Assembly (NCBI GenBank): GCA_017309115.1
Contig: JAFLEF010000004.1
Location: 171,458-235,457, forward strand
Reading direction: 5' to 3'
Length of the DNA: 64,000 nt
Origin: Verrucomicrobiota bacterium
GTDB taxonomy: Bacteria > Verrucomicrobiota > Verrucomicrobiia > Limisphaerales > UBA9464
Shown: positions 1-64,000 of the stretch, piece after piece
How the letters are laid out: every line of letters begins with the position of its first letter
How positions within the stretch are numbered: position 1 is the first letter of the stretch
Made by a program: the position numbers and the translations under genes
The notes under the pieces: model-generated
Told to the model about the DNA's origin: nothing
Database searches by the model: none
Seen by the model: only the letters and a program-made list of their open reading frames with translations

Positions 1-2145
1 TCCGGTCGCCGGGGTCTCGAGCGCCGCCGTCGGTGCTGCGGCCTTGAGATCGGTGCCCAAACGCTGCAGGTACGCGATCATTCCGATGATCTCGGAATCC
101 GGCGGGGCATTGCTGATCGAGCCGAACTGGAGATTGGCGACAATCTTGGCCGACTGCGCTTGGAGATCCTTGAGAGCATCCTCTTTCTCATAGCCCTCCG
201 GATATGGCACTCCGACCTTGCGCAGGGCGCGAATACGGGCCGGGAGCGAATTCAGGTCCAGCTTCTGGGTGAGCAGCCACGGATAGGGCGGCATGATGGA
301 TCCAGGCGAGGTGGAGCGAGGATCCTCCATGTGATTGTAGTGCCAGGCGTCCGGATACTTGCCGCCGACCCGATGCAAATCGGGGCCAGTCCGCTTCGAT
401 CCCCACAGGAACGGATGATCGAAGACAAACTCGCCGGCCTTGGAGTACTCGCCATAACGTTCGGTCTCGGAACGGAACGGACGAATCATTTGGGAATGGC
501 AGCCCACACAGCCTTCGCGGATGTACAGGTCGCGGCCCAACACTTCCAACGGCGTGTAGGGCTTCACGCTCGAGATCGTCGGAACGTTCGACTTGATCAG
601 ATAGAGCGGGATGATTTCCACCGCGCCACCAATCAGCACCAACACCACCGCGAAGATGGTCATCAGGCCAGCCTTGCCCTCGAGCCAACGATGTCCGGAG
701 CCATCGGGATGCTTGTCTTCCGAGAGCGGTGCGGCCTGAACTTCGGTGTCGCCTTCAAAGACGCCCGACTTCGCCGTGCGATACAGGTTGTAGGCACCGA
801 TGCAGGCGCCAATCAGATACAACGTTCCGCCAATGGCGCGGAGTCGGTACATCGGGATCAACTGGAGGACCGTCTCCAGGAAGTTCGGATACCGCAGGAA
901 GCCATCCGGCGTGAATTCCTTCCACATCAGACCCTGGGTAATGCCCGCCCAGTACATGGGGATCGCGTAGAACATGATGCCCATCAACCCGAGCCAGAAG
1001 TGCCAGTTCGCCAGCTTAAGGGAGTACAACTTCGTGTTCCACAAACGCGGGAACAGCCAGTAGAGCATTGAGAAGGTCAGGAATCCGTTCCAACCCAGGG
1101 CGCCCGTGTGAACGTGGGCGATGGTCCAGTCGGTGTAGTGCGAGAGTGAGTTGACGCTCTTGATCGACAGCAGCGGTCCTTCCAGCGTGGACATACCGTA
1201 CGCCGTCACCGCGACCACCATGAACTTCAGCACGGGATCCTGACGAACCTTGTCCCAGGCGCCGCGCAGGGTGAGCAGACCGTTCAGCATGCCGCCCCAG
1301 GACGGAGCCACCAGCATGACCGAGAAGGCCATTCCTAGGGACTGCGCCCAATCCGGCAAGGCGGTGTAGAGGAGATGGTGGGGACCCGCCCAGATGTAGA
1401 TGAAGATCAGCGACCAAAAGTGAATGATCGACAGGCGGTAGCTGAACACCGGCCGATTCGCGGCCTTGGGCAGGAAGTAGTACATCAGGCCGAGGTACGG
1501 CGTGGTGAGGAAGAAGGCGACGGCGTTGTGGCCGTACCACCACTGCACCAGCGCGTCCTGGACGCCGGCGTACACCGGATAGCTCTTGAGGAATCCCGCC
1601 GGCACTTCGATCGAATTGCCGATGTGCAGGATGGCCACGGTGATGGCCGTGGAGATGTAGAACCAGATCGCGACGTAGAGATGTTTCTCGCGGCGTTTGG
1701 CGATGGTGCCGAAAAGATTGATGGCGAACGCCACCCACACCACGGCGATGGCAATGTCAATCGGCCACTCCAGTTCCGCGTACTCCTTGCTGGTGGTGAA
1801 ACCGAGCGGGAGGGTGACCGCCGCGGCCACGATGATTGCGTTCCAGCCCCAGAAGTTGAACCAGCTCAGGGTGTCATTGAACATCCGCGCCTTGCAGAGC
1901 CGCTGCAGGGAATAATAGATGCCGGTGAACATGCCGTTGCCAACGAACGCGAAGATGACCGCGTTGGTGTGCAACGGCCTGAGCCGTCCGAAGGTGATGT
2001 ACTGGAGGCCGGCATTCAGACCGGGCCAAAACAATTCGCAGGCCGCCAGCAAACCGGCTGCGAGTCCAACGATGGCCCAGACGATCGTGGCGATCGCAAA
2101 CGCGCGCACGATCCGGTTGTCATATTTGAATGTATCAATCTTCAT
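1..2145 (-). CDS. ccoNO: cbb3-type cytochrome c oxidase, fused subunits I and II (CcoN-CcoO), partial
   Basis: The reading frame is open from an ATG at 2145 to the window edge (715 codons, C-terminus missing). Residues 1 to about 460 are a multi-helix CcoN core with the expected histidine motifs: PLHTN early, WWYGHNAVAFFLT, GPHHLL and HVHTGALGWNG, which in the family ligate hemes b/b3 and CuB. Residues from about 500 are CcoO: one membrane anchor, the heme c motif CVGCH at about 546-550, and a likely Met ligand in SIMPPYPW. The product is the catalytic unit of the high-affinity proton-pumping oxidase of the inner membrane. The start follows an AGGA-type ribosome site and lies one base after the ccoS stop, so the genes are surely co-transcribed. 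CcoN and CcoO are usually separate genes; the fusion is seen directly here. CcoP should follow outside the window. Confidence 0.95.
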   Translation of the reverse strand, partial: MKIDTFKYDNRIVRAFAIATIVWAIVGLAAGLLAACELFWPGLNAGLQYITFGRLRPLHTNAVIFAFVGNGMFTGIYYSLQRLCKARMFNDTLSWFNFWGWNAIIVAAAVTLPLGFTTSKEYAELEWPIDIAIAVVWVAFAINLFGTIAKRREKHLYVAIWFYISTAITVAILHIGNSIEVPAGFLKSYPVYAGVQDALVQWWYGHNAVAFFLTTPYLGLMYYFLPKAANRPVFSYRLSIIHFWSLIFIYIWAGPHHLLYTALPDWAQSLGMAFSVMLVAPSWGGMLNGLLTLRGAWDKVRQDPVLKFMVVAVTAYGMSTLEGPLLSIKSVNSLSHYTDWTIAHVHTGALGWNGFLTFSMLYWLFPRLWNTKLYSLKLANWHFWLGLMGIMFYAIPMYWAGITQGLMWKEFTPDGFLRYPNFLETVLQLIPMYRLRAIGGTLYLIGACIGAYNLYRTAKSGVFEGDTEVQAAPLSEDKHPDGSGHRWLEGKAGLMTIFAVVLVLIGGAVEIIPLYLIKSNVPTISSVKPYTPLEVLGRDLYIREGCVGCHSQMIRPFRSETERYGEYSKAGEFVFDHPFLWGSKRTGPDLHRVGGKYPDAWHYNHMEDPRSTSPGSIMPPYPWLLTQKLDLNSLPARIRALRKVGVPYPEGYEKEDALKDLQAQSAKIVANLQFGSISNAPPDSEIIGMIAYLQRLGTDLKAAAPTAALETPATG

Positions 2146-2146
2146 C

Positions 2147-2329
2147 TCAGCTTCCTCGTTCTTGGTCCAAAGTTTCGCGGCGAACTCGCGCCGTCTCATC
2201 CGTCAGCAATCGCATCGACGGCGTGGCCGTGTCCTCGTATTGCCCGGAACGCACCGCCCAGAAAAACGCGCCGAGAAACCCGGCCGCGATGACGATGCTG
2301 AAGGGAATCAGCAGCAGAATAACACTCAT
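2147..2329 (-). CDS. ccoS: cbb3 oxidase maturation protein CcoS
   Basis: This is a 60-residue protein with one N-terminal membrane segment (SVILLLIPFSIVIAAGF) followed by the FFWAVRSGQYED stretch typical of CcoS (FixS), where aromatic residues and Gly-Gln-Tyr/Phe-(E/D)D are conserved. CcoS is required for cofactor insertion into CcoN. The ATG at 2329 overlaps the ccoI stop codon (ATGA), and an upstream in-frame extension to 2449 lies inside ccoI, so the short start is chosen. The small gene sits between ccoI and ccoNO, implying translational coupling along the operon. Confidence 0.9.
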   Translation of the reverse strand: MSVILLLIPFSIVIAAGFLGAFFWAVRSGQYEDTATPSMRLLTDETARVRRETLDQERGS

Positions 2330-4872
2330 GAAAGTTCCTCCCCGGTGCCCAATACGGGACCCAGACCAGCCCGGCGCCCGAACCAGTGCACCGCTCCCAC
2401 CGCGAAGGCGACCACAGTCACCGAACTCAGCGGCATCAGGATGGCGCACACCACCGGCGAAAGCTGACCCGCCGCCGCGATCGAGAGCCCGATTACATTG
2501 TACAGGGTCGAGATCACGAAGCTGGCCCGAATCAGGTTCAGCGTGGTCCCGGCAAATTTCCGCAAGGCCCCCAGACGCGACAGTCGGCTTGCCTCCAGAA
2601 TCACGTCGCTCGCGGGAGAAAAGGCGCCAATCTGTTCCACCACCGCGACCCCGACCTGACTTTGCCGGAGCGCTCCGGCGTCGTTCAGGCCATCCCCGAC
2701 CATCATCACGGAGCGTCCCTGCTCCTGCAGCGAGCGGATGAACTCCAGTTTGCGGGCCGGGCTTTGATTGAATTCCAAGGTCGCTGGCAGACCAAACAAC
2801 GCGCGGAAACGAGCGGCCTCGCGATCGTTATCCCCACTCAGCAACGCCAAATCACAATCAGTCGCCAGGCCCTGCAACAAACGATCCGTTTCCGGACGGA
2901 GGGAATTGGCGACCGTAAACCGGCCGCAGTAGCGGCCATCCCGAGCCACATGGACTGAAGACGCTTCCAGAGCCGACGCCGAGAGCTCGACGCCCGCTTC
3001 GCGCAGCCACTCCGGTGAACCCAGCCACCATTCCCGACCCTCAACCCGGCCCGTCACTCCCTGACCCAACACTTCAGAAAACTCCTCTACTTCCGGAGCG
3101 ACTTCCGAGTCAGGCGTCAGACTCGCCACTACCCGACGCGCCAGCGGATGACTCGATTGACTGGCCAGCGCGCGAATGGCCCGCAGTTCCTCCGGACGCA
3201 GCTCCGTTCCGGTGAACTTGACCTCGCCTCCAGCGGTGGCCGTCAGGGTGCCCGTCTTGTCGAACACAACGGAATCAATCCCGGCCAACGCTTCCAGCAC
3301 CTGACCGTTGCGCAGAAAGAATCCGCGACGGCCCAACACCCGAACCGCCGTCCCCAGCGTGAACGGTGCCGCCAGGGCGAGAGCACAGGGGCAGGCGACG
3401 ATCAGGACCCCCACGAACGCCCGGATTCCCCGTGCCGGATCGCTCCATGTCCAGAACGCCGCCGCCCCTGCGGCGATCAGCAAAATCAACCACGTGAACC
3501 GCACGCTGTATCGGTTGGTCAGCGTGTCGAAGGTGTCGTCCTTTTCCTTGCGGAAGGCTTCCTGATTCCACAGCGACGTCAGGTAGCTCTGGGAAACCGG
3601 CTTGAGAATCTCCAAGTCGATCGTACCACCCGTCTGACAGCCGCCGGCATAGAGCACGTCGTTCACCTGACGCGACACCGGGTCGGCTTCTCCGGTGACA
3701 AAACTGTAGTCCATCGAGGCCTGGCCCCGGATCAGCCGCGCATCGGCCGGCACCAACTCGCCATGCCGAATTCGCAAATGGTCGCCCACGTTCAACTGCG
3801 CCAGGGACACGCGCTCCTCGGTGCCTGCGTTCAGCCGAATCACCGAGAGCGGGAAGAACGCCTTGTAATCCCGATCAAAGGTCAGGCGATCAAAGGCCTT
3901 TTGCTGGAACACCCGGCCGGACAATAGGAAGAACAGCAGGCCGGCGAGGGAATCAAAGTAACCTTCCCCGTGTCCGCTGAGGACTTCGTAAGCGCTCTGG
4001 GCAAACAACGCTGCAATACCGAGCGCAATCGGCACCTCGATGCTCAGGCGCCGTTGTTGCAAACTGTACCAAGCTGCCCGCCAGTAATCCGCCGCGCTGA
4101 ACAGAACCACCGGAAGGCCCAGCAACAGGCTCAGCACGCCAAACATCTTTTGGAAGGTCGGGCCGCTGAACGCATCCAGACCGAAGTAGCCCGGCAGGCT
4201 GAACAGCATCGTGTTGCCGAACACAAAACCCGCGACCCCCAATTGCAGCCAGAGGCGTCGCGGAACGGCGGAGCCACGTCGGGAATCCAGCGCCGACAAT
4301 TTCAAGTCGGGCGGATATCCCAGGGTATCCAACACGCCGGCCACCTTCGCCAACGAGACCTGTCGGGGATCAAATTGAATGGAGACTTCACGCCGGGCGA
4401 AATTGACCGTGCTCGAACCCACCCCGGGTTGAAGCCGGAACAGGTTTTCCAACAACCAGACACACGCCACACAGTGAATCGCCGGTACGTGGAAGGTGAC
4501 CCGCTGCGTCTCGTCACTGGCAAAATCCAGCAAGCGGTCCCGCACCGATGACTCATCCAGAAACGCGTAGCGGTCTTCGCCGGTCAGTACGGGCTGACGT
4601 CGCCCGGGGGTCGCCCCGAGATCGTAGTAGTGGCCCAGGCCCTGATCCTGGAGCAGTTCATGAACGGTCTGACAGCCCAAGCAGCAGAAGTGGCGTTCAC
4701 CCCGAACATGATTCCGATCCGGACAGGGCGTTCCACAGTGGAAGCAGGCCACCGCCAACTCCGGCCCACCGGCAGAATCCACGCTCCGGGCATCGCGGAG
4801 CGGGTGTTGAGAGAGGGCGGCGGTCATAGGACTCGGTTCAGCGGCCCTAACTAGCCCTTTTTGGGGCTCCAT
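2326..4872 (-). CDS. ccoI: Copper-translocating P1B-type ATPase for cbb3 oxidase assembly
   Basis: An 848-residue heavy-metal P-type ATPase. In order: an N-terminal Cys-rich metal-binding segment (CFHCGTPCP, FCCLGC, residues 43-67); an HMA-like domain with CVAC at 134-137; membrane helices; TGEA in the actuator domain (about 391); the ion-path motif CPCALALA (about 490); the phosphorylation site DKTGTLTAT (about 535); GDGLNDAG (about 722); and C-terminal helices. The cysteine-rich head and position beside ccoS and ccoNO identify it as CcoI/FixI, which exports Cu(I) for CuB assembly, rather than a copper-detoxification CopA. An internal ATG at 4827 is an alternative start. It is the first gene of the visible operon; no FNR-type TTGAT-N4-ATCAA box was found in the upstream bases inspected. 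Confidence 0.93.
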   Translation of the reverse strand: MEPQKGLVRAAEPSPMTAALSQHPLRDARSVDSAGGPELAVACFHCGTPCPDRNHVRGERHFCCLGCQTVHELLQDQGLGHYYDLGATPGRRQPVLTGEDRYAFLDESSVRDRLLDFASDETQRVTFHVPAIHCVACVWLLENLFRLQPGVGSSTVNFARREVSIQFDPRQVSLAKVAGVLDTLGYPPDLKLSALDSRRGSAVPRRLWLQLGVAGFVFGNTMLFSLPGYFGLDAFSGPTFQKMFGVLSLLLGLPVVLFSAADYWRAAWYSLQQRRLSIEVPIALGIAALFAQSAYEVLSGHGEGYFDSLAGLLFFLLSGRVFQQKAFDRLTFDRDYKAFFPLSVIRLNAGTEERVSLAQLNVGDHLRIRHGELVPADARLIRGQASMDYSFVTGEADPVSRQVNDVLYAGGCQTGGTIDLEILKPVSQSYLTSLWNQEAFRKEKDDTFDTLTNRYSVRFTWLILLIAAGAAAFWTWSDPARGIRAFVGVLIVACPCALALAAPFTLGTAVRVLGRRGFFLRNGQVLEALAGIDSVVFDKTGTLTATAGGEVKFTGTELRPEELRAIRALASQSSHPLARRVVASLTPDSEVAPEVEEFSEVLGQGVTGRVEGREWWLGSPEWLREAGVELSASALEASSVHVARDGRYCGRFTVANSLRPETDRLLQGLATDCDLALLSGDNDREAARFRALFGLPATLEFNQSPARKLEFIRSLQEQGRSVMMVGDGLNDAGALRQSQVGVAVVEQIGAFSPASDVILEASRLSRLGALRKFAGTTLNLIRASFVISTLYNVIGLSIAAAGQLSPVVCAILMPLSSVTVVAFAVGAVHWFGRRAGLGPVLGTGEELS

Positions 4873-5613
4873 CCGCTATACGGACGTTGCGCAAGGCTGA
4901 ACCGATTCTGTCATAAGAAGCCGCGCTGATGAAAAGGGACGAGCCTACTCAGCAAGATCGAGGTACCGGAATCAAAGCCATCGAAAGTCCCAGGTTTCCA
5001 GCTGGGAACCCGGATCGGACATTTACCTGGAGACCAATCCTAGTCGCGCGATCAACAATCTCCCTCCCAACAGATTACGCCTCGGGAATCCCACCAACCC
5101 GATTACTACCTCCTTCGTTGTCCGGCGGAATCCAAGCGAAGGCCCTACCTTCAGAGCGTCGCCTGAAAACACCTCCCAGACGACCGCTCGCTACTAACCT
5201 CCTTTTGTTGTCACCACTCCCGCCTTCCATGCGTTGGATTACAGAACGTAGATAGAGAAAAGGCGTGGTCGGGAAAGCGGCGCTCAGGTTCGCCGGCAAG
5301 ACTGGACTGCTCCGATTCTTGAAAAAACGGGCACTCAGGCCCTCTTTTTCACGAAGCTTCAAACCAACCCGATCTTTCTCCCGCCGTCCCTTCCTTTGCC
5401 ACGCGTCCCAAGTGCCTCAAACCGGGCCACGAGAGTAAGTTCCTACCTGGACCCAGGTAGAGGAATATACTCGCAGGTCGGTATTGGCCTCGGAATGGTT
5501 TGGGTCAGTATCTGGGTTCGCGATCGGTTCGCTTCCGGCAGCACGATTTCATGGTTGTCCTCCCGCATAATGGCTCGCCTGCCGAGCCGGTTCGCCCGCG
5601 CCCAGGGCGGTGG
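4873..5613. other. Intergenic region between divergent ccoI and sensor kinase genes
   Basis: About 740 bases separate the divergent ccoI and kinase genes. Short open frames occur on both strands (for example 5075-5362 minus) but show no recognisable domain and I treat them as non-coding. A near-palindrome centred on CAGCTG lies near 5000, and a strong dyad occurs at 5443-5460 (listed separately). Promoters for both flanking genes must lie here, but I cannot place them. Confidence 0.6.
5443..5460. promoter_or_regulatory. 18-bp palindrome upstream of the sensor kinase gene, possible operator
   Basis: CTACCTGG and CCAGGTAG flank a two-base AC centre, giving a perfect 8-bp dyad. It lies about 155 bases before the chosen kinase start and is the most symmetric sequence noticed in this gap. 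An operator role is inference; a cryptic hairpin is equally possible. Confidence 0.35.
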
Positions 5614-8600
5614 ATGCGGTGGTGGCAGACGGTCTGGCTAGGTTGGCTGATCGTCCAAGGACTGACCTGCCCCGCCCAGGTGCTGCATCTCGACGGGATC
5701 GGTTCCTACGTCGAACTACCCGAACGGTTGGGCGAAGATGCGATGGAACTGACTCTGGAGATCCGCGCCCAATGGGATCACTTCCTGTACTTTGAAGCAC
5801 CCCTCCACTTTGGCGACGACCTTCACGGCCTCGGGTTCAATCACAACGCCGTGGAACATCGGGTGCCGAAAGTGTTCGTGATGCCTGGAATCCGAACCGC
5901 CTACCAGCTGAACGGCGGCCAGATTCTCAACCAGAACGAGTGGATCCATCTGGCCGCCACCTTTTCGACGAACGGATTCCGCTTCTACGTCAATGGGGTC
6001 TGCCTCGGCACCAACAACACTCCGCTGCCGCCAGGCTTGCTCCAGCACGCTCCGGCCCGCTGGCTCGGTCGTTCACCCTGGCCCGACAACGGATACTTCC
6101 GCGGCGACCTCGACGACGTCGCTATATGGTCTCGGACGTTGTCCGACACCGAGATTAAAGATCGGGTCCATCAACCGTTGACGGGAACCGAGCCCGGATT
6201 GATCGCCGCTTGGACTTTCGACGCACCCGATCCCACCAACGACCGGGTCGTCCTCTCCATCGGGCCGCAACGCTTGCCGGCACGACTGCAACGTCAGGCC
6301 AAGATCGCGCCAAGTTCGTCCCGGGTGGTCGCCAGGTTTCCCCCGCCGTCGTTCATCCACGGTCGGGTAACGAACTCGCGAGGACGTCCAGATCCTTCCG
6401 TGGTCCGACTCTGGCAGGGATCCCGGGTAATACAGGCAACCAAGGCCGATGAAACGGGTTCATTCCGTTTCAACCTCCTCGTTCCAGCGGGCGACTATGA
6501 ATTGGAAGCGACCTCCACCGACGAAGGAACCTGGAGCCCGGTGCACGTTCAGGCCGGCACGAATCAATCTTCTCAGTTGTCCCTGCAACCCCGCGTGTCG
6601 GTAAAAGGAACGCTGACGACCATGCTGAACCGGGCCCAGTCCGGAGTAGAGATTCAGGCCTGGAGGAAGGTTCCAGCGAGTGATTCGCCCAACGGATTGA
6701 TCCTGGCCGGCCTGACCATCACAGATCGCGAGGGTCAGTATCAGTTCGTAAACCTCCGTCCCGGCTCGTATCAGATCCTGTGCGTTCGGCCGACACTTCC
6801 GGGATTCTCCAGCCCAGCCGAACAGGCCCAAGTCAGTGGCGAAGTGTCGAATTCCACCAATACCTTGGTGGCCAACTTTCGACTCCCGCGGCTGGCTTCG
6901 TCCCATTCCTGGCGTCGCTACAATCTCAAGGACGGACTACCGGACTCCGAAGTCCACGCGATTCTCCCCACCCCGGAAGGATCCCTCTGGGTGGGCACCG
7001 GCGCTGGCTTGGCGCGACTCGACAGCAATGGCTTCACCGTCTGGACCCGGAAGGATGGGCTTCCGTCGGACACCGTCACGGCCCTGACCCTGGACGACCA
7101 AGGGACGCTCTGGGTCGGGACCTCCCAGGGAGTGTGCTCCTGGCTGGACGGACGGTTCATCCCGCAGTCGTCCCCGTCCGCGCCCCAGACTTGGATCAAC
7201 TCCCTCACCCACACCAAGGACCGAACCCTTTGGGCCGCCACGGAAACCGGTCTGGCGCGTTGGTCCGGTGGGGCCTGGAACTGGCTGGGGCCCGAATCTG
7301 GTCTCCCGGACCGCTTGGTCCGGGGAGTCTGGGGACAACCGGACGGTTCACTTCTCATTCGATCGAGTACCCGATACCTCCGGCTCCAGGGCCAAAAACT
7401 GGAGTTCTGGCCCGCCGACCGGCCGCTTCCGGGAATGCCCTCGCAAATGCCCACGTGGTGGAGTCTGGAGTCCCGGACAGACCTTGAATTTCCCTCTTCC
7501 CTAATGTGGGCGAGCCAAGGATCCGGTTCGACCTGGAGTGCGTTTCAGGGCCGACTCGATCACTTCCAGGAGCGATGGTTCCAGATTCCCTGGGAAGACG
7601 AGGCCAGGCCGATCGAGATCCTTTCGCTGGGATTGGACTCCCGCGGATCGCTTTGGCTGGGAACCCGCACTCAAGGTCTGTGGCGCTTCCAAACCGATCT
7701 CCCGGAAACCATCAACGATGCCGATGGGCTCCCGGGACGAATCGTCCGCAACAGTGCCTTGACTCCCGACGGAACGGTCTGGATCGGCTGCGAGGGCGGC
7801 TTGGCTTCCTGGAAGCGGGGCGAACTCAAGATCTGGAATGGAGCCCAGGGACTGGCCGGGCGTCGCATTCTAGCGCTGAAGACCGACCAAAGTGGCACCC
7901 TTTGGGTCAGCACGGAACTCGGTCTATTTCGTCGGGAGGAATCCCGATTCGTGGCCGTCCGAAACTTCACCGCGAACAGCGTTGGCGGAATCTCGGAATC
8001 GACGGACGGACAGATCTGGCTGGCGACATCCGGCAACGGAGTTCTCCGGGGGTCGGAACGGGGCTGGACCCGCTTTGGACTCGAGCGGGGTGTCGCCCAC
8101 GATTTCACCGTCTCCGTTCTACCCGCCCGAGACGGAACGGTCTGGATCAACTTCGATCAGGCCTTGTTCAGGCTGAAACGGGACGCCACTGACGTCGTAT
8201 TTCTTGCCCCGCCCCAGATCTCTGCCGAACCAGTTGTCGTCATCACCAACCTGGCGGGGTTCCCACCTGACCGCGGCCAATTTCTGGAGGCTTCCGAGTT
8301 GGCCGAATCTCCCGATGGCACCCTGTGGTGTGGGAGTTTTCGACACGGTCTGTTACGACACCGCGTCGGGGTCTGGACCCACTTCGGCACCGCCGACGGT
8401 TTGCCTTCCATCCGCGTCCAAGCCGTCCACGTGGCTCCGGATGGCCGGACCTGGTGCGGTACGCCGCGGGGAGCAAGCGTCTTTGACGGGGAATTGTGGA
8501 GCACTCTGGATTCCGAGGACGGTCTCGCGGGCGACAGCGTGAACCACATTCGTTCCGACCCGGATGGTTCCTTGTGGTTTGCGACCAGTGCCGGTCTCAC

Positions 8601-9765
8601 CCGGTATCGGCCCGGGCGAATCACTCCCACGGTTCGCCTCCGCTCGGTGGAGGGCGACGAAGTCCACCAATTCCTGAACGACCTCCCTGTGTTTCCCGCC
8701 GCCGCCGTGGTTCGCGTCGTGGCGCAAACCGACGGACGCAATCGACTGCGCTGGCGGGTGTCCGGACCCGGAGCCAATGGTTTATGGTCAACGCTCTCCG
8801 CGAGTCCCAGCTTCAGCTTCCGACCCGAGACACCGGGAGATTATACCCTTGAGGTCATGGCGGTGGACCGGGACTTGAACCGCTCCCAACCGGCACTCGT
8901 CCAACTCACGGTGGTTTGGCCTTGGTTCCGTAATCCTTGGATTCTGACGCCCCTCGCTGGCGGCGCCGCGCTGTCCATGGCAGGCATGGGTTGGTTTGCC
9001 TGGCGGAACCGCAAGAACCGGCAGGAGTCCGCCCGCCTGCGTCAGGAAGCCCTCGCCCGCGCGGAACAAGATCGCCTCGGTGCGGAGTTCGCCCGGCAAT
9101 TGATTCGCACCCAAGAGGCCGAGCGCAGCCGACTGGCGCACGAACTTCACGACAGCCTCGGCCAGGAACTTTTGCTCATTCGCAACACCGCCCTACTGGC
9201 CGGGAACGGCCACGGGGGAGGCGCGGGCAACGGAGGTGATCGTTCAGGTCCGCTCACCGACATTGCCGAACGCGCGTCCCGAACCATTGAAGAACTCCGC
9301 AACATCGCTTACGCCCTGCGTCCGCAGGAACTCGACCGACTGGGATTGGTTCGCGCCTTGAAGGTGTTGTGTGAGGAAATGGCCGAGGCGGGCGGACTCA
9401 TTCTGAACTTCTCGGCGGATTCCTTGAACGGGCCGCTCCCGCCCGAGATGGAAATCAGTCTCTACCGAGTGGTGCAGGAGGCGCTCAGCAACGTGGTGCA
9501 CCACGCCCGCGCCACGACCCTGAACCTGCGCCTCAGCACGTCGGAAGACCGACTGCGAATCACGCTTCGCGACAACGGCATCGGATTCGACACCAGCGGC
9601 CGTTCGTCGGAGTCCACCAGTTTGGGCCTGGTCGGAATGGCTGAACGGATCCGTCTGCTCGGCGGCGGATTCTCCCTCACGTCCCGGCCTCAGGAAGGCA
9701 CGGTGGTTGACTTTTGGTTACCCCTTCAACGGCCGCGTTCACCCGAACATCCCCCGAACTCATGA
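5614..9765 (+). CDS. Large hybrid-ectodomain sensor histidine kinase (LamG, propeller, Y_Y_Y, HisKA_3, HATPase)
   Basis: A 1383-residue membrane sensor. A signal peptide (MRWWQTVWLGWLIVQGL) is followed by a LamG/concanavalin-like domain (about 25-200), a carboxypeptidase-regulatory-like region (about 247-395), then many two-component-propeller repeats with SLWVGT-type strands (about 436-1010), a Y_Y_Y-like beta domain, one membrane helix (about 1105-1130) and a NarX/LiaS-type kinase. The phospho-acceptor is His1179 in HELHDSLGQ. The N box (EALSNVVHHA) and G boxes (DNGIGF, GLVGMAERI) are intact. The ATG at 5614 is chosen because it gives the signal peptide and follows AGGGCGG; the frame is open to a TTG at 5500. 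It overlaps its response regulator by ATGA. Similar propeller kinases sense polysaccharides in other bacteria; the ligand here is unknown. Confidence 0.88.
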   Translation: MRWWQTVWLGWLIVQGLTCPAQVLHLDGIGSYVELPERLGEDAMELTLEIRAQWDHFLYFEAPLHFGDDLHGLGFNHNAVEHRVPKVFVMPGIRTAYQLNGGQILNQNEWIHLAATFSTNGFRFYVNGVCLGTNNTPLPPGLLQHAPARWLGRSPWPDNGYFRGDLDDVAIWSRTLSDTEIKDRVHQPLTGTEPGLIAAWTFDAPDPTNDRVVLSIGPQRLPARLQRQAKIAPSSSRVVARFPPPSFIHGRVTNSRGRPDPSVVRLWQGSRVIQATKADETGSFRFNLLVPAGDYELEATSTDEGTWSPVHVQAGTNQSSQLSLQPRVSVKGTLTTMLNRAQSGVEIQAWRKVPASDSPNGLILAGLTITDREGQYQFVNLRPGSYQILCVRPTLPGFSSPAEQAQVSGEVSNSTNTLVANFRLPRLASSHSWRRYNLKDGLPDSEVHAILPTPEGSLWVGTGAGLARLDSNGFTVWTRKDGLPSDTVTALTLDDQGTLWVGTSQGVCSWLDGRFIPQSSPSAPQTWINSLTHTKDRTLWAATETGLARWSGGAWNWLGPESGLPDRLVRGVWGQPDGSLLIRSSTRYLRLQGQKLEFWPADRPLPGMPSQMPTWWSLESRTDLEFPSSLMWASQGSGSTWSAFQGRLDHFQERWFQIPWEDEARPIEILSLGLDSRGSLWLGTRTQGLWRFQTDLPETINDADGLPGRIVRNSALTPDGTVWIGCEGGLASWKRGELKIWNGAQGLAGRRILALKTDQSGTLWVSTELGLFRREESRFVAVRNFTANSVGGISESTDGQIWLATSGNGVLRGSERGWTRFGLERGVAHDFTVSVLPARDGTVWINFDQALFRLKRDATDVVFLAPPQISAEPVVVITNLAGFPPDRGQFLEASELAESPDGTLWCGSFRHGLLRHRVGVWTHFGTADGLPSIRVQAVHVAPDGRTWCGTPRGASVFDGELWSTLDSEDGLAGDSVNHIRSDPDGSLWFATSAGLTRYRPGRITPTVRLRSVEGDEVHQFLNDLPVFPAAAVVRVVAQTDGRNRLRWRVSGPGANGLWSTLSASPSFSFRPETPGDYTLEVMAVDRDLNRSQPALVQLTVVWPWFRNPWILTPLAGGAALSMAGMGWFAWRNRKNRQESARLRQEALARAEQDRLGAEFARQLIRTQEAERSRLAHELHDSLGQELLLIRNTALLAGNGHGGGAGNGGDRSGPLTDIAERASRTIEELRNIAYALRPQELDRLGLVRALKVLCEEMAEAGGLILNFSADSLNGPLPPEMEISLYRVVQEALSNVVHHARATTLNLRLSTSEDRLRITLRDNGIGFDTSGRSSESTSLGLVGMAERIRLLGGGFSLTSRPQEGTVVDFWLPLQRPRSPEHPPNS

Positions 9766-10427
9766 ATCCCACTCCGACCCGCGTGCTGGTGGTCGACGAT
9801 CACCCGGTGTTTCGCGCGGGGTTGCGTCAGGTCATCGCGGCCGACACCCGCTTCACTGTCATCGGCGAGGCCGGCGACGGACTCGAAGCCCTGCAATGCC
9901 TCCGCGAACTGAAGCCCGACGTCATGGTGCTCGACCTCGACCTGCCTAAACTCGACGGACTCGGCGTCGCCCGGGAACTTCAATCCGCGAAAAACGCGAT
10001 TCCCATCGTGATCCTCACCATGCACAAGCGGGAGAGCCTGATTAACGAAGCCGTGGACCTCGGGGTCCGCGGCTTCGTGCTCAAAGACAACACCGTCACG
10101 GATCTGCTGGAGTGTTTGCGCGCGGTCGGCCGGGGTGAGTCCTGGTTCAGTCCGGCGCTGTCATCCGTCTGGGGCCGCCGGCGGTCGCGCCAGACCGCGT
10201 TGCAAAAGGAGCAGCCAGGACTGGCCGAGCTCACGACGACCGAGCGGCAAATTCTGCGCTTGGTGGCGGACAACCTCACCAGCCGGGAAATCGCGGAACG
10301 TCAGGGGGTCAGTCCACTCACCGTGGAGACCCACCGCAAAAACATCTGCCGAAAACTCAACCTGGAAGGCAGTCATCCGCTGCTCCAGTTCGCACTCCGT
10401 CACCGCTCGGAACTGTTGCAGGGATAG
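9762..10427 (+). CDS. NarL/FixJ-family response regulator, partner of the propeller kinase
   Basis: A 221-residue regulator with a receiver domain (VLVVDDHPVFR near the start, phospho-acceptor Asp58 in VMVLDLDLP, conserved Lys in FVLKDNT) and a C-terminal LuxR-type helix-turn-helix (TTERQILRLVADNLTSREIA, then VSPLTVETHRKNI). The ATG at 9762 overlaps the kinase stop codon, so the pair is translationally coupled and almost certainly cognate. The frame extends upstream into the kinase, but the receiver domain begins right after this ATG. Target genes are unknown; the convergent secreted enzyme starts only beyond the stop, with one base between the two genes' ends. Confidence 0.92.
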   Translation: MNPTPTRVLVVDDHPVFRAGLRQVIAADTRFTVIGEAGDGLEALQCLRELKPDVMVLDLDLPKLDGLGVARELQSAKNAIPIVILTMHKRESLINEAVDLGVRGFVLKDNTVTDLLECLRAVGRGESWFSPALSSVWGRRRSRQTALQKEQPGLAELTTTERQILRLVADNLTSREIAERQGVSPLTVETHRKNICRKLNLEGSHPLLQFALRHRSELLQG

Positions 10428-10428
10428 G

Positions 10429-12000
10429 TCAGGGACTGTTAACGGGTTGGCCCAACTGCTTCCCCCATTCCATCGTGGCGACGAACTTGGGCGACTTCCG
10501 CGGATCGTCATCCGCGAACTGAAGCAGCCCCCAACTTCCCCACTTGCTCCACTGACTCACGCTGGAGAAGTGGCACAGGACATCGCCGCCGTTAGCCTCC
10601 CAGGCCGCGTAGTACTTTCGATAGAGTTCCGCCATGCGCGGATGAGCATTGGCCGCCAGCAGGAGACGGGTCAGAGCCTCATCGTTCTCCGCACCGGCCA
10701 CGCCGACAAAATGTTGTCCCGCCTCGTAGGCGATGAGTTTCAAACCGTACTTCGTGGCGACCTGACGATTCTCCGTCATCCAGCGAATGCACTCGGGAAG
10801 CGCGTTGGTCTCCGCGTAATCGAGGAAGCGATCCACACTCCACGAGGCGACTTCGGCTGCGGTCAGACCTTTGCCCTCCTTCGGAATGTTCATCGAAAGG
10901 TAAGGCGCGATGGCCAGTGCGTCAGCGTTCCTCCCGGCGTCCTTCCAACCCGCGATCTGTTGGGCGACGTAACTGTTACCGGCCTGTGAGGGCAGCACGC
11001 GAATCAGTCGCTCCCGTCCACCGAGGACTTCCTCCCAGAGGCGAAAGATCTCCGTGGACCGTTGAGCCGTGTATCGCCACGCCGCCTCCCAGGCGGTTTG
11101 GGCCAGGCCCAGTTTCTGACCCTGCTGAGCAGCATAGCGGTTTTGCTCGAACTGAGCGTTCCAGACTTCGTTGGAGTACTCGAGATAGACCTTCCGCTCG
11201 GGATTCAGCTTCGCCTTCACGAGCTTCGCGAATTCCCGGACGTACTCGTCGTCGGCCTCGTGCGGAAGACAGAACCAGGCATCCGCCTGAAGCCGATTCG
11301 CCAGATCACAGAGCAACTCCACTGGCACGCCCTGACGAGTGAACGTCGCGTCTTCGAGATGCGGGCGATCGCTCCAGCGCCGTTGCTTGGAGTTGTTCGT
11401 CTCTTGAAAATCCATGAAGCGCACACACGTCACGCCCCGCCACCGCGCGAGGAACGTGGGATTCCACGGATTTCGGGAGACGGCCTCAGCGGTAAAGCCC
11501 GGCATCAGCACGCGGATGTGGCGTACCGGATCGGCCGGATTGGTCCGACGCAAACGGAGGAAAAATCCCCCGCCCTGGGAATCCAGATTCACCACCATTC
11601 GGCCGGGTCCACTCAAGGTCACCTTTCCCTTGGACAGCTCCACCTGGCCATCGCCGTCCCAGAGCACGGTCCACTCGCCACTGGGGTAGTGGCCACCTTC
11701 AATCGTGCAGAGTGGCGTCTCGGCAAAACAGTCCGGCTCGAGCCGTTGCACCCACCCCTTCGAATCCAGCTCCAGTTTCGGACCTTGGCCCCAGCCCGCG
11801 CCGTTCTTTTGGCTGATCCACGTGCGCGACAACCGGAACACATCCACGAAGGGCAGTTCGGTGTTCCAATCCGCTGGGCCGGCCAGATTGATCCCCAGCG
11901 CGGGCTGGGGGCGCGGCTCGGCGGCGACAGCCAAGTGGGATCCAGCGAGGAACGAACCCAGGACCAGCCAGGAGAGCAAGTGAAGGAGTCGACCATTCAT
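10429..12000 (-). CDS. Secreted glycoside-hydrolase-like TIM-barrel protein
   Basis: A 523-residue protein with a signal peptide (start at 12000: MNGRLLHLLSWLVLGSFLAG, cleavage after about VAA). The mature part opens with LGINLAGPADWNTELPFVD, a segment I associate with secreted proteins annotated as cellulose-binding or glycoside-hydrolase-like. The motif EYSNEVWN at about residue 276 has the Asn-Glu pair typical of the acid/base of clan GH-A enzymes, and other barrel-type motifs follow (IAYEAGQHF). The open frame runs upstream to 12363 but that part lacks a secretion signal, so the internal ATG is preferred. Polysaccharide cleavage is inferred from fold motifs; the substrate cannot be told. 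Confidence 0.7.
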   Translation of the reverse strand: MNGRLLHLLSWLVLGSFLAGSHLAVAAEPRPQPALGINLAGPADWNTELPFVDVFRLSRTWISQKNGAGWGQGPKLELDSKGWVQRLEPDCFAETPLCTIEGGHYPSGEWTVLWDGDGQVELSKGKVTLSGPGRMVVNLDSQGGGFFLRLRRTNPADPVRHIRVLMPGFTAEAVSRNPWNPTFLARWRGVTCVRFMDFQETNNSKQRRWSDRPHLEDATFTRQGVPVELLCDLANRLQADAWFCLPHEADDEYVREFAKLVKAKLNPERKVYLEYSNEVWNAQFEQNRYAAQQGQKLGLAQTAWEAAWRYTAQRSTEIFRLWEEVLGGRERLIRVLPSQAGNSYVAQQIAGWKDAGRNADALAIAPYLSMNIPKEGKGLTAAEVASWSVDRFLDYAETNALPECIRWMTENRQVATKYGLKLIAYEAGQHFVGVAGAENDEALTRLLLAANAHPRMAELYRKYYAAWEANGGDVLCHFSSVSQWSKWGSWGLLQFADDDPRKSPKFVATMEWGKQLGQPVNSP

Positions 12001-12085
12001 AACCGGAGACAGTTGTGCCGCCTTAGGATCGGTTTGGAAAGAATGCACGCTTGCGCCCAACTCGGTGGAACCGCCGGAATACGGC

Positions 12086-13504
12086 ATGCGACGTTGGTAT
12101 CTCGAGCTGGGATTGATCTTGGGACTTGCCTGGCGCGCGGCTGCCCAAGTCGATCGGATCTTTGAGGGCTTCGAGAACCACGGGCTGGTCGGTGTCGGCC
12201 GGATTTCGGCCAGCGCTTTTGATCGCACCGGAAACGGACGGCAGGATTCCCTGGGCGGCTTTTCCGCCATGGCGGTGGATCCCAGCTCGCTGCGGTACTC
12301 GTCCAACCAAATCACCGGGCAACTGATCGGCCTTCCCGATCGCGGCTTCGGTGACGGCTCCACCGACTACCGGCCGCGTCTGGAGTTCTTCGACTTCAGC
12401 TTCACACCCGCCATCGGAACCGGTCCGTTTCCACAGAACCAGCTTCGCCTCACCAATTCGGCGACACGGATGTTTACCTATCGGGAACGCGGGCGCTGGA
12501 TTCCCTTCACCGGGCTCGACGCCGATGACTCCGGCCAGACCCGGGTGCCTCGCGCCCGACCCGACTCACCTGCTGCGGGCCGACGTTCCTTGGACCCGGA
12601 GGGCCTCGTTATTCTGCCCGGGAGCGGCTATTGGGTCGCGGACGAGTATGGCCCAGCGCTGTACCGATTTGACCGACGAGCTCGTCTCCAGGAAACGCTT
12701 TGGCCTCCCGATTCGTTCCTACCCCGTATTGACGGCCGGGTGCAGTTTACTGCCCAGAAACCTCCGGAGTCGGGACGTCGCAACAACCGCGGTTTCGAAG
12801 GATTGACCCTGACCCCCGATAGACGGCGTCTGGTGGCCTTCCTGCAATCGCCGCTGATGCAGGACGCTGGTGGAAGTAACCGCAGTCAGAACACCCGGAT
12901 GCTGGAGTTCGATATCGCGCCACGCTCCCCGACTCGCGGGCAAGTCGTTGGGGACTACGTCTATCCCCTGACCTGGCATGGCAGCCCGAATCAGGATCGG
13001 CACACGCCGGTGAGTGAAGTTTTGGCCCTGACCGACACCACCTTCCTGGCGTTGGAACGCGACGGCTTCGGTCGGGGCAGTCCCACCAACGGCAGTCCCG
13101 CCTACAAGCAGATCGTTCTCTTCACCACCCAGGGCGCCACCAACTGGGCGCGATCACCGAAGGGAGTTCCGCCCGAGTTCCCGGAGCGAGCACTCAGTGA
13201 GGCGGAAGGAGCGATGCGTCGTCGGGAGTTCATCGACCTTACGGACAGCCGGCAACTGGCCCGGTTCGGACTCAACACCAAGGCCCAACCTGATGAGAAC
13301 ACGCTCTCAGAAAAGTGGGAGGCACTCACCCTGGTGCCACTGCGGGATCCGACCCGTCCTCGGGACTTCCTGTTGTGGGTGGGCAACGACCACGACTTCA
13401 AAGCACCGCAGGTGTGGCACAACGGACAAATCGTCGCGACCAACGCCGTGGCGGTGGATCTCATGATCCTGGTTTATCGGGTGACGTTGCCGGGGGTCCA
13501 GTGA
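12086..13504 (+). CDS. Secreted esterase-like activity of phytase family protein
   Basis: A 472-residue protein with a signal peptide (MRRWYLELGLILGLAWRAAAQ). The body matches the phytase-like esterase family (PF13449 type): GGFSAMAVDP, then LDPEGLVILPGSGYWVADEY and RGFEGLTLTPDRRRLVAFLQS, the paired strands of a six-bladed propeller around a metal site, and a C-terminal KWEALTLVPL strand with LWVGNDHDF. A GTG at 12065 would add seven residues; the ATG at 12086 starts directly at the signal peptide. It starts 85 bases from the divergent GH-like gene. Its stop codon lies at the left edge of a large foldback element. Phosphate-ester or lactone hydrolysis is possible, but the substrate is unknown. 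Confidence 0.8.
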   Translation: MRRWYLELGLILGLAWRAAAQVDRIFEGFENHGLVGVGRISASAFDRTGNGRQDSLGGFSAMAVDPSSLRYSSNQITGQLIGLPDRGFGDGSTDYRPRLEFFDFSFTPAIGTGPFPQNQLRLTNSATRMFTYRERGRWIPFTGLDADDSGQTRVPRARPDSPAAGRRSLDPEGLVILPGSGYWVADEYGPALYRFDRRARLQETLWPPDSFLPRIDGRVQFTAQKPPESGRRNNRGFEGLTLTPDRRRLVAFLQSPLMQDAGGSNRSQNTRMLEFDIAPRSPTRGQVVGDYVYPLTWHGSPNQDRHTPVSEVLALTDTTFLALERDGFGRGSPTNGSPAYKQIVLFTTQGATNWARSPKGVPPEFPERALSEAEGAMRRREFIDLTDSRQLARFGLNTKAQPDENTLSEKWEALTLVPLRDPTRPRDFLLWVGNDHDFKAPQVWHNGQIVATNAVAVDLMILVYRVTLPGVQ

Positions 13505-13724
13505 GAGGAGCGAAAACCGGCAACCGGATCCGCATTGGGACCACAAAGCCGTCCGTACTTCTAACGTTCCGATTCACCGGAATTACCTACCCACAAACCA
13601 GTTGAGAGTTGAAAGTTGAGAGTTGAGAGAAAAGACCTGAATTCCCGCACGTTAGAAATGCCGATGGGTTTGTGGACACAATGCAGATCCGGTTCACCGG
13701 TTTTCGCTGCTCTCAACTCTCAAC
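13501..13724. repeat. Large foldback element with heptamer repeats
   Basis: Two arms of about 80 bases (about 13501-13586 and 13641-13724) are inverted copies with roughly 80 percent identity by eye. Matching blocks include AACCGGATCCGCATTG (13522-13537) against CAATGCAGATCCGGTT (13679-13694) with one mismatch, and TTCTAACGT (13559-13567) against ACGTTAGAA (13649-13657). The middle (13601-13630) is a tandem 7-bp repeat, GTTGAGA with variants, and its complement CTCTCAACTCTCAAC recurs at 13710-13724. It fills the space between two convergent genes and could act as a bidirectional terminator, a non-autonomous mobile element, or both. Confidence 0.75.
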
Positions 13725-13736
13725 CCGGTCCGTCCC

Positions 13737-16346
13737 TCAAGGCGGCAGGAGCGGGAGCACCACGTTGGGCACCCCGGCGTCCTGCGCGGCGGCCCGGACT
13801 TTCTGAATCGCCTCCGCGGAAACTCCGGCGTCATGACGAATCAGCAGAACCGTTCCCGGATGCGCCAACCGTAGCGACCTCAGCACGCCGGACAGCTCAA
13901 ACTCCGCTACCTCCCTCGATCCGAGGCGAAAGCGGCCCGACTCCGGGAGCACTTGAACGATGACCGGTTGGGTGGCGGGTGCCGGGCGATCGGACAGCGT
14001 TTCGGACGACACTGATTTGGCCTGGACGAACACATAGAGTCGCTTCTCGATGACGTTGGTCGAGACGCGCCGGAGCAGACCGCCCTTTTCAACCGTCCGC
14101 CACTCCGCTCTCGGCCCCCGGAGGGCTACCACTTGATTGGTTTGAAGGGACACCTCATCCACCACTTCGCGATGGCGAAATCGGGGCAACGGCTTGGTCG
14201 CGGTGATCGGCTTGGCCCCGTGGATCCGGAGCGAGGGAGCCGGGTCTCGCGGTTCGTCATAACCCAACAACTCTGTGGCACGGGCCAATAGGTCGAGTCG
14301 CCAGTGATCCCCTTCGGCCTGAGGAACAATATCCATCCCTGGGCCAAGTGGGATTGATTCGGTGTGATAGTTGATCCCCGGAGGGTACTGACGGTCTTGG
14401 GTGACCCGATCGAATCCGATCGCCTCGGTCCGTTCGTCGACGTTGGCCGTCACCCCCGTGACCACTGTCCGCGCATCGGCAAAGACCACCCTGGCCAGTC
14501 GCCCCGAAGTCGTTGTCATCACCGGAAGAGTGAGCCATTTGACTCCCGGGCGGTCTTCCAAACGACGACGCAGCGCCAGGAATTGCGATTCTGACAGAAT
14601 TCCATGCTCCCCTTGCGCGCGAAGCACCTCCACCTGGCCACCTTGGGGTCGCCAGGGATTGATCTCGGTGGCCGGATTATTCGTGGCCGACAAACCAAAG
14701 AACCAATCCAACCCAACGTCCTCCTCGCCGCCTGGGGTTAGCTCCACGAAATGTCCTTCCAACCGGACCGCCGAACCCGCCGGAGACGCACCCGTGAGTT
14801 CTGTGTAGGATGCATTGACCAAGTTAATGGCCTCTCCCAGCGCCTCCAGAAACGGGAGGCTCGCTCGAACGGCGAGCCTTCCCGAGTCGGAAAGGTAATA
14901 CGCCGCCGATTGATCCGGCGATTCCCCCCCCTGAAAGTAGAGACCACACAGAGCGAAAAATTGCCGCACCTGTTCCCCCCCGGTGGCGCTGGGCACCACG
15001 CCGTCCGTGGCTCGCACAGCCGCCAGGAAGTTCGTGGGATTCAGTCGATACGTCCGGGTGACGAGGGTCCCTTTGTCGCCGGCCGTTGCGGGTTGGGTGG
15101 CTACCGGTGCTTCCGCAGAAGTAACGGGCTCGCTCACCGGCGGCGGTTTCGCAACGCCGGCCGGCGCCGGAGACGGAGTCGACACCGAGGGTGTCGGAGT
15201 CAACGTCGGGACCGCTTTAGGGGACTCATTCGTCGCGGGCGCATTCACTCCGGGGGTCACAGCTCGAACCTGGGACAGCAGCAGACCCCGCAGGGAATTC
15301 TCCGGCCCACCGGGAATGGGATTGGCCCAACCAATGGCCAGGGCCACGCCCATCCATCCCGCCAGACGAAGCCGATCCCGTCGTCGGGTCGGGATCCAGG
15401 TCAACGACGGCTCCAGCAAGGCCGTCACGCGCCGTCCCAGTTCCGATCGAAATCCCGGACCGGCGACGCCCAAAGCCGGAACCGGATCCGACGCGGACAG
15501 TTCGCGGCCCAAGGTGACTAAGGATTCCGCCAACGCCACCGGACCGTCCGGAACCAGCGACGCGGCGGCATCCGCAACTTCCTCGCTCGCCGACCGTAGC
15601 TTCCGCCGGACCCACCACGCGCCCGGATGCCACCACAGCACCGCACAGGTCAGTTCCGACCACGTCATCCAAGCGGGATCGCGACCCGCCAGATGTGCCA
15701 ACTCATGGGCCAGCATCGCCTCGCGTTGCGCCGCCGGGAAGCGTTCGGCGAAGTCCTGCGGAAGTGCCACCGTCGGACGCCAAATTCCATACGCGGCGGG
15801 GCCTCGCAACGTCGGCCAGATGCGAACGTTCACCCGTCGCAATCCCAATCGTGAGGACCACTGGGCGACCCAGGTCTGGGTATCGGCATCTGCAACCCAT
15901 CCCTGACGTCGCAACACCCATCCGTGAATCCAGACCGATCGAAGTCCTAAGCCCAGGGTGCCGATCAGCCAGAGCCATCCTGGCCACCAAACCGGCTTCC
16001 GCGGGACGGCCGGGGTCGGCGTGGTGATTTCCATCGCCGGTAATTCTTCAGTCTCCACCACCGGCGTTCGCGGAGCGGCATCCACCGAAACCACCCACTT
16101 CCGCGCAGGCTGAGACTCTGCGGACTCGGATCGTTCCCGGAGACCACTCGCCCGCCAACCCCACACCTCCACCATCGTGAGAATTCCCATCACCACCACC
16201 GCCCCCTGCCATACCGATCGACGCCACGAAGCGGACCGCAGACGCCAAGTGACCAGCGCGGCCACGACCGCCGTCACCGCAACCTCCACCGCCACCACCG
16301 CCAGGAGTCGCAGCCAGAACTCGGCGTCGGGACCCACGGGATTCAC
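13737..16346 (-). CDS. M56-family (BlaR1/MecR1-like) membrane metallopeptidase with long periplasmic tail
   Basis: An 869-residue protein. The N-terminal part has membrane helices and the zinc motif HELAH (about 211-215) in LAHELAHLAGRDPAW, the signature of M56 antirepressors that cleave BlaI-type repressors. After a further helix and a Pro/Thr linker, residues about 430-690 resemble secretin-type repeats (VRLEGHFVELTP, a late GLDWFFG strand, then FLALRRRLEDRPGVKWLTLP). The last about 60 residues (LLIRHDAGVSAEAIQKVRAA, then AGVPNVVLP) resemble the periplasmic domain of ExbD/TolR. There is no penicillin-binding sensor domain. The GTG start at 16346 overlaps the blaI stop (GTGA). Known family role: signal-induced proteolysis of the partner repressor; the signal is unknown. 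Confidence 0.85.
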   Translation of the reverse strand: MNPVGPDAEFWLRLLAVVAVEVAVTAVVAALVTWRLRSASWRRSVWQGAVVVMGILTMVEVWGWRASGLRERSESAESQPARKWVVSVDAAPRTPVVETEELPAMEITTPTPAVPRKPVWWPGWLWLIGTLGLGLRSVWIHGWVLRRQGWVADADTQTWVAQWSSRLGLRRVNVRIWPTLRGPAAYGIWRPTVALPQDFAERFPAAQREAMLAHELAHLAGRDPAWMTWSELTCAVLWWHPGAWWVRRKLRSASEEVADAAASLVPDGPVALAESLVTLGRELSASDPVPALGVAGPGFRSELGRRVTALLEPSLTWIPTRRRDRLRLAGWMGVALAIGWANPIPGGPENSLRGLLLSQVRAVTPGVNAPATNESPKAVPTLTPTPSVSTPSPAPAGVAKPPPVSEPVTSAEAPVATQPATAGDKGTLVTRTYRLNPTNFLAAVRATDGVVPSATGGEQVRQFFALCGLYFQGGESPDQSAAYYLSDSGRLAVRASLPFLEALGEAINLVNASYTELTGASPAGSAVRLEGHFVELTPGGEEDVGLDWFFGLSATNNPATEINPWRPQGGQVEVLRAQGEHGILSESQFLALRRRLEDRPGVKWLTLPVMTTTSGRLARVVFADARTVVTGVTANVDERTEAIGFDRVTQDRQYPPGINYHTESIPLGPGMDIVPQAEGDHWRLDLLARATELLGYDEPRDPAPSLRIHGAKPITATKPLPRFRHREVVDEVSLQTNQVVALRGPRAEWRTVEKGGLLRRVSTNVIEKRLYVFVQAKSVSSETLSDRPAPATQPVIVQVLPESGRFRLGSREVAEFELSGVLRSLRLAHPGTVLLIRHDAGVSAEAIQKVRAAAQDAGVPNVVLPLLPP

Positions 16347-16732
16347 TTGGCCCTCCTCTTGGCGTCCTTGATCAGTTTCTCCAGTTGATCCAATTCCGCG
16401 CGACTCACCTCCCGACTGGTCAGCAGATGACTCACTGCATCCGCCAGGCTGCCTTCGAACAACCGCTCCACCAGATGCGAGCCAACACTCCGGTTCACGT
16501 CCTCGGCCGCGACCTTGGCGCGGTACAGAAACGCCCGGCCTTCCTCCCGATGCTCCACCAACTCCCGCGCCTCCATCTTGCGCAGCATGGTGGCGACCGT
16601 GGTGTAGGCGAGGTCGCGTTCCGGTTTGATAACTGCATAAACGTCGGCCACCGACGCTTCACCGCGGTCCCAGAGCACCTGCAGAATCCGCAACTGCAGA
16701 TCGCCCAAACGATGATGAGGGGAAGGAGTCAT
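16343..16732 (-). CDS. BlaI/MecI/CopY-family transcriptional repressor
   Basis: A 129-residue winged-helix protein: LGDLQLRILQVLWDRGEASV at the front, then the recognition region DLAYTTVATMLRKMEARELV and the wing EHREEGRAFLYRAKV, and a C-terminal dimerisation tail. This matches BlaI-type repressors, which bind a dyad near their own promoter and are cleaved by the adjacent M56 protein. The ATG at 16732 has GGAGT just upstream on its strand. It is the promoter-proximal gene of a two-gene operon. Confidence 0.92.
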   Translation of the reverse strand: MTPSPHHRLGDLQLRILQVLWDRGEASVADVYAVIKPERDLAYTTVATMLRKMEARELVEHREEGRAFLYRAKVAAEDVNRSVGSHLVERLFEGSLADAVSHLLTSREVSRAELDQLEKLIKDAKRRAK

Positions 16733-16739
16733 GATTAAA

Positions 16740-16765
16740 ACTACCTTGGTAATACTACCCGGGTC
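16740..16765. promoter_or_regulatory. Candidate BlaI operator upstream of blaI
   Basis: A dyad TACCTTGGTA (16742-16751) lies about ten bases before the repressor start and is followed by a second short palindrome, ACCCGGGT (16757-16764). The spacing TAC-N4-GTA resembles BlaI/CopY boxes, and autoregulation is the family norm. The assignment is inference from symmetry and position. Confidence 0.4.
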
Positions 16766-17303
16766 GTTTTGGTGTCAATGGGACATTTGGAGTGCGGTAG
16801 CGCAGCCAGCGCAGCCTGCGAAGCTACCGCTTTCCCACGGGCGAGGCTCTGGAGCCGAGCCGTTCGCGTCTCGGCGAATGACGCGTGGGAAGTCCACACA
16901 CATACTGCTCCGCACAGCGTCGCCCCACCCGGGGGGCGCGACGCGTGTGCGGTCCCACGAGGCGCCCGGTGTCCGACCGAAAACCTCTGACCTTCCTCGA
17001 ACGCGTCGCATCCGGCGGTGTCGATCCAGCAACCGACCGTTCGCGGATTCATCCACTTTCGGAGAGATCCGGGATTTGGACGTCCTTCAAAACCCAACTT
17101 TCCGCAGCTTCGACGGATCTGGGTCCTTCCAAAGCGAAGCCGTTCCCGGAGGACCCGAATCGTCGAGCGGGACCCTCGAATGAGTTGAGATTTGAGAGCC
17201 CTCTCTGTCCGTCTTTTTCCTGTTTTCCTGCGTTCCAGATTCATCCTCTCTCCCCATCCGCGTCCCAACAATCGCACGCGTCAAGTAGGCCCGGGGAAAG
17301 TCA
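16766..17303. other. Intergenic region with palindromic element; no gene recognised
   Basis: This space separates divergent blaI and the MFS gene. Its first part carries a multi-hairpin element (16791-16952, listed separately). The remainder (16985-17300) has open frames in several phases but no recognisable protein. The promoter of the MFS gene is expected near 17200-17300 but is not evident. Confidence 0.6.
16791..16952. repeat. Multi-hairpin intergenic element of the GAGTGCGG family
   Basis: Successive inverted pairs are visible: GCGGTAGC (16794-16801) with GCTACCGC (16823-16830); TTCCCACG (16832-16839) with CGTGGGAA (16884-16891); and an imperfect hairpin from CCGCACA (16910) to GTGTGCGG (16952). 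The left end (AGTGCGGTAG, then ACCGCTTTCCCA) and the inner TGACGCGTG recur in the element at 48014-48127, so these are two members of one dispersed family. Confidence 0.6.
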
Positions 17304-18755
17304 GTGCCTCGTTCCCTCGGCGGCTACGTCGCCATTGCCCGGCGGTCGGAAAATCGGAACAGTCCGCGCGTGACCCCGACCCATGACCGGCGCTTCGTCA
17401 TCCTCATTTCCATCGTCGCCGCCCTCGGCGGCTTTCTGTTTGGATTCGACACGGCGTGCATCAATGGCGCCGTCAGCGCGCTCCAAACCCATTTTCAAAC
17501 CAATGCGCTGCTGATGGGACTCTCGGTTTCCTTGGCACTCCTCGGCTCCGCTGGCGGCGCTCTCGCAGCGGGGCGCCTCGCCGATCGACTTGGACGCATC
17601 CGAACCATGCTCGTTGCCGCCGTGCTGTTCGCGGTCAGCGCCGTGGGCTCAGGATTTCCCGTGACCATCTGGGACTTCATTTTCTGGCGAATTCTCGGCG
17701 GCATTGGCGTGGGCATCGCCAGCGCCGTGGCGCCTGCCTACATCGCCGAGGTTTCCCCACCGCACCTGCGCGGTCGGCTAGGCTCCCTGCAACAAATGGC
17801 CATTGTAGTCGGCATCTTCGTCGCCCTGATGTCCAACTACCTCATCGTCCGCTCCGCCGGATCCGCCACCAATCCCTGGTGGCTCGGCGCCACGGCCTGG
17901 CGTTGGATGTTCTGGGCCGAGATTCCCGCCGCGGTGCTGTATGGAGTCGGCGCCCTGATGATCCCCGAGTCGCCCCGCTTCCTCGTCGCCCGGGGTCGGC
18001 ACGACGAAGCACATAACATCCTGGAACGAATCCTCGGAACTTCCGCGAGGGAAACCCTGACCGAAATCCAAGAGACGCTACGCCACGGCAAACCCTCTCG
18101 ATTTCGCGATCTACTCGGGTCCACTGCTGGATTCCTTCCCATCGTCTGGGTCGGCATGGCTCTGTCCATCTTCCAGCAGTTCGTCGGCATCAACGTGATC
18201 TTCTACTACAGCAGCGTCCTCTGGGAGTCGGTCGGCTTCGGCGAAACGAAGTCGCTCTACGTCTCGATGATCACCGGCTTCACCAACATCGTGACGACCA
18301 TCGTCGCGATGGCCCTCGTCGACCGTTGGGGCCGCCGGCCGCTGCTGCTGATGGGATCACTCGGCATGGCGGCTAGTCTGATCACCATGTCCTGGTGTTT
18401 CGGCAGTGCCACCTTGGGAGCGAATGGCCAGCCGGCTTTGACGCCGCATCAGGGTCAAATCGCGCTGTTTGCAGCGAATGCTTACGTGTTCTTCTTCGGC
18501 TGTTCGTGGGGACCCATCGTCTGGGTGTTGCTCGGCGAAATGTTCAACAACCAGATACGCGCCGCGGCCTTGTCGCTGTGCGCCGCCGTCCAGTGGGTCG
18601 CCAATTTCGTGGTCTCGACGAGCTTCCCGCCGCTGCTGAAAGGGCTCGGACTCTGGGCCGCGTACGCCATCTACGCCGCCTTTGCGGTGCTGTCGTTCTG
18701 GTTCGTGCTCCGCGCCGTTAAGGAGACCAAAGGACGCACCTTGGAATCCATGTAA
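17304..18755 (+). CDS. Sugar-porter family MFS transporter
   Basis: A 483-residue twelve-helix permease of the sugar porter family. Diagnostic motifs are GGFLFGFDTACINGA in helix 1, GRLADRLGR in the 2-3 loop, PESPRFLVARGR before the central loop, QQFVGINVIFYYSS in helix 7, VDRWGRRPLL in the 8-9 loop and GPIVWVLLGEMFNN in helix 10. Substrates in the family are hexoses, pentoses or inositol taken up with protons; which one applies here is not readable. The GTG at 17304 follows GGGGAAAG; a GTG at 17370 (MTPTHDRRF) would remove a non-conserved leader and is a credible alternative. The gene ends 13 bases from the convergent PEP-CTERM gene. Confidence 0.92.
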   Translation: MPRSLGGYVAIARRSENRNSPRVTPTHDRRFVILISIVAALGGFLFGFDTACINGAVSALQTHFQTNALLMGLSVSLALLGSAGGALAAGRLADRLGRIRTMLVAAVLFAVSAVGSGFPVTIWDFIFWRILGGIGVGIASAVAPAYIAEVSPPHLRGRLGSLQQMAIVVGIFVALMSNYLIVRSAGSATNPWWLGATAWRWMFWAEIPAAVLYGVGALMIPESPRFLVARGRHDEAHNILERILGTSARETLTEIQETLRHGKPSRFRDLLGSTAGFLPIVWVGMALSIFQQFVGINVIFYYSSVLWESVGFGETKSLYVSMITGFTNIVTTIVAMALVDRWGRRPLLLMGSLGMAASLITMSWCFGSATLGANGQPALTPHQGQIALFAANAYVFFFGCSWGPIVWVLLGEMFNNQIRAAALSLCAAVQWVANFVVSTSFPPLLKGLGLWAAYAIYAAFAVLSFWFVLRAVKETKGRTLESM

Positions 18756-18768
18756 GCGAAACGACCTG

Positions 18769-19512
18769 TCAGTTTGGTCGCTGCCGAAACCGTCTGCAGA
18801 CCGCTCCGCCCACGAGCAGCGCCAACCCAGTGGCGGCGCACGCTTCGATCGGTTCGGGAACCGGAGTAATCTCCAAAGTCCAAGAATCCAATTTCGCCAA
18901 TCCGCCCGCGGCAAAGTCGGCGATCAAGAGGGTCCAGGTTCCGTTCCCATCCTGACCTTGGAAGATCGACAGGCTCGTGGTTCGCAACGAATCACTGATC
19001 ACTACTTCCGGATCCACAGCGCGACCATCCGGCTGCCAAGTTCCGTTCAAGGCCGCGGGAGTCTCCGTCGCCGACAGCGGGATCGAATGGCTGCCGTTCA
19101 CGGTCAGCCGATAATTGTGAATGTCTGCCGTGGACGAATCGCTCAGCGTGACGTCAAAGCCCGAGTCCCCGTAGCCCAGCGTGGATCCGGTTCGCCGACC
19201 CGGACGATTGAGAAGGATGGTCTGCTGGGAGTTGTAGGTGAGCGCCACGTAGAGATCCCCGTTGAACATGGGTTCACTCCCGGCTGCAGAAATGGAAAGA
19301 TGAACGGTGACCTGACCAATGCCTCCCGAAAAGCCCGAGACGGTCTGCTCGGACACTAGACCCACGCTGGAGTTGTCCGGAATGGCGGCGTTATCAAAGG
19401 ACGTGCCGCTGAACATTTGGGCCTGAACCAGCGCGCCCATCCCGAGGGAGGCGACGGGCAGAACCATCCGGACCACGACCGAAGGAAAGCGAAACATCGG
19501 GGACAAGTTCAT
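18769..19512 (-). CDS. PEP-CTERM protein with proprotein-convertase P domain
   Basis: A 247-residue secreted protein. After a signal peptide ending near LVQAQ, a P-domain-like jelly roll covers about 35-215 (VSGFSGGIGQVTVHLSISAA, SIFQGQDGNGTWTLLIADFA, LDSWTLEI). The C-terminus is a sorting tail: VPEP, a hydrophobic helix and RRFRQR, the PEP-CTERM layout processed by exosortase/archaeosortase systems. It is the last gene of the long minus-strand secreted cluster, nine bases after the previous gene. P domains usually accompany proteases, but no protease domain is present here. No exosortase is present in the window. Confidence 0.85.
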   Translation of the reverse strand: MNLSPMFRFPSVVVRMVLPVASLGMGALVQAQMFSGTSFDNAAIPDNSSVGLVSEQTVSGFSGGIGQVTVHLSISAAGSEPMFNGDLYVALTYNSQQTILLNRPGRRTGSTLGYGDSGFDVTLSDSSTADIHNYRLTVNGSHSIPLSATETPAALNGTWQPDGRAVDPEVVISDSLRTTSLSIFQGQDGNGTWTLLIADFAAGGLAKLDSWTLEITPVPEPIEACAATGLALLVGGAVCRRFRQRPN

Positions 19513-19521
19513 GACGAGGAG

Positions 19522-20292
19522 CTAGGGATTGGGTTCCACAATACGGTAAAAACGGGGTCCCGTGGAAAGGGGTTCCTCCCAGAAAAGGTTTCCGTCGGTG
19601 CCCGCCGCGAGACGACCCAGAGAGGTCCACTGTCCCGAAACCTCCGTGGCAAATTGGACCTCATAGGTTCGACCGGCCACACCGTGGAAGCGCACCCGAA
19701 CCGTCGGAGTGCCCCCAGCCACCGTTTCCACTTCGAGGGCATTCGGAGGACCTCCCGGAGCCGACCCCGCCAGGCGAATCCGCACGGTTCCCCGCGCCGT
19801 CACTCCCAAGGCATCACTCACCACATACTCAAACGAATCCTCGGCCTCAGGAGGTGCCGAGGCCAGTGGCTCATAAATTAGAAAGGGGCCCTCCCGGAAG
19901 ACGGTGCCGCCCCCGGCGGAAGTGACCTCAACTTGGACCCAACGCAGCGGTTCGAGATCGGTCGCCGAATCGTTTTGCAAGAGGACACTGGCCAGGACAT
20001 GCACACCCTGACCGGCCCTTCGTTCCAAGACGTCCTCCCGAGCGATCGGCGCGCTGTTCAGCCAGCGAACCACCTGCGGCCAATAACCACTTCGCAGACT
20101 GGCGTCTCCCCCCTCCACCGCGGCGGACTCGGCGGCGGCTTGGCCAATCGTGCCGTCCAAAACGAAGCGACTCGTCCGACCACTGCCACCACCGCCCGAG
20201 ATGACGTGGTTGTTGAGATCAAGGCCCTGGACCGAGCCGCTCGTCAGAAGGGCCGCCAGCAGACTCCACCGCGCACTACTGGAAGTGACCAT
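19522..20292 (-). CDS. Secreted protein of unknown function
   Basis: A 256-residue exported protein starting at the ATG at 20292, which gives a signal peptide (SSARWSLLAALLTSGSVQG). The mature start, NNHVISGGGGSGRTSRFVLD with GTIGQAAA, resembles a segment I associate with secreted proteins of Verrucomicrobiota and related phyla. A cadherin-like beta stretch follows (EDSFEYVVSDALGVTARGTV), and the C-terminus has YEVQFATEVSGQWTSLG with FYRIVEP, a motif shared with the calcium-repeat protein at 20945 (SIQGSTDLQSWSPV, FFKLIVY). The upstream extension of the frame to 20427 lies within the neighbouring gene. It is five bases downstream of the MORN-like gene, so co-transcribed. Function unknown. Confidence 0.75.
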   Translation of the reverse strand: MVTSSSARWSLLAALLTSGSVQGLDLNNHVISGGGGSGRTSRFVLDGTIGQAAAESAAVEGGDASLRSGYWPQVVRWLNSAPIAREDVLERRAGQGVHVLASVLLQNDSATDLEPLRWVQVEVTSAGGGTVFREGPFLIYEPLASAPPEAEDSFEYVVSDALGVTARGTVRIRLAGSAPGGPPNALEVETVAGGTPTVRVRFHGVAGRTYEVQFATEVSGQWTSLGRLAAGTDGNLFWEEPLSTGPRFYRIVEPNP

Positions 20293-20297
20293 TCGCC

Positions 20298-20930
20298 TCA
20301 CGGGTGTTGCGGGGACGCGGCCACCACGTGGGTGCCGGGGTTTTCGCCATCCTTCCAAAAGCGCTGGGACACCACCTTGCCGCGCTCCATCGAGACCTCC
20401 GACTTCACGGAGCCACTGGGAAACCAAGCCCGAGCTAATCCGTGGGGCTCTCCCGACTGCAGATGAACTTCCTCAGCCAACTGTCCGTTGGGATGCCAGC
20501 GTCGGAATACACCCTGCAGCTTGCCTCCCTGCGCCTGACCCTCGGAGGCCAAGGTACCGTCTGACCGCCAACGCGACACTGGGCCCTCGGACAATCCGTT
20601 CACGAAGTGCTCCCGAATCTGCAGGACACCATTGGTGTACCAGCCTTCGGAAACTCCATTGAGAACCCCGTTGGAAATCCATGACCGGGATTGGAGATCG
20701 CCACCCGACGTCCGCTCCACCAACCAACCGGCAAATCGCTTCTCAGCGCCCTTTTCATACAGCGCTCCGTCCCGGCGCACCAACTCACTGATCGCCCGCT
20801 CCGGAGCGGGGATACGATTCGACGTCCGAGTGAAAGACCAGACCCCAGCGACCAGGATCACCACCACGACTAGCACGCCCGCCACCCGATTCGGGGAGCG
20901 GGTTCCGGAACGTGGAGGCGGGTTTTCCAT
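20298..20930 (-). CDS. Membrane-anchored MORN-like / YwqK-type repeat protein
   Basis: A 210-residue protein with one N-terminal membrane segment (RVAGVLVVVVILVAGVWSF) and an exported C-terminal part built of MORN-variant repeats: GVSEGWYTNGVLQIREHF, GPVSRWRSDGTLASEGQ, GVFRRWHPNGQLAEEV, GLARAWFPSGSVKSEV. This is the pattern found in proteins annotated as YwqK-family antitoxins, but the antitoxin label rests on remote homology and no toxin is adjacent. In this operon it is more likely a structural or scaffold protein. It lies 14 bases after the preceding gene and five before the next. Confidence 0.75.
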   Translation of the reverse strand: MENPPPRSGTRSPNRVAGVLVVVVILVAGVWSFTRTSNRIPAPERAISELVRRDGALYEKGAEKRFAGWLVERTSGGDLQSRSWISNGVLNGVSEGWYTNGVLQIREHFVNGLSEGPVSRWRSDGTLASEGQAQGGKLQGVFRRWHPNGQLAEEVHLQSGEPHGLARAWFPSGSVKSEVSMERGKVVSQRFWKDGENPGTHVVAASPQHP

Positions 20931-20944
20931 GAGCGAACTCCGGC

Positions 20945-21802
20945 TCAGTACACGATCAGCTTGAAGAATCGCGGCGCCGATTCCTCATCGGCAAATGGTC
21001 CCACGACCGCCCGGAAGAGCCGGACATCCTTCGAGGTGTAGATCGTGCCCGGCACTGCGCTGGCGCCCTCGGCCAGATTCTTGAAGGCCACCGGACTCCA
21101 GGACTGAAGGTCCGTCGAACCCTGAATCGAATAACTCCGGCCGCGGATGGCAGTGAAGTCGAGGAACGAACGCCCCTGTTCCGTCGCCCGAATCGTCAGG
21201 GCAAAACTGTCGTCCGGATCAAACGCATAGGTGCCGGCGAGGTACTCCAGAAGGTTGGAGAGTCCGTCTCCATCGTCATCGTTTCCCGGCAGAATGTCCG
21301 CCAGCGTCCGCTTCCCGCCCGTGCCGGCGATGAGCGCGCGTTCCCAGGCGTCCGGAAGTCCGTCGCCATCGGAATCCACGCCCAAGGTCAGATCAACTCG
21401 CGTTGATTCCCCGGGTCGGGTGACCAACTTCTCCGCTCCGGTCATTTCAATCGGCAGATAAACCGCCGATCCAATCTTCACCCGCATCCGGAAGGGCACG
21501 GTCGGCCGCAACGCGGTCGGCTTGTACAGGTCCGCCGTCACGCCTGAGTCGATGGGGATGGCCAGGCGATAGTTCACTCCGGGGGAACCCGACACCAACA
21601 GCGAGGTTTGGGCGACCGTGTCGGTCCCCACCTCCAACAGAATCTGGGTGGTGGCACCGGTGAGCGGTGTGCCCAGCTCGTCGCGAACCAGACCAAAGAC
21701 TTCATGGTGGGGAGCGGGCGGGAACGCCAGCGCGACCACCGCGCACGCCAAACCCACGGCGGAGGCCAGGAGACCAAACGAGAATCGCGAAGGAACATTC
21801 AT
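20945..21802 (-). CDS. Secreted protein with thrombospondin-type-3-like calcium repeats
   Basis: A 285-residue exported protein: signal peptide (FGLLASAVGLACAVVALAFP), a carboxypeptidase-regulatory-like first half (HHEVFGLVRDELGTPLTGAT), then two Asp-rich calcium loops, DSDGDGLPDAWE and DDDGDGLSNLLEYLAGT, near the middle. The C-terminal beta domain (SIQGSTDLQSWSPV, ending FFKLIVY) is a common tail of exported proteins in this phylum. It follows the giant gene by 11 bases and belongs to the same transcript. Function unknown; calcium binding is inferred from the loop pattern. Confidence 0.75.
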   Translation of the reverse strand: MNVPSRFSFGLLASAVGLACAVVALAFPPAPHHEVFGLVRDELGTPLTGATTQILLEVGTDTVAQTSLLVSGSPGVNYRLAIPIDSGVTADLYKPTALRPTVPFRMRVKIGSAVYLPIEMTGAEKLVTRPGESTRVDLTLGVDSDGDGLPDAWERALIAGTGGKRTLADILPGNDDDGDGLSNLLEYLAGTYAFDPDDSFALTIRATEQGRSFLDFTAIRGRSYSIQGSTDLQSWSPVAFKNLAEGASAVPGTIYTSKDVRLFRAVVGPFADEESAPRFFKLIVY

Positions 21803-21813
21803 GGGCGGGAGCG

Positions 21814-24800
21814 TCAGTTGCCGTTGTAGGAGTAGGTCGTGAAGTTGATCTTGATGTCCTTCACGGTGCGAATGAACCGGTCCAACCCTTCATTCGGATT
21901 GTTGAGGAGGGCGCGTCCTGGGACGACCAGCTTCCACTGGCTGTTCCACACCGAGCGCCCCACCAGCCGGTTGTTGATGAACTCATTCCGGGGCAACGAG
22001 TCGCTGTAGAAGATCAGATCAAACTTCGATTTGTCGGACACCGGCCGGAAGGCGGCGTGTTTGCGAAGGTTGAACAACGGTTCGGACAACGAATCGGCCG
22101 ACACATACGAACTGGGCGTCGAGAAGGGGGATCCGCCGAGGTTGAACGGCATGGGAATCGCCAGATCCTGAACATTCCACGAGCGAATCTGACTGGTGTC
22201 CCCCAGCGGCGGACTCCTCATGGAATCCACGCCCACGGGAATCAGGTAGATGTACGGCGTGGCGGCCAAGGCATCCGGATCCAGGAACCACGAAGCCACC
22301 GCGCCCGCCGCGACTCCGCCGGCTGCGGCCACGGCGTCTTCATTGGCCTCCGGGTCCTCCATGCCGACATAGCCTTCAAACGCCACCCCCACGCCCCCGA
22401 TCTTGGTAGCGAAGGACGTCGGGCTGAACGAGTGATCGCCACCGGCCAACGGCTTGCCAAACAAGTTGAGGCCATTCGCGATCGTGGTGCTGAAACTGAT
22501 GACCAGGCCCGGAACCGGCAGACCATCCTTCACATCCGCCTGCATGCAGAACCGCCGCACGTCGGCGTCATCCAGAATGTTGTCCAAACGGGCGCGGTTC
22601 AGCAGATCCTGCCAGTTCGTATCGCCATCGGCGCCGGGCAAAATCCGCTCCTTCTCAGTGCGAACGGAAACCGTCGTGGAGTGGGTGTCCGGTCGGTTGA
22701 TGCCCAAGCGATCCCGGACCACCTGCCAGTCGGCCTGCAACTCGGCGAGGACACTGGACAGACCCGGGTCACCGGTGTTGCTGCCGGCGTACTGGGGCTC
22801 GCCGTCCAGAATCACGCCCAGGGCGCGGGCGGAGATGATGCGGTTCTTGAAGTCACGACCCGCCGGGGTTCCCAGCAGACCGGTCTCGTAGTCATACGCA
22901 TTGGCCGCCAGCAGCGCATAACGGGCCGCCAAATCGAACAACGTCTTGTACCGCTCCAGCTTCTCGTTGCGGAAGATGCGGAAGGCGGCATCGCGGGTGC
23001 GGAATCCCTGAACCACCGCTGCGGCCCGCTGCCGGGCCACTGCCCGCTCCGCCTGAAGTCGGTCGCCGGCGGCGATCAAGGCCCGGACTTGACGCTGCTT
23101 GTCGTCATAATCCCGGAGCCGCTCGTTGATGGTCCAAAACCGCCCTTGCAGCGTTCCCAACTGATTGCCCAGGTCGTGGATCGCGTTGCGGCGTTCCTTA
23201 TCGCGTTCGAGCGGTTCAACTCCATTGAACTCGGCTTGTCTCCGGGCCGTGTTCACCGCGAGTTCGAGCGCCGAAACCACCGTGTAACGCGCCAGAGCAA
23301 TCTTATCCAACGTCGTGACGATGCCGAAGCCAGCCGCCTCCAACGCCGAACGCCCAGCCGAGGTCAAGTCACCGCCCGCCGCGACACCGGCAATCAAGCT
23401 CAGGGGCAAGCCGGAATAGATTGCCTTGGTGGTGAGTTGCACATCCTCCTTCAGGGAATCCTGATACTTCTGGAACAGATCGTTCGCGAACTTGGCCTTC
23501 TCCAATACTTCATCGGCCACCAGCAGACCCGTCCTGATGTCGCGGACGGTATCGTAGGTATCTCGGTCGGCCTCATAGATGTCGATGGCCTTCTGCAACA
23601 CCACCAAATCGCCGGCGGCATCGTTGATCGTTTGGCGCAACTGCAGATGCGACATGATCTGCTCCGAGATGGCCTGTTGAATCTGTCCCGGCGAGGCCCG
23701 GCGGCCGGTCCAACTCGCCGGCTTCTCGGCGAAGCCATGGGGTCCGATATTGAAGGTGATATTCGTCACCGTGGGGAAGTTGATACTGGTGTAGTTAACG
23801 CTCACCCAGTCACTCGGCAGATCCCGGAGGGGAATGGTCCATTCCGTGGTGTTGGAATAGCTCCAAATCTCCGGGAGTTTCGCTTCCGGTAGATCGACAT
23901 ACTTGTAGTGAACCAAGTCCGGGCCCCGGTAGCCTTGGACGTACAATTTGCCCGGCCCGATGTCGTCGGTGTAGGGCGTTCCGTACAATTCAATCAGGGC
24001 ATTGGTGTACGACTGTTCCTGCTCCTGAAGGGTCGCCTGAAACTCCGCCAGCGAATCCTGCTCGGACCGCAACAACCGGGTGACGTCCTTGGCGTCGTCA
24101 AACGCCGTCACCGCATTCTTCAACGCGCCGAGGGCCCGATCGTAAACCTGGCCGAAGTGGGTACCGTTATCCACGCCTACGACCTTGTTGGGGTTCAGAT
24201 CGAACACCATTCCGTCCTCGGGAATGCCCAACGGAGAAATCCCGCCTTCGGCATTCTCCAGGGAGTTTTGCAAATTCTGCGCCAGCGTGGTGAGCTCGCG
24301 CAGTTCCGGAACTGTCGTCCGATCCACCTTCTGGATTCCTTCATGCGTGGGGATCGGATCGACATCCGGCAGAATGGCATTGCCAATCACCCAGTTGAGA
24401 TACGTTCCTTGGCCGACGCGACTGGCCCAATGGTCCATGCCCCAAAACCGCTCGGGATTCTGGGCCCCCTCCGTCGTCTGGTAGGTCCGGCGAGTGTTGA
24501 CGCGGGTGGGTTCAAAATGTTCCCAGCCATCCTCCGCCACCTGCGAGTAGTCACTGCGCCACGTCAGATCGAACGCCTGATTGCCCGCTCGCGCCAAAGC
24601 GACGGCCGCCGCAGCGAATTTGCGCTCATCCTGATAGTCCACTGAAACAGGCTGACTGAGCACATTCACCGCTTCGATGCGCGGCACCCAGTCGAAGAAG
24701 CCATTCATCAGAAGCGAATAGTACCCCTTCAACGCGGTGAGGTAATGACCATAGGCGTCGCCGTGTCCCTGCGGGAACATGCGGGCGGCATCGGCCGCAT

Positions 24801-27800
24801 TGATGATGCCATCCGGTTGCTGATTGGGGTTCTCCTGAATGTTGTAGTTCAGCGCGTAAATCACTTCGCCGGCGTCAATGCCGCGCGTGTAATTCCAGAT
24901 CAGTCGATTGTACACCGGAGTGATTTCCACGCCGGGTTGGAAGAAGTCGTCGCGGCCGCGAATCAGGGCGAGTTCCTCATCCAGCACCGACGGCACCTGA
25001 CCGCGGAACGCAAACAAGGCCGTGGCGATGTCCCCATAGTTTCGATCGGCGGTTCCGATTCCGATCGTTGGGTTGGCGGCATCGGCCCAGGCCTCATTGC
25101 CCAACATCATGTACAGATCATTCAAGTAACCGGCGGCCAGCAGCAGCGCGTCATTGGCCGGGCCGTAGTTGAATCCGGACTCGATACTGAGCGAGCGACC
25201 CCGGCGCAGCACGGTCTCGTAAATCTCGATCAGACCGTAGTTGTTGATCGTGTCGATGTTGAGCGCGATGTCGCCCTCCCAGCGCCGACCCGCCTGGGTG
25301 ATGATGCTGACATCGGTGTTCACCCGATTATTGAAGAGATCGTTGATGCGCTGATTGAAGGGATTGATTCCCGCCAACACGCGCTTGATCCACCCCTCGG
25401 CCAGAGCCGGCCGGGTCCATTCCGACCAGTTGGCATCGGACGGACTCGCGACGTACAGCGGATGATTCGTGCTGATGGGCCGGTAGCGCATCACCACGTA
25501 ATTGTCACCCAGCGCCTGAATGCCAGCGCCACCGAGGGTGTAGCGGGGAAGGTCGGCCACCGCCGGGGTCAATGCGAGATAGCGAGACATCGCGGCGTCC
25601 GGTTCGGGCGGGAAACCGTCGACCGGCGCCGCAATCTTCCATTCGTACTCGTACTCGGCGAAGCGTCCCGCCAGATCCGCCGTGTGCTGGAAGGTGACCA
25701 ATTCGCTGAGCGGATTGGGCGAGGGCAGAATCTTGAGTTCTCCCCGATCGAGACGTTCGCCGACCTTGAAAATGTGCATCGCCACCGGGTCTCCGGGCTG
25801 AGTGAAGGCCGTGCCGTTGGCTTCCAGTACTGTGATGTATCCACTGCCGGGTCCCGTGCCGCTCAAGGCGTAGGAATCCACCGCAGTGTTGTCGTCGACG
25901 ATGTTGGCCAAGTCACCCACGCCCACCGAAACGGTCAACGGAGCGGACGGCGCGTAAGTGCCCGGTCGGGCCGGCAGATCCTCCCGGAACGTTTCCAACG
26001 AGGACGACAAGTCATTCACCAAGGCCACCCACTTCGGATAATTCACGGCGTCGTTGGTGGGACAGAGGGCGTGCACCGCCGCGAGGTCGGAACCGCGCAG
26101 GACGTTCAGGAGCAGATAGCTCTCGCCCAGTAGCTCCTTCTTGTACTCACCGATCAGCGCGAGGCTTCCCTTGGTGCCGCGATCCGGATCGACGAAGACC
26201 CGATTGACCAGATGCGGGGGCAGGCCGGGGAAATACACCTTGCCCTGCTGCGTCTCGGTCCGGATCCCCGCGGGGAGTTCGGTCTCGAACTGTTCGGTGA
26301 TCTCGACGTACTTGGCCCGGGTCGGATCGTGCAACACGGCACTCACCACTGCGGTTCCCAGGTCTTGGGCGATCGATTGCTGGTAGAGAATGCTGGCGGT
26401 CTTGAAGTCCCGCACCCCGGGCAGCTCGAATTTGGGTTCCGCCAGAGTTCCGCCGTAGGGCAGGGTCGCCACCGGCTTTCTCGAATCCTTGGGATCCCGC
26501 TCCGGCCAGAACGGTCGATACACAATGTCCAAGGACGGAGTCAGCCTGGATCCAGGATCGCCGACAAACTCTCCGGCTGTGGCATCGAATTTTCGAAGGT
26601 ACGGAACGATGCTTCCGGCGACCGGCGGCGTGGCCACTCCGGGCCAGGCGAAACTCGGTTCGGTCCGATAATAGTAGCGGAGGGTGAAGCTGTTGGTGGG
26701 GGTCGGGGAGACCGCCAGGAAGGGCGCGCGATTGGTGAACTCGATGATGCTGCCCGTATGCACGTTGGTGCTGCGAATCGACAGAGGCGCCTGGCCCAAC
26801 ATGACACCACTGGCAACCACCTCGAGATTCAGGACATTGGTCTGGCTGGACTGATCATACAGGTCCCGGACCACGATCTGCACCGACCGGGTGCCGACGT
26901 CGTCACTCTGGGGCGTTCCCTTAAGTGTGGATCCCACCAAGCTCAGCCAGGCGGGAGCGCCGCTGACCTGAGTCGTCAGGAATTCGTCCTGACGCGACGC
27001 ATGAACTGTGAAGGCAAATTCCTGTCCGACCACCGCCGTCGCGGAGTTCAACGGTTGAAAGGATTGGGACGTCAAATCGTAGGTGCCCGCTTCCAGCGCC
27101 GGCAGTCCCGCGTGAGGTCCGCGATACACCCAGAAGTCGTGATGACGATCGCGGAAGGTAAACCGATTGTAATGCCCAAAACGGCCCGACTCCGCATCGG
27201 TCGTCCAACCTCCGGGCAAATCCCCATCGCCACCCGTGGGCTCGGTATTGTAGTTCACCGCGAGATCGCCACTGCCTTCCACGGGCTTGCCCAGGAAGTT
27301 CAACGGCGGCGGCGGTTGCAGCAGTTGTCCGGCCGGAACCAGATAATCAAACACCCAGCCGGCCTCCGGCTTTTCCCGCAGGACCTTGAAGACAGCCATG
27401 GCGGGCCGGCCGTCCAGATGCGGGTAATCCACCAACACAAACGGTTCGGAGGAATACTCCTGATTCGAATGGGTCAGGATGTTGAGGTCATCTCGGGTCG
27501 CGAAGGGTGTGCCACCCGACATGATCGCGTGTTCCTCGTTGGGGTTGTATCCGTCTCGTGCCGGATCGTTTTGGAAATAAATGGTTCCGAGGGCCTCGGA
27601 GGGGCTCAGTCCCGTTCCTCCCAGCTTGCTCGCCAAGACAATCTCGCGGGGATCGGCGGGCCATTCCAACGTGTAGCGGCCGATGACCGAAGGCCAGTAG
27701 ATGGTCTGGAACCCCAGCACCGTGTTGCCCGCATTCAAGCCAGCGCGAGCATTGTTCTGCCGGAACCACCAAACCTCCAGGTGGTTTGAATTCGGGATGG

Positions 27801-29811
27801 CGTTCACGGGAATGATCGCTCCCCGATTGGCTTCAGCGAACCCCTTGTCGAAGGGATCGATGTAGGCGTTTACATTGTAGCTCGTGCCGATCGCTCGTTG
27901 AATGCGTCCGGCCACGTAGCCCTCGCCATCCGCCACATCCGATTCCATGGGGGCATTAATCCGGGCGCCCACTTCGACGCTTTGGTTAACCACCCGAGGC
28001 GCGGTCAACTGCAAGTCCGCCGGCCAATCGAAGCGTTGCTGACTGTCATTCCAGGCATCCAGCGATCGCAAAATCCGGAGGGCTTCCGACGAGAGTCCGC
28101 TACCCGCGAAATTGGTGGTTCGCAGATTGGCATCGTACCAGGAAAAGACGCGTTCGAAGGCAATGTTCTCTCCCGAAACAAAACGGAGCAGCGTGCGGTG
28201 CACCGGATACTGCGCATCCAACCACGTATAGAATTTGAACTCGGGGGTGAACTTGGCGCGGGGTCGATCCAGAGGATCCTGGAAGTCAATGTTGGGCGCA
28301 TTCTCGGGATTCAGCACCACCGCAGTCGCGGCCGCCTCCGCATCCGTCGTAGCCGGTGGGCGAAGGTACTGACTGTACTTGGCGATATCGGTGGGCCAAG
28401 CGAGCCGGTAGCGACCAAAGAGTTTAGGCCACCGCAACCCGGCTTCTCCCGTCTCCAGCCAATGAACCAGGTAGTCATTAAGATTGATCGTCTCCTTGAT
28501 GGCGTAGAGTTCGTTTCGTTCCGCCCCCGCCACACTGCGCTGGTAGGCGAAGCCGCCGGTGAAACTCTGCTGAATCGGTTGGGGAAACAGTTCATCGAGC
28601 GAACCACCGGCCGGAGGAATGATTCGCTCACCGAGTTCAATGGTGACATCAGACGGCACCGCCTGTTTGCTCACATCGACGATTTCCGTACCCAACTGCT
28701 GATACGTTTCGCCGTCGGATCTCAGGTCTCCGAGCAATTCAACAAACACCCGCCCTTCGGCGTTGTAGGCGTAGATATTTCCCACCTGACCCTGTTGTTC
28801 GTACCACAGCGTGCGCAGTTCGGACAGTGGTTGATTGGTGCTGCCGTCGGTGGGACTGGACGAACCAATGCCCGAAAATTCCTCCGCGACCGTCTGCGGA
28901 AAACTGCTGTTGTACACCACGTTGACCGCCCCGAGGCGGCCGGAAGGAACCGCTACGGGAACGCCAATGTTCTGGAATCCCTTCTGAGTCCAATACATCC
29001 GGCGGGGCGGCTTGGAGGCACTGCCCGAGACGATGTATCGCTCGGTGTAGAGAACGAAAATGTTGGCGCCGTTGGTTTGGAAACTCACCGGGCCGTTGGG
29101 ATTCACATAGTCAGACGGAGGAGGTTCGCTGAGGGAATAGGGGGTAGCCTTGCGCCAGGTGATCGCCAGCGGACCAGGTTGAATCGCATACACCAACCGG
29201 GCGTGACGGCTCCAGTAGTAACCTTCGCCGGTATGACCGGAAGTCGTGTAGGGCTCCGGTAGCCAGTAGGCGGTATTGGGAACGGTAAGAATCACCCCGC
29301 GCTCATCCTTTTCCGGCGGCGCTACAATCGAGCCGAATGAGAAGGAGATATTCCGGCTCAAAAACGGGGCGCCGACCATCGCCCGTCGGAGCACCATGGC
29401 CCCGCCCGCGATCTCCGCCCGCGGCAAACGCATTTCCGCGGCCACCACCGCGGAGAACGGCGTCGCACCCGCCTGGAGAATCGCCGAGTTGCTCGCCGCC
29501 AACCAGTTCGCCTGAGTCAGGCCAGCCACACTGCCGAAGGACATGAGGCCACCAAACTGGCCGGACGTCGGCTGCGTGAAGACCCCGGTGGATTCGTTAC
29601 CGGTCGGCTGGCGCCCATCCGACCCCGGAGGAGTCCCCACTGTGGACGAAATCGGCACCCCCGCGGCCGACTGAAAGTTAATGGGAGTCAGCCCCTCATA
29701 GGTCAGCCGATACTCAATCGGTAGGTCCACCTGACCCACCGCTTCCCACCCGACACCGAGGGCCGCCAGTATCAGCGCGGCCTGAAGTGTTTTCAGAAGG
29801 CGTTTCATCAT
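21814..29811 (-). CDS. Giant secreted protein (2665 aa) with helical, Tc-toxin-like C-terminal region
   Basis: An 8-kb gene. The ATG at 29811 gives a signal peptide (MMKRLLKTLQAALILAALGV); the frame opens further to 29886 without a better start. The first about 900 residues are beta-rich with no known domain. A putative Ig/He_PIG domain lies at about 920-1000 (VVGQEFAFTVHASRQD, GAPAWLSL). A dockerin-like loop (PDGIINAADAARMF) follows later. Residues about 1900-2320 are long helices with coiled-coil character (QDSLAEFQATLQEQEQSY; NEKLERYKTLFDLAARYALL; AANAYDYETGLLG). The last about 100 residues (RSVWNSQWKLVVPG, then TVKDIKINFTTYSY) recall the C-terminus of TcA insecticidal toxin subunits. That likeness is by eye only. 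It lies between the tail-fibre-like and calcium-repeat genes in one transcript. Confidence 0.8.
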   Translation of the reverse strand: MMKRLLKTLQAALILAALGVGWEAVGQVDLPIEYRLTYEGLTPINFQSAAGVPISSTVGTPPGSDGRQPTGNESTGVFTQPTSGQFGGLMSFGSVAGLTQANWLAASNSAILQAGATPFSAVVAAEMRLPRAEIAGGAMVLRRAMVGAPFLSRNISFSFGSIVAPPEKDERGVILTVPNTAYWLPEPYTTSGHTGEGYYWSRHARLVYAIQPGPLAITWRKATPYSLSEPPPSDYVNPNGPVSFQTNGANIFVLYTERYIVSGSASKPPRRMYWTQKGFQNIGVPVAVPSGRLGAVNVVYNSSFPQTVAEEFSGIGSSSPTDGSTNQPLSELRTLWYEQQGQVGNIYAYNAEGRVFVELLGDLRSDGETYQQLGTEIVDVSKQAVPSDVTIELGERIIPPAGGSLDELFPQPIQQSFTGGFAYQRSVAGAERNELYAIKETINLNDYLVHWLETGEAGLRWPKLFGRYRLAWPTDIAKYSQYLRPPATTDAEAAATAVVLNPENAPNIDFQDPLDRPRAKFTPEFKFYTWLDAQYPVHRTLLRFVSGENIAFERVFSWYDANLRTTNFAGSGLSSEALRILRSLDAWNDSQQRFDWPADLQLTAPRVVNQSVEVGARINAPMESDVADGEGYVAGRIQRAIGTSYNVNAYIDPFDKGFAEANRGAIIPVNAIPNSNHLEVWWFRQNNARAGLNAGNTVLGFQTIYWPSVIGRYTLEWPADPREIVLASKLGGTGLSPSEALGTIYFQNDPARDGYNPNEEHAIMSGGTPFATRDDLNILTHSNQEYSSEPFVLVDYPHLDGRPAMAVFKVLREKPEAGWVFDYLVPAGQLLQPPPPLNFLGKPVEGSGDLAVNYNTEPTGGDGDLPGGWTTDAESGRFGHYNRFTFRDRHHDFWVYRGPHAGLPALEAGTYDLTSQSFQPLNSATAVVGQEFAFTVHASRQDEFLTTQVSGAPAWLSLVGSTLKGTPQSDDVGTRSVQIVVRDLYDQSSQTNVLNLEVVASGVMLGQAPLSIRSTNVHTGSIIEFTNRAPFLAVSPTPTNSFTLRYYYRTEPSFAWPGVATPPVAGSIVPYLRKFDATAGEFVGDPGSRLTPSLDIVYRPFWPERDPKDSRKPVATLPYGGTLAEPKFELPGVRDFKTASILYQQSIAQDLGTAVVSAVLHDPTRAKYVEITEQFETELPAGIRTETQQGKVYFPGLPPHLVNRVFVDPDRGTKGSLALIGEYKKELLGESYLLLNVLRGSDLAAVHALCPTNDAVNYPKWVALVNDLSSSLETFREDLPARPGTYAPSAPLTVSVGVGDLANIVDDNTAVDSYALSGTGPGSGYITVLEANGTAFTQPGDPVAMHIFKVGERLDRGELKILPSPNPLSELVTFQHTADLAGRFAEYEYEWKIAAPVDGFPPEPDAAMSRYLALTPAVADLPRYTLGGAGIQALGDNYVVMRYRPISTNHPLYVASPSDANWSEWTRPALAEGWIKRVLAGINPFNQRINDLFNNRVNTDVSIITQAGRRWEGDIALNIDTINNYGLIEIYETVLRRGRSLSIESGFNYGPANDALLLAAGYLNDLYMMLGNEAWADAANPTIGIGTADRNYGDIATALFAFRGQVPSVLDEELALIRGRDDFFQPGVEITPVYNRLIWNYTRGIDAGEVIYALNYNIQENPNQQPDGIINAADAARMFPQGHGDAYGHYLTALKGYYSLLMNGFFDWVPRIEAVNVLSQPVSVDYQDERKFAAAAVALARAGNQAFDLTWRSDYSQVAEDGWEHFEPTRVNTRRTYQTTEGAQNPERFWGMDHWASRVGQGTYLNWVIGNAILPDVDPIPTHEGIQKVDRTTVPELRELTTLAQNLQNSLENAEGGISPLGIPEDGMVFDLNPNKVVGVDNGTHFGQVYDRALGALKNAVTAFDDAKDVTRLLRSEQDSLAEFQATLQEQEQSYTNALIELYGTPYTDDIGPGKLYVQGYRGPDLVHYKYVDLPEAKLPEIWSYSNTTEWTIPLRDLPSDWVSVNYTSINFPTVTNITFNIGPHGFAEKPASWTGRRASPGQIQQAISEQIMSHLQLRQTINDAAGDLVVLQKAIDIYEADRDTYDTVRDIRTGLLVADEVLEKAKFANDLFQKYQDSLKEDVQLTTKAIYSGLPLSLIAGVAAGGDLTSAGRSALEAAGFGIVTTLDKIALARYTVVSALELAVNTARRQAEFNGVEPLERDKERRNAIHDLGNQLGTLQGRFWTINERLRDYDDKQRQVRALIAAGDRLQAERAVARQRAAAVVQGFRTRDAAFRIFRNEKLERYKTLFDLAARYALLAANAYDYETGLLGTPAGRDFKNRIISARALGVILDGEPQYAGSNTGDPGLSSVLAELQADWQVVRDRLGINRPDTHSTTVSVRTEKERILPGADGDTNWQDLLNRARLDNILDDADVRRFCMQADVKDGLPVPGLVISFSTTIANGLNLFGKPLAGGDHSFSPTSFATKIGGVGVAFEGYVGMEDPEANEDAVAAAGGVAAGAVASWFLDPDALAATPYIYLIPVGVDSMRSPPLGDTSQIRSWNVQDLAIPMPFNLGGSPFSTPSSYVSADSLSEPLFNLRKHAAFRPVSDKSKFDLIFYSDSLPRNEFINNRLVGRSVWNSQWKLVVPGRALLNNPNEGLDRFIRTVKDIKINFTTYSYNGN

Positions 29812-29892
29812 CGTTCTGGAGCAGTTTGAAGTTACCTGAGTTCGATCTCCTGACGGCAGCGGCCGATGGCCTCTGCGGATCGCCATCGTGAC

Positions 29893-31722
29893 TTACTGAC
29901 CTTTCCCAACCGCCGCGGCGACTTCCTCCAACCGGCTGGCCAGCGCCTGATTCATCTTCATCAACTCCGCCATCTGGGCCTTGAGATCCGCGATTTCGGC
30001 ATCGTGGTTGGCTTTGAGTTCCTGCAGCGCCTTTACCGCAATCAGGCCAAAATCCGAGTAACCCACCGCCAGGTTGGTGTCTCCAGTGACCAGATTCGGC
30101 TGCTCAGAAACGAGATCTGGGAACAGCGGCTCAAGTTCCTGAGCCACCACACCCATACTCAATTTGGAATCAGGCGCCGAATCCTTCCAACGGAACCGAC
30201 GAACCTGGACTTGCAGCGCGCGATCCAGCATCGGCTCTGCGTCCTGAATGTCCTTTTTGAGTTTTCGATCCGAAGAGACGTCCCAGTTGCCATCACCGTC
30301 CCAGTTGATTGCCCTCGAGTTATCGCTGCCGGCGTTTCCAAATCCGCCACCGGTTGCAAAGAGCTGCACACCTTGGTTGTAGCGCCACATCGCAAAATAC
30401 TTGCTCTTGTCCGTGGGATGAAAGACTTGGAACCCACCGGTGAAGAGGTTGGGCACAAAATTGTCCACAACCCTAAAATTCGCTCCGACGGTTGGCGTGT
30501 TGACGTTCAACGTGCCATCCAAGGTCAAGCCACCTTCGGACCACAGCTTGATTCTCCGACTTCCCTGGCTCGTACCGGCTCCCACAATATCCAACGCGTT
30601 GCCAGTGAAGGTGGCATAACCGATCTTACCCGCGCTACCTTCCTTGTTGATTCCACGTCCAAACTCGAGAAAATTACCCCCGGAAATACCGACGGACCCA
30701 GCGACCTCCAGGCGCAGGCCGGGGGCGGTGGTTCCCAACCCCAAGTTACCCGCGGTGGTCAAGCGCATGCCCTCAGTCACCACGTTTTCGGTGCTGACAT
30801 CACCAAACGCGATACCCCCGGCGCCCTGCCCCCGTTGGTTCAACAGATAGGTCACTCCATCACCATTTCCCTTGTTCCATTCCAGGTACGCCCCTTGCGA
30901 ATGAGTCGTGCGACTCCCAAAGGTTTGCACGGTGAAGGAAAACAGATTGCCCAAAGAAACGTTTCCGCTGCCGTCTCGAGCCACGATCGTATTAGGCGTG
31001 TTGCCACTGGTGGCAGTCGTCCGAGCATTCGGGATGGTGCCTTGGGTGATGTTATTGGCGTTAAGATCCGTAATGGCCGATCCACTACCGGAAACAGTGG
31101 TCGCACTGATCGAACCCGACGTCAGGGAGGTCGCTGAAATGTTTCCCGCAGTGATGCCGGTGGCCGCCAATGGCCCGCTGACCGTGACCGCATTGCCGCT
31201 GCTGGTGATCAAATCGGCTCCCGTATCTTGCACGAGCTTGACCGCATTCTGGGCGAGGAAGGAGTAGGGAGAACTCAACAGTCGGAGCCGGGGAAGGATA
31301 TCGACATTGGATCCGCCGCTGCCAATTCCCTTCACCGTTATGCCCACGTAGCGCTCCGAGGCGGTCGGTCCGCGGAAGATCGAGGAGAGCAGTGGTCGAG
31401 GCTCTCCGGTGCTGGCGCCCTCCCCGAGCAACACGCTGAAGTAGCCCTTGTCCACGGTCACGGTTTGCTGTTCGGCCCAAAGCAGATTTCCGGCGCTCTG
31501 ATCGTTGAAGATCCGGAAGATCACGTCGTAGTTCTTGGGCGCGCTGTTACCGAGGGCCACCCCATTGCCATCCACCAAAAATCCCTGGTACGTGAGCCGC
31601 TCGGGCGGGCTCTGGTTGGCCTGGGCCACCACTTGGGAGGAACCCAAGACCAAGGCGAGAGAGGCCAGGACGGCAATCAGGGCGGGCCGAATGAATCCGG
31701 CCGGGACGAGGCGAGTTTTCAT
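29893..31722 (-). CDS. Tail-fibre-like protein with C-terminal S74 intramolecular chaperone domain
   Basis: A 609-residue exported protein. The ATG at 31722 gives a signal peptide (FIRPALIAVLASLALVLGSS). An N-terminal beta module begins RLTYQGFLVDGNG and ends SSPYSFLAQNA. The middle has low-complexity repeats (ITAGNISATSLTSGSISATT) typical of trimeric fibres. The C-terminus has NWDVSSDRKLKKDIQDAEPM, followed by SMGVVAQELEPLFPDLV: the S74 peptidase/chaperone domain that trimerises and then cleaves itself from phage tail spikes and some bacterial surface proteins. It ends in a coiled coil (LKAQMAELMKMNQALASRLEE). No phage genes surround it, so it is probably a cellular surface fibre. Confidence 0.82.
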   Translation of the reverse strand: MKTRLVPAGFIRPALIAVLASLALVLGSSQVVAQANQSPPERLTYQGFLVDGNGVALGNSAPKNYDVIFRIFNDQSAGNLLWAEQQTVTVDKGYFSVLLGEGASTGEPRPLLSSIFRGPTASERYVGITVKGIGSGGSNVDILPRLRLLSSPYSFLAQNAVKLVQDTGADLITSSGNAVTVSGPLAATGITAGNISATSLTSGSISATTVSGSGSAITDLNANNITQGTIPNARTTATSGNTPNTIVARDGSGNVSLGNLFSFTVQTFGSRTTHSQGAYLEWNKGNGDGVTYLLNQRGQGAGGIAFGDVSTENVVTEGMRLTTAGNLGLGTTAPGLRLEVAGSVGISGGNFLEFGRGINKEGSAGKIGYATFTGNALDIVGAGTSQGSRRIKLWSEGGLTLDGTLNVNTPTVGANFRVVDNFVPNLFTGGFQVFHPTDKSKYFAMWRYNQGVQLFATGGGFGNAGSDNSRAINWDGDGNWDVSSDRKLKKDIQDAEPMLDRALQVQVRRFRWKDSAPDSKLSMGVVAQELEPLFPDLVSEQPNLVTGDTNLAVGYSDFGLIAVKALQELKANHDAEIADLKAQMAELMKMNQALASRLEEVAAAVGKGQ

Positions 31723-31811
31723 GGTCAAAGAAACACGGGCGAAATGTGAGGCCGGAGACTTCCAGCGGATGAACGCATTCAAGGGTGCGGAGGGGAGACT
31801 GCGGTCGGTGA

Positions 31812-33608
31812 TCATGGGACGAGCGTAAGGGTTGGGATTCCGGAAATTCGGTTCAGAGAAAAGGCCCCGCTGACATCGAATCGACGGGCATCAAAGGTGT
31901 TGCCAGCACGAGCCAGACCTTGGACGCGAATGCTCTCCAAATAGCGGCCACTCAGATTGGCGCTGGCATTCACGCGACTATTAAAATCATCCGCCGGCGG
32001 ATCCACACTCAGGGTAATTTCCCGGACAATGGTGTAGGACTCCGATCCCTGGGGAAGCTCGTTGCGGAACGAAGCGTTCAGATTGTCGTGGTCGGGGTGG
32101 TAAGTGTGGAGGAAGGGATTGCTCGCCTGATCCCGGAAATCATTGGTGATGCTGGCCTTCACGACCGCGCCCTGGGCCAACGGGCCACTAAACGACCAGC
32201 CTGGGTTGGCCTTGGACCACGGCAGATGGCTGGCGCTGAGCCGGCGGGCCTGGCTGATCAAATTGGGCGCCAACGCCGATTCCTGGTTGGCCACAATCGG
32301 ATTGGTCGTCGCGTTGTATCCGAAGAAGATTCGCTGCCACAGCGTGGCCGGGCCGCTGTCCGGATTGTGAACGATGATTCGCAGCGGATAGGCGGTGGGA
32401 ACCGGGGTCAGATTGGTGATGATGCCGGTGACCACATAGGCGCCATTGGTATTGACCACGAGCTGGTTGTTGGCGTCGCGGAGATACGACTGAAGATACT
32501 GGCCCACGGACGTCACCGCAGCGGCGCCCACCCAGAGTCCCGTGGGAACCGACACTTCCGCCGACACCGCCAGGTCGATGCGGGTCTGACCGAGGGAATC
32601 AGTCAGCTCCAAAAGGCCAGCCAAGAGATCCGTCGGAGCCCCGGTCACTTGCACACGATCCAAGCCAATTACGACTTCCGTTTCGGATCCTTGCTGACCT
32701 TGCGGCGCCAAGGTCCAGGACTGTGAGGCACCCAATGTCAGCTCCGAATACGTGTAGGTGAGGTTGGTTTGATTTTGTTCACCGCGGACCAACAGGGGCG
32801 GCAGACCCGCAATGGGCGTCTGTCCCGCCGGAGCGGACTCCGACTCCTTCAGCTTCAGTGTCACGGTCAGGGGACTGGAGGTCAGATTCCGAAGGCGAAA
32901 ACTGTAGGAGTTCAGGGAGTCGCCAAACTGGATCTGGCCATTCCCGGTCGCGGTGACCTCGAAGGGGCCATAGTAGGAGTTGTAAACTTCGCCCGCCCGA
33001 ATCCAGTACGCTTCACCCCGAACCACGGGAATGCTGCGAAACGCGAAGATTCGAGCCGGATTGTCCGAGCTCAACTCCCCGCCGTTGTAGCGGAAAATCT
33101 CACCCAACTGCAGCGACGGAACCCCCGCCAAAAACTGATCGAAACTGGGTGGGCTGGTGGGAACCGTGGGAAACCCAAAGAAATTCAGACCCGAGACGGA
33201 CCACTGATAGGAAGGCAGGACCGGACGGCCCTTCAGCTCCCAGGTGTAGTCAGTGGTGGAATAGACGAGGTAGGCCGTGTTCCCGGCGAGCCTCCGAAGG
33301 GCGGACCCACTTCCCGAGGCGCGCTTCCAACTCACCCATTGGCTGCCGGTATCAATCGGCTGTTGCGGACTGATGATGAACTGGGCCGTGGTGGGTTTCG
33401 GGTCCCAACGCCACACCTGTTCGATGGGCGTCACGAGGGGAGCGGCGGCGCCAATGAGTTCGTCCACCGTCGCATATCCGGAATCGACGTGCAGAAACAC
33501 GGCGTTCCAACCTTGCTTCAGGTTCAACGTTTGCGTCAGCCATTGAGCCCGGGCTGGAAGCGCCAGTAGGAATAACCAGACCAGGAGAGTTAAAGGAATC
33601 TGCTTCAT
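31812..33608 (-). CDS. Conserved secreted protein of unknown function
   Basis: A 598-residue exported protein with signal peptide (TLLVWLFLLALPARAQ). The N-terminus reads QTLNLKQGWNAVFLHVD and continues with VWRWDPKPTTAQFI; similar openings occur in my recollection in uncharacterised exported proteins of Verrucomicrobiota. Predicted content is almost all beta strand. Its ATG at 33608 overlaps the stop of the kelch gene (ATGA), indicating translational coupling, and the S74 fibre gene follows 89 bases later. It has no catalytic motif that I recognise. Its fixed place between kelch and fibre genes suggests a part of the same assembly. Confidence 0.75.
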   Translation of the reverse strand: MKQIPLTLLVWLFLLALPARAQWLTQTLNLKQGWNAVFLHVDSGYATVDELIGAAAPLVTPIEQVWRWDPKPTTAQFIISPQQPIDTGSQWVSWKRASGSGSALRRLAGNTAYLVYSTTDYTWELKGRPVLPSYQWSVSGLNFFGFPTVPTSPPSFDQFLAGVPSLQLGEIFRYNGGELSSDNPARIFAFRSIPVVRGEAYWIRAGEVYNSYYGPFEVTATGNGQIQFGDSLNSYSFRLRNLTSSPLTVTLKLKESESAPAGQTPIAGLPPLLVRGEQNQTNLTYTYSELTLGASQSWTLAPQGQQGSETEVVIGLDRVQVTGAPTDLLAGLLELTDSLGQTRIDLAVSAEVSVPTGLWVGAAAVTSVGQYLQSYLRDANNQLVVNTNGAYVVTGIITNLTPVPTAYPLRIIVHNPDSGPATLWQRIFFGYNATTNPIVANQESALAPNLISQARRLSASHLPWSKANPGWSFSGPLAQGAVVKASITNDFRDQASNPFLHTYHPDHDNLNASFRNELPQGSESYTIVREITLSVDPPADDFNSRVNASANLSGRYLESIRVQGLARAGNTFDARRFDVSGAFSLNRISGIPTLTLVP

Positions 33609-35320
33609 GGCTTGCGATAAAGATACCAGTTGGGCTGGGGGTTCAGACGTTGAAACGCCGCCACCGGGCTGCCGGAGGATTGGCCGCCAAAAACCAAGAA
33701 CTCAGTGCCGGCCCACGCGCTAACCCCACCGCTGCGGGCGACCGGTGACCCGAGGCCCGGAAGGGCTCGCCAGGTTCCGTTGGCCGGACGATAAGCCGCT
33801 CCGTTAGCCGAAGTGCCGGAGGTGGTTTCTCCCCCAAAAATCAAGAACTCATCCCCGGTCCAGGCCGCCACGGAACCGGTTCGGGCCGTCGGCGCACCCA
33901 GGGCTGGAAGCGCTTCCCAGGAGTCGGTCAGCGGATCGTAAGCCGCTCCGTCGTCCAGCAGTTGCCCATTCCGTTGGCCGCCCCAAATCAAGAGCTTCGT
34001 GCCGGTCCAAACTGCGGCATGCCCGGAACGGGCGGAAGGCGCCCCGACACTGGACATCGGCGCCCAGCTTCCCACGGACGTTCCGCCCACCACGGGCAAC
34101 CGACCGCCGGAGTTCAGCGCGCCGGAATTGCCCAGGCCACCCCAGACCAATACGGCACTGCCGGTCCAAATCGCCGCGGTTTCCATTCGCGCTTCCGGAG
34201 CGCCAGCCGTTGGCAGGCTCGCCCACAGTTGGGATTGCGGATCAAACGTCGCCCCCTCGTTCAACAATCCATTCGCGTTGCGACCGCCCCAAACCACCAT
34301 TCGACCACCGGTCCAGACCGCCGCATGTCCCTCGCGAGGGTCGGGAGCGTTGCTCGTGGGAAGTGCCGACCAGGACGTGGTCGCGGGGGAATAGGCAGCC
34401 CCGGTGCCGAGGTACTCGGTGCCGAATCCACCCCAAACCAACATCCGCGATCCGGTCCAGACTGCCGTGTGCCCGCGCCGGGGCGTCGGGGCATCCAAAG
34501 TTGATATCGGGGCCCAGGTTCCGGCGTTGACGTCGTAGGCAGCACCCGTTCCGGAGACGAGTCCCCCGCCCAAGGCGCCTCCCCAGACCAACCACACCTG
34601 ACCCGTCCACACGGCCGCATGGGCATAGCGTGCAGTCGGAGCATTCGCACTGGCACCGTTGCGCCAACCGGTCGCCTCCAAGGTTGAAAACGGCACGTAC
34701 CCTTGGGCTATCAAGCCGGCATCCGAGGCCTGGGTAGAGGAAATCGTCACTCCGGTGCCCGCACCAATCGCCGCCACCGCCGCGGCCAGTTCGTCCAAGC
34801 GCGCCTGCAACAGGGCGTTGGTCGCGAGCAGTCGGGCCGTGAAGGAATTGCTCAGCGCCGCCAAGTCAGCACTGCGGGCAATGTTCGCACTCAGGCGGGC
34901 ATCCGGTAGAAGCCCTGAGGTCAGCGCCGCCGCATCGCCGGACGTTCCCAGCGCAAACAACGCATACGGAACCGCCGTGATTGGCTGCCGCGGCGAGAAC
35001 ACTTCCAATTCGCCACCACTACCCGCCGGACGGGCCGCCAACTCCAGCCAGCGGGCAGCTCCGTTGAAGATTCCCGCCCCGAAATCGAGGGAAACCGTGA
35101 ACAGCCCATTGGTCACTGACACGTTCGCCAAGAGAATGGGTGAACCCACTTGAGTTCCCTCCGTCAACTGGTCGAACACCCGAAACCTCAATTCGTATGA
35201 CCCGTTGGCCAACACGTTCCCATCCACCAGCCGCCCCTGGTACGTGAACGGCATGGCCCAGCCAATCGAGGTAAACCAGACCGCGAACAGCCCAATGAGA
35301 AGTGGAAGTCGTAGCCGCAT
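33605..35320 (-). CDS. Secreted kelch-repeat protein
   Basis: A 571-residue exported protein; the ATG at 35320 gives a signal peptide (RLPLLIGLFAVWFTSIGWA) and the upstream extension to 35689 is not protein-like. The N-terminal beta module (MPFTYQGRLVDGN, ending ITAVPYALFA) is related to that of the S74 fibre protein. A short coiled-coil stretch follows (NALLQARLDELAAAVAAIG). Then about six kelch blades repeat AVWTG, a gap, and LVWGG (residues about 225-565), which should form a propeller. It is the first gene of the eight-gene secreted cluster. Kelch propellers usually bind proteins or glycans; no enzyme motif was seen. Confidence 0.82.
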   Translation of the reverse strand: MRLRLPLLIGLFAVWFTSIGWAMPFTYQGRLVDGNVLANGSYELRFRVFDQLTEGTQVGSPILLANVSVTNGLFTVSLDFGAGIFNGAARWLELAARPAGSGGELEVFSPRQPITAVPYALFALGTSGDAAALTSGLLPDARLSANIARSADLAALSNSFTARLLATNALLQARLDELAAAVAAIGAGTGVTISSTQASDAGLIAQGYVPFSTLEATGWRNGASANAPTARYAHAAVWTGQVWLVWGGALGGGLVSGTGAAYDVNAGTWAPISTLDAPTPRRGHTAVWTGSRMLVWGGFGTEYLGTGAAYSPATTSWSALPTSNAPDPREGHAAVWTGGRMVVWGGRNANGLLNEGATFDPQSQLWASLPTAGAPEARMETAAIWTGSAVLVWGGLGNSGALNSGGRLPVVGGTSVGSWAPMSSVGAPSARSGHAAVWTGTKLLIWGGQRNGQLLDDGAAYDPLTDSWEALPALGAPTARTGSVAAWTGDEFLIFGGETTSGTSANGAAYRPANGTWRALPGLGSPVARSGGVSAWAGTEFLVFGGQSSGSPVAAFQRLNPQPNWYLYRKP

Positions 35321-35574
35321 GGGTAAATCCGAGTTTCCCGAACCACTCCGAATCCCAGCTACTGTTGATTTCCCGGCCCCAGCCGGCTTTCGATCCAACA
35401 AAACGCGAGAGAACCCATTCCCGCTCAACAGTGACCTGAACTCCTGATGCAGAGTCGAAATCGACGGATTGAACACCAAGACGCTTCCACAGAAGGAGCG
35501 TCGCCGACTATCCGTAGAGTCACCCCCGACAATATCAGGGCATTCCGGGTGGTTCTCAGTGGTTGTACTGAGCC
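35321..35574. promoter_or_regulatory. Leader region of the secreted gene cluster
   Basis: These 254 bases lie between the orphan regulator and the kelch gene, both on the minus strand. The promoter of the downstream eight-gene run is expected here. I see no clear -35/-10 pair, hairpin terminator or operator. Confidence 0.35.
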
Positions 35575-36270
35575 CTAAAGTTTCGACCGATTCTCGAGCG
35601 CAAAGCGAAGTAGCGACTGGGCTCCTCGGAGTCCGAGTCGCTCGCCAATTCGAGCCCGATGACTGTCCACTGTCCGCGGACTGACGCACAGTTCCTGGGC
35701 AATTTCCTTCGTGGTCCGATTGGCACCGATCAACCGCAGAATGCGTCGTTCCGAAGGCGTCAGTAAGTCCAGTTTGGAACCGGGCGCGGGGCGGCGCGGC
35801 CCCTTGGGAAGCAAAAATCCGCGCAAGCTGTTGCTGAGAAAGAATCCCCCCACCCTGACCGCCTGAATGGCGATCAGGATCTCCTGATTGGCATTATCCT
35901 TCAGGACATACGCCGCCGCCCCATTCTCCACCGCCGCCTCAAAATAGCTTTCCTCGCGATGCATCGTCAGGACCACGGCAGCGGTGACCGGGCACTGCTC
36001 TCGACACACCGTCAACAACTCCAATCCGGATCCCGTTTTGAGCCGAAGATCAATCACCGCCACATCTGGTTGAAGGGACACCAACAGATCCGAGGCTTCG
36101 GCGAAATCTCCCGTTTCTCCCACCACCGAATGGCCCGGTGTCTCCCCGATAAGGCTCGTCAAGCCCCGACGCACAATTGGATGGTCATCAACGATAAACA
36201 CACGCGACACGGGGGAATCCCATACATCCAGAACTGTATTTAGCAAGACTGCCCCGGCTCTAACCGCCAT
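35575..36270 (-). CDS. Orphan NarL/FixJ-family response regulator
   Basis: A 231-residue regulator: receiver domain with VFIVDDHPIVRRG, phospho-acceptor Asp74 in VAVIDLRLKTG and Lys in YVLKDNA, then a LuxR-type helix-turn-helix (TPSERRILRLIGANRTTKEI, VSPRTVDSHRARI). The ATG at 36270 follows AGGACC; a GTG at 36210 (start VSRVFIVDD) is an alternative. No histidine kinase is adjacent, unlike the pair at 5614-10427. The secreted cluster begins 254 bases downstream in the same direction, so it may control that cluster or share its transcript; this is positional inference. Confidence 0.88.
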   Translation of the reverse strand: MAVRAGAVLLNTVLDVWDSPVSRVFIVDDHPIVRRGLTSLIGETPGHSVVGETGDFAEASDLLVSLQPDVAVIDLRLKTGSGLELLTVCREQCPVTAAVVLTMHREESYFEAAVENGAAAYVLKDNANQEILIAIQAVRVGGFFLSNSLRGFLLPKGPRRPAPGSKLDLLTPSERRILRLIGANRTTKEIAQELCVSPRTVDSHRARIGERLGLRGAQSLLRFALENRSKL

Positions 36271-36341
36271 TCGGTCCTATCCCTTCCGACCGACCTCTAA
36301 ACCAAGGCGAGCCTTGCGGCCCACCCCACCTCCCGCTGACG

Positions 36342-37487
36342 ATGGCCCCACACATGAAGGACGTCGTGAAAGTCGGAATCATTGGGGGAGGTCTGATGGG
36401 TCGGGAAGCCGCCAGCGCGTTTGCCCGCTGGTTCGTGCTCGAGAACTTCCCGGTGCGGGTCCAACTCGTGGCCGTCTGCGACTTGCAGGACAAGCTGCTC
36501 GATTGGTTCCGCCAGGTGCCAACGGTCACGTTGCTCACCAAAAACCACCAGGAACTGCTGGCTTCTCCCGACGTCGATGTCGTGTACGTCGCCGTGCCGC
36601 ACAACCTCCACGAAGCGCTCTATTTGGACGTCCTGGCCGCCGGTAAGGATCTGCTCGCGGAAAAACCCTTCGGCATCGACCTGGCAGCCGCCCGCCGCAT
36701 CCGGGAGGCCGCGGCGAAGTCGGGACGGTTCGTTCGGTGCAGTTCGGAGTTTCCCTTCCTGCCCGGAGCGCAACGGGTGATGGACTTCGCCCGATCCGGA
36801 AAACTCGGGCATTTACTCGAAGTCCGCTCGTGTTTCTGGCACGCCAGCGATCTGGATCCCACCAAGCCGGTGAACTGGAAGCGGCAGGTCAAATTCTGCG
36901 GCGAAATCGGGGTCATGGGCGACCTCGGCATGCACGTGGTGCACGTGCCGCTGCGGTTGGGTTGGGATCCGGTTCGCACCTACGCCCAACTCCAAAAGGT
37001 CTACACCGAACGACCCGACGGTAAAGGCGGGATGGCCCCCTGCGACACCTGGGACAATGCGATGCTGCATTGCGATCTCGAGGTCGAAGGCCGGACGGTA
37101 CCGATGCGTCTGGAAATGAAACGACTCGCTCCGGGAGCCACCAACACCTGGTGGATTGAAGTCCTGGGAACCGATGGCGGCGCCCGCTATTCGACGGCCG
37201 AACCCAAGTCGCTGTGGTTGTTCGAGCGGCAAAAGGAACAGCGCTGGACCCGAATTGATCTGGGGTTCCAAACCCCGTTCCCGACCATCACCGGCGGCAT
37301 CTTCGAACCCGGCTTTCCCGACTGCTTCCTACAAATGTGGGCGGCCTATGCCGCCGAACGGGCTGGCGCCCTGGGTCAGCGAACCGGGTGTGTGACTCCC
37401 GACGAAGCGGTCCGCAGCCACGAGATCTTCGCCGCCGCCTTGGAGTCGCACCGGACGCGCGCCGCCGTCTCGCTCGCTCGGGCGTAG
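36342..37487 (+). CDS. Gfo/Idh/MocA-family NAD(P)-dependent oxidoreductase
   Basis: A 381-residue cytosolic dehydrogenase with the N-terminal dinucleotide motif VGIIGGGLMG (residues 11-20), VYVAVPHNLHEAL and DLLAEKPFGID, whose EKP lysine is the family's typical catalytic/binding residue. The C-terminal alpha/beta domain includes GVMGDLGMHVVHVPLRLGWDP, where the GDLGxH histidine fits the substrate site. There is no Tat signal. Substrates in the family are sugars, inositols or related compounds; which one is unclear. The ATG at 36342 is used; the ATG at 36354 (MKDVVKVGIIGG) is a close alternative. Transcribed alone, divergent from the orphan regulator. Confidence 0.9.
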   Translation: MAPHMKDVVKVGIIGGGLMGREAASAFARWFVLENFPVRVQLVAVCDLQDKLLDWFRQVPTVTLLTKNHQELLASPDVDVVYVAVPHNLHEALYLDVLAAGKDLLAEKPFGIDLAAARRIREAAAKSGRFVRCSSEFPFLPGAQRVMDFARSGKLGHLLEVRSCFWHASDLDPTKPVNWKRQVKFCGEIGVMGDLGMHVVHVPLRLGWDPVRTYAQLQKVYTERPDGKGGMAPCDTWDNAMLHCDLEVEGRTVPMRLEMKRLAPGATNTWWIEVLGTDGGARYSTAEPKSLWLFERQKEQRWTRIDLGFQTPFPTITGGIFEPGFPDCFLQMWAAYAAERAGALGQRTGCVTPDEAVRSHEIFAAALESHRTRAAVSLARA

Positions 37488-37493
37488 CCACGA

Positions 37494-37660
37494 ACCAGCT
37501 GAGAGCTGAGAGAAAAAAGCCTGGTAGGGCGACGCTCCGCGGAACCGTCCGCTCGTGGACTCCTTACGCATCATTTCGCCGAGACACGAACGGCTCGGTG
37601 TAACCTCGCCCTACCATTCTTCCCCTTCCGACCTCTCAGCTCTCAGCTCTCAGCTGATTC
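37494..37660. repeat. Foldback element flanked by AGCTGAG heptamers
   Basis: The left side begins ACCAGCTGAGAGCTGAGAG and the right side ends CTCTCAGCTCTCAGCTGATT, a near-perfect inverted pair built of a 7-bp unit. Inside lies a second inverted pair, GGTAGGGCGA (about 37522-37531) against TCGCCCTACC, followed by imperfect complementarity through CCGTCCGCTCGTG and CACGAACGGCTCGG. It has the same plan as the elements at 13501 and 41581: heptamers outside and a GC-rich palindrome inside. Confidence 0.7.
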
Positions 37661-37673
37661 CAAAATGCATAAG

Positions 37674-37701
37674 GCCGCCGTCGGATTGCTCCGACGGCGG
37701 C
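37674..37701. terminator. Perfect 12-bp GC-rich hairpin
   Basis: GCCGCCGTCGGA and TCCGACGGCGGC flank a TTGC loop with no mismatch. ACAATTTT follows on the plus strand and a CATTTTGG stretch on the minus strand, so the U-tract is weak in both directions. It probably ends transcription from the oxidoreductase gene or acts as a barrier next to the foldback element. Confidence 0.6.
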
Positions 37702-38060
37702 ACAATTTTCAGATGGCCGCTATCACCCCGGTCATCCGGAGGTGGTTGAGTAGCGCAGTTCAGTTCTTCCGCTGCCTCCAGGCGAGCCACAGCCAGGTGA
37801 CAACGACCATCGAGACCTTCTAGAGCGTCCGAAGTGCCAGTTGGAATTCCTTTCAAATGTGCAAAATGCCAGCCCATTCGAATCTCCCGTCGACTCCGTA
37901 AACCTGCTATTTTCCAGCTGTTTATGGCGGCCTGCTCAGATACTTCTCCCCAGTTCCCGAATCCAGCCAACCTGGGGCGAACTGGGACCGAAACTGAGAA
38001 TCTCCGGCCTCGGTGGCACGCAGACTGGCTGAAACCTTCTCAATCGCGGAGTATTCCGGC

Positions 38061-39425
38061 GTGGCTCAGGATGACCTTTTCGGCAATCGGCCGACCGACC
38101 CGCCCTCGGAGGCGCCGTCGGCCACCGGACGCGCAACCAGCGCCGCTCCCCTGGCGGCCCGGATGCGGCCCCGAAATCTTTCCGAATACGCCGGCCAATC
38201 GCATATCCTGGGTCCCGGCCAACTACTGCGACGCGCTATCGAGGCTGATCGCATTCAATCTCTGATCTTCTACGGCCCCCCCGGCACCGGAAAAACCTCC
38301 CTGGCCCAGATCATCGCCACCCAGACCAAAGCCCGCTTCGAACGGCTCAGCGGCGTGGAATCCAATGTCGCCGACATGCGCCGCGTGCTCAGTGGCGCCA
38401 GTCATCGCCTCCTCAATACGGGTCAGCCCACCCTGCTGTTCATCGACGAGATCCATCGCTTCAACAAGTCCCAGCAGGATGTGCTACTGCCGGATGTGGA
38501 AAGCGGGGTCATCAAGCTGGTCGGTGCCACCACCCACAACCCGTTCTTCTTCGTCAATTCCCCGCTGGTTTCCCGTTCCCAGATTTTCGAACTGCGGCCG
38601 CTGACCGAAGCGGAACTGTTGGCGCTCCTGACCCGGGCACTGGCGGATACTGAGCGCGGCCTGGGTCATCAGCCGGTGGAGGCCGCCCCGGAAGCCTTGG
38701 AACACCTGGCCCGAGTGTCTGATGGCGACGCCCGCAAGGCCTTGAATTCCCTGGAGATTGCCGTGCTCACCACCCCGCCGGGAGCTGATGGACGCATTCG
38801 CATCGATCTCGCCGTGGCGGAGCAGTCGATCCAGAAGAAGGCCATCGTCTATGACGGCGACGGGGATGCCCACTACGACACGATCAGCGCCTTCATCAAA
38901 TCCATGCGTGGATCCGATCCGGACGCGGCGCTGTACTGGTTGGCCAAGATGATTCACGCCGGGGAGGATCCCCGCTTCATCGCGCGCCGGCTCATGGTAC
39001 ATGCGGCGGAAGATGTGGGCTTGGCCGATCCAATGGCATTGGTGTTGGCCACGTCGGCCTGTCAGGCGGCTGAGGTGATTGGATGGCCGGAGGCGCGGAT
39101 TCCGATTGCCGAAGCCGCGCTGTACATCGCCACCGCGCACAAGAGCAACACCGTGATCAAGGCGATCGACGCGGCCCTGGAGGATGTCCGCAGTGGCCGG
39201 ACCCTGACCGTGCCCGAGCATCTGCGGGACGCCCACTACGCAGGCGCCAAGCGGTTGGGTCATGGCGAGGGCTACCAATACGCCCACAATTTTGCGGGGC
39301 ATCACGTGGCCCAGGATTACCTCGGCGCCGAGCGTCGCTTCTACGAGCCCACCGAACAGGGCGTGGAGAAGAAGATCAAGGAACGGCTTGATCGCTGGCG
39401 CGCAGCGCGGGCGGCCGCGACATGA
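38061..39425 (+). CDS. rarA: Replication-associated recombination protein A (RarA/MgsA AAA+ ATPase)
   Basis: A 454-residue clamp-loader-like AAA+ protein. It shows MRPRNLSEYAGQSHILGPGQ, the Walker A motif GPPGTGKTS (about 73-80), Walker B FIDEIHRFNKSQQDVLLP, GATTHNPFFFVNSPLVSRSQ and the C-terminal tetramerisation region with YDGDGDAHYDTISAFIKSMR, and YQYAHNFAGHH. RarA acts at stalled replication forks with SSB. The GTG at 38061 gives MAQDDLFGNRP, a usual family beginning, and follows GGAG; the frame is open to 38013. The stop overlaps the next gene's ATG. Confidence 0.93.
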   Translation: MAQDDLFGNRPTDPPSEAPSATGRATSAAPLAARMRPRNLSEYAGQSHILGPGQLLRRAIEADRIQSLIFYGPPGTGKTSLAQIIATQTKARFERLSGVESNVADMRRVLSGASHRLLNTGQPTLLFIDEIHRFNKSQQDVLLPDVESGVIKLVGATTHNPFFFVNSPLVSRSQIFELRPLTEAELLALLTRALADTERGLGHQPVEAAPEALEHLARVSDGDARKALNSLEIAVLTTPPGADGRIRIDLAVAEQSIQKKAIVYDGDGDAHYDTISAFIKSMRGSDPDAALYWLAKMIHAGEDPRFIARRLMVHAAEDVGLADPMALVLATSACQAAEVIGWPEARIPIAEAALYIATAHKSNTVIKAIDAALEDVRSGRTLTVPEHLRDAHYAGAKRLGHGEGYQYAHNFAGHHVAQDYLGAERRFYEPTEQGVEKKIKERLDRWRAARAAAT

Positions 39426-40006
39426 GCACGCCCACCAAAACTGAGCTGCGTCAGGAGATGCGCGCCCGGCTCCGGCAGATTCCGGAGGCGGAACGGGCCG
39501 AACGTTCGACGCATCTTCGGCAACGAATCCTCGCCCTGCCCCACTGGCGGTTCTCGCGAACCGTCCTGCTGTTTGCGCCCCGGATGGACGAGCCGGATAT
39601 CTGGCCGTTGGTCCGGTCGGCGTTGGACGAAGGCAAGACGGTGACCCTACCCTCCTTCGATCCGGTTTCGGGGGTCTATGGTGCGCGGCGGGTTCAGGAT
39701 CCGGCCTCGGATTTAATGTCGGGACGGTTTGGGGTTCGGGAGCCGGGCCGGAGCTGTTCTGAAGTTTCGTTGCCGGTACTGGACTTGGTCTTGGTTCCCG
39801 GGCTAGCGTTCACGAGCGAAGGTGGTCGCTTGGGCCGGGGCGGAGGATTCTACGACCGATTGCTGGCAGCCACCGGAGCGCTGAGGGTGGGGGTCGGGAT
39901 GGATGAGCAGATCGTCCCCTGGGTCCCGCTTGAACCACACGACCTGTCGCTGGACTACATTATGACGCCTTCCGCTACCTACCCCGGACCGGGACGTCAG
40001 GCCTGA
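39422..40006 (+). CDS. 5-formyltetrahydrofolate cyclo-ligase
   Basis: A 194-residue enzyme of one-carbon metabolism that converts 5-formyl-THF to 5,10-methenyl-THF with ATP. The N-terminal basic helix (KTELRQEMRARLRQ) and the C-terminal signature GGRLGRGGGFYDRLL, which binds ATP and folate, are clear, with DLVLVPGLAFTSEG just before. The ATG overlaps the rarA stop by four bases. The rny gene begins four bases after its stop, so rarA, this gene and rny probably form one transcript. Confidence 0.92.
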   Translation: MSTPTKTELRQEMRARLRQIPEAERAERSTHLRQRILALPHWRFSRTVLLFAPRMDEPDIWPLVRSALDEGKTVTLPSFDPVSGVYGARRVQDPASDLMSGRFGVREPGRSCSEVSLPVLDLVLVPGLAFTSEGGRLGRGGGFYDRLLAATGALRVGVGMDEQIVPWVPLEPHDLSLDYIMTPSATYPGPGRQA

Positions 40007-40010
40007 TCGA

Positions 40011-41570
40011 ATGCAACTGGATGTCATCCTGCCAGTACTGGGAGCGGGCGCGGCGGGATTCGGAATTGCCTATGCATTCTCGCTCCTGAAGGACCGGGCC
40101 GTCCGCGCCGAACGCATTGCGCACGAACAATCCTTGCGGGAGCAGCTCCGAAAGGAAAGCGAAGCGGCCGCCTTGGCTGCCCGGGTGGCCGCGCAAGAGC
40201 AGCTCAACCGCGAACGGGCCGACCTCGACAAGGCCTTGTCTTCCCAACGCGAGTCCCTCAACACCGAGGAGCAGCGACTGGCCGAGCGCGAAGCCGTGGT
40301 GAACCGTCAACTTGATCGCTTCGCCCAGGTGGAACAGGAACTCCGGCAGCGCAACGAAGCCCTGGAGCAGTCCCGCACCGCCCTGGAAACCGAACGCCAA
40401 CTCCTGCGCCAGCAAACCTCCGAAGCCCGCGCCCGCTTGGAATCCGTGGCCCAACTGGACACGACCTCCGCCCGAACCCTGCTGCTCAAGGAAGTTGAAC
40501 GGGAATCGGCCAAGGACGCCGCTGATCTTAGCCGGCACATTCTCGAGGACGTCCGCCGCCGTTCGGAGGCCGAGGCCAAACGCATTCTCGCCATTACGCT
40601 GCAACGGTGCGCCGCCACCCAGACCTTCGAGTCCACCACCGCCACCGTCGCCCTGACCGGCGATGACATGAAGGGACGTATCATTGGTCGGGAAGGTCGA
40701 AACATCCGGGCCTTTGAAGCTATCACCGGCGTCACGGTCCTCGTCGATGACACTCCGAACGCGGTGGTGTTGTCGGCCTTCGATCCAGTGCGGCGGGAAG
40801 CGGCCCGACTGGCCATGGAACGGCTGATTCTGGACGGCCGGATCCATCCCACCCGCATCGAGGAAGTGGTTAACGCCGTCAACGCGGAGATGGACGGGTT
40901 CATCCTGCAAACGGGCGAGAGCGCGGTGGCCCGGGCTGGTTTGCCACCAATGCTCCCGGAGATCTGCCAGATGCTCGGCAAACTCCACTTTCGTCACAGC
41001 TATTCGCAAAACGTCCTGCATCACTCCGTGGAAGTGGCCCACCTCGCAGGACTCATGGCGGCGGAAATGGGCGAGGACATCTACGCCGCCAAACGGGCTG
41101 GATTGCTCCATGATCTGGGCAAGGCGTTGTCGCATGAAATTGAAGGTCCCCACGCCTTGGTGGGAGCCGACTTCCTCAAGCGCCACGGCGAACCCCCAGA
41201 TATCGTCAACGCCGTCGCGTCGCATCACGACGAAGTCCCGCACGAAAATCTGATCGGCATCCTGGTGTCCGCAGCCGATGCCATCAGCGCCAGCCGGCCG
41301 GGCAGCCGCAGCGAGAGCATGACCACTTATCTCCAACGGCTCGACAATCTGGAGAAGATCGCTCTGAGCTTCCCCGGCGTGGAGAAGGCCTTCGCGGTCC
41401 AAGCCGGACGCGAACTCCGGGTGATCGTGCGACCGGATCAGGTAGATGACTCCGTCTCGCATCAACTAGCGCGTCAGATGGCGCGGAAGATTGAAGAAGA
41501 GCTCCTGTATCCCGGCCAGATCCGCATCACGGTCATTCGTGAAACCCGCTGCGTGGAGTACGCGAAGTAG
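40011..41570 (+). CDS. rny: Ribonuclease Y
   Basis: A 519-residue membrane-anchored endoribonuclease initiating bulk mRNA decay. In order: an N-terminal membrane helix (VILPVLGAGAAGFGIAYAF), a long Gln/Glu/Arg coiled coil (about 25-190), a KH domain (GRIIGREGRNIRAFEAITGV, about 222-285) and an HD domain with HHSVEVAHLAGLM and AGLLHDLGKAL (about 340-370), followed by VASHHDE. The C-terminus IRITVIRETRCVEYAK is typical. Length matches the family (about 520). It is convergent with shc across a foldback element. Confidence 0.96.
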   Translation: MQLDVILPVLGAGAAGFGIAYAFSLLKDRAVRAERIAHEQSLREQLRKESEAAALAARVAAQEQLNRERADLDKALSSQRESLNTEEQRLAEREAVVNRQLDRFAQVEQELRQRNEALEQSRTALETERQLLRQQTSEARARLESVAQLDTTSARTLLLKEVERESAKDAADLSRHILEDVRRRSEAEAKRILAITLQRCAATQTFESTTATVALTGDDMKGRIIGREGRNIRAFEAITGVTVLVDDTPNAVVLSAFDPVRREAARLAMERLILDGRIHPTRIEEVVNAVNAEMDGFILQTGESAVARAGLPPMLPEICQMLGKLHFRHSYSQNVLHHSVEVAHLAGLMAAEMGEDIYAAKRAGLLHDLGKALSHEIEGPHALVGADFLKRHGEPPDIVNAVASHHDEVPHENLIGILVSAADAISASRPGSRSESMTTYLQRLDNLEKIALSFPGVEKAFAVQAGRELRVIVRPDQVDDSVSHQLARQMARKIEEELLYPGQIRITVIRETRCVEYAK

Positions 41571-41801
41571 CCGATTTAAAAACGGTAAGGGGTAAGCGGT
41601 AAGCGGTAAGGAAACGCGAAGCGCGGTCGGGCGAGGAGCCTCCTCCGACCGGAGCGCTGGCGTCTCGCCGGCCAGTGTCCGAAGACGGGAGGAGGCGTGC
41701 AAACCGAGCCGGCGAGACGCCAGCGCTCCCAGTCGACCACGCTTCGCGTCGCGCTTTCCCCTTACCAGCTTTACCTCTCAGCTCTCAGCTCTCAGCTTTC
41801 C
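41571..41801. other. Convergent intergenic space between rny and shc
   Basis: The whole gap between the two stop codons is occupied by the repeat element described separately; no gene is supported. The heptamers and palindrome start within about 15 bases of the rny stop. Confidence 0.6.
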
Positions 41802-41810
41802 TCACAGCCG
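41581..41810. repeat. Foldback element with perfect 22-bp inner palindrome and heptamer tracts
   Basis: Left: tandem GGTAAGN heptamers (about 41583-41611). Inner left arm GGAGCGCTGGCGTCTCGCCG plus GC (41651-41672) is the exact reverse complement of 41708-41729, with a 35-base loop. Outside it, CGCGAAGCGCGGTCG pairs with CGACCACGCTTCGCG at one mismatch. Right: CCCCTTACC answers the GGTAAGG heptamers, then CTCAGCT is repeated three times (about 41770-41795). The right end runs into the last codons of shc. This is the most regular of the three foldbacks. Confidence 0.8.
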
Positions 41811-43799
41811 AATATCGCCCGCTTCCCCACCGCGCAACAATTTGCGGTAAGTCGCCAGGGCCAGCAGCGGCCAGGAATTCCGGTACATGTCGTACTTCAG
41901 ATAGAACACCTGGGGGAATCCGGTACCAGTAATCTCCTCTTCCGTCCAAGACCCATCCTCGTTCTGGGTTTGGATGAGATGCTCGATGCCGCGCTTGAGC
42001 GCCGGATCATCGGGATTGCCAAATGCACACAAGCCCATCACAGCCCAGGCCGTTTGCGAAGGAGTGCTCGGTCCGATGCCCTTGAAGATGGGGTCGTCAT
42101 AAGTGTTGCAGCGTTCGCCCCAACCACCATCGGGTTGCTGAACCTTGATCAACCATTCCCGCGCCCGCTGGAGCCAGGGCTGATCCATATCCACCCGCAT
42201 CGCTTTTACCCCACGCAACACCTGCCAGGTGCCGTAAATGTAGTTCACGCCCCAGCGACCAAACCAGGAACCGTCTTTCTCTTGAGTCTTTATGAGGAAG
42301 CGCATGGCTTCCTTCACCTGCGGATGATCGAGCGAGTAACCTTCGTAGCCCAAAAGTTCGAGAATGCGCGCCGTGATGTCGGCGCATTCCGGATCCAGCA
42401 TCGCGTTGTGATCGGCGAACGGCACTTTCTCCAGAATTGAATTGGTGCAGTCCTTGTCGAAGGCGGCCCATCCCCCGTCGCGGCACTGGAAGGCCATTAG
42501 CCACTTCAAGCCCCGATCAAAACAGGCGTCCCGCCGGGCCCGGTCATCGGTGGGGATCCCCCGCAGTGCCAGTAGCACCATTGCGGTATCGTCCACATCG
42601 GGATTCCACTTGTTATCAAACTCGAAGACCCAACCGGACGGTTCCACGTCGACCGGATTTTTGTGATACCAATCGCCCCGGAAGCGAATCTCCTTGTCCA
42701 TCAGCCACGACCCTGCGCGTTTCACTTTCGGATGATCCGCCGGCACGCCCGATTCGCGCAGACAGATCTCGACAATCGCCGTGTCCCACACCGGAGACAT
42801 ACAGGGCTCGATCCGAACCGAATCCGGCTCGTGATGCATCAGCTTCAGCAGCTCGCCGTGGGCGCGAACGACCTGCGGATGGTCATCGGGATAACCCAAG
42901 GCCTTGAGGGCGATGAGTGAATTCAGAATGGCCGGAAAGATGGCGGCCAAACCATCACTGCCCTCGAAACGTTCGAGCATCCATTGCTCCGCCCGCTTCA
43001 GGGCCCGTTGCCGGAACGGATGAAATCCCTTACGAGCGAACCACTCCGCGAGCTTGTGCAACCGATCCAACCAGAGGAAGCCGTTGCGCAGACTGAAATC
43101 GAAATAGCGCGGGCGGAGCGACTCGTTGAGCTCCCATTTTCCGGACGGATACAACTCGTCCAGGTTGACCCCGTTCTCGAGCGGGCGGGTCGGCCGGAAA
43201 TGATTGATGATCGCCAGTGGGATGAGCATGGCGCGGGACCAGTTGCTCATGTCCCAGAAATTGACGTGAAACCATTTACCGATCAGCAGCACCTCGCACG
43301 GAATGGTCGGCACGTGGTGCCACTCCACCAGGCCGATTAGGGCCAGATACAATTTGGAGAAGGTATTCATCCGGGGCACGCCACCCAGGGCGTACGCAGT
43401 CTCGCGAGCCTTGAGCAACCGCGGATCTGTCGCCGGAACACCCGCCAGCTTCAGGGCCAAGTAGGCCTTGATGGTGGCGTTCACTTCGGCCGGACCATTC
43501 GGATAGATGTTCCAACCGCCCCCGGGGAGCTGTTTGCTGAAGATGTGGTTGACCGCCCGCCGCTCCCACTCGCGATCGACCCGTCCCCACCAATGGTAGA
43601 ACGCGACCATGTCCGCCACGAGAGTGACGTCCACGATCAACTCACCGATCCAGTATCCCTCCGACTTTTGCTCGGACAGGAGATACGCTTGAGACCGCGT
43701 GATCGCCTCGTCCAACTTGGGATACGGACGGTTGGATTGGGAAATGCCTGCTTGAGATGCCGCTGATTCCCCAGCGGCTCGAACCGTCGCTACCGACAT
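41802..43799 (-). CDS. shc: Squalene-hopene cyclase
   Basis: A 665-residue enzyme that cyclises squalene to hopene, the first hopanoid. The catalytic motif DVDDTA lies at about 399-404 in WNPDVDDTAMVLLALRG. QW repeats are evident: SEGYWIG near the start, QLPGGGWNIY, QCRDGGWAAF, KDGSWFGRWGVNYIYGTWQV, QPDGGWGE and NEDGSW. It is a monotopic membrane enzyme and has the family's length. The ATG at 43799 is chosen over a GTG at 43850, which adds a non-conserved leader; ribosome sites are weak for both. No other hopanoid or squalene synthesis gene is in the window. Confidence 0.95.
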   Translation of the reverse strand: MSVATVRAAGESAASQAGISQSNRPYPKLDEAITRSQAYLLSEQKSEGYWIGELIVDVTLVADMVAFYHWWGRVDREWERRAVNHIFSKQLPGGGWNIYPNGPAEVNATIKAYLALKLAGVPATDPRLLKARETAYALGGVPRMNTFSKLYLALIGLVEWHHVPTIPCEVLLIGKWFHVNFWDMSNWSRAMLIPLAIINHFRPTRPLENGVNLDELYPSGKWELNESLRPRYFDFSLRNGFLWLDRLHKLAEWFARKGFHPFRQRALKRAEQWMLERFEGSDGLAAIFPAILNSLIALKALGYPDDHPQVVRAHGELLKLMHHEPDSVRIEPCMSPVWDTAIVEICLRESGVPADHPKVKRAGSWLMDKEIRFRGDWYHKNPVDVEPSGWVFEFDNKWNPDVDDTAMVLLALRGIPTDDRARRDACFDRGLKWLMAFQCRDGGWAAFDKDCTNSILEKVPFADHNAMLDPECADITARILELLGYEGYSLDHPQVKEAMRFLIKTQEKDGSWFGRWGVNYIYGTWQVLRGVKAMRVDMDQPWLQRAREWLIKVQQPDGGWGERCNTYDDPIFKGIGPSTPSQTAWAVMGLCAFGNPDDPALKRGIEHLIQTQNEDGSWTEEEITGTGFPQVFYLKYDMYRNSWPLLALATYRKLLRGGEAGDIRL

Positions 43800-44180
43800 G
43801 CCCCCGGAGAATGCGAAGGAAGAACGGAGTGTAAAGAGGATGTTTTGCACCGGAGATCCAGATTCACCGTTCCGGCCGAGTCACAATTGAACGATCTTTT
43901 CCGGTGCGAATACCCCAAATCTAGGACCAAGGAATCCCGACGCCCTCAGCGGCGGCGGATCCGAAGCCGTCGGCGATCGACCTCGGCGACTGACGCCTTC
44001 GGCCAGGAACACTCAGACTTCACCACCAGTTCTCCGACACTCAACAGTACCCTGCATTGTCACCAAAAGAGCCTTGCCGCTAAGGGGTCGATTGTTACCG
44101 TCCTGTCACTTGGCACCGCGATCACCGGCTTCGGTGGAGTGGGCCATTTTTCGCTTATTCCTTCGGCAGAATTCCCACGC
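43800..44180. other. Divergent promoter region between shc and prs
   Basis: About 380 bases separate the two starts. The prs frame is open upstream to 43845 but that extension lacks any PRPP-synthetase homology, so it is treated as leader. I found no clear promoter, riboswitch or operator. Confidence 0.5.
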
Positions 44181-45125
44181 GTGAAGATTTTTTCCGGCAC
44201 GGCCAACATCGCTCTGGCCCAGTCCATGTGCGATGCCATCAATGTCCCGCTGGGACGCTGCACAGTCAGCACCTTTCCCGATGGCGAGACCTTCGTGAAG
44301 ATCGAAGAGAACGTCCGCGGTCAGGACGTGTTCATCATTCAATCCACGAGTCCTCCGGCCAATCAGCATCTGATGGAGATGTTTATCATGATGGATGCGC
44401 TTCGTCGGGCCAGTGCCAGCCGGATCACCGCCGTCATGCCCTTCTACGGCTATGCCCGTCAGGACCGGAAAGACCAGCCCCGTGTGGCCATCACGGCCAA
44501 ACTGGTGGCCAATCTGCTCGTCGCTGCAGGTGCCAATCGGGTCCTCACCATGGACCTCCATGCCCAGCAAATTCAGGGATTTTTCGACATCCCGGTCGAT
44601 CATCTCTACGCCGCTCCGGTCATTTACGAGTACCTGCTGAAGAAGAATCTGGAAAACCTGGTCGTGGTGAGTCCGGACGTCGGCGGCATCAAGATGGCCT
44701 ATGCCTACGCCCAACGCCTCGATGCGGAATTGGCCATTGTCGCCAAGCGGCGGAAGAGTCCTACAGAAACCGAAGCCACCGCGGTCATCGGTGATATTGC
44801 CGGCCGGAATGTGCTGCTCGTAGATGACCTCACCGAGACGGCCGGGACCCTGACCAGCGCGGCAACGCTGCTGAAGTCCAAGGGCGCGGAAAAGATCCTC
44901 GCCTGCGTGTCGCATGCCCTGCTCACGGACCTCGGCGTTGATCGAATCAAGAATTCTCCGATTGACGAATTAATCACGACCGATACTGTCCGCCGCCCCG
45001 TCTATCCCGGGGTAAACATCACAACATTGTCCGTAGCGACGTTGTTGGGAGAAGCCGTAAAACGCATTCACCACAACTCCAGCGTTACGTCACTGTTTGA
45101 GTTTAAGGGCGGGCGTACCAGCTAG
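44181..45125 (+). CDS. prs: Ribose-phosphate pyrophosphokinase
   Basis: A 314-residue PRPP synthase that transfers pyrophosphate from ATP to ribose 5-phosphate for nucleotide, His and Trp synthesis. Landmarks are the start KIFSGTANIALAQSM, FPDGETFVKI, MPFYGYARQDRK, TMDLHAQQIQGFFDIPVDHL, VVSPDVGGIKMA, the flexible loop KRRKSPTE and the PRPP loop NVLLVDDLTETAGTL (a conservative change from the usual DDMIDTAGT). The GTG at 44181 places the start exactly at the conserved N-terminus. It heads the prs-rplY-pth-rpsF-ssb-rplI run. Confidence 0.95.
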   Translation: MKIFSGTANIALAQSMCDAINVPLGRCTVSTFPDGETFVKIEENVRGQDVFIIQSTSPPANQHLMEMFIMMDALRRASASRITAVMPFYGYARQDRKDQPRVAITAKLVANLLVAAGANRVLTMDLHAQQIQGFFDIPVDHLYAAPVIYEYLLKKNLENLVVVSPDVGGIKMAYAYAQRLDAELAIVAKRRKSPTETEATAVIGDIAGRNVLLVDDLTETAGTLTSAATLLKSKGAEKILACVSHALLTDLGVDRIKNSPIDELITTDTVRRPVYPGVNITTLSVATLLGEAVKRIHHNSSVTSLFEFKGGRTS

Positions 45126-45153
45126 TCTGGGCGCCGGCAGATACGACTTGGAC

Positions 45154-45840
45154 ATGAAATCACTCGCTCTCAGCGCGATTCCGCGCACGTTGTCGCGCCG
45201 CAAAGGTTCCCGGAAAGTCCGGAGCAGCGGCCGGATCCCGGCGGTCATCTACGGCCGTCACAATCCCCCCCAGAATCTCGAGGTCGACGCCAAGGAATTC
45301 GATGACTTGGTTCATTTGGCTCACACCGAGATCATCCTGGTGGACCTGACCGTCAAGGACGATGCCAAGCCGGCTCGTTTGGCCCTGGTTCAGGACGTCC
45401 AACATCACCCGCTTTCCGGAAAAATCCTTCACGTCGACTTCCACGAAGTGAAGCCCGACGAGAAGGTCACCATCGACGTCCCCGTGGAAGCCGTGGGAAT
45501 TCCCGATGGCGTCAAGAATGGTGGCGGCACCCTGGAACACGTGCGGTTCCGCCTGCGAATTCGCTGTCTGCCGGCCGATCTGCCGGAGCAGATCACCGTT
45601 GATGTCTCCGCCCTCAAGGTCAGCCAGACCTTGCACATCGGAGAAATCACCGCGCCCGCTGGCGTCGAACTCCTGGGCGATAAGAAGATCCCCGTGTTCG
45701 CCGTTGCCGCGCCCGTGACGGAGGCCGCGGCCGAAGCGACCCCTGCGGCGGAAGGCACCAAGCAGCCCGAGATGATTAAGGAGAAGAAGGAAGAGGGCGC
45801 AGCCAAGCCGGCTGAGAAGGCCGCGGAAAAGAAGAAGTAA
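45154..45840 (+). CDS. rplY: Ribosomal protein L25/Ctc (TL5-type with C-terminal domain)
   Basis: A 228-residue 5S-rRNA-binding protein. The N-terminal L25 domain (SRRKGSRKVRSSGRIPAVIY, DVQHHPLSGKILHVDF) is followed by the Ctc-type beta domain (VPVEAVGIPDGVKNGG, LEHVRFRLRIRCLPADLPEQ) and an Ala/Glu/Lys-rich tail of about 45 residues. The ATG at 45154 starts the conserved domain; the frame is open to 45097 inside prs. The usual L25 to pth adjacency is kept, and a strong terminator separates it from pth. Confidence 0.93.
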   Translation: MKSLALSAIPRTLSRRKGSRKVRSSGRIPAVIYGRHNPPQNLEVDAKEFDDLVHLAHTEIILVDLTVKDDAKPARLALVQDVQHHPLSGKILHVDFHEVKPDEKVTIDVPVEAVGIPDGVKNGGGTLEHVRFRLRIRCLPADLPEQITVDVSALKVSQTLHIGEITAPAGVELLGDKKIPVFAVAAPVTEAAAEATPAAEGTKQPEMIKEKKEEGAAKPAEKAAEKKK

Positions 45841-45847
45841 TTTTTGG

Positions 45848-45886
45848 GCGGCGGGTGCCGGATTAGCCGGAACCCGCCGCTTTTTT
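45848..45886 (+). terminator. Rho-independent terminator after rplY
   Basis: GCGGCGGGT (45848-45856) pairs with ACCCGCCGC (45872-45880), with CCGG/CCGG pairing inside, followed by six T residues. A T5 run also precedes the stem, so it could work weakly in the other direction. It lies only eight bases before pth, so pth must have its own promoter or depend on read-through. Confidence 0.85.
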
Positions 45887-45893
45887 GTCCGGG

Positions 45894-46520
45894 ATGAACA
45901 GCCTCGCTCTCATCGTCGGACTGGGAAATCCGGGACCCGAATACCGGAACACACGTCACAACGCCGGCTTCTTGCTGGCGGAGTTGCTCAGTCAGCGTTG
46001 GGAGACTTCGTGGCGTCAGGAAAAGAAGTTCTTTGCCGAAATAGCCGAATGCCGGTTCGCGGGTCGAAGGGTGGTCTTATGCCGTCCCCAGACCTTCATG
46101 AACATCAGTGGCAAGGCCGTGGGTCCGGTATCGTCTTTCTATAAGATACCGCCGGAGCAGGTTTTGGTGCTGGTGGATGATGCGGATCTGCCCTTGGGAA
46201 CGCTCCGGCTCCGACCGGAAGGCAGTCCCGGAGGGCACCACGGTCTCGAATCCGTGGAGCAAAGTCTCGGAACCCGGGCTTACCCCCGGTTAAAAGTAGG
46301 GATTGCGCGCCCGCAACAATCCCGGCGTGATATCGCCGGACATGTGCTCGGCGAATTCAGTTCCTCCGAGCAGCCGGTCTGGCAGCAAGTTTTAAGTCGG
46401 GCGGCCCAACAGGTTGAATGTTGGGTAACCGACGGGATTGGGGTGGCTATGAACCGTTTCAACGGTTCGGTAGCTCCCGATTCCAACGAATCAACGAACG
46501 CAAAAAGGAATACGAAGTGA
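45894..46520 (+). CDS. pth: Peptidyl-tRNA hydrolase
   Basis: A 208-residue enzyme that frees tRNA from dropped-off peptidyl-tRNA. It has LIVGLGNPGPEYRNTRHNAG, with the catalytic His in TRHNAGF, then CRPQTFMNISGKAV, LVLVDDADLPLG and GSPGGHHGLESVEQSLGT. The ATG at 45894 (MNSLALIVGLGNPG) is used instead of an upstream TTG within the terminator. The C-terminus extends slightly beyond the core (about 190) and its stop overlaps the rpsF GTG. Confidence 0.94.
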   Translation: MNSLALIVGLGNPGPEYRNTRHNAGFLLAELLSQRWETSWRQEKKFFAEIAECRFAGRRVVLCRPQTFMNISGKAVGPVSSFYKIPPEQVLVLVDDADLPLGTLRLRPEGSPGGHHGLESVEQSLGTRAYPRLKVGIARPQQSRRDIAGHVLGEFSSSEQPVWQQVLSRAAQQVECWVTDGIGVAMNRFNGSVAPDSNESTNAKRNTK

Positions 46521-46837
46521 AACGTTACGAAGGTCTGTTCATTCTCGATCTCGCCGGTCGGGAAGAAGGTCTCAATGAGGTCGTGGACAAGGTCAAGGGT
46601 CTCCTCAGCGGGGCCGGCGGCAAGGTCGAGACGGTCCAGAAGATGGACAAGAAGGCGTTCGCCCGCGTGACCGACAAGAAGGTCACCGGCGGTCACTTCG
46701 TGAACATCATCTTCGAAGCCTCTACCGCCGTCATGGCGGCGATGCCAGCGAAGTTCGCCCACGTTCCCGAAGTGTACCGGGTCCAGTTCAATATCGTTCC
46801 GAAAAACGCTCCGACCCCGGTCGCTGTCGAAGCCTAA
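46517..46837 (+). CDS. rpsF: 30S ribosomal protein S6
   Basis: A 106-residue small-subunit protein: VKRYEGLFILDLAGREEGLN, then VQKMDKKAFARVTDKKVTGGH and YRVQFNIVPK. The GTG start at 46517 overlaps the pth stop (GTGA) and follows AAGGA; the frame is open upstream inside pth to 46418. It is followed 30 bases later by ssb, the usual order. It is somewhat diverged from textbook S6, but position and pattern agree. Confidence 0.88.
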   Translation: MKRYEGLFILDLAGREEGLNEVVDKVKGLLSGAGGKVETVQKMDKKAFARVTDKKVTGGHFVNIIFEASTAVMAAMPAKFAHVPEVYRVQFNIVPKNAPTPVAVEA

Positions 46838-46867
46838 TCCCTCCGGCGGCCCCGTCCGCCTCCTGTT

Positions 46868-47326
46868 ATGGCCAGCTACAACAAGGTGATCCTCCTGGGC
46901 AACCTGACGCGTGATCCAGAGTTGCGCTACACGCCCAAAGGTACCGCTGTGGCGCGGCTCGGCCTGGCCGTCAATCGCTCCTACAAGACCGATACCGGCG
47001 AGTCCAAGGAAGAAGTCACCTTCCTGGACGTCGATGCTTGGGGCAAACAGGCGGAATTAATCTCCCAGTATCTCCGCAAAGGCAATCCGCTCTTCGTCGA
47101 AGGACGGCTCCGCCTGGATCAATGGGACGACAAGCAGACCGGCCAGAAGCGGTCGGCCATCAAGGTCGTTCTGGAGAATTTTCAATTCATCGGCGGCCGC
47201 GCCGAAGGCGGTGGCGGGGGATCCCCTTCCACCCCGCCCAGCCGGCCCCCGGCCCGTCCGGCCAACCCGACTGAACCTCCCACCTCCGACGGCCCCCCGC
47301 CCGAAGAGGACGATGTTCCGTTCTGA
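46868..47326 (+). CDS. ssb: Single-stranded DNA-binding protein
   Basis: A 152-residue SSB: OB-fold MASYNKVILLGNLTRDPELR, VEGRLRLDQWDDKQTGQKRS and VLENFQFIGGR (residues 1-112), then a Gly/Pro-rich linker and the acidic tip EEDDVPF, a variant of the usual DDIPF that recruits repair and replication proteins. It probably acts with RarA and the replisome. It lies between rpsF and rplI. Confidence 0.95.
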   Translation: MASYNKVILLGNLTRDPELRYTPKGTAVARLGLAVNRSYKTDTGESKEEVTFLDVDAWGKQAELISQYLRKGNPLFVEGRLRLDQWDDKQTGQKRSAIKVVLENFQFIGGRAEGGGGGSPSTPPSRPPARPANPTEPPTSDGPPPEEDDVPF

Positions 47327-47359
47327 TCTCCCTTTTTTACTCCGTTAACCCGTCAGTCT

Positions 47360-47965
47360 ATGTCGAAAACCGAAGTCATCCTCATCAAGAACGTGGTGGG
47401 CCTGGGCGCCGAATCTGACCACGTCAGCGTCACCTCCGGGTACGCCCGCAACTTTCTGATCCCCGGCGGTCTCGCCGTGCCGGTCACGCAGGGCAACCGG
47501 AAGTGGATCGAAAACCTCAAGAAGCGCCGCAGCGACCGCGAAACTCATGAGCTGAACTCCATGAGTGAACTCGCCAAGAGCCTCAACAAGGTCACCTTGA
47601 ACTTGCTCGTGAAGACGGGTGAAGACGGCAAGATGTTCGGCTCGGTCACGTCCGGTACCATCGCCGACGCCCTCAAGGTCCAGCTCGACGTCTCGCTCGA
47701 CAAGCGGAAGATCCATCTGGAAAAGCCGATCCAAGCGCTGGGCGAACAGGACGTCGAACTCCGCTTGCACCCGGAAGTTCGCTGCTCGCTCAAGGTCGTC
47801 GTGAAGAGCCTCAATCCGCTGCCGGAAGTGGTGGCTCCGGTCGACACCAAGGAAGTCCAGAAGACTGAGAAGCGCGGCAAGCGTCCCGCCGCTGACGAGG
47901 CCCCCGCCGAAGCGCCGGCCAAAGGCGCCAAAGGCGCCAAGCCGGCCAAGAGCGAAAAGAAGTAA
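47360..47965 (+). CDS. rplI: 50S ribosomal protein L9
   Basis: A 201-residue protein: the L9 N-domain (VILIKNVVGLGAESDHVSVT, GYARNFLIPGGLAVPVT), the connecting helix, then the C-domain (KMFGSVTSGTIADALKVQLD, KRKIHLEKPIQALG), and an Ala/Lys/Pro-rich tail of about 50 residues not seen in most L9 proteins (about 150). It starts 33 bases after ssb, leaving no room for rpsR, which normally sits in this run. Confidence 0.94.
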   Translation: MSKTEVILIKNVVGLGAESDHVSVTSGYARNFLIPGGLAVPVTQGNRKWIENLKKRRSDRETHELNSMSELAKSLNKVTLNLLVKTGEDGKMFGSVTSGTIADALKVQLDVSLDKRKIHLEKPIQALGEQDVELRLHPEVRCSLKVVVKSLNPLPEVVAPVDTKEVQKTEKRGKRPAADEAPAEAPAKGAKGAKPAKSEKK

Positions 47966-47985
47966 CCTCGCAATTACTCCAAGAA

Positions 47986-48013
47986 GGCAGGCCCAGTGGC
48001 CTGCCTTTTTTTT
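47986..48013 (+). terminator. Rho-independent terminator after rplI
   Basis: GGCAGGCC (47986-47993), loop CAGT, GGCCTGCC (47998-48005), then eight T residues. It ends the ribosomal run. The next repeat element starts at the very next base. Confidence 0.93.
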
Positions 48014-48127
48014 GAGTGCGGCAGACCTTCTGCCGCTTTCCCATCCCCCTAGACGGGTGGAGTAGTGACGCGTGATTCGCTGCTTGACCCTCGCCCGCGT
48101 GAAAGCGGCAGCAGCTCCGCCGCACTC
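48014..48127. repeat. Palindromic intergenic element with 9-bp terminal inverted repeats
   Basis: GAGTGCGGC (48014-48022) and GCCGCACTC (48119-48127) are exact inverted ends. An inner hairpin GCGGCAG/CTGCCGC sits at the left, and GCTTTC/GAAAGC further in. The left end and the inner TGACGCGTG match the element at 16791-16952. It abuts the terminator T-run with no gap and ends 13 bases before the convergent Nudix gene, as expected for an insertion between gene ends. Confidence 0.75.
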
Positions 48128-48140
48128 TCCGTAGGCCGGC

Positions 48141-48716
48141 TCAGCCGCCAGCGGCCGAAGGCGGGGACTGCATCAGGAAATGCGTGAGTGCCACCACCAC
48201 CAAGGCGTGGCGAATCGTTCCATTGGCCAGCAATTGCGGCACGGTCTCGAGCGGTACCAGGCGAACGGCAATATCTTCGGCATGATCAAACTCCGTCTCG
48301 TGCCGCAGGGTGCAATTCTCCACCAGCAAGGTGTGGCACACGTTGGCCTGTATCGCCGGGTTCGGAAAAATCCTCCCAATCAATCGGGCCGCCCCCCCTT
48401 CGTACCCCGTCTCCTCCCGCAGTTCACGCAGCCCCGCCGCCACCGGATCGTGTTCGTGCGGATCCATAACACCGCCAGGAATCTCCAACTCCACCGTGTT
48501 GGAACCATGCCGATACTGCTCCACCATCACTAACCGCCCATCGGCCGTCACTGGCACCACATTGACCCAATCCGGACAATCAATGACGAAGAAGTCGTGC
48601 TGACCACCGGTCCGGGGATTAATCTTCAGATCCGACCGCAGCGAAAAGATCCGATAATTGGCGAGCGCCCGCGACGAGAGCTTGGGCCAGGGCTTGATGG
48701 AGAGGTCAGGAGGCAT
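48141..48716 (-). CDS. Nudix hydrolase, ADP-ribose pyrophosphatase type
   Basis: A 191-residue protein with LVMVEQYRHGSNTVELEIPG followed by the Nudix box GGVMDPHEHDPVAAGLRELREETGY. Between the first Glu and REL the box has one extra residue relative to the GX5EX7REUXEE consensus; the REXXEE core is intact. The EQYRHG strand before the box is typical of ADP-ribose and related nucleotide-sugar pyrophosphatases. It is preceded 25 bases upstream by a small gene on the same strand. Confidence 0.88.
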   Translation of the reverse strand: MPPDLSIKPWPKLSSRALANYRIFSLRSDLKINPRTGGQHDFFVIDCPDWVNVVPVTADGRLVMVEQYRHGSNTVELEIPGGVMDPHEHDPVAAGLRELREETGYEGGAARLIGRIFPNPAIQANVCHTLLVENCTLRHETEFDHAEDIAVRLVPLETVPQLLANGTIRHALVVVALTHFLMQSPPSAAGG

Positions 48717-48740
48717 GACTCAGAGCCAGGGGAAAGGGGT

Positions 48741-48947
48741 TCAAGTGGAGGAGGAGCTCGACGAAGCGGCCCATCCTGCGGCCATTAACCGCAACAGATG
48801 CGTGACCGCCTCGTCGTGTGTCCGGCCTTTGGTTTCCGCCAGTTGCTGCGCCCGTTTGTCCAACTGGGCGGCCATCTCGGAACATCGGTCCGGAGGACAG
48901 CCCAAGGAGGCCAGCACTTCCGCAATCTGGGTCACCGAGAGCGCCAT
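48741..48947 (-). CDS. Small hypothetical protein upstream of the Nudix gene
   Basis: A 68-residue protein, MALSVTQIAEVLASLGCPPD, followed by helices (MAAQLDKRAQQLAETKGRTH, DEAVTHLLRLMAAGW) and a Ser tail. The predicted helical content, clean start and close spacing to the Nudix gene on the same strand support a real gene. I recognise no family. The opposite-strand frame here is longer but has no protein features. Confidence 0.6.
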   Translation of the reverse strand: MALSVTQIAEVLASLGCPPDRCSEMAAQLDKRAQQLAETKGRTHDEAVTHLLRLMAAGWAASSSSSST

Positions 48948-48999
48948 AGACCTTGTTCTGACGCCGCGACGCCGACCCCTGTTCAGATGTTTCCCGGCC

Positions 49000-49533
49000 T
49001 CAAGCCAGCGATTTGCGGTCCACGATGGTCACGGACTCCACGCCTTGGCGCTCCACCGGCCGGCTCTTTTCACCACCGCCCGCCACCCGGGTCGCGACGT
49101 CACCGAGTTTGCCGAGCACGTCTTCCCCCTGAATCAGCTTCCCGAAGGCGGTGTACTGCCGATCGAGGAACGAAGCATCTCCCAGGCAAATGAAGAACTG
49201 GCTGCCGGCCGAATCCGGATTGCTCGACCGGGCCATGGAGATCACGCCCCGTTGATGAGACTTGGCGTTAAACTCCGCCTTGATCTTGTAGCCCGGATCG
49301 CCGGTGCCCCAGCGCGCTTCCATTCCCGAATCCTTGGTCAGCGGATCGCCGCCTTGGATCATGAATCCACGGACGATGCGATGAAACGCCGTGCCGTCGT
49401 AAAAGCCCTGACGGGCCAGCTTTTTGAAGTTCTCCACCGTCTTGGGCGCCACGTCGGGCCAAAACTCCAGAACCAGGGTGCCGTGGCTGGTCTTTAAAAC
49501 CGCCACTTCGTCATTCGCTACAGGGGTGCTCAT
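49000..49533 (-). CDS. Cyclophilin-type peptidyl-prolyl isomerase, cytosolic
   Basis: A 177-residue cyclophilin without a signal peptide. Conserved segments are VAPKTVENFKKLARQGFYDG, TAFHRIVRGFMIQGGDP with the catalytic Arg, ISMARSSNPDSAGSQFFIC and YTAFGKLIQGEDVLGKL. It speeds proline isomerisation in folding proteins. It is a close paralogue of the next gene (shared FWPDVAPKTVENFKKLA and MEARWGTGDPGYKIKAEF), so the pair arose by tandem duplication, with this copy lacking export. Confidence 0.93.
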   Translation of the reverse strand: MSTPVANDEVAVLKTSHGTLVLEFWPDVAPKTVENFKKLARQGFYDGTAFHRIVRGFMIQGGDPLTKDSGMEARWGTGDPGYKIKAEFNAKSHQRGVISMARSSNPDSAGSQFFICLGDASFLDRQYTAFGKLIQGEDVLGKLGDVATRVAGGGEKSRPVERQGVESVTIVDRKSLA

Positions 49534-49556
49534 GAATATCAGGGAAAAATCCGCGG

Positions 49557-50162
49557 TTACTTGGCGGCCGGCTTGAGCTCGGATTTGGGAATCAGGGTGA
49601 CACTCTCCAGCACCACCGGGGTCTTGGGAGTACTGCCCTGGCGGCCGCCCACCGGGACTTTCTCCAGCTTGTCCAACACGTCCATGCCCTGGATTACCGT
49701 GGCAAAGGCCGTGTATTGACGGTCCAAATGGGGGGCAGGGCCATAACAGATAAAGAACTGGCTGCCGGCCGAATCCGGATCCTGGCTGCGCGCCATGGAA
49801 ACGGTGCCTTTGACGTGCGGCTTGTTGTTGAACTCGGCCTTGATCTTGTAGCCCGGATCGCCGGTGCCCCAGCGCGCTTCCATGTTGGCGTCCTTGGTCA
49901 GCGGATCGCCCAGCTGGATCATGAAGCCTGGGATCAACCGGTGGGACTTGGTGCCGTCATAGAACTTCTCGCTGGCCAACTTCTTGAAGTTCTCGACCGT
50001 CTTCGGCGCCACATCGGGCCAGAACTCCAGGACGATATCGCCGTAGTCCTTGAACTTGAGCACGGCCACCTGGTCGGTCGCCGCGGGTTTGGTGTCGGCT
50101 GCCTGCAAGGTCAGCCCCGCCCAGGCCAGACCCAGGCACAGAAGGAAATGCAAACGCTTCAT
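49557..50162 (-). CDS. Cyclophilin-type peptidyl-prolyl isomerase, exported
   Basis: A 201-residue paralogue of the preceding gene with a signal peptide (MKRLHFLLCLGLAWAGLTLQ, start at 50162), so it should act in the periplasm. The core shows SHRLIPGFMIQLGDPLTKDA (Leu replaces one Gly of the usual IQGGDP), VSMARSQDPDSAGSQFFICY and YTAFATVIQGMDVLDKL. The frame opens to 50201 but the internal ATG fits the signal. It is the first of the two in transcription order, 23 bases before its paralogue. Confidence 0.92.
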   Translation of the reverse strand: MKRLHFLLCLGLAWAGLTLQAADTKPAATDQVAVLKFKDYGDIVLEFWPDVAPKTVENFKKLASEKFYDGTKSHRLIPGFMIQLGDPLTKDANMEARWGTGDPGYKIKAEFNNKPHVKGTVSMARSQDPDSAGSQFFICYGPAPHLDRQYTAFATVIQGMDVLDKLEKVPVGGRQGSTPKTPVVLESVTLIPKSELKPAAK

Positions 50163-50308
50163 GATGCGCCGGAAGAAGCCACAGGCCCGCCAGGGTGTCA
50201 CGCCGAAGTTGCGGGCTTCCGTTCAGGGAGACCCGGAAGAGTTGTCCCGGATTGCAACTTTTCATCCGGCTGCGGTGTGAGACCCTCAGACCAAAGCTAC
50301 CGCCTGCC

Positions 50309-51514
50309 ATGAAAGACCTCCTGTTCGATCGCCGCACGTTCCTGCTCGGATCCGCGGCCGCCAGTGCGAGTCTGCTCACCAGCTTCCCCACCCTGGGAGC
50401 CACCACCACCCCCCGGCCGGAGTATCGCGGACCCAAGGTCGTCATCATCCGCTGGGGCGGAGGTGCCCGTCGGCGGGAGTCGCTGGACCCCCGCCACACT
50501 TGCGCTCCGTTTCTGACCCACGAACTCACGCGCCGGGGAACGCTCTTTCCCCAGATGGAGATCGACCGATTCCACGACTACCAAACCAGTCACGGCGAAG
50601 GCACGCTCTACATTCTCACGGGCCAATACGAACGTTACCGCGACGTCGCCGAATCCCGACCCGAAGCCGGCCGAAAACTGCTCGGCGCCCGGTTCGAGGC
50701 CAAAGTTCCCACGCTGTTCGAGTACTTTCGCGAGGCCTACCAGGTTCCCGCACACCAGGCCCTGCTGATCAACGGCGAAGACCGCGCGGACGAAGAGTTC
50801 TACAACTTCAGCAATCACCACCTGTTCGGGGTCGATTACCGTTCCCAAACCCTCAGTCTGCGCCGCTACAAGACCTGGCTGCTCCAACAGCAACTCGCCG
50901 CCGGCCAATTCGAAGGCCGTCAACGCACGGAAAAGGAGAAGCAACTCCGGGAGTTTCAATCCCTGGATTACCGCGCCGACAAGGAGGCAGGCCAAGGACC
51001 CGAAATCGAACAGTTCTGGTCGAACTGGCGGAACTACTACGGCGATACCGGACTGGTGAATCCCCGCGGTGATCGCCTGCTGACCGAACTCACGCTGCGA
51101 GCCATTCGGGAACTCCGCCCGCAGTTGACCATGATCAACTACCAGGACTGCGACTACGTCCACTGGGGATATCTGGATCACTACACCCGAGGACTCGCCA
51201 TCATGGACGACGAGGTTAAGCGCCTGGTCACGACGGTCGAGGCCGACCCCGAATATCGCGACAACACCCTGTGGGTGGTCGTTCCCGACTGCGGACGCGA
51301 TGACAACCCGTTCACCGCTGTGCCCTGCCAGCACCATTTCGGGACGCGGAGTTCCCATGAAATCTTCGCCCTGTTCTTCGGCCGGGGCGTTCCCCGCGGA
51401 AAAGTCGTGGATCGCACCGTCAGCCAAATCCAGGTCGCCAGTACCGTCGGTCAACTGATGGGCATGAAAACGCCCTTCGCGGAGAACGCCGTGCTGGAGG
51501 AGGTCTTCGCATGA
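50309..51514 (+). CDS. Tat-exported alkaline-phosphatase-superfamily protein
   Basis: A 401-residue protein. The N-terminus DRRTFLLGSAAASASLLTSF is a twin-arginine-like signal. The body resembles the sulfatase/phosphatase superfamily: VVIIRWGGGARRR at the first strand, then DYVHWGYLDHYTRGLAIMDD, LWVVVPDCGRDDNPF and QHHFGTRSSHEIFALFFGRG, which supply Asp/His metal ligands. The usual nucleophile position near GGGARRR is not clear, so activity is uncertain. The ATG at 50309 is chosen; the frame is open upstream. The stop overlaps the next gene by ATGA, pairing it with a membrane protein. Confidence 0.75.
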   Translation: MKDLLFDRRTFLLGSAAASASLLTSFPTLGATTTPRPEYRGPKVVIIRWGGGARRRESLDPRHTCAPFLTHELTRRGTLFPQMEIDRFHDYQTSHGEGTLYILTGQYERYRDVAESRPEAGRKLLGARFEAKVPTLFEYFREAYQVPAHQALLINGEDRADEEFYNFSNHHLFGVDYRSQTLSLRRYKTWLLQQQLAAGQFEGRQRTEKEKQLREFQSLDYRADKEAGQGPEIEQFWSNWRNYYGDTGLVNPRGDRLLTELTLRAIRELRPQLTMINYQDCDYVHWGYLDHYTRGLAIMDDEVKRLVTTVEADPEYRDNTLWVVVPDCGRDDNPFTAVPCQHHFGTRSSHEIFALFFGRGVPRGKVVDRTVSQIQVASTVGQLMGMKTPFAENAVLEEVFA

Positions 51515-52794
51515 ACTCCTCCGAAACCACTCCGACCCTCGCCCTCGTCGAACCGTCTGCGCGAGTCACCACCGCACCTCCGTCGCGCTGGAGCCGGCTC
51601 ACTTGGGGCGGCCTCAAATGGGTCGTGGGTTCCTTGTTGAGCACGTTCCTCGTCCTCAGCGTGGTCGTCGTCGGCTGGACCGCCCGCGCTGCCCGTCGCG
51701 AGACGCTCAAGACGTGGTGGCGGCGCAGTCCGGTGCGAACTCGCGGGGTGAGTTTTCGAAGTTTCACCGAGGCCCAAGCCGCTACCAGCGAGTTCAGCAA
51801 TTGGCCCAATTGGCTTCTAGGTCCAAGGCCCGAGCCCGAATCCCGCACCGTTCGGACCCGGCTCCAACGATTCGGTGGTGGACTGGCCCGCAATCTTCGC
51901 GTCGGAGTACCCATGGCCTTCAACACGGCCGTCCTAACTCTGCCGGCCGGTCTGCTGTGGTCGGTCGCCTGGTTTGCCGGCTGGCAGAACTCCTTCAACA
52001 AGGGCTACGAACACGCTTGGTTCGGCCCGACCGTTTTCGTTCTCGGCATGCTGCTCTTCACGGCGACGATGGCCTACCTGCCCTGGGCGCAGGCGCGTCA
52101 GGCCAGTACGGCCGACTGGAGGAGGTTCTACGATTTCCGGCTCCTGGGCCGCCTGATCCGCAAGCATTGGCTGGCCAGTGTCGGACTAGCCCTCGTCTGG
52201 GCGGCAGCCTGCGGGGCCGTGCTGTTGGTGAAGCTGATGCCGCCCTTGGCCCAGTACATCCCGCAACTGGCCGACCTCAGCGCTCCCGAGGCGCTCGAGG
52301 TATCGCATCGCTTCTTCGCCCTGATGGCCCTGGGTCTCTTCCCGCTCTATGTCGCAATCCGACTTCTGGCCGCCCGGATCTACGCCCAAGCCTTGTGCAC
52401 GGCCTATCAGACCGGTGGGATTACCGAAGAAGAACTGGGCGAAGCCGAATGGCACGCCCTGCGTCGGCTGGAACTTCTGACCCCTCAACCGCGTCCGGAA
52501 CGGAAGTGGTTCCTGCGCCTGGCCCGTTGGTTGGCGACCCGGACTGGTCAGGTCTCGGCGGCCGCCGCCCTCTTCCTGATCTGGTTTGGTCTCTCCTTCC
52601 TCGTGGTGGTTTCGGAGTTCGTGGCCAAGACCGAACTGGGTCGCGGCTGGTGGAATCAGCCGATGATTCAGCTGCCCTGGTTCGATTACACCCCGAACCG
52701 TCTGCGCGAAGCTGCCAAGGCGTCTGAAGGCGAGGATCGCCCGCCTCTTTCCCCGCCACCCCAAGCTTCGGAACCGAAGTCGAACGCGCCCTGA
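51511..52794 (+). CDS. Polytopic membrane protein of unknown function
   Basis: A 427-residue protein with about five or six hydrophobic helices: WVVGSLLSTFLVLSVVVVGW near the start, then AVLTLPAGLLWSVAWFAGW, TVFVLGMLLFTATMAYLPWA, LASVGLALVWAAACGAVLLV, FALMALGLFPLYVAIRLL and AAAALFLIWFGLSFLVVVSE. The C-terminus is Pro/Ser-rich. No family is recognised. It is translationally coupled to the phosphatase-like gene, so it may anchor or serve that protein. Confidence 0.75.
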   Translation: MNSSETTPTLALVEPSARVTTAPPSRWSRLTWGGLKWVVGSLLSTFLVLSVVVVGWTARAARRETLKTWWRRSPVRTRGVSFRSFTEAQAATSEFSNWPNWLLGPRPEPESRTVRTRLQRFGGGLARNLRVGVPMAFNTAVLTLPAGLLWSVAWFAGWQNSFNKGYEHAWFGPTVFVLGMLLFTATMAYLPWAQARQASTADWRRFYDFRLLGRLIRKHWLASVGLALVWAAACGAVLLVKLMPPLAQYIPQLADLSAPEALEVSHRFFALMALGLFPLYVAIRLLAARIYAQALCTAYQTGGITEEELGEAEWHALRRLELLTPQPRPERKWFLRLARWLATRTGQVSAAAALFLIWFGLSFLVVVSEFVAKTELGRGWWNQPMIQLPWFDYTPNRLREAAKASEGEDRPPLSPPPQASEPKSNAP

Positions 52795-52816
52795 GACAAG
52801 TCGTCTATTGATGCCG

Positions 52817-52837
52817 AATTATTGTTAAACAATAATT
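52817..52837. promoter_or_regulatory. Perfect 21-bp AT-rich palindrome, probable operator of the DUF2975/YozG pair
   Basis: AATTATTGTT and AACAATAATT flank a single central A. It lies 43 bases before the DUF2975 start in an otherwise GC-rich region and overlaps the expected promoter zone. The downstream pair includes a Cro/C1-type regulator, which makes autoregulation through this site likely (inference). Confidence 0.6.
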
Positions 52838-52880
52838 TGGAGTTGTATTTCGATGATTCATTCAGAACGATCGCGACGTT

Positions 52881-53501
52881 ATGTCGCCTTCCCATGATCG
52901 TTCCCTTTCCCGCCAACGGCGGATTCGCTCTCTCAGCTTTGGTATGATGCTCCTCTGCCTGGGGGCCATGCTCTACCAGCTCTTTTGGGCGGCTTCGACC
53001 TGGGTTCTTCCGGTGGTTTCGTTGCCTCTCCCGTCCTACCTGGAAGTCTCCGACCATAGCCACGGCCCGAGACAGACCGTACTGGATCTCTCCGGATCCT
53101 TCCCGCGCTACCGACCAACCACTCTCAACGAAGTTTCCGACGGCTATGGAATTCAGCCCAACCGGACGACCCTGGCCCGTTGGATAGCCTTCCTCCATGT
53201 CCTCTACGGAGTCCTGGGGTCCTGGTTGCTGGTCCGACTCTTTTCTGCCTATCGGCGGTTGGGAGTGTTCGAAGTGGCCAGCGTTCGCAAACTTCGGGAT
53301 GTGGGTCTCTGGTTGGCCGGAGGGACGGTAAGGGCTCTGGTCTTCAACTTCACCAAACCATGGTGGTCGGATGGAGTACCGGGAATGCTGCTGATCGATT
53401 GGTCTAGCGGGGGGTTGTTCGCGGGAGCCTTTATCGTCTTGGTGGCCTGGATCATGGAAGAGGCCTGTGATATTGCGGAAGAACAGGCCCTAACCGTTTA
53501 A
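52881..53501 (+). CDS. DUF2975-family membrane protein
   Basis: A 206-residue protein with four predicted helices (SFGMMLLCLGAMLYQLFWAA, IAFLHVLYGVLGSWLLVRLF, VGLWLAGGTVRALVFNF, GLFAGAFIVLVAWIMEEACD). The YRRLGVFEVASVRKLRDVGL stretch and the C-terminal ACDIAEEQALTV are hallmarks of DUF2975 (YoaS-type) proteins, which are often encoded with a YozG-type regulator, as here six bases downstream. The biochemical role is unknown. Confidence 0.85.
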   Translation: MSPSHDRSLSRQRRIRSLSFGMMLLCLGAMLYQLFWAASTWVLPVVSLPLPSYLEVSDHSHGPRQTVLDLSGSFPRYRPTTLNEVSDGYGIQPNRTTLARWIAFLHVLYGVLGSWLLVRLFSAYRRLGVFEVASVRKLRDVGLWLAGGTVRALVFNFTKPWWSDGVPGMLLIDWSSGGLFAGAFIVLVAWIMEEACDIAEEQALTV

Positions 53502-53507
53502 GAGACC

Positions 53508-53795
53508 ATGCCCATCGTTGTGAATCTCGATGTGATGCTCGCCAAACGGAAACGGCGGCTCATCGACCTGGCTCAAGTGGTGGACATCACCCCAGCCAAT
53601 CTCTCGGTCCTCAAAACAGGACGCGCCCGAGCCATTCGCTTCAGCACCCTCGAGGCCATCTGCCGAGCCTTGGACTGCCAGCCCGGGGACCTCCTGGAGT
53701 TCCAGCCGGAATCCCAAGCTTCGCCCGCGGCGGTCCCCTCTCCCGCCCCTTCCCCCGATTCGACGCCCGATTTCTCGTCAGCCCAACCCGCCTAA
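53508..53795 (+). CDS. YozG-type Cro/C1-family helix-turn-helix regulator
   Basis: A 95-residue regulator: IVVNLDVMLAKRKRRLIDLA, VVDITPANLSVLKTGRARAI and RFSTLEAICRALDCQPGDLL match the short Cro/C1 regulators typically paired with DUF2975 proteins. The last 25 residues are a Pro/Ser tail. It lies six bases after its partner and shares its transcript. The 21-bp palindrome upstream is its likely binding site. Confidence 0.92.
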   Translation: MPIVVNLDVMLAKRKRRLIDLAQVVDITPANLSVLKTGRARAIRFSTLEAICRALDCQPGDLLEFQPESQASPAAVPSPAPSPDSTPDFSSAQPA

Positions 53796-53896
53796 ACGAC
53801 CCAAAGATCGCCGACGAGCCGGCCCGGACCGGATCCGCACGTTCGGTCTGCTTCCTGATCCGAATTCTCCGCGTCATCCGCGGTTTCAGCGGACCC

Positions 53897-54724
53897 TCAA
53901 GCGCTCCTTCGGCGCCGCAACTGCCATCCGGCGGCCAGACCGACCAACGCCCCGGCAATTCCCGTTCCCGACTCCGGCACCGTGGTGATAATCGCCAACC
54001 CGGTGACATCCCGATGCGGCCCGTTGCTCAGCAGCGTTGTCGCGGCCGTACTGGGATTCACGGAATAGAAGTCCCGGTGGTACCAGGTCATCGCGATCAA
54101 CGCGCCCGTGCCATCGAACTCGATGTCGCTGATGTAGCTGAACGCGTCACCGTGGCTGAGCGCGCCCACCGTGGTCGCCGAGGCGGTGTTCAAATCCAAT
54201 TCGAACAGCACATCCAGATTGTACCCCACATTTCCGCTCACAAAGAGGTCGCCGGTTGCGGGATCCCGCGCGATGCCGGTGATGTCGTAGGCTCCCAGTC
54301 CGCTGGTGATGGCTTGGGAGTAGGTGACCGACTGGGTTCCCAAGTCGAAAAAGAAGACCGTGTCGCTGGCGTTGCTGAAGCCCCAAAGCCCACCCGACGC
54401 GTAAACGAGATCGCCAATCTGGGTGTATCCGGAATTGCCGAGCGGCGTGGCTCCTTGAACGGAGTAAATCATGCCCGCCGAATCCGCGATGTAGAGCACC
54501 CCAATCGTGTCCACGGCCAAGCTGTCCGACTGGACGTTCGCCGGCAGGAACGGCACCTCGACGTTGGTGGCCGCGTCGACCACATTGATTTGCTGGTTGA
54601 AATTCAGCGCCCAGACCATTGGCGCCGCCCCAGCCGGAAGCGCTGCCAACAGTAGAGCCGACCCCATGATGCCCATTCCAAGATTCACGACCGGAATGAG
54701 CTCAAGAACTCGGGCGAATCGCAA
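53897..54724 (-). CDS. PEP-CTERM protein with propeller-like body
   Basis: A 275-residue exported protein. After a hydrophobic signal (LGMGIMGSALLLAALPAGAA) the body has repeated short beta motifs (LAVDTIGVLYIADSAGMIYS, ITGIARDPATGDLFVSGN, ISDIEFDGTGALIAMTWY), as in NHL-like propellers. The C-terminus is VPESG, a hydrophobic helix and RRRRSA: a PEP-CTERM sorting tail. The long start is a TTG at 54724, which supplies the basic n-region RFAR; an ATG at 54676 gives a shorter signal without positive charge. Function unknown. Confidence 0.78.
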   Translation of the reverse strand: MRFARVLELIPVVNLGMGIMGSALLLAALPAGAAPMVWALNFNQQINVVDAATNVEVPFLPANVQSDSLAVDTIGVLYIADSAGMIYSVQGATPLGNSGYTQIGDLVYASGGLWGFSNASDTVFFFDLGTQSVTYSQAITSGLGAYDITGIARDPATGDLFVSGNVGYNLDVLFELDLNTASATTVGALSHGDAFSYISDIEFDGTGALIAMTWYHRDFYSVNPSTAATTLLSNGPHRDVTGLAIITTVPESGTGIAGALVGLAAGWQLRRRRSA

Positions 54725-54827
54725 ACCTCAAGTGGCGAACCGGCCGAACCGCGGTCGACGGGCATGGTCCGAATCACCATCGCAGGATCTCCTTCGACCC
54801 GCTTCCCGCACCAGATAAACTCCTGCC

Positions 54828-55631
54828 ATGAACGAAGCTACAACTCGCCCCGCACGCGATCGTTGGCTGCGCCGGTTTCATCAGGTCCTGGTGGGCACCC
54901 TTTGGACCGCCACCTTCGGAGTAGTCTGCGCCTGGATCTTCAATATCCGGATGCCAGGCGGTGCGGAACCGGAACCTCTCGCCGCCCTGCTAGGTATGAT
55001 TTCCACCTCGGTGACTTGGCTGTACGGAGTGGCCGCCCGTCGCTTCGAACAGAACCGGCAACTGCTGGTCGAAACTCGGGCCGAACTCGAGGAGGAACGT
55101 TTCTCCCTCTCTCACGCCCTCGCGTACGGATATGTCCATAACTTCCTCGAACCCGCCGCCACACATTTGCTCGAACAGGCAGGCAACCGCGCCCGGGAAG
55201 TTAAGTTTTATGTGTACGTGCCCTCCGACCTGACGGAATTGGAGCCCGACGCGATCAAGCGCACCTTGGTCCGCATGCGCGAGTGGGGCTACGAAACCCG
55301 CACCCTTCAGCTGAACTTTCATCAGGCTCGCTCCCGCGATGTCATCACTCTCCTAGGCGGATCCAGTAACGAACTCCGGTATCTCGACTTCCCCACGACG
55401 TTGCTGACCCTCCGACAACTCATCGAGTACCGGCTCGAAACCCGACCGGACCGATTCCCCGCCGAAGCCCGTCGGGAGCTGGGCCAATCCTACATCGCGA
55501 TGTTTCGCAAAGAACTCGAACGATATCTCCACACCAAAGTACTCACCCGAACCGTGGTACTGGTGGATCGGGATCTCGCACCGCTGGCAACGCCGGCCCC
55601 AAGCTCCCCATCGCCAGCCCTATCCACCTGA
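54828..55631 (+). CDS. Two-TM protein with STING-like cytosolic domain
   Basis: A 267-residue protein. Two N-terminal hydrophobic segments (LVGTLWTATFGVVCAWIF, about 21-38; LAALLGMISTSVTWLYGVAA, 51-70) are followed by a coiled linker and a soluble domain. That domain has SHALAYGYVHNFLEP (Asn105-Phe106), REVKFYVYVPSDLTELEPD, RSRDVITLLGG and YLDFPTTLLTLRQLIEY. From memory of the family, bacterial STING proteins show GYxxNF with a base-stacking Phe, a VPxDL strand and a DxPTT motif that contacts cyclic di-GMP. The TM-STING layout matches. No CD-NTase or TIR gene is adjacent, which is unusual for CBASS. A divergent DUF without nucleotide binding remains possible. Confidence 0.55.
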   Translation: MNEATTRPARDRWLRRFHQVLVGTLWTATFGVVCAWIFNIRMPGGAEPEPLAALLGMISTSVTWLYGVAARRFEQNRQLLVETRAELEEERFSLSHALAYGYVHNFLEPAATHLLEQAGNRAREVKFYVYVPSDLTELEPDAIKRTLVRMREWGYETRTLQLNFHQARSRDVITLLGGSSNELRYLDFPTTLLTLRQLIEYRLETRPDRFPAEARRELGQSYIAMFRKELERYLHTKVLTRTVVLVDRDLAPLATPAPSSPSPALST

Positions 55632-55718
55632 GCCTCCAACCCGATTTCGGTCATCATCAATCTCCCGGACTCGTCGCAAACGCCTGCTCCGCCCACGCTG
55701 TCCTCGTTCGAATCTGTC

Positions 55719-56450
55719 ATGGAACCCAACCCCACGCCGCCTCCGGATAATTGCACCCATCTGTTTCGTTCCTCATGGTCGCTGTACGATGCGATTCTCG
55801 CGGGGAATTACATGTCGCACCGGGAGATTCATGCCTGCGTCCGCGAAGTGCTGATGGCCCAGGCGAACCACGGACGGTTTGCGCTACTGGATCTCGGTTG
55901 CGGCAATGCCCGCCTCCTGGCCGACACGCTTCGGACCTTGGCTCCCCGCCGTTACTTGGGCGTCGATCTTTCTCCGTCGGCCTTGGCGGAAGCAGCGCAC
56001 TATCTTCATGGGTTGCCCCACGTGGAATTGCGCGAACAGGATTTGTTGGCCTGTGCCCAGGACGAAGCGGCCGCCTCCACCGAGGTCGTCTATTCCGGTT
56101 TCGCAGTCCATCACCTGAACACCGCCGACAAACAGCGGCTGTTCCACGCGGTGGCCCGCCTACTCCGGCCCGAAGGGAGTTTCCTCCTGGTGGACGTCGT
56201 GCGCGACGAGGGACAGACCCGTGAAGCGTACCTGGAACGTTACCTGCACCTGATGCGCTCGACCTGGACCGGCATTGAACCCACTCGACTTGAAGAGGCC
56301 TGTCAACACGTGGCCGCCTTCGATTATCCCGAGATGCTGTCCGCACTGACGCAAATGAGTGTTTCCGCCGGACTGGGCGAACCCCACGTGCTCGGACAAT
56401 TCGGCGCCCATACGGTGATGCACTTTCGCCAGTCGCCGGCGATAGCCTGA
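55719..56450 (+). CDS. Class I SAM-dependent methyltransferase
   Basis: A 243-residue enzyme. It contains FALLDLGCGNARLLADTLRT (SAM motif I), YLGVDLSPSALAEAAHYLHG, VVYSGFAVHHLN and LLRPEGSFLLVDVVRDEGQT. The substrate cannot be told from the sequence. It begins 87 bases after the STING-like gene on the same strand and its stop shares one base with the next start, so the three may form one transcript. Confidence 0.88.
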   Translation: MEPNPTPPPDNCTHLFRSSWSLYDAILAGNYMSHREIHACVREVLMAQANHGRFALLDLGCGNARLLADTLRTLAPRRYLGVDLSPSALAEAAHYLHGLPHVELREQDLLACAQDEAAASTEVVYSGFAVHHLNTADKQRLFHAVARLLRPEGSFLLVDVVRDEGQTREAYLERYLHLMRSTWTGIEPTRLEEACQHVAAFDYPEMLSALTQMSVSAGLGEPHVLGQFGAHTVMHFRQSPAIA

Positions 56451-57193
56451 TGCTGCCGAGGCCGGGCGACAAAGAGTCGTTGCTCCCGTTCTGGACCACC
56501 TTCTTTGAGCCGGCCTGTCCCAACTCCCAGTTTCCCAGCATTCCCTACCTGCTCGTGGACGATTCCTGTATTGGCTCGCCCTGCCTGGCGGTGTGGTCCC
56601 AGGCCCATCAGAAAGGCACCTATGTGCCGTTTGCGGGAAGGTACACCCTCCACATTCAAGGTCCGCAGTTCTGCCAGGAAGACGTTCCGTCCGCGACGGG
56701 GATTCAGCAACGGGCCACCATTCCGGCGGACGCTCGATCTCTCAGTTTTCTCGCCAACATTTCCGGAATGATCCAGATCAAGATCAACGGGCAAACGGTT
56801 CGCGCCGTTCCCCAGGAAACGTTTGCCCGCTACACCCGCTATGCCGTCGATGTCTCCGCCCACGCCGGCCTGGAAGTGGACCTCAGTTTTTCGGCCGTTC
56901 CAACGCCCCAGTGGCCGTCGTTCGTTGGCCGTCTGCCGAACCAGACGATGTTTGAGTTGGACGATCTCCGGTTCGGGCCAGAGCCGGTGCAGTTTTCGGA
57001 CGGCCCCGGTACGATGACGCTCTATCCGGGAACCGCTGCGAACAGTTGGATCGTGGATTTCACCGGGGTACTGGAATATAGCGGGAGTCCGGGCGGTCCT
57101 TGGATTCCCGCGGAAGGACTTCTCAGCCCCCTCGAACTCGTTCCGCGTTCCGGCCCCGAAGTTCTGTTCCTTCGCGCTCGCGCTTGGCCTTAA
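56450..57193 (+). CDS. Hypothetical beta-rich protein
   Basis: A 247-residue protein whose ATG overlaps the methyltransferase stop (TGATG). No signal peptide is visible at the called start. The body is beta-rich (ARSLSFLANISGMIQIKING, YAVDVSAHAGLEVDLSFSAV, TMFELDDLRFGPEPVQ), resembling jelly-roll domains of exported PEP-CTERM-type proteins, and ends with a choice-of-anchor-like strand (VLFLRARAWP). The function is unknown; the lack of a secretion signal may mean it acts in the cytosol or has lost its leader. Confidence 0.7.
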   Translation: MLPRPGDKESLLPFWTTFFEPACPNSQFPSIPYLLVDDSCIGSPCLAVWSQAHQKGTYVPFAGRYTLHIQGPQFCQEDVPSATGIQQRATIPADARSLSFLANISGMIQIKINGQTVRAVPQETFARYTRYAVDVSAHAGLEVDLSFSAVPTPQWPSFVGRLPNQTMFELDDLRFGPEPVQFSDGPGTMTLYPGTAANSWIVDFTGVLEYSGSPGGPWIPAEGLLSPLELVPRSGPEVLFLRARAWP

Positions 57194-57581
57194 ATCGTCA
57201 CTCCGCCCCACGGTTTATTGGCGAATCAAGTCCCCGTCCAGGGCAGCGTCTCCGGGGGCTGGATCGCTTTCCATTCCTCATTAGTCAGCTGCGTATCATA
57301 CTGGGTCACGAGTTCGCCGGGGAACTGGTCTGTGCCGACCTTAAAGGGAGGCGAGCAACCCTGAGCTTCCGATTTCCAACCTTACCACGACAAGCCCACA
57401 ACACGGATATTGGCGGAGCGACGTGTCTCGTGGACCGGCACCTTGGGAAGGCAGTCCAAGAGGTGCCGGGATTTCGCTACTACGTTGCTCGGCCAGGAGA
57501 CCTGGCGATGTTGGGCACGATTACCGAACGTTCCGAAAAGGGTGACCTCACAGACCCTTTATTTCCACTGGTCAGACCTGA
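57194..57581. other. Intergenic region with decayed reading frame and hairpin
   Basis: It lies between convergent genes. A minus-strand pseudogene-like frame (57226-57550) and a 9-bp hairpin, CCGGCACCT (57435-57443) with AGGTGCCGG (57461-57469), occupy most of it. A long plus-strand frame through the area has no protein features. Confidence 0.5.
57226..57550 (-). pseudogene. Decayed coding remnant or dispersed repeat with one in-frame stop
   Basis: On the minus strand one frame reads VTLFGTFGNRAQHRQVSW, continues about 35 residues to RVVGLSW, meets TAA at 57382-57384, then continues in the same frame as GWKSEAQGCSPPF, VGTDQFPGELVTQYDTQLTN and stops at 57226. The last about 35 residues look like a genuine protein C-terminus. 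No start or family was identified, and the upstream part may instead be a dispersed non-coding repeat. Confidence 0.3.
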
Positions 57582-60500
57582 TTACGGACGGACTGGAACC
57601 ACCACTGTTCCGAGGTCTATGGGGCCTTCGCTTTCGATTGGAACGATCAGTTCATTGGTCAGGCCTCCCAGAATCAAATGCGATAGCGTCCTGCGCGAAC
57701 GTGCGATCAAGCGTTCGTAATCGTCCATGGGATCAGCCCCGGTTGGGGGTGGAAACACTCTGATCACCAGCTCATATTCTCCCGGAGGAACTTCCTCGAC
57801 CTTGAACCGACCATCGGACGCCACTGAAATACCCAGGCTCAGCCTTAAGTCACTCCTGCGAACCAGTTCTTTCATGTAGGCAATGTGCGCTCGAGTGCCC
57901 GGCGGGCCGGATTGGGGCAACGGCGGGAAGTCGATTTTCGCGGTCAGCTGTTGTTGATCGGTCTGCCAGTCAAAATCAGGAATCGGCCGTGACAATTCGA
58001 ACTGCCCAATAACCGTTTTTCCTGTGCCGCCGAGTTGAACTTGGGCCGTCTGGCCAGGAGGAACTTCAACTCGTTGGCGTTGAACGAGGATCATGGAGTT
58101 ATCAGCGCGTTTCCTTAGATGGCGCACGAGGACAGGACCGCAAGCCACGCGGTCGAAACGAAAGTGTCCTTCATTGTCTGTAACCGCTGTTTGTTGCTGT
58201 TCAACTCCGGAGACTCCGCCAGCTTCGAGCGCTGGACCCGGCCATAGCAGCACCATCTCGTTGGCGGCTGGTTTTCCCTGCAGTATCACGGTGCCCTCAA
58301 TAGTTCCCCATGGTTGCAACACGATTGGGTCTATCCGTGGTTGGCCCACAATCCATTGGGAACAGCCACCGTCGGCGACGACCAGGAGACGAACCGCTAG
58401 CGGATGCATCTTCAACGTGAAGCGTCCCAGAGCATCGGTCGTGGTCCGAGGACAGTGCCCTCCGCCGTCGGGCTTTCCGGAGTAGAGCCAGTAAGAGTCC
58501 TCGAAAAGATTCAGGATCACAATGGCTCCGCTTGCCGGCTTCCCATCGGGGTAAACAACTCGGCCGCTGAATTCGGAGCTTCGTTGTAATCGGATGGCAA
58601 AGTGTTGCTCTGCTTGCTCGCCCCCACGGAGGTCGCTGGAGGCCACGGCGTAACCGGGAGCTTCAAACTCCAGGGAGAAGCTAGGAAAGTTCCAGAGGTG
58701 CACTGGCCAATCGAAGTATCCGTCATGGCCTTCGCCAACCAACCCTGTAACGGAACTCTTAGGTTCGCCAAAGCGGACTGTGAAGGAAGGAATGGCCTCA
58801 CCCGACTCGTCATCAACCACCGTGCCCGTTATCCGTACCGTCGCGGGAATTTCACCTTTCCGGACAGATGCGTCGTCGCTGCTGGAGGCCGATAGCGCCA
58901 AAGTCAAAGGTTGGTTTGTCCGACTGACTTCAATCGTCTGACGCTTGGTTTCATGGTTTTCGGCCGAAATCTCAATAGGCAGTGGTCCCGCTTTGAAACG
59001 TCCGAGCACAAACGCGCCGGCGGAATCGCTTTCGGCAAACTCAGCCGGGCTGCCCGAAGCCGTTCGGTTGTCGTGCCGAATCTCAGCCTTCGCCAGAGGA
59101 TTGCCGTTCTCGTCGGTGATGATGCCGCTGATCATCGCTCCACTGGACAGGGTGATGACATGGTTGGTCCGCACATCGGCAGTCGAGTTTAGGGGCGCCC
59201 GGTGCCAGCTGTAGTCTGGATGCTTTACGACCAACCTTCCGCCGTTCCCTTCAAAGATTGCCGGAAGCTGGTCGACTGTGAACCTGCCAGCGGCATCAGT
59301 CCTTATGTCGGAGAGGTGTGGGTTGAAGCTGATCTGTCGTCGATCCCGGTAATTTTGCGATTGATAGTCAATTTCCACCTTCGCTCCTCTCACCGGGTTT
59401 TGGTTTTCATCAACGACGACACCTCCCAAGGTATGTCCAGGTTCCAGCCGACAAGTGTGAAGGAGAACGGGCCGGACGAATTCGTGGCGATTCCATCTGA
59501 GCAAGAGAGGAACATGACCAGAGGCCGAAACCCAAACGTTGAGAAGCCAGATGTTCGGTTCCGTCACAGGGATCTCAGCAATTCCATTGAGATCGGTTTC
59601 GGTCTCCGCGATCGCAATCACGCCAGTCGGAGCGAACCGGACTACTCGCAGTTTGGCCGTCAACGAACGGCTACCGTCGACTGTCCGCACCGAGAGGAGA
59701 ATCTTGGACGCACCGATCTCAGCCGGCGATTCAGATTGTGGAGCACCCACGAACGGTGAGGGGGGGCTTGTTGGTGGCGTCCCTTCTCCTGATGGGTTGT
59801 TGGTTTCGGCGCCCAATGCAACCGGGCTATTCCGATTAGCGCGGCGAACCCATTGGGTTGTTGCCAAAGTGAGGCACACCGCGATCGCAGTGGCCCATGG
59901 CAACAGACGGCGCAACCCCAAAAGGAACCAGCAACGCAGCGCAGCCTGGGTGAGCAAGGTTACTGGAACTGGAGCTGTTTGAGCCGTCGCGGCAACTGTC
60001 ACGGTGTCGGCGAATCCAGCCGGTGCCCCAATGGCAGGCAGTTGATTAAGGAGCACAGTCAGGCCTGTCAAAGTCAGTACTACACCACGTTTAGCGAGCA
60101 CGACACGCAGGCGTTCAACGGCCCGACTAACTCGCTTCTTCGCAGTATTCTCGCCAATGCCGAGTTGACGGCCGACTTCGGCCATGGATTTGCATTCGAA
60201 GAACCGTAGGACCACGAGATCACGGTCTCCGTTGGAAAGGCCGGCGAGGGCGGCGTCGAGGTGCGGTTCCACCTCCGTCCAATACTCAGGGACAATGGGC
60301 GCAGTTGAAGTCATAGAGTCCATGAGTGCAGCCGCGGTTTCGCGGTGTTGGCGACGTCGTTCGGTGCGAAGAGCATGGCTGGCGACGAAACGAGTGGTGC
60401 GAATCAACCATCCGCCGAGGACAACGCTTCGGGGTAAGGAATCAGCCTTTTGGGCCAGGGTAAGAAAGACGGCCTGAGTGATGTCCCGCGCGAGCTCCGG

Positions 60501-60620
60501 ATCGGCAGCTTGGCGACATGCGGAGGCATAAACGAGGCCCAGATACCGCCGGACCAGTTCCGCGAACGCGGTGTCGGAATGATGAGCAGCCCAATCTTGC
60601 AGAAGTTCCCAATCGTTCAT
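57582..60620 (-). CDS. ECF-type sigma factor fused to membrane segment and carboxypeptidase-regulatory-like ectodomain
   Basis: A 1012-residue fusion. Residues about 10-90 are sigma-70 region 2 (FAELVRRYLGLVYASACRQA, DITQAVFLTLAQKA, GWLIRTTRFVASHALR) and 125-180 region 4 (LSNGDRDLVVLRFFECKSMA, GIGENTAKKRVSRAVERLR). Hydrophobic stretches follow (VVLTLTGLTVLLNQL; LPWATAIAVCLTLATTQW, about 245-262), then some 740 residues with repeated carboxypeptidase-regulatory/CnaB-like domains (GHTLGGVVVDENQNPVRGAK, GMISGIITDENGNPLAKAEI-type strands). The sigma part should face the cytosol and the repeats the periplasm. No anti-sigma gene is adjacent. This may be a one-piece transmembrane sensor; regulation and targets are unknown. 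Confidence 0.85.
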   Translation of the reverse strand: MNDWELLQDWAAHHSDTAFAELVRRYLGLVYASACRQAADPELARDITQAVFLTLAQKADSLPRSVVLGGWLIRTTRFVASHALRTERRRQHRETAAALMDSMTSTAPIVPEYWTEVEPHLDAALAGLSNGDRDLVVLRFFECKSMAEVGRQLGIGENTAKKRVSRAVERLRVVLAKRGVVLTLTGLTVLLNQLPAIGAPAGFADTVTVAATAQTAPVPVTLLTQAALRCWFLLGLRRLLPWATAIAVCLTLATTQWVRRANRNSPVALGAETNNPSGEGTPPTSPPSPFVGAPQSESPAEIGASKILLSVRTVDGSRSLTAKLRVVRFAPTGVIAIAETETDLNGIAEIPVTEPNIWLLNVWVSASGHVPLLLRWNRHEFVRPVLLHTCRLEPGHTLGGVVVDENQNPVRGAKVEIDYQSQNYRDRRQISFNPHLSDIRTDAAGRFTVDQLPAIFEGNGGRLVVKHPDYSWHRAPLNSTADVRTNHVITLSSGAMISGIITDENGNPLAKAEIRHDNRTASGSPAEFAESDSAGAFVLGRFKAGPLPIEISAENHETKRQTIEVSRTNQPLTLALSASSSDDASVRKGEIPATVRITGTVVDDESGEAIPSFTVRFGEPKSSVTGLVGEGHDGYFDWPVHLWNFPSFSLEFEAPGYAVASSDLRGGEQAEQHFAIRLQRSSEFSGRVVYPDGKPASGAIVILNLFEDSYWLYSGKPDGGGHCPRTTTDALGRFTLKMHPLAVRLLVVADGGCSQWIVGQPRIDPIVLQPWGTIEGTVILQGKPAANEMVLLWPGPALEAGGVSGVEQQQTAVTDNEGHFRFDRVACGPVLVRHLRKRADNSMILVQRQRVEVPPGQTAQVQLGGTGKTVIGQFELSRPIPDFDWQTDQQQLTAKIDFPPLPQSGPPGTRAHIAYMKELVRRSDLRLSLGISVASDGRFKVEEVPPGEYELVIRVFPPPTGADPMDDYERLIARSRRTLSHLILGGLTNELIVPIESEGPIDLGTVVVPVRP

Positions 60621-60999
60621 GCAGCGATTCGTTTCGTAGGGAAATGCCCGCCGATCGAGGAAAGTGACACCAAATTTGAGTCTAGTGAAAACCAGTCTTC
60701 AGGGTCCCGCAGGACTGGAAGCTCGGATCGTTCATCACTTCGAAACTGGGGAGAACGTTCTAAGAATTGGAGAAGAAACAATCCGCCATCGCCGACCAAC
60801 TTGACCCAACCAAAACCAAGCCGTCACCCAACTCAACGCCGAACCCAGACCGGGAGAGTTGATTTCCCTGGCACCTCCAACCAACCGCGCCGTTGCGCAG
60901 AAGTGGACTGTTATCTTCCTTCTTAGTTCAAATCTCCCCTCCATTTGGGTTCCATCCCCGGCCCGCGACGGCGAATTCGCCCCGCGGTGACCTTGTCGC
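60621..60999. other. Divergent promoter region between sigma fusion and rapA
   Basis: About 380 bases with lower GC than the neighbours near 60660-60780. Open frames on both strands lack recognisable features. Promoters for both genes are expected here, but none was identified with confidence. Confidence 0.4.
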
Positions 61000-63849
61000 A
61001 TGGCTGCTTCTTTTGTCCCGGGACAACGCTGGTTGAGTGAATCCGAACCCGAACTCGGGTTGGGAACGGTTCTGCACGTCAACGCCCGGACGGTCCTGGT
61101 CCGCTTTCCTGCCGCCGAGGAAACCCGGGAGTACGCCCGGGACAACGCCCCGCTACGCCGACTCCATTGCGGGATCGGCGATACCGTGGAAGGCCGAAAC
61201 GGAGTGCGTCTGCTGGTCACCTCGGTCACCGAGTCCCGCGGAGTGCTCACCTACCACGGGGTCGAAGGTTCCGTGTGCGAGACCGAGCTCGCCGATGTCG
61301 TGAGTTCCAACCGACCCGAACAGCGCCTGCTCGCCGGCACCGTGGATTCTCCGGATCTCTTCCAACTGCGGTTCGAGGCGCTGCAACAGCAACACCGTCG
61401 GCGCCGATCTCCCGTGCGGGGATTTGTCGGCGGTCGCATCGATCTGATCCCACATCAGCTCTACATCGCCGGTGAAGTGTCCGGACGTCTCCTGCCGCGG
61501 GTGCTGCTCGCCGACGAAGTGGGTCTCGGTAAAACGATTGAAGCCTGTCTGATCGTACATCGGCTCCTGCTCACCGGCCGCGCCCGCCGGGTCCTGATAC
61601 TCGTGCCAGAGTCCCTGGTGCATCAGTGGTTCGTCGAACTGTTGCGTCGCTTCAACCTGTGGTTCCACATCTTCGACGAAGGCCGCTGCATCGCCCTGGA
61701 AACAAATCATCCCGGAACGAACCCCTTTCTGGATGATCAATGGATTCTGGCACCGCTCCCTCTTCTGACCACGCGTCCGGAACGCAGCGCGCAGATTCTG
61801 GCCGCCGGCTGGGATCTCGTGGTCGTCGATGAAGCCCATCACCTGGGCTGGTCGCCGGAGAATGCCAGCGCGGCGTATCAGCAGGTGGAGCAGCTGGGGC
61901 GGCAAAGTCCCGGCCTGTTGCTGCTCACCGCCACCCCCGAGCAACTCGGCGTCGCGAGTCACTTTGCCCGGTTACGTCTGTTGGATCCCGACCGGTTCCA
62001 CGATCTGGCGGAGTTCGCCCACGAAGCGGAGTCCTACCGGGAAGTCGCGCACTGGGCTGACTTCCTTCAGCAAACGCGTCCCGGAACCGAGAGCGAGTTC
62101 GACCGCTTGGCCCAGATTCTCAACGAGCCGGCGGACGTCCTGCGCGGGAAACTGAACGCCCCTTACGGCGCCGCCGCGCGCCGTGAGTCCCTGGAGGCGC
62201 TGCTGGATCGCCACGGCACCAGCCGCGTCATGTTCCGCAACACCCGCGCCACCATCAGCGGCTTTCCCCGACGTCGAGCCCACCTCCACGCCCTGTCATC
62301 CGCACCCGGTCAGGACGATCTCTTGGAACGTCTCGCGGAAGAGTTCGCTGCCGACACCACGCCGGAGGCAGGTTCAGGGTTCCGGCCCACGCTTTCCGGC
62401 GATCCGCGAATTCTGTGGCTGGCCGATCTGTTGCGCAGTCTAGGCGAAGAGAAGGTGCTGCTCCTCTGCCGGACCCAGGCCAAGGTCGAAGCGATCGAAT
62501 CCGCCCTGCGCGAACGGGTGAATCTGAAACTGGCGGCGTTTCACGAAGGGCTGACCCTGGTGCAGCGGGATCGTCAGGCGGCGTGGTTCGCGGAGGAGGA
62601 CGGCGCCCGGCTGTTGCTGTGTTCCGAAATCGGCGGCGAAGGTCGCAACTTCCAGTTCGCCCACCACTTGGTGCTGTTCGATCTGCCCGCCGATCCCGAA
62701 CTGCTGGAACAGCGCATCGGCCGACTGGATCGCATCGGCCAGCGGGCAGAAATTCAGATTCACGTGCCGTTCGTGGTGGGCAGTTCCCAGGAGGTTCTCG
62801 CCCGGTGGTATCAGGACGGTCTGAACGCGCTGGAAACGAATCTACCCGGAGCCCGCGAACTGCGGGAGCGTCTCGGAGCCCGGGTTCACGATCTGGCCCA
62901 AGACTTTCACGAAACGGAAACCACCTCGCGTCCGGAACTAACCCGACTGATTCAGGAAACCCGGGAAGCCCGAAATGAGCTGGCGCATCGGCTGGAACGC
63001 GGCCGCGACCGGTTGCTGGAGTTGAACTCATTTCGCCGCGAACCTGCGCTGCGCCTTGCTCAGGAAATTCGCGCGCAGGACGACGACCGTTCCCTGGAGC
63101 AGTTTCTCATCGCCGCCTTTGACCACTACACGCTCCACGTCGAAGAGCTCACCCAACGAACCTACCGGCTGGGCTCGGCAGGAGTCTTTGCTGATTCCTT
63201 TCCCGGACTGCCCGCCGGGGGACTCACGATCACCTGTGATCGCGCTCAGGCCCTGGCGCGCGAGGACATTCAATTTGTGACCAGTGACCATCCGCTGGTC
63301 AGCGGCGCCCTGGATCTCATCCTGGGTTCCGAACTGGGCAACAGCAGCTACGGCGTCTGGCCCGATCCGCGAACGCGCGGGCTGTACCTCGAAGTGGTGT
63401 ATCTCCTCGAATGCGTTGCACCGGCGGAACTTCATGTGGACCGATTCCTGCCGCCCACGCCCATCCGACTGGTGCTGGATCATCAGGGCCAGGAGGTCGG
63501 CGCCACCGTGGATTCAAAGACTTTGGCCCGACAGCTTCGTCCGGGGGACCCGTTTGACTTGCTCGATCAATCCGAGATCCGGGAGGACCTGTTACCGGAG
63601 TTGTTGGAACAGGCGCACGGCCTGGCCCGGACGCGAATCACGGAACTCGTCACTCGCGCGCAGCGGGAATTGCAGACCCAACTCGACCGTGAGATCCATC
63701 GCCTGCGCGAACTGCAGAAGGTCAACCGCACGGTCCGCGCGGAGGAAATCAAGGCCCTGATCCGCCAGCGGGACGCCCTCCTCGAGCATCTGCAGGGCGC
63801 CCGTCTGCGCTGCGACAGCCTACGCCTGATCCGCCGCGGACCGGCGTGA
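61000..63849 (+). CDS. rapA: RapA/HepA-type SNF2 helicase, RNA polymerase-associated
   Basis: A 949-residue Swi2/Snf2 ATPase that recycles RNA polymerase in known relatives. It begins with Tudor-like small domains (FVPGQRWLSESEPELGLGTV). The helicase core has LLADEVGLGKTIEACLI (Walker A, about 171-178), VLILVPESLVHQW, VVVDEAHHLGW (Walker B, about 275), LLLTATPEQLG, motif V FCSEIGGEGRNFQFA-like (LLLCSEIGGEGRNFQFAHHL) and motif VI EQRIGRLDRIGQ. The RapA C-terminal domain follows, with a coiled coil near the end. Length is close to the Escherichia coli protein (968). It starts at ATG 61000 and is divergent from the sigma fusion. Confidence 0.93.
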   Translation: MAASFVPGQRWLSESEPELGLGTVLHVNARTVLVRFPAAEETREYARDNAPLRRLHCGIGDTVEGRNGVRLLVTSVTESRGVLTYHGVEGSVCETELADVVSSNRPEQRLLAGTVDSPDLFQLRFEALQQQHRRRRSPVRGFVGGRIDLIPHQLYIAGEVSGRLLPRVLLADEVGLGKTIEACLIVHRLLLTGRARRVLILVPESLVHQWFVELLRRFNLWFHIFDEGRCIALETNHPGTNPFLDDQWILAPLPLLTTRPERSAQILAAGWDLVVVDEAHHLGWSPENASAAYQQVEQLGRQSPGLLLLTATPEQLGVASHFARLRLLDPDRFHDLAEFAHEAESYREVAHWADFLQQTRPGTESEFDRLAQILNEPADVLRGKLNAPYGAAARRESLEALLDRHGTSRVMFRNTRATISGFPRRRAHLHALSSAPGQDDLLERLAEEFAADTTPEAGSGFRPTLSGDPRILWLADLLRSLGEEKVLLLCRTQAKVEAIESALRERVNLKLAAFHEGLTLVQRDRQAAWFAEEDGARLLLCSEIGGEGRNFQFAHHLVLFDLPADPELLEQRIGRLDRIGQRAEIQIHVPFVVGSSQEVLARWYQDGLNALETNLPGARELRERLGARVHDLAQDFHETETTSRPELTRLIQETREARNELAHRLERGRDRLLELNSFRREPALRLAQEIRAQDDDRSLEQFLIAAFDHYTLHVEELTQRTYRLGSAGVFADSFPGLPAGGLTITCDRAQALAREDIQFVTSDHPLVSGALDLILGSELGNSSYGVWPDPRTRGLYLEVVYLLECVAPAELHVDRFLPPTPIRLVLDHQGQEVGATVDSKTLARQLRPGDPFDLLDQSEIREDLLPELLEQAHGLARTRITELVTRAQRELQTQLDREIHRLRELQKVNRTVRAEEIKALIRQRDALLEHLQGARLRCDSLRLIRRGPA

Positions 63850-63919
63850 TCCAAAAGTCGGCGGATGGGTTATCCGGTAGAGTAGAGAGGAGTGGATGGG
63901 ATGAGAGGTCCGAGGACCA

Positions 63920-64000
63920 ATGACCACCGCACTCCTCTCCCTCGTCAAACCGGACATGGAGATTTCCCCCATCCGGCTTTCGCCAACGTCGGCTCTTGCA
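63920..64000 (+). CDS. Possible start of an open frame running off the window
   Basis: An ATG at 63920 opens a frame (TTALLSLVKPDMEISPIRLS) still open at the window end, about 70 bases after rapA. GAGG precedes it by eight bases. Only 27 codons are visible and nothing is recognised, so it may be chance. Confidence 0.2.
   Translation, partial: MTTALLSLVKPDMEISPIRLSPTSALA

What the first reader, a model, noticed from the sequence alone, without database searches (positions are those of the whole stretch)
54828..55631. Orphan TM-STING-like protein without a neighbouring nucleotide cyclase
Seen: two TM helices plus a soluble domain with GYVHNF, VPSDL and DFPTT. From memory of the family, bacterial STING uses a Phe after Asn in this first motif to stack on the nucleobase and Asp/Thr in DxPTT to read guanine of c-di-GMP. 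Inference: this is a TM-STING effector. In known CBASS operons a CD-NTase lies next door; here the neighbours are a PEP-CTERM gene, a methyltransferase and a beta-rich unknown, so the ligand may come from elsewhere, or the protein is a non-immune c-di-GMP sensor, or a new system with the methyltransferase.
Basis: partly seen in the sequence, partly recalled or inferred. Interest (0 to 1): 0.82.

Follow-up and report, generated by a model that had tools for sequence, protein, structure and literature searches.

The report
Solitary bacterial STING without its cyclase
This gene makes a membrane-anchored bacterial cousin of the immune protein STING that stands alone, without the enzyme that normally makes its signal, and its relatives live in cells that appear to lack the usual source of that signal, which suggests that it may react to a signal brought in from outside.

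The parts
54828..55631 (+). solo TM-STING gene, 267 aa
54885..54941 (+). first membrane helix, residues 20-38
   Evidence: Kyte-Doolittle 1.89; model helix 6-37
54978..55034 (+). second membrane helix, residues 51-69, running on as a long helix into the STING domain
   Evidence: Kyte-Doolittle 1.55; model helix 48-124
55110..55520 (+). prokaryotic STING cyclic-dinucleotide-binding domain, residues 95-231
   Evidence: PF20300 2-137 of 137
55143..55145 (+). F106, equivalent of FsSTING F92 (base stacking)
   Evidence: alignment, numbering; role from PMC8748872 passages
55329..55337 (+). R168-S-R170, class II RXR motif of the beta-strand lid (FsSTING R151/R153)
   Evidence: both Arg invariant in the 15 TM-STINGs
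55386..55388 (+). D187 of DFPTT, equivalent of FsSTING D169
   Evidence: invariant in the 15
55719..56450 (+). class I SAM methyltransferase: a neighbour, judged not part of the system
   Evidence: PF08242 E 5.4e-16; not found by tblastn in the loci of the two nearest relatives

Best explanation
A one-gene, membrane-anchored cyclic-dinucleotide receptor and effector: a solo TM-STING. A dimer of the STING domain closes its RXR lid over a guanine-containing 3'3' cyclic dinucleotide (most likely c-di-GMP), the dimers stack side by side as in known bacterial STING filaments, and the clustered pairs of helices disturb the inner membrane and stop growth or kill the cell. There is no cognate cyclase. 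The gene is kept in cells that appear not to make c-di-GMP themselves, so the trigger is c-di-GMP that should not be there, most plausibly from a diguanylate cyclase brought in by a conjugative plasmid, phage or other invader. Shown: family, fold, pocket residues, two helices, no CD-NTase at the locus, no GGDEF match in the clade, anti-correlation with GGDEF in one genus. Inferred: ligand, oligomerisation, membrane damage, foreign origin of the trigger.
For: Family and fold. Pocket: F106/R168/R170/D187 = FsSTING F92/R151/R153/D169. Clade of 12 full-length TM-STINGs, support 100/100. No CD-NTase in 33 of 33 STING loci (12 of the clade, 21 others) by a profile of 13 CD-NTases (E up to 1) or single-sequence search (E up to 0.01). 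In the 33 genomes PF18144 rings in 10, never within 660 kb on the STING's contig. The CD-NTases of the five clade genomes that have one are of different types. Own genome: no GGDEF; its one detected CD-NTase is nearest to 6E0K (RmCdnE; E 1.8e-63), keeps the Asn that reads uracil (PMC10442399 passages), and sits with Cap15 and a TIR protein between BrxC and PglX. No GGDEF match in 12 of 12 clade genomes (the search's control genomes ring in 8 of 14). In the genus of V. dokdonensis, STING genomes have 0-2 GGDEF matches (13 of 13) against a median of 9 in the other 87 (16 of 87 have 2 or fewer; Fisher p 9.5e-9; with STING genomes collapsed to 7 lineages p 2.4e-5). GGDEF-like matches are common on plasmids (at least 5000 of 72,556 records; 2063 of those 5000 predicted conjugative). 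The STING itself: no match on 72,556 plasmids or 50,697 phages.
Against: The GGDEF test has no species tree behind it and pools all STING types. In the window's own order lack of GGDEF is the rule (240 of 294 genomes) and STING genomes do not differ (1 of 9 has it), so for the window it is only consistent. PF18144 is weakly sensitive to clade E (own CdnE 25.3 bits, cut-off 26.5), so an unlinked purine CD-NTase may be missed; no canonical CBASS STING locus was run through the same searches as a positive control; some loci end at a contig edge close to the STING gene. In Cyclobacteriaceae the gene is 94-98% identical with saturated synonymous sites, more like a housekeeping than a defence gene. 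The 4 Variovorax-genus copies lie in the gua operon. Ligand binding and toxicity are untested; class II STINGs may prefer 3'3'-cGAMP (PMC8748872).
Confidence: 0.5

Rival explanations
1. Split CBASS: the TM-STING is an ordinary CBASS effector whose CD-NTase lies elsewhere in the genome and signals in trans.
For: The window's genome has one detected CD-NTase on another contig (PADLOC cyclase E 9.1e-124); 5 of the 12 clade genomes have at least one PF18144 match. CD-NTase products diffuse.
Against: Own CdnE resembles the cUA-making RmCdnE, keeps its uracil-reading Asn, and has its own Cap15 next door. 7 of 12 clade genomes show no PF18144 match, and the CD-NTases compared from the other five are of different types.
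Confidence: 0.2
2. Metabolic regulator: the solo TM-STING senses a guanine-derived cyclic dinucleotide and adjusts guanine-nucleotide supply or envelope physiology; it is not immune.
For: In 4 of 4 members from the genus of V. dokdonensis it lies between guaB and guaA on the same strand, with gaps of 30 bp or less and a one-base stop/start overlap with guaA in L070 and L072. Near-invariant and kept in a similar setting in Cyclobacteriaceae. Other STINGs of that genus lie near purine genes, mostly by my reading (a guaB-like, probably GMP-reductase, gene in L071 by tblastn).
Against: No source of the ligand is known in these cells (no GGDEF match). Patchy: solo TM-STINGs in 3 of 294 genomes of the order and 4 of 100 of the genus. 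The gua copies are only 33-36% identical between the two sub-clades while guaA and guaB are 93-95% identical, unlike a metabolic regulator. The window copy has no purine gene beside it.
Confidence: 0.2
3. Receptor of the cell's own c-di-GMP signalling (non-immune sensor).
For: The pocket is of the c-di-GMP-binding family.
Against: No GGDEF match in 12 of 12 clade genomes and anti-correlation with GGDEF in one genus.
Confidence: 0.04
4. Decayed remnant of a CBASS operon that lost its cyclase.
For: Solo gene, no partner found.
Against: Intact frame, low dN against high dS in all nine pairs compared but one deep pair (0.76/1.33), clade-specific retention.
Confidence: 0.04
5. Two-gene system with the downstream methyltransferase.
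For: Same strand, 87 bp apart; a methyltransferase also lies beside the Cyclobacteriaceae copies.
Against: Not found beside the two nearest relatives; the Cyclobacteriaceae enzyme is convergent and not detectably similar; the window methyltransferase overlaps the next gene by one base instead.
Confidence: 0.02

Closest known systems
FsSTING, bacterial STING of Flavobacteriaceae sp. (6WT4)
   Different: 25% identity in the domain. Bacterial STING genes are described as lying close to their CD-NTase (PMC12424679 passages); the window's is not.
Bacterial TM-STING
   Same: Two N-terminal helices plus a Prok_STING domain (architecture in PMC10732462 passages).
   Different: No CD-NTase at the locus, and no conserved partner seen across the clade.
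TIR-STING / Cap12 (for example SfSTING 7UN8, 9LMQ) and other class I STINGs
   Different: Membrane helices in place of TIR; RXR lid in place of the RX(Y/F) of class I (SfSTING RXF by PMC8748872).
Standalone STINGs of choanoflagellates without cGLR
   Same: STING without a detectable cyclase in the genome; binds 3'3'-c-di-GMP and is proposed to detect foreign bacterial ligands (PMC12424679 passages).
   Different: Eukaryotic, four helices, binding measured; here bacterial, two helices, binding not measured.

Membership tests
Prokaryotic STING (PF20300) | Profile match over the curated cut-off | tested here: met
   71.2 bits against 27.1
Prokaryotic STING (PF20300) | STING fold | tested here: met
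Prokaryotic STING (PF20300) | Nucleotide pocket: stacking Phe, lid Arg, Asp | tested here: met
   F106, R168, R170, D187 match FsSTING F92, R151, R153, D169
Prokaryotic STING (PF20300) | Binds a cyclic dinucleotide, dimerises and forms filaments | not testable with these tools
   needs protein; only a monomer was modelled
TM-STING | Two N-terminal membrane helices in front of the STING domain | tested here: met
   window: two hydrophobic segments and two long helices in the model; of 8 clade members scanned, 7 show two segments over 1.3 and G157 shows one
CBASS effector (Cap) | CD-NTase gene in the same operon | tested here: not met
   none in window 40001-64000 nor in the 32 other STING loci; nearest CD-NTase found in the genome is on another contig
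CBASS effector (Cap) | A CD-NTase in the genome that makes a matching guanine cyclic dinucleotide | tested here: inconclusive
   one CdnE, predicted uracil-using from its Asn; others may escape PF18144
Receptor of endogenous c-di-GMP signalling | Diguanylate cyclases (GGDEF) in the same cell | tested here: not met
   0 matches in the window's genome, which is 95.3% complete; none in 12 of 12 clade genomes

The most novel reading that the evidence does not exclude
Solo TM-STING is a cyclase-free, one-gene innate immune receptor of bacteria: cells that have given up their own c-di-GMP treat any c-di-GMP as foreign and die or stop growing when an invading plasmid, phage or neighbour brings a diguanylate cyclase. 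It would be the bacterial counterpart of direct cyclic-dinucleotide sensing by animal and choanoflagellate STING.
Probability: 0.3. Interest if true: 0.92.

Novelty: new variant of a known kind. Interest (0 to 1): 0.7.

Why it matters
Bacterial STING is described as the effector arm of CBASS, fed by a CD-NTase in the same operon (PMC8748872, PMC12424679 passages). A clade spread over three phyla that shows no linked cyclase, and whose members live in cells without a detectable diguanylate cyclase, breaks that picture. It gives a direct genetic test of whether c-di-GMP can itself be a danger signal in bacteria, and makes an old question (can STING work without a cGAS-like enzyme?) testable in a culturable genus, Variovorax, where the gene sits in the guanine-nucleotide operon. 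The genus-level GGDEF pattern is also indirect evidence on the ligand of class II (RXR) STINGs, for which PMC8748872 says that functional data are absent.

Tried and rejected
Methyltransferase linkage: no window neighbour found in the loci of G219 or G157, and the Cyclobacteriaceae methyltransferase is not detectably similar. Viral or plasmid carriage: no relative confirmed in IMG/VR (69 candidate stretches), none on plasmids or phages. Promoter and terminator scan of 54600-57400: no promoter-like site; one terminator-like site, on the minus strand, fewer than the shuffle mean of 2.1. Independent insertion of STING into the gua operon twice: a first domain tree left the four gua copies in two unjoined pairs; the full-length tree joins them at 87/84, not starred, with a warning that long branches meet there; one origin is the simpler reading. 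Catalytic motifs of the few GGDEF matches in the eight STING genomes that have any were not checked (their places were not in the capped list). The apparent nearness of other STINGs of the genus to purine genes was seen after the fact and is not tested. The clade of 12 is what a pattern scan with three close sequences and one genus survey brought in, not a census. The labels 'TIR-like' and 'longer TM' for the other nine STINGs of that genus are my reading of their N-termini, not a family search. An earlier count said that STING is the most conserved gene of its neighbourhood in Cyclobacteriaceae; one search shows this for 3 of 4 comparisons only (in L030 an amidohydrolase is higher, 99.8% against 98.3%). 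In one search a further weak PF18144 match of G683 (17.7 bits) and the second piece of a broken CD-NTase of G1022 were not compared. In one search I first read minus-strand loci on the wrong strand; one search corrected this. Literature; in their listings (some capped, for example 25 of 584 papers) and the passages read I saw no report of a bacterial STING clade without a CD-NTase or of STING in a gua operon. The library lacks most subscription journals, including the 2020 Morehouse paper; that STING-bearing bacteria often lack canonical c-di-GMP signalling is my recollection of it, not checked.

Full report

Relatives. PF20300 is found in 9 of 294 genomes of the window's order and, in a separate draw over the phylum, in 5 of 387 (the window's genome is in both). 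In the order there are three kinds: group A with the window, G219 and G157 (61-64% identity to the window); group B, TM-STINGs at 22-28%; group C, about 195 aa, without membrane helices and with a class I RYY lid. A pattern scan of a collection of one genome per species, built from group A, gave nine relatives: the same two Verrucomicrobiae contigs, five Cyclobacteriaceae/Cytophagales (37-38%) and two Variovorax (32-35%). Two more came from a survey of 100 genomes of the genus of V. dokdonensis. With the window these are 12. In a full-length tree they form a clade against group B with support 100/100; window, Verrucomicrobiae and Cyclobacteriaceae group at 88/88, the four Variovorax-genus copies at 87/84. 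In a wider domain tree the TM-STINGs fall together only weakly (66/85). I call the 12 solo TM-STINGs; they are what the searches brought in, not a census.

No cyclase at the locus. In the window the neighbours are a divergent gene (PEP-CTERM by reading), a class I methyltransferase, an unknown gene without a Pfam family over its cut-off, a sigma-factor/carboxypeptidase-regulatory-domain protein and RapA. None of nine neighbour genes is found near the STING of G219 or G157 (tblastn, E 1e-3); there an alpha-L-arabinofuranosidase gene lies upstream in both, FtsK downstream in one and a gene without Pfam match downstream in the other. Over 33 STING loci (9 of the order, 4 of the class, 5 Cyclobacteriaceae, 13 of the Variovorax genus, 2 of its family), a profile of 13 CD-NTases, single-sequence searches and an active-site pattern found no CD-NTase in the DNA held. 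The control loci are found, but the profile contains them; some loci end at a contig edge close to the STING; no canonical CBASS STING locus was run as a control. Genome-wide, SMODS PF18144 (E up to 0.01, 0.1) rings in 10 of these 33 genomes; on the STING's own contig only in G1006 and G1022, about 994 kb and 666 kb away. PF18144 is weakly sensitive to clade E: the window genome's own CdnE scores 25.3 bits, under the cut-off of 26.5.

The window genome's own CBASS. That CdnE (G000 C1:18377; PADLOC cyclase E 9.1e-124) lies between BrxC and PglX, followed by Cap15 (PF18153 E 2.2e-27) and a TIR protein. Its nearest solved relative is 6E0K, E 1.8e-63; PMC10442399 (passages) gives 6E0L as RmCdnE, one search lists 6E0K and 6E0L under one sequence, and the paper says RmCdnE makes cUA and reads uracil with Asn166. 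The Asn is kept in the alignment (my count of positions). So the only CD-NTase found has its own effector and a predicted uracil-containing product, a poor match to a guanine-reading pocket. The CD-NTases compared from the other clade genomes that have one (G680, G683, G685, G1022) are of different types: between genomes no pair reaches blastp E 1e-3 except a weak 98-residue match of the window's to one of G1022.

No own c-di-GMP. The window's genome (95.3% complete) has no GGDEF match at E 1e-3, nor has G157 or G219 (89 and 80% complete); nor have the five Cyclobacteriaceae and four Variovorax-genus genomes. So 12 of 12. In the window's order this is weak evidence: GGDEF is found in only 54 of 294 genomes, and in 1 of the 9 STING genomes. 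In the genus of V. dokdonensis it is telling: 90 of 100 genomes have GGDEF, and in the same 100 the 13 STING genomes have 0,0,0,0,0,1,1,1,1,1,1,1,2 matches against a median of 9 in the other 87. Two or fewer: 13 of 13 against 16 of 87, Fisher p 9.5e-9; none: 5 of 13 against 5 of 87, p 0.003. With the 13 collapsed to 7 lineages by STING type (the 87 not collapsed) the first p is 2.4e-5. All four solo TM-STING genomes have none (10 of 100 have none; chance 5e-5, or 0.009 if they count as two). The test has no species tree behind it, and the 13 include, by my reading, TIR-like STINGs and longer TM proteins as well as solo TM-STINGs. The simplest reading is that these STINGs respond to c-di-GMP and do not tolerate an active c-di-GMP network. 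It speaks against a receptor of the cell's own c-di-GMP.

The gua operon. In V. dokdonensis, V. soli, G1009 and G1022, 4 of 4, the gene lies between guaB and guaA on the same strand, with gaps of 30 bp or less and a one-base overlap with guaA in G1009 and G1022. guaA and guaB are 93-95% identical to those of V. dokdonensis, the STINGs 81% (V. soli) and 33-36% (the two others). Co-transcription is inferred from spacing. This may mean a link to guanine-nucleotide supply, or a quiet, well-expressed place for a guard gene. What fills the gap in STING-less relatives is unknown to me.

Selection. dN is well below dS: window against G157 0.32/1.65, V. dokdonensis against V. soli 0.12/0.90, G1009 against G1022 0.22/0.98, Cyclobacteriaceae dN about 0.05 with saturated dS; the deep pair V. 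dokdonensis-G1009 gives 0.76/1.33. In Cyclobacteriaceae the STING is 94-98% identical, the highest of the compared neighbouring genes in three of four loci. That is unusual for a defence gene and is the strongest point for a housekeeping role.

Mechanism. The best account is a c-di-GMP-gated membrane effector without a cyclase. Because the host does not appear to make c-di-GMP, the trigger would come from outside. The abstract of PMC10672970 (start seen in the listing) says that increasing numbers of diguanylate cyclases are found on mobile elements. The idea has a eukaryotic precedent: choanoflagellates with STING but no detectable cGLR have STINGs that bind 3'3'-c-di-GMP, proposed as detectors of foreign bacterial ligands (PMC12424679, passages). 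All of this step is inference.

Novelty. Domain and two-helix architecture are known (PMC10732462, passages). What I did not find in print (searches, some with capped listings) is a bacterial STING clade without a CD-NTase, its anti-correlation with GGDEF inside one genus, or its place in the gua operon. I rate it a new variant of a known kind.

Noticed in passing
L021:4074-15016 (G000 contig C1, about 12.6-23.5 kb; outside the window): BREX locus (BrxA, BrxC, PglX by PADLOC; a BrxB-like gene by position) with an embedded CdnE, Cap15 and TIR gene between BrxC and PglX: a CBASS carried inside BREX.
   Followed up: partly
L034, L035, L070, L072: TM-STING gene between guaB and guaA in four genomes of the genus of Variovorax dokdonensis; 33-36% identity between sub-clades at the same site while guaA and guaB are 93-95% identical.
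   Followed up: partly
L073-L076: Four closely related STING genes of the same genus, TIR-like at the N-terminus by my reading, also without a CD-NTase nearby, in what looks like a conserved chromosomal setting; solitary STINGs there are not only of the TM kind.
   Followed up: partly
L066, L068, L071: By my reading of the ORFs, other STINGs of that genus lie within a few genes of purine genes (purD-like; BMP-type lipoprotein and guanine-deaminase-like; GMP-reductase-like). Seen after the fact, not tested statistically.
   Followed up: no
window 57582-60620 (-): 1012-aa protein: ECF-type sigma factor regions 2 and 4 at the N-terminus joined to several carboxypeptidase-regulatory-like domains.
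   Followed up: no
window 52881-53795 (+): DUF2975 membrane protein followed 6 bp later by a small HTH_26 regulator, a likely two-gene regulatory unit.
   Followed up: no
L008, L009, L010, L026: STING-domain proteins of about 195-200 aa with a class I RYY lid in Verrucomicrobiota, without membrane helix or TIR by my reading; no CD-NTase adjacent and no known effector part.
   Followed up: partly
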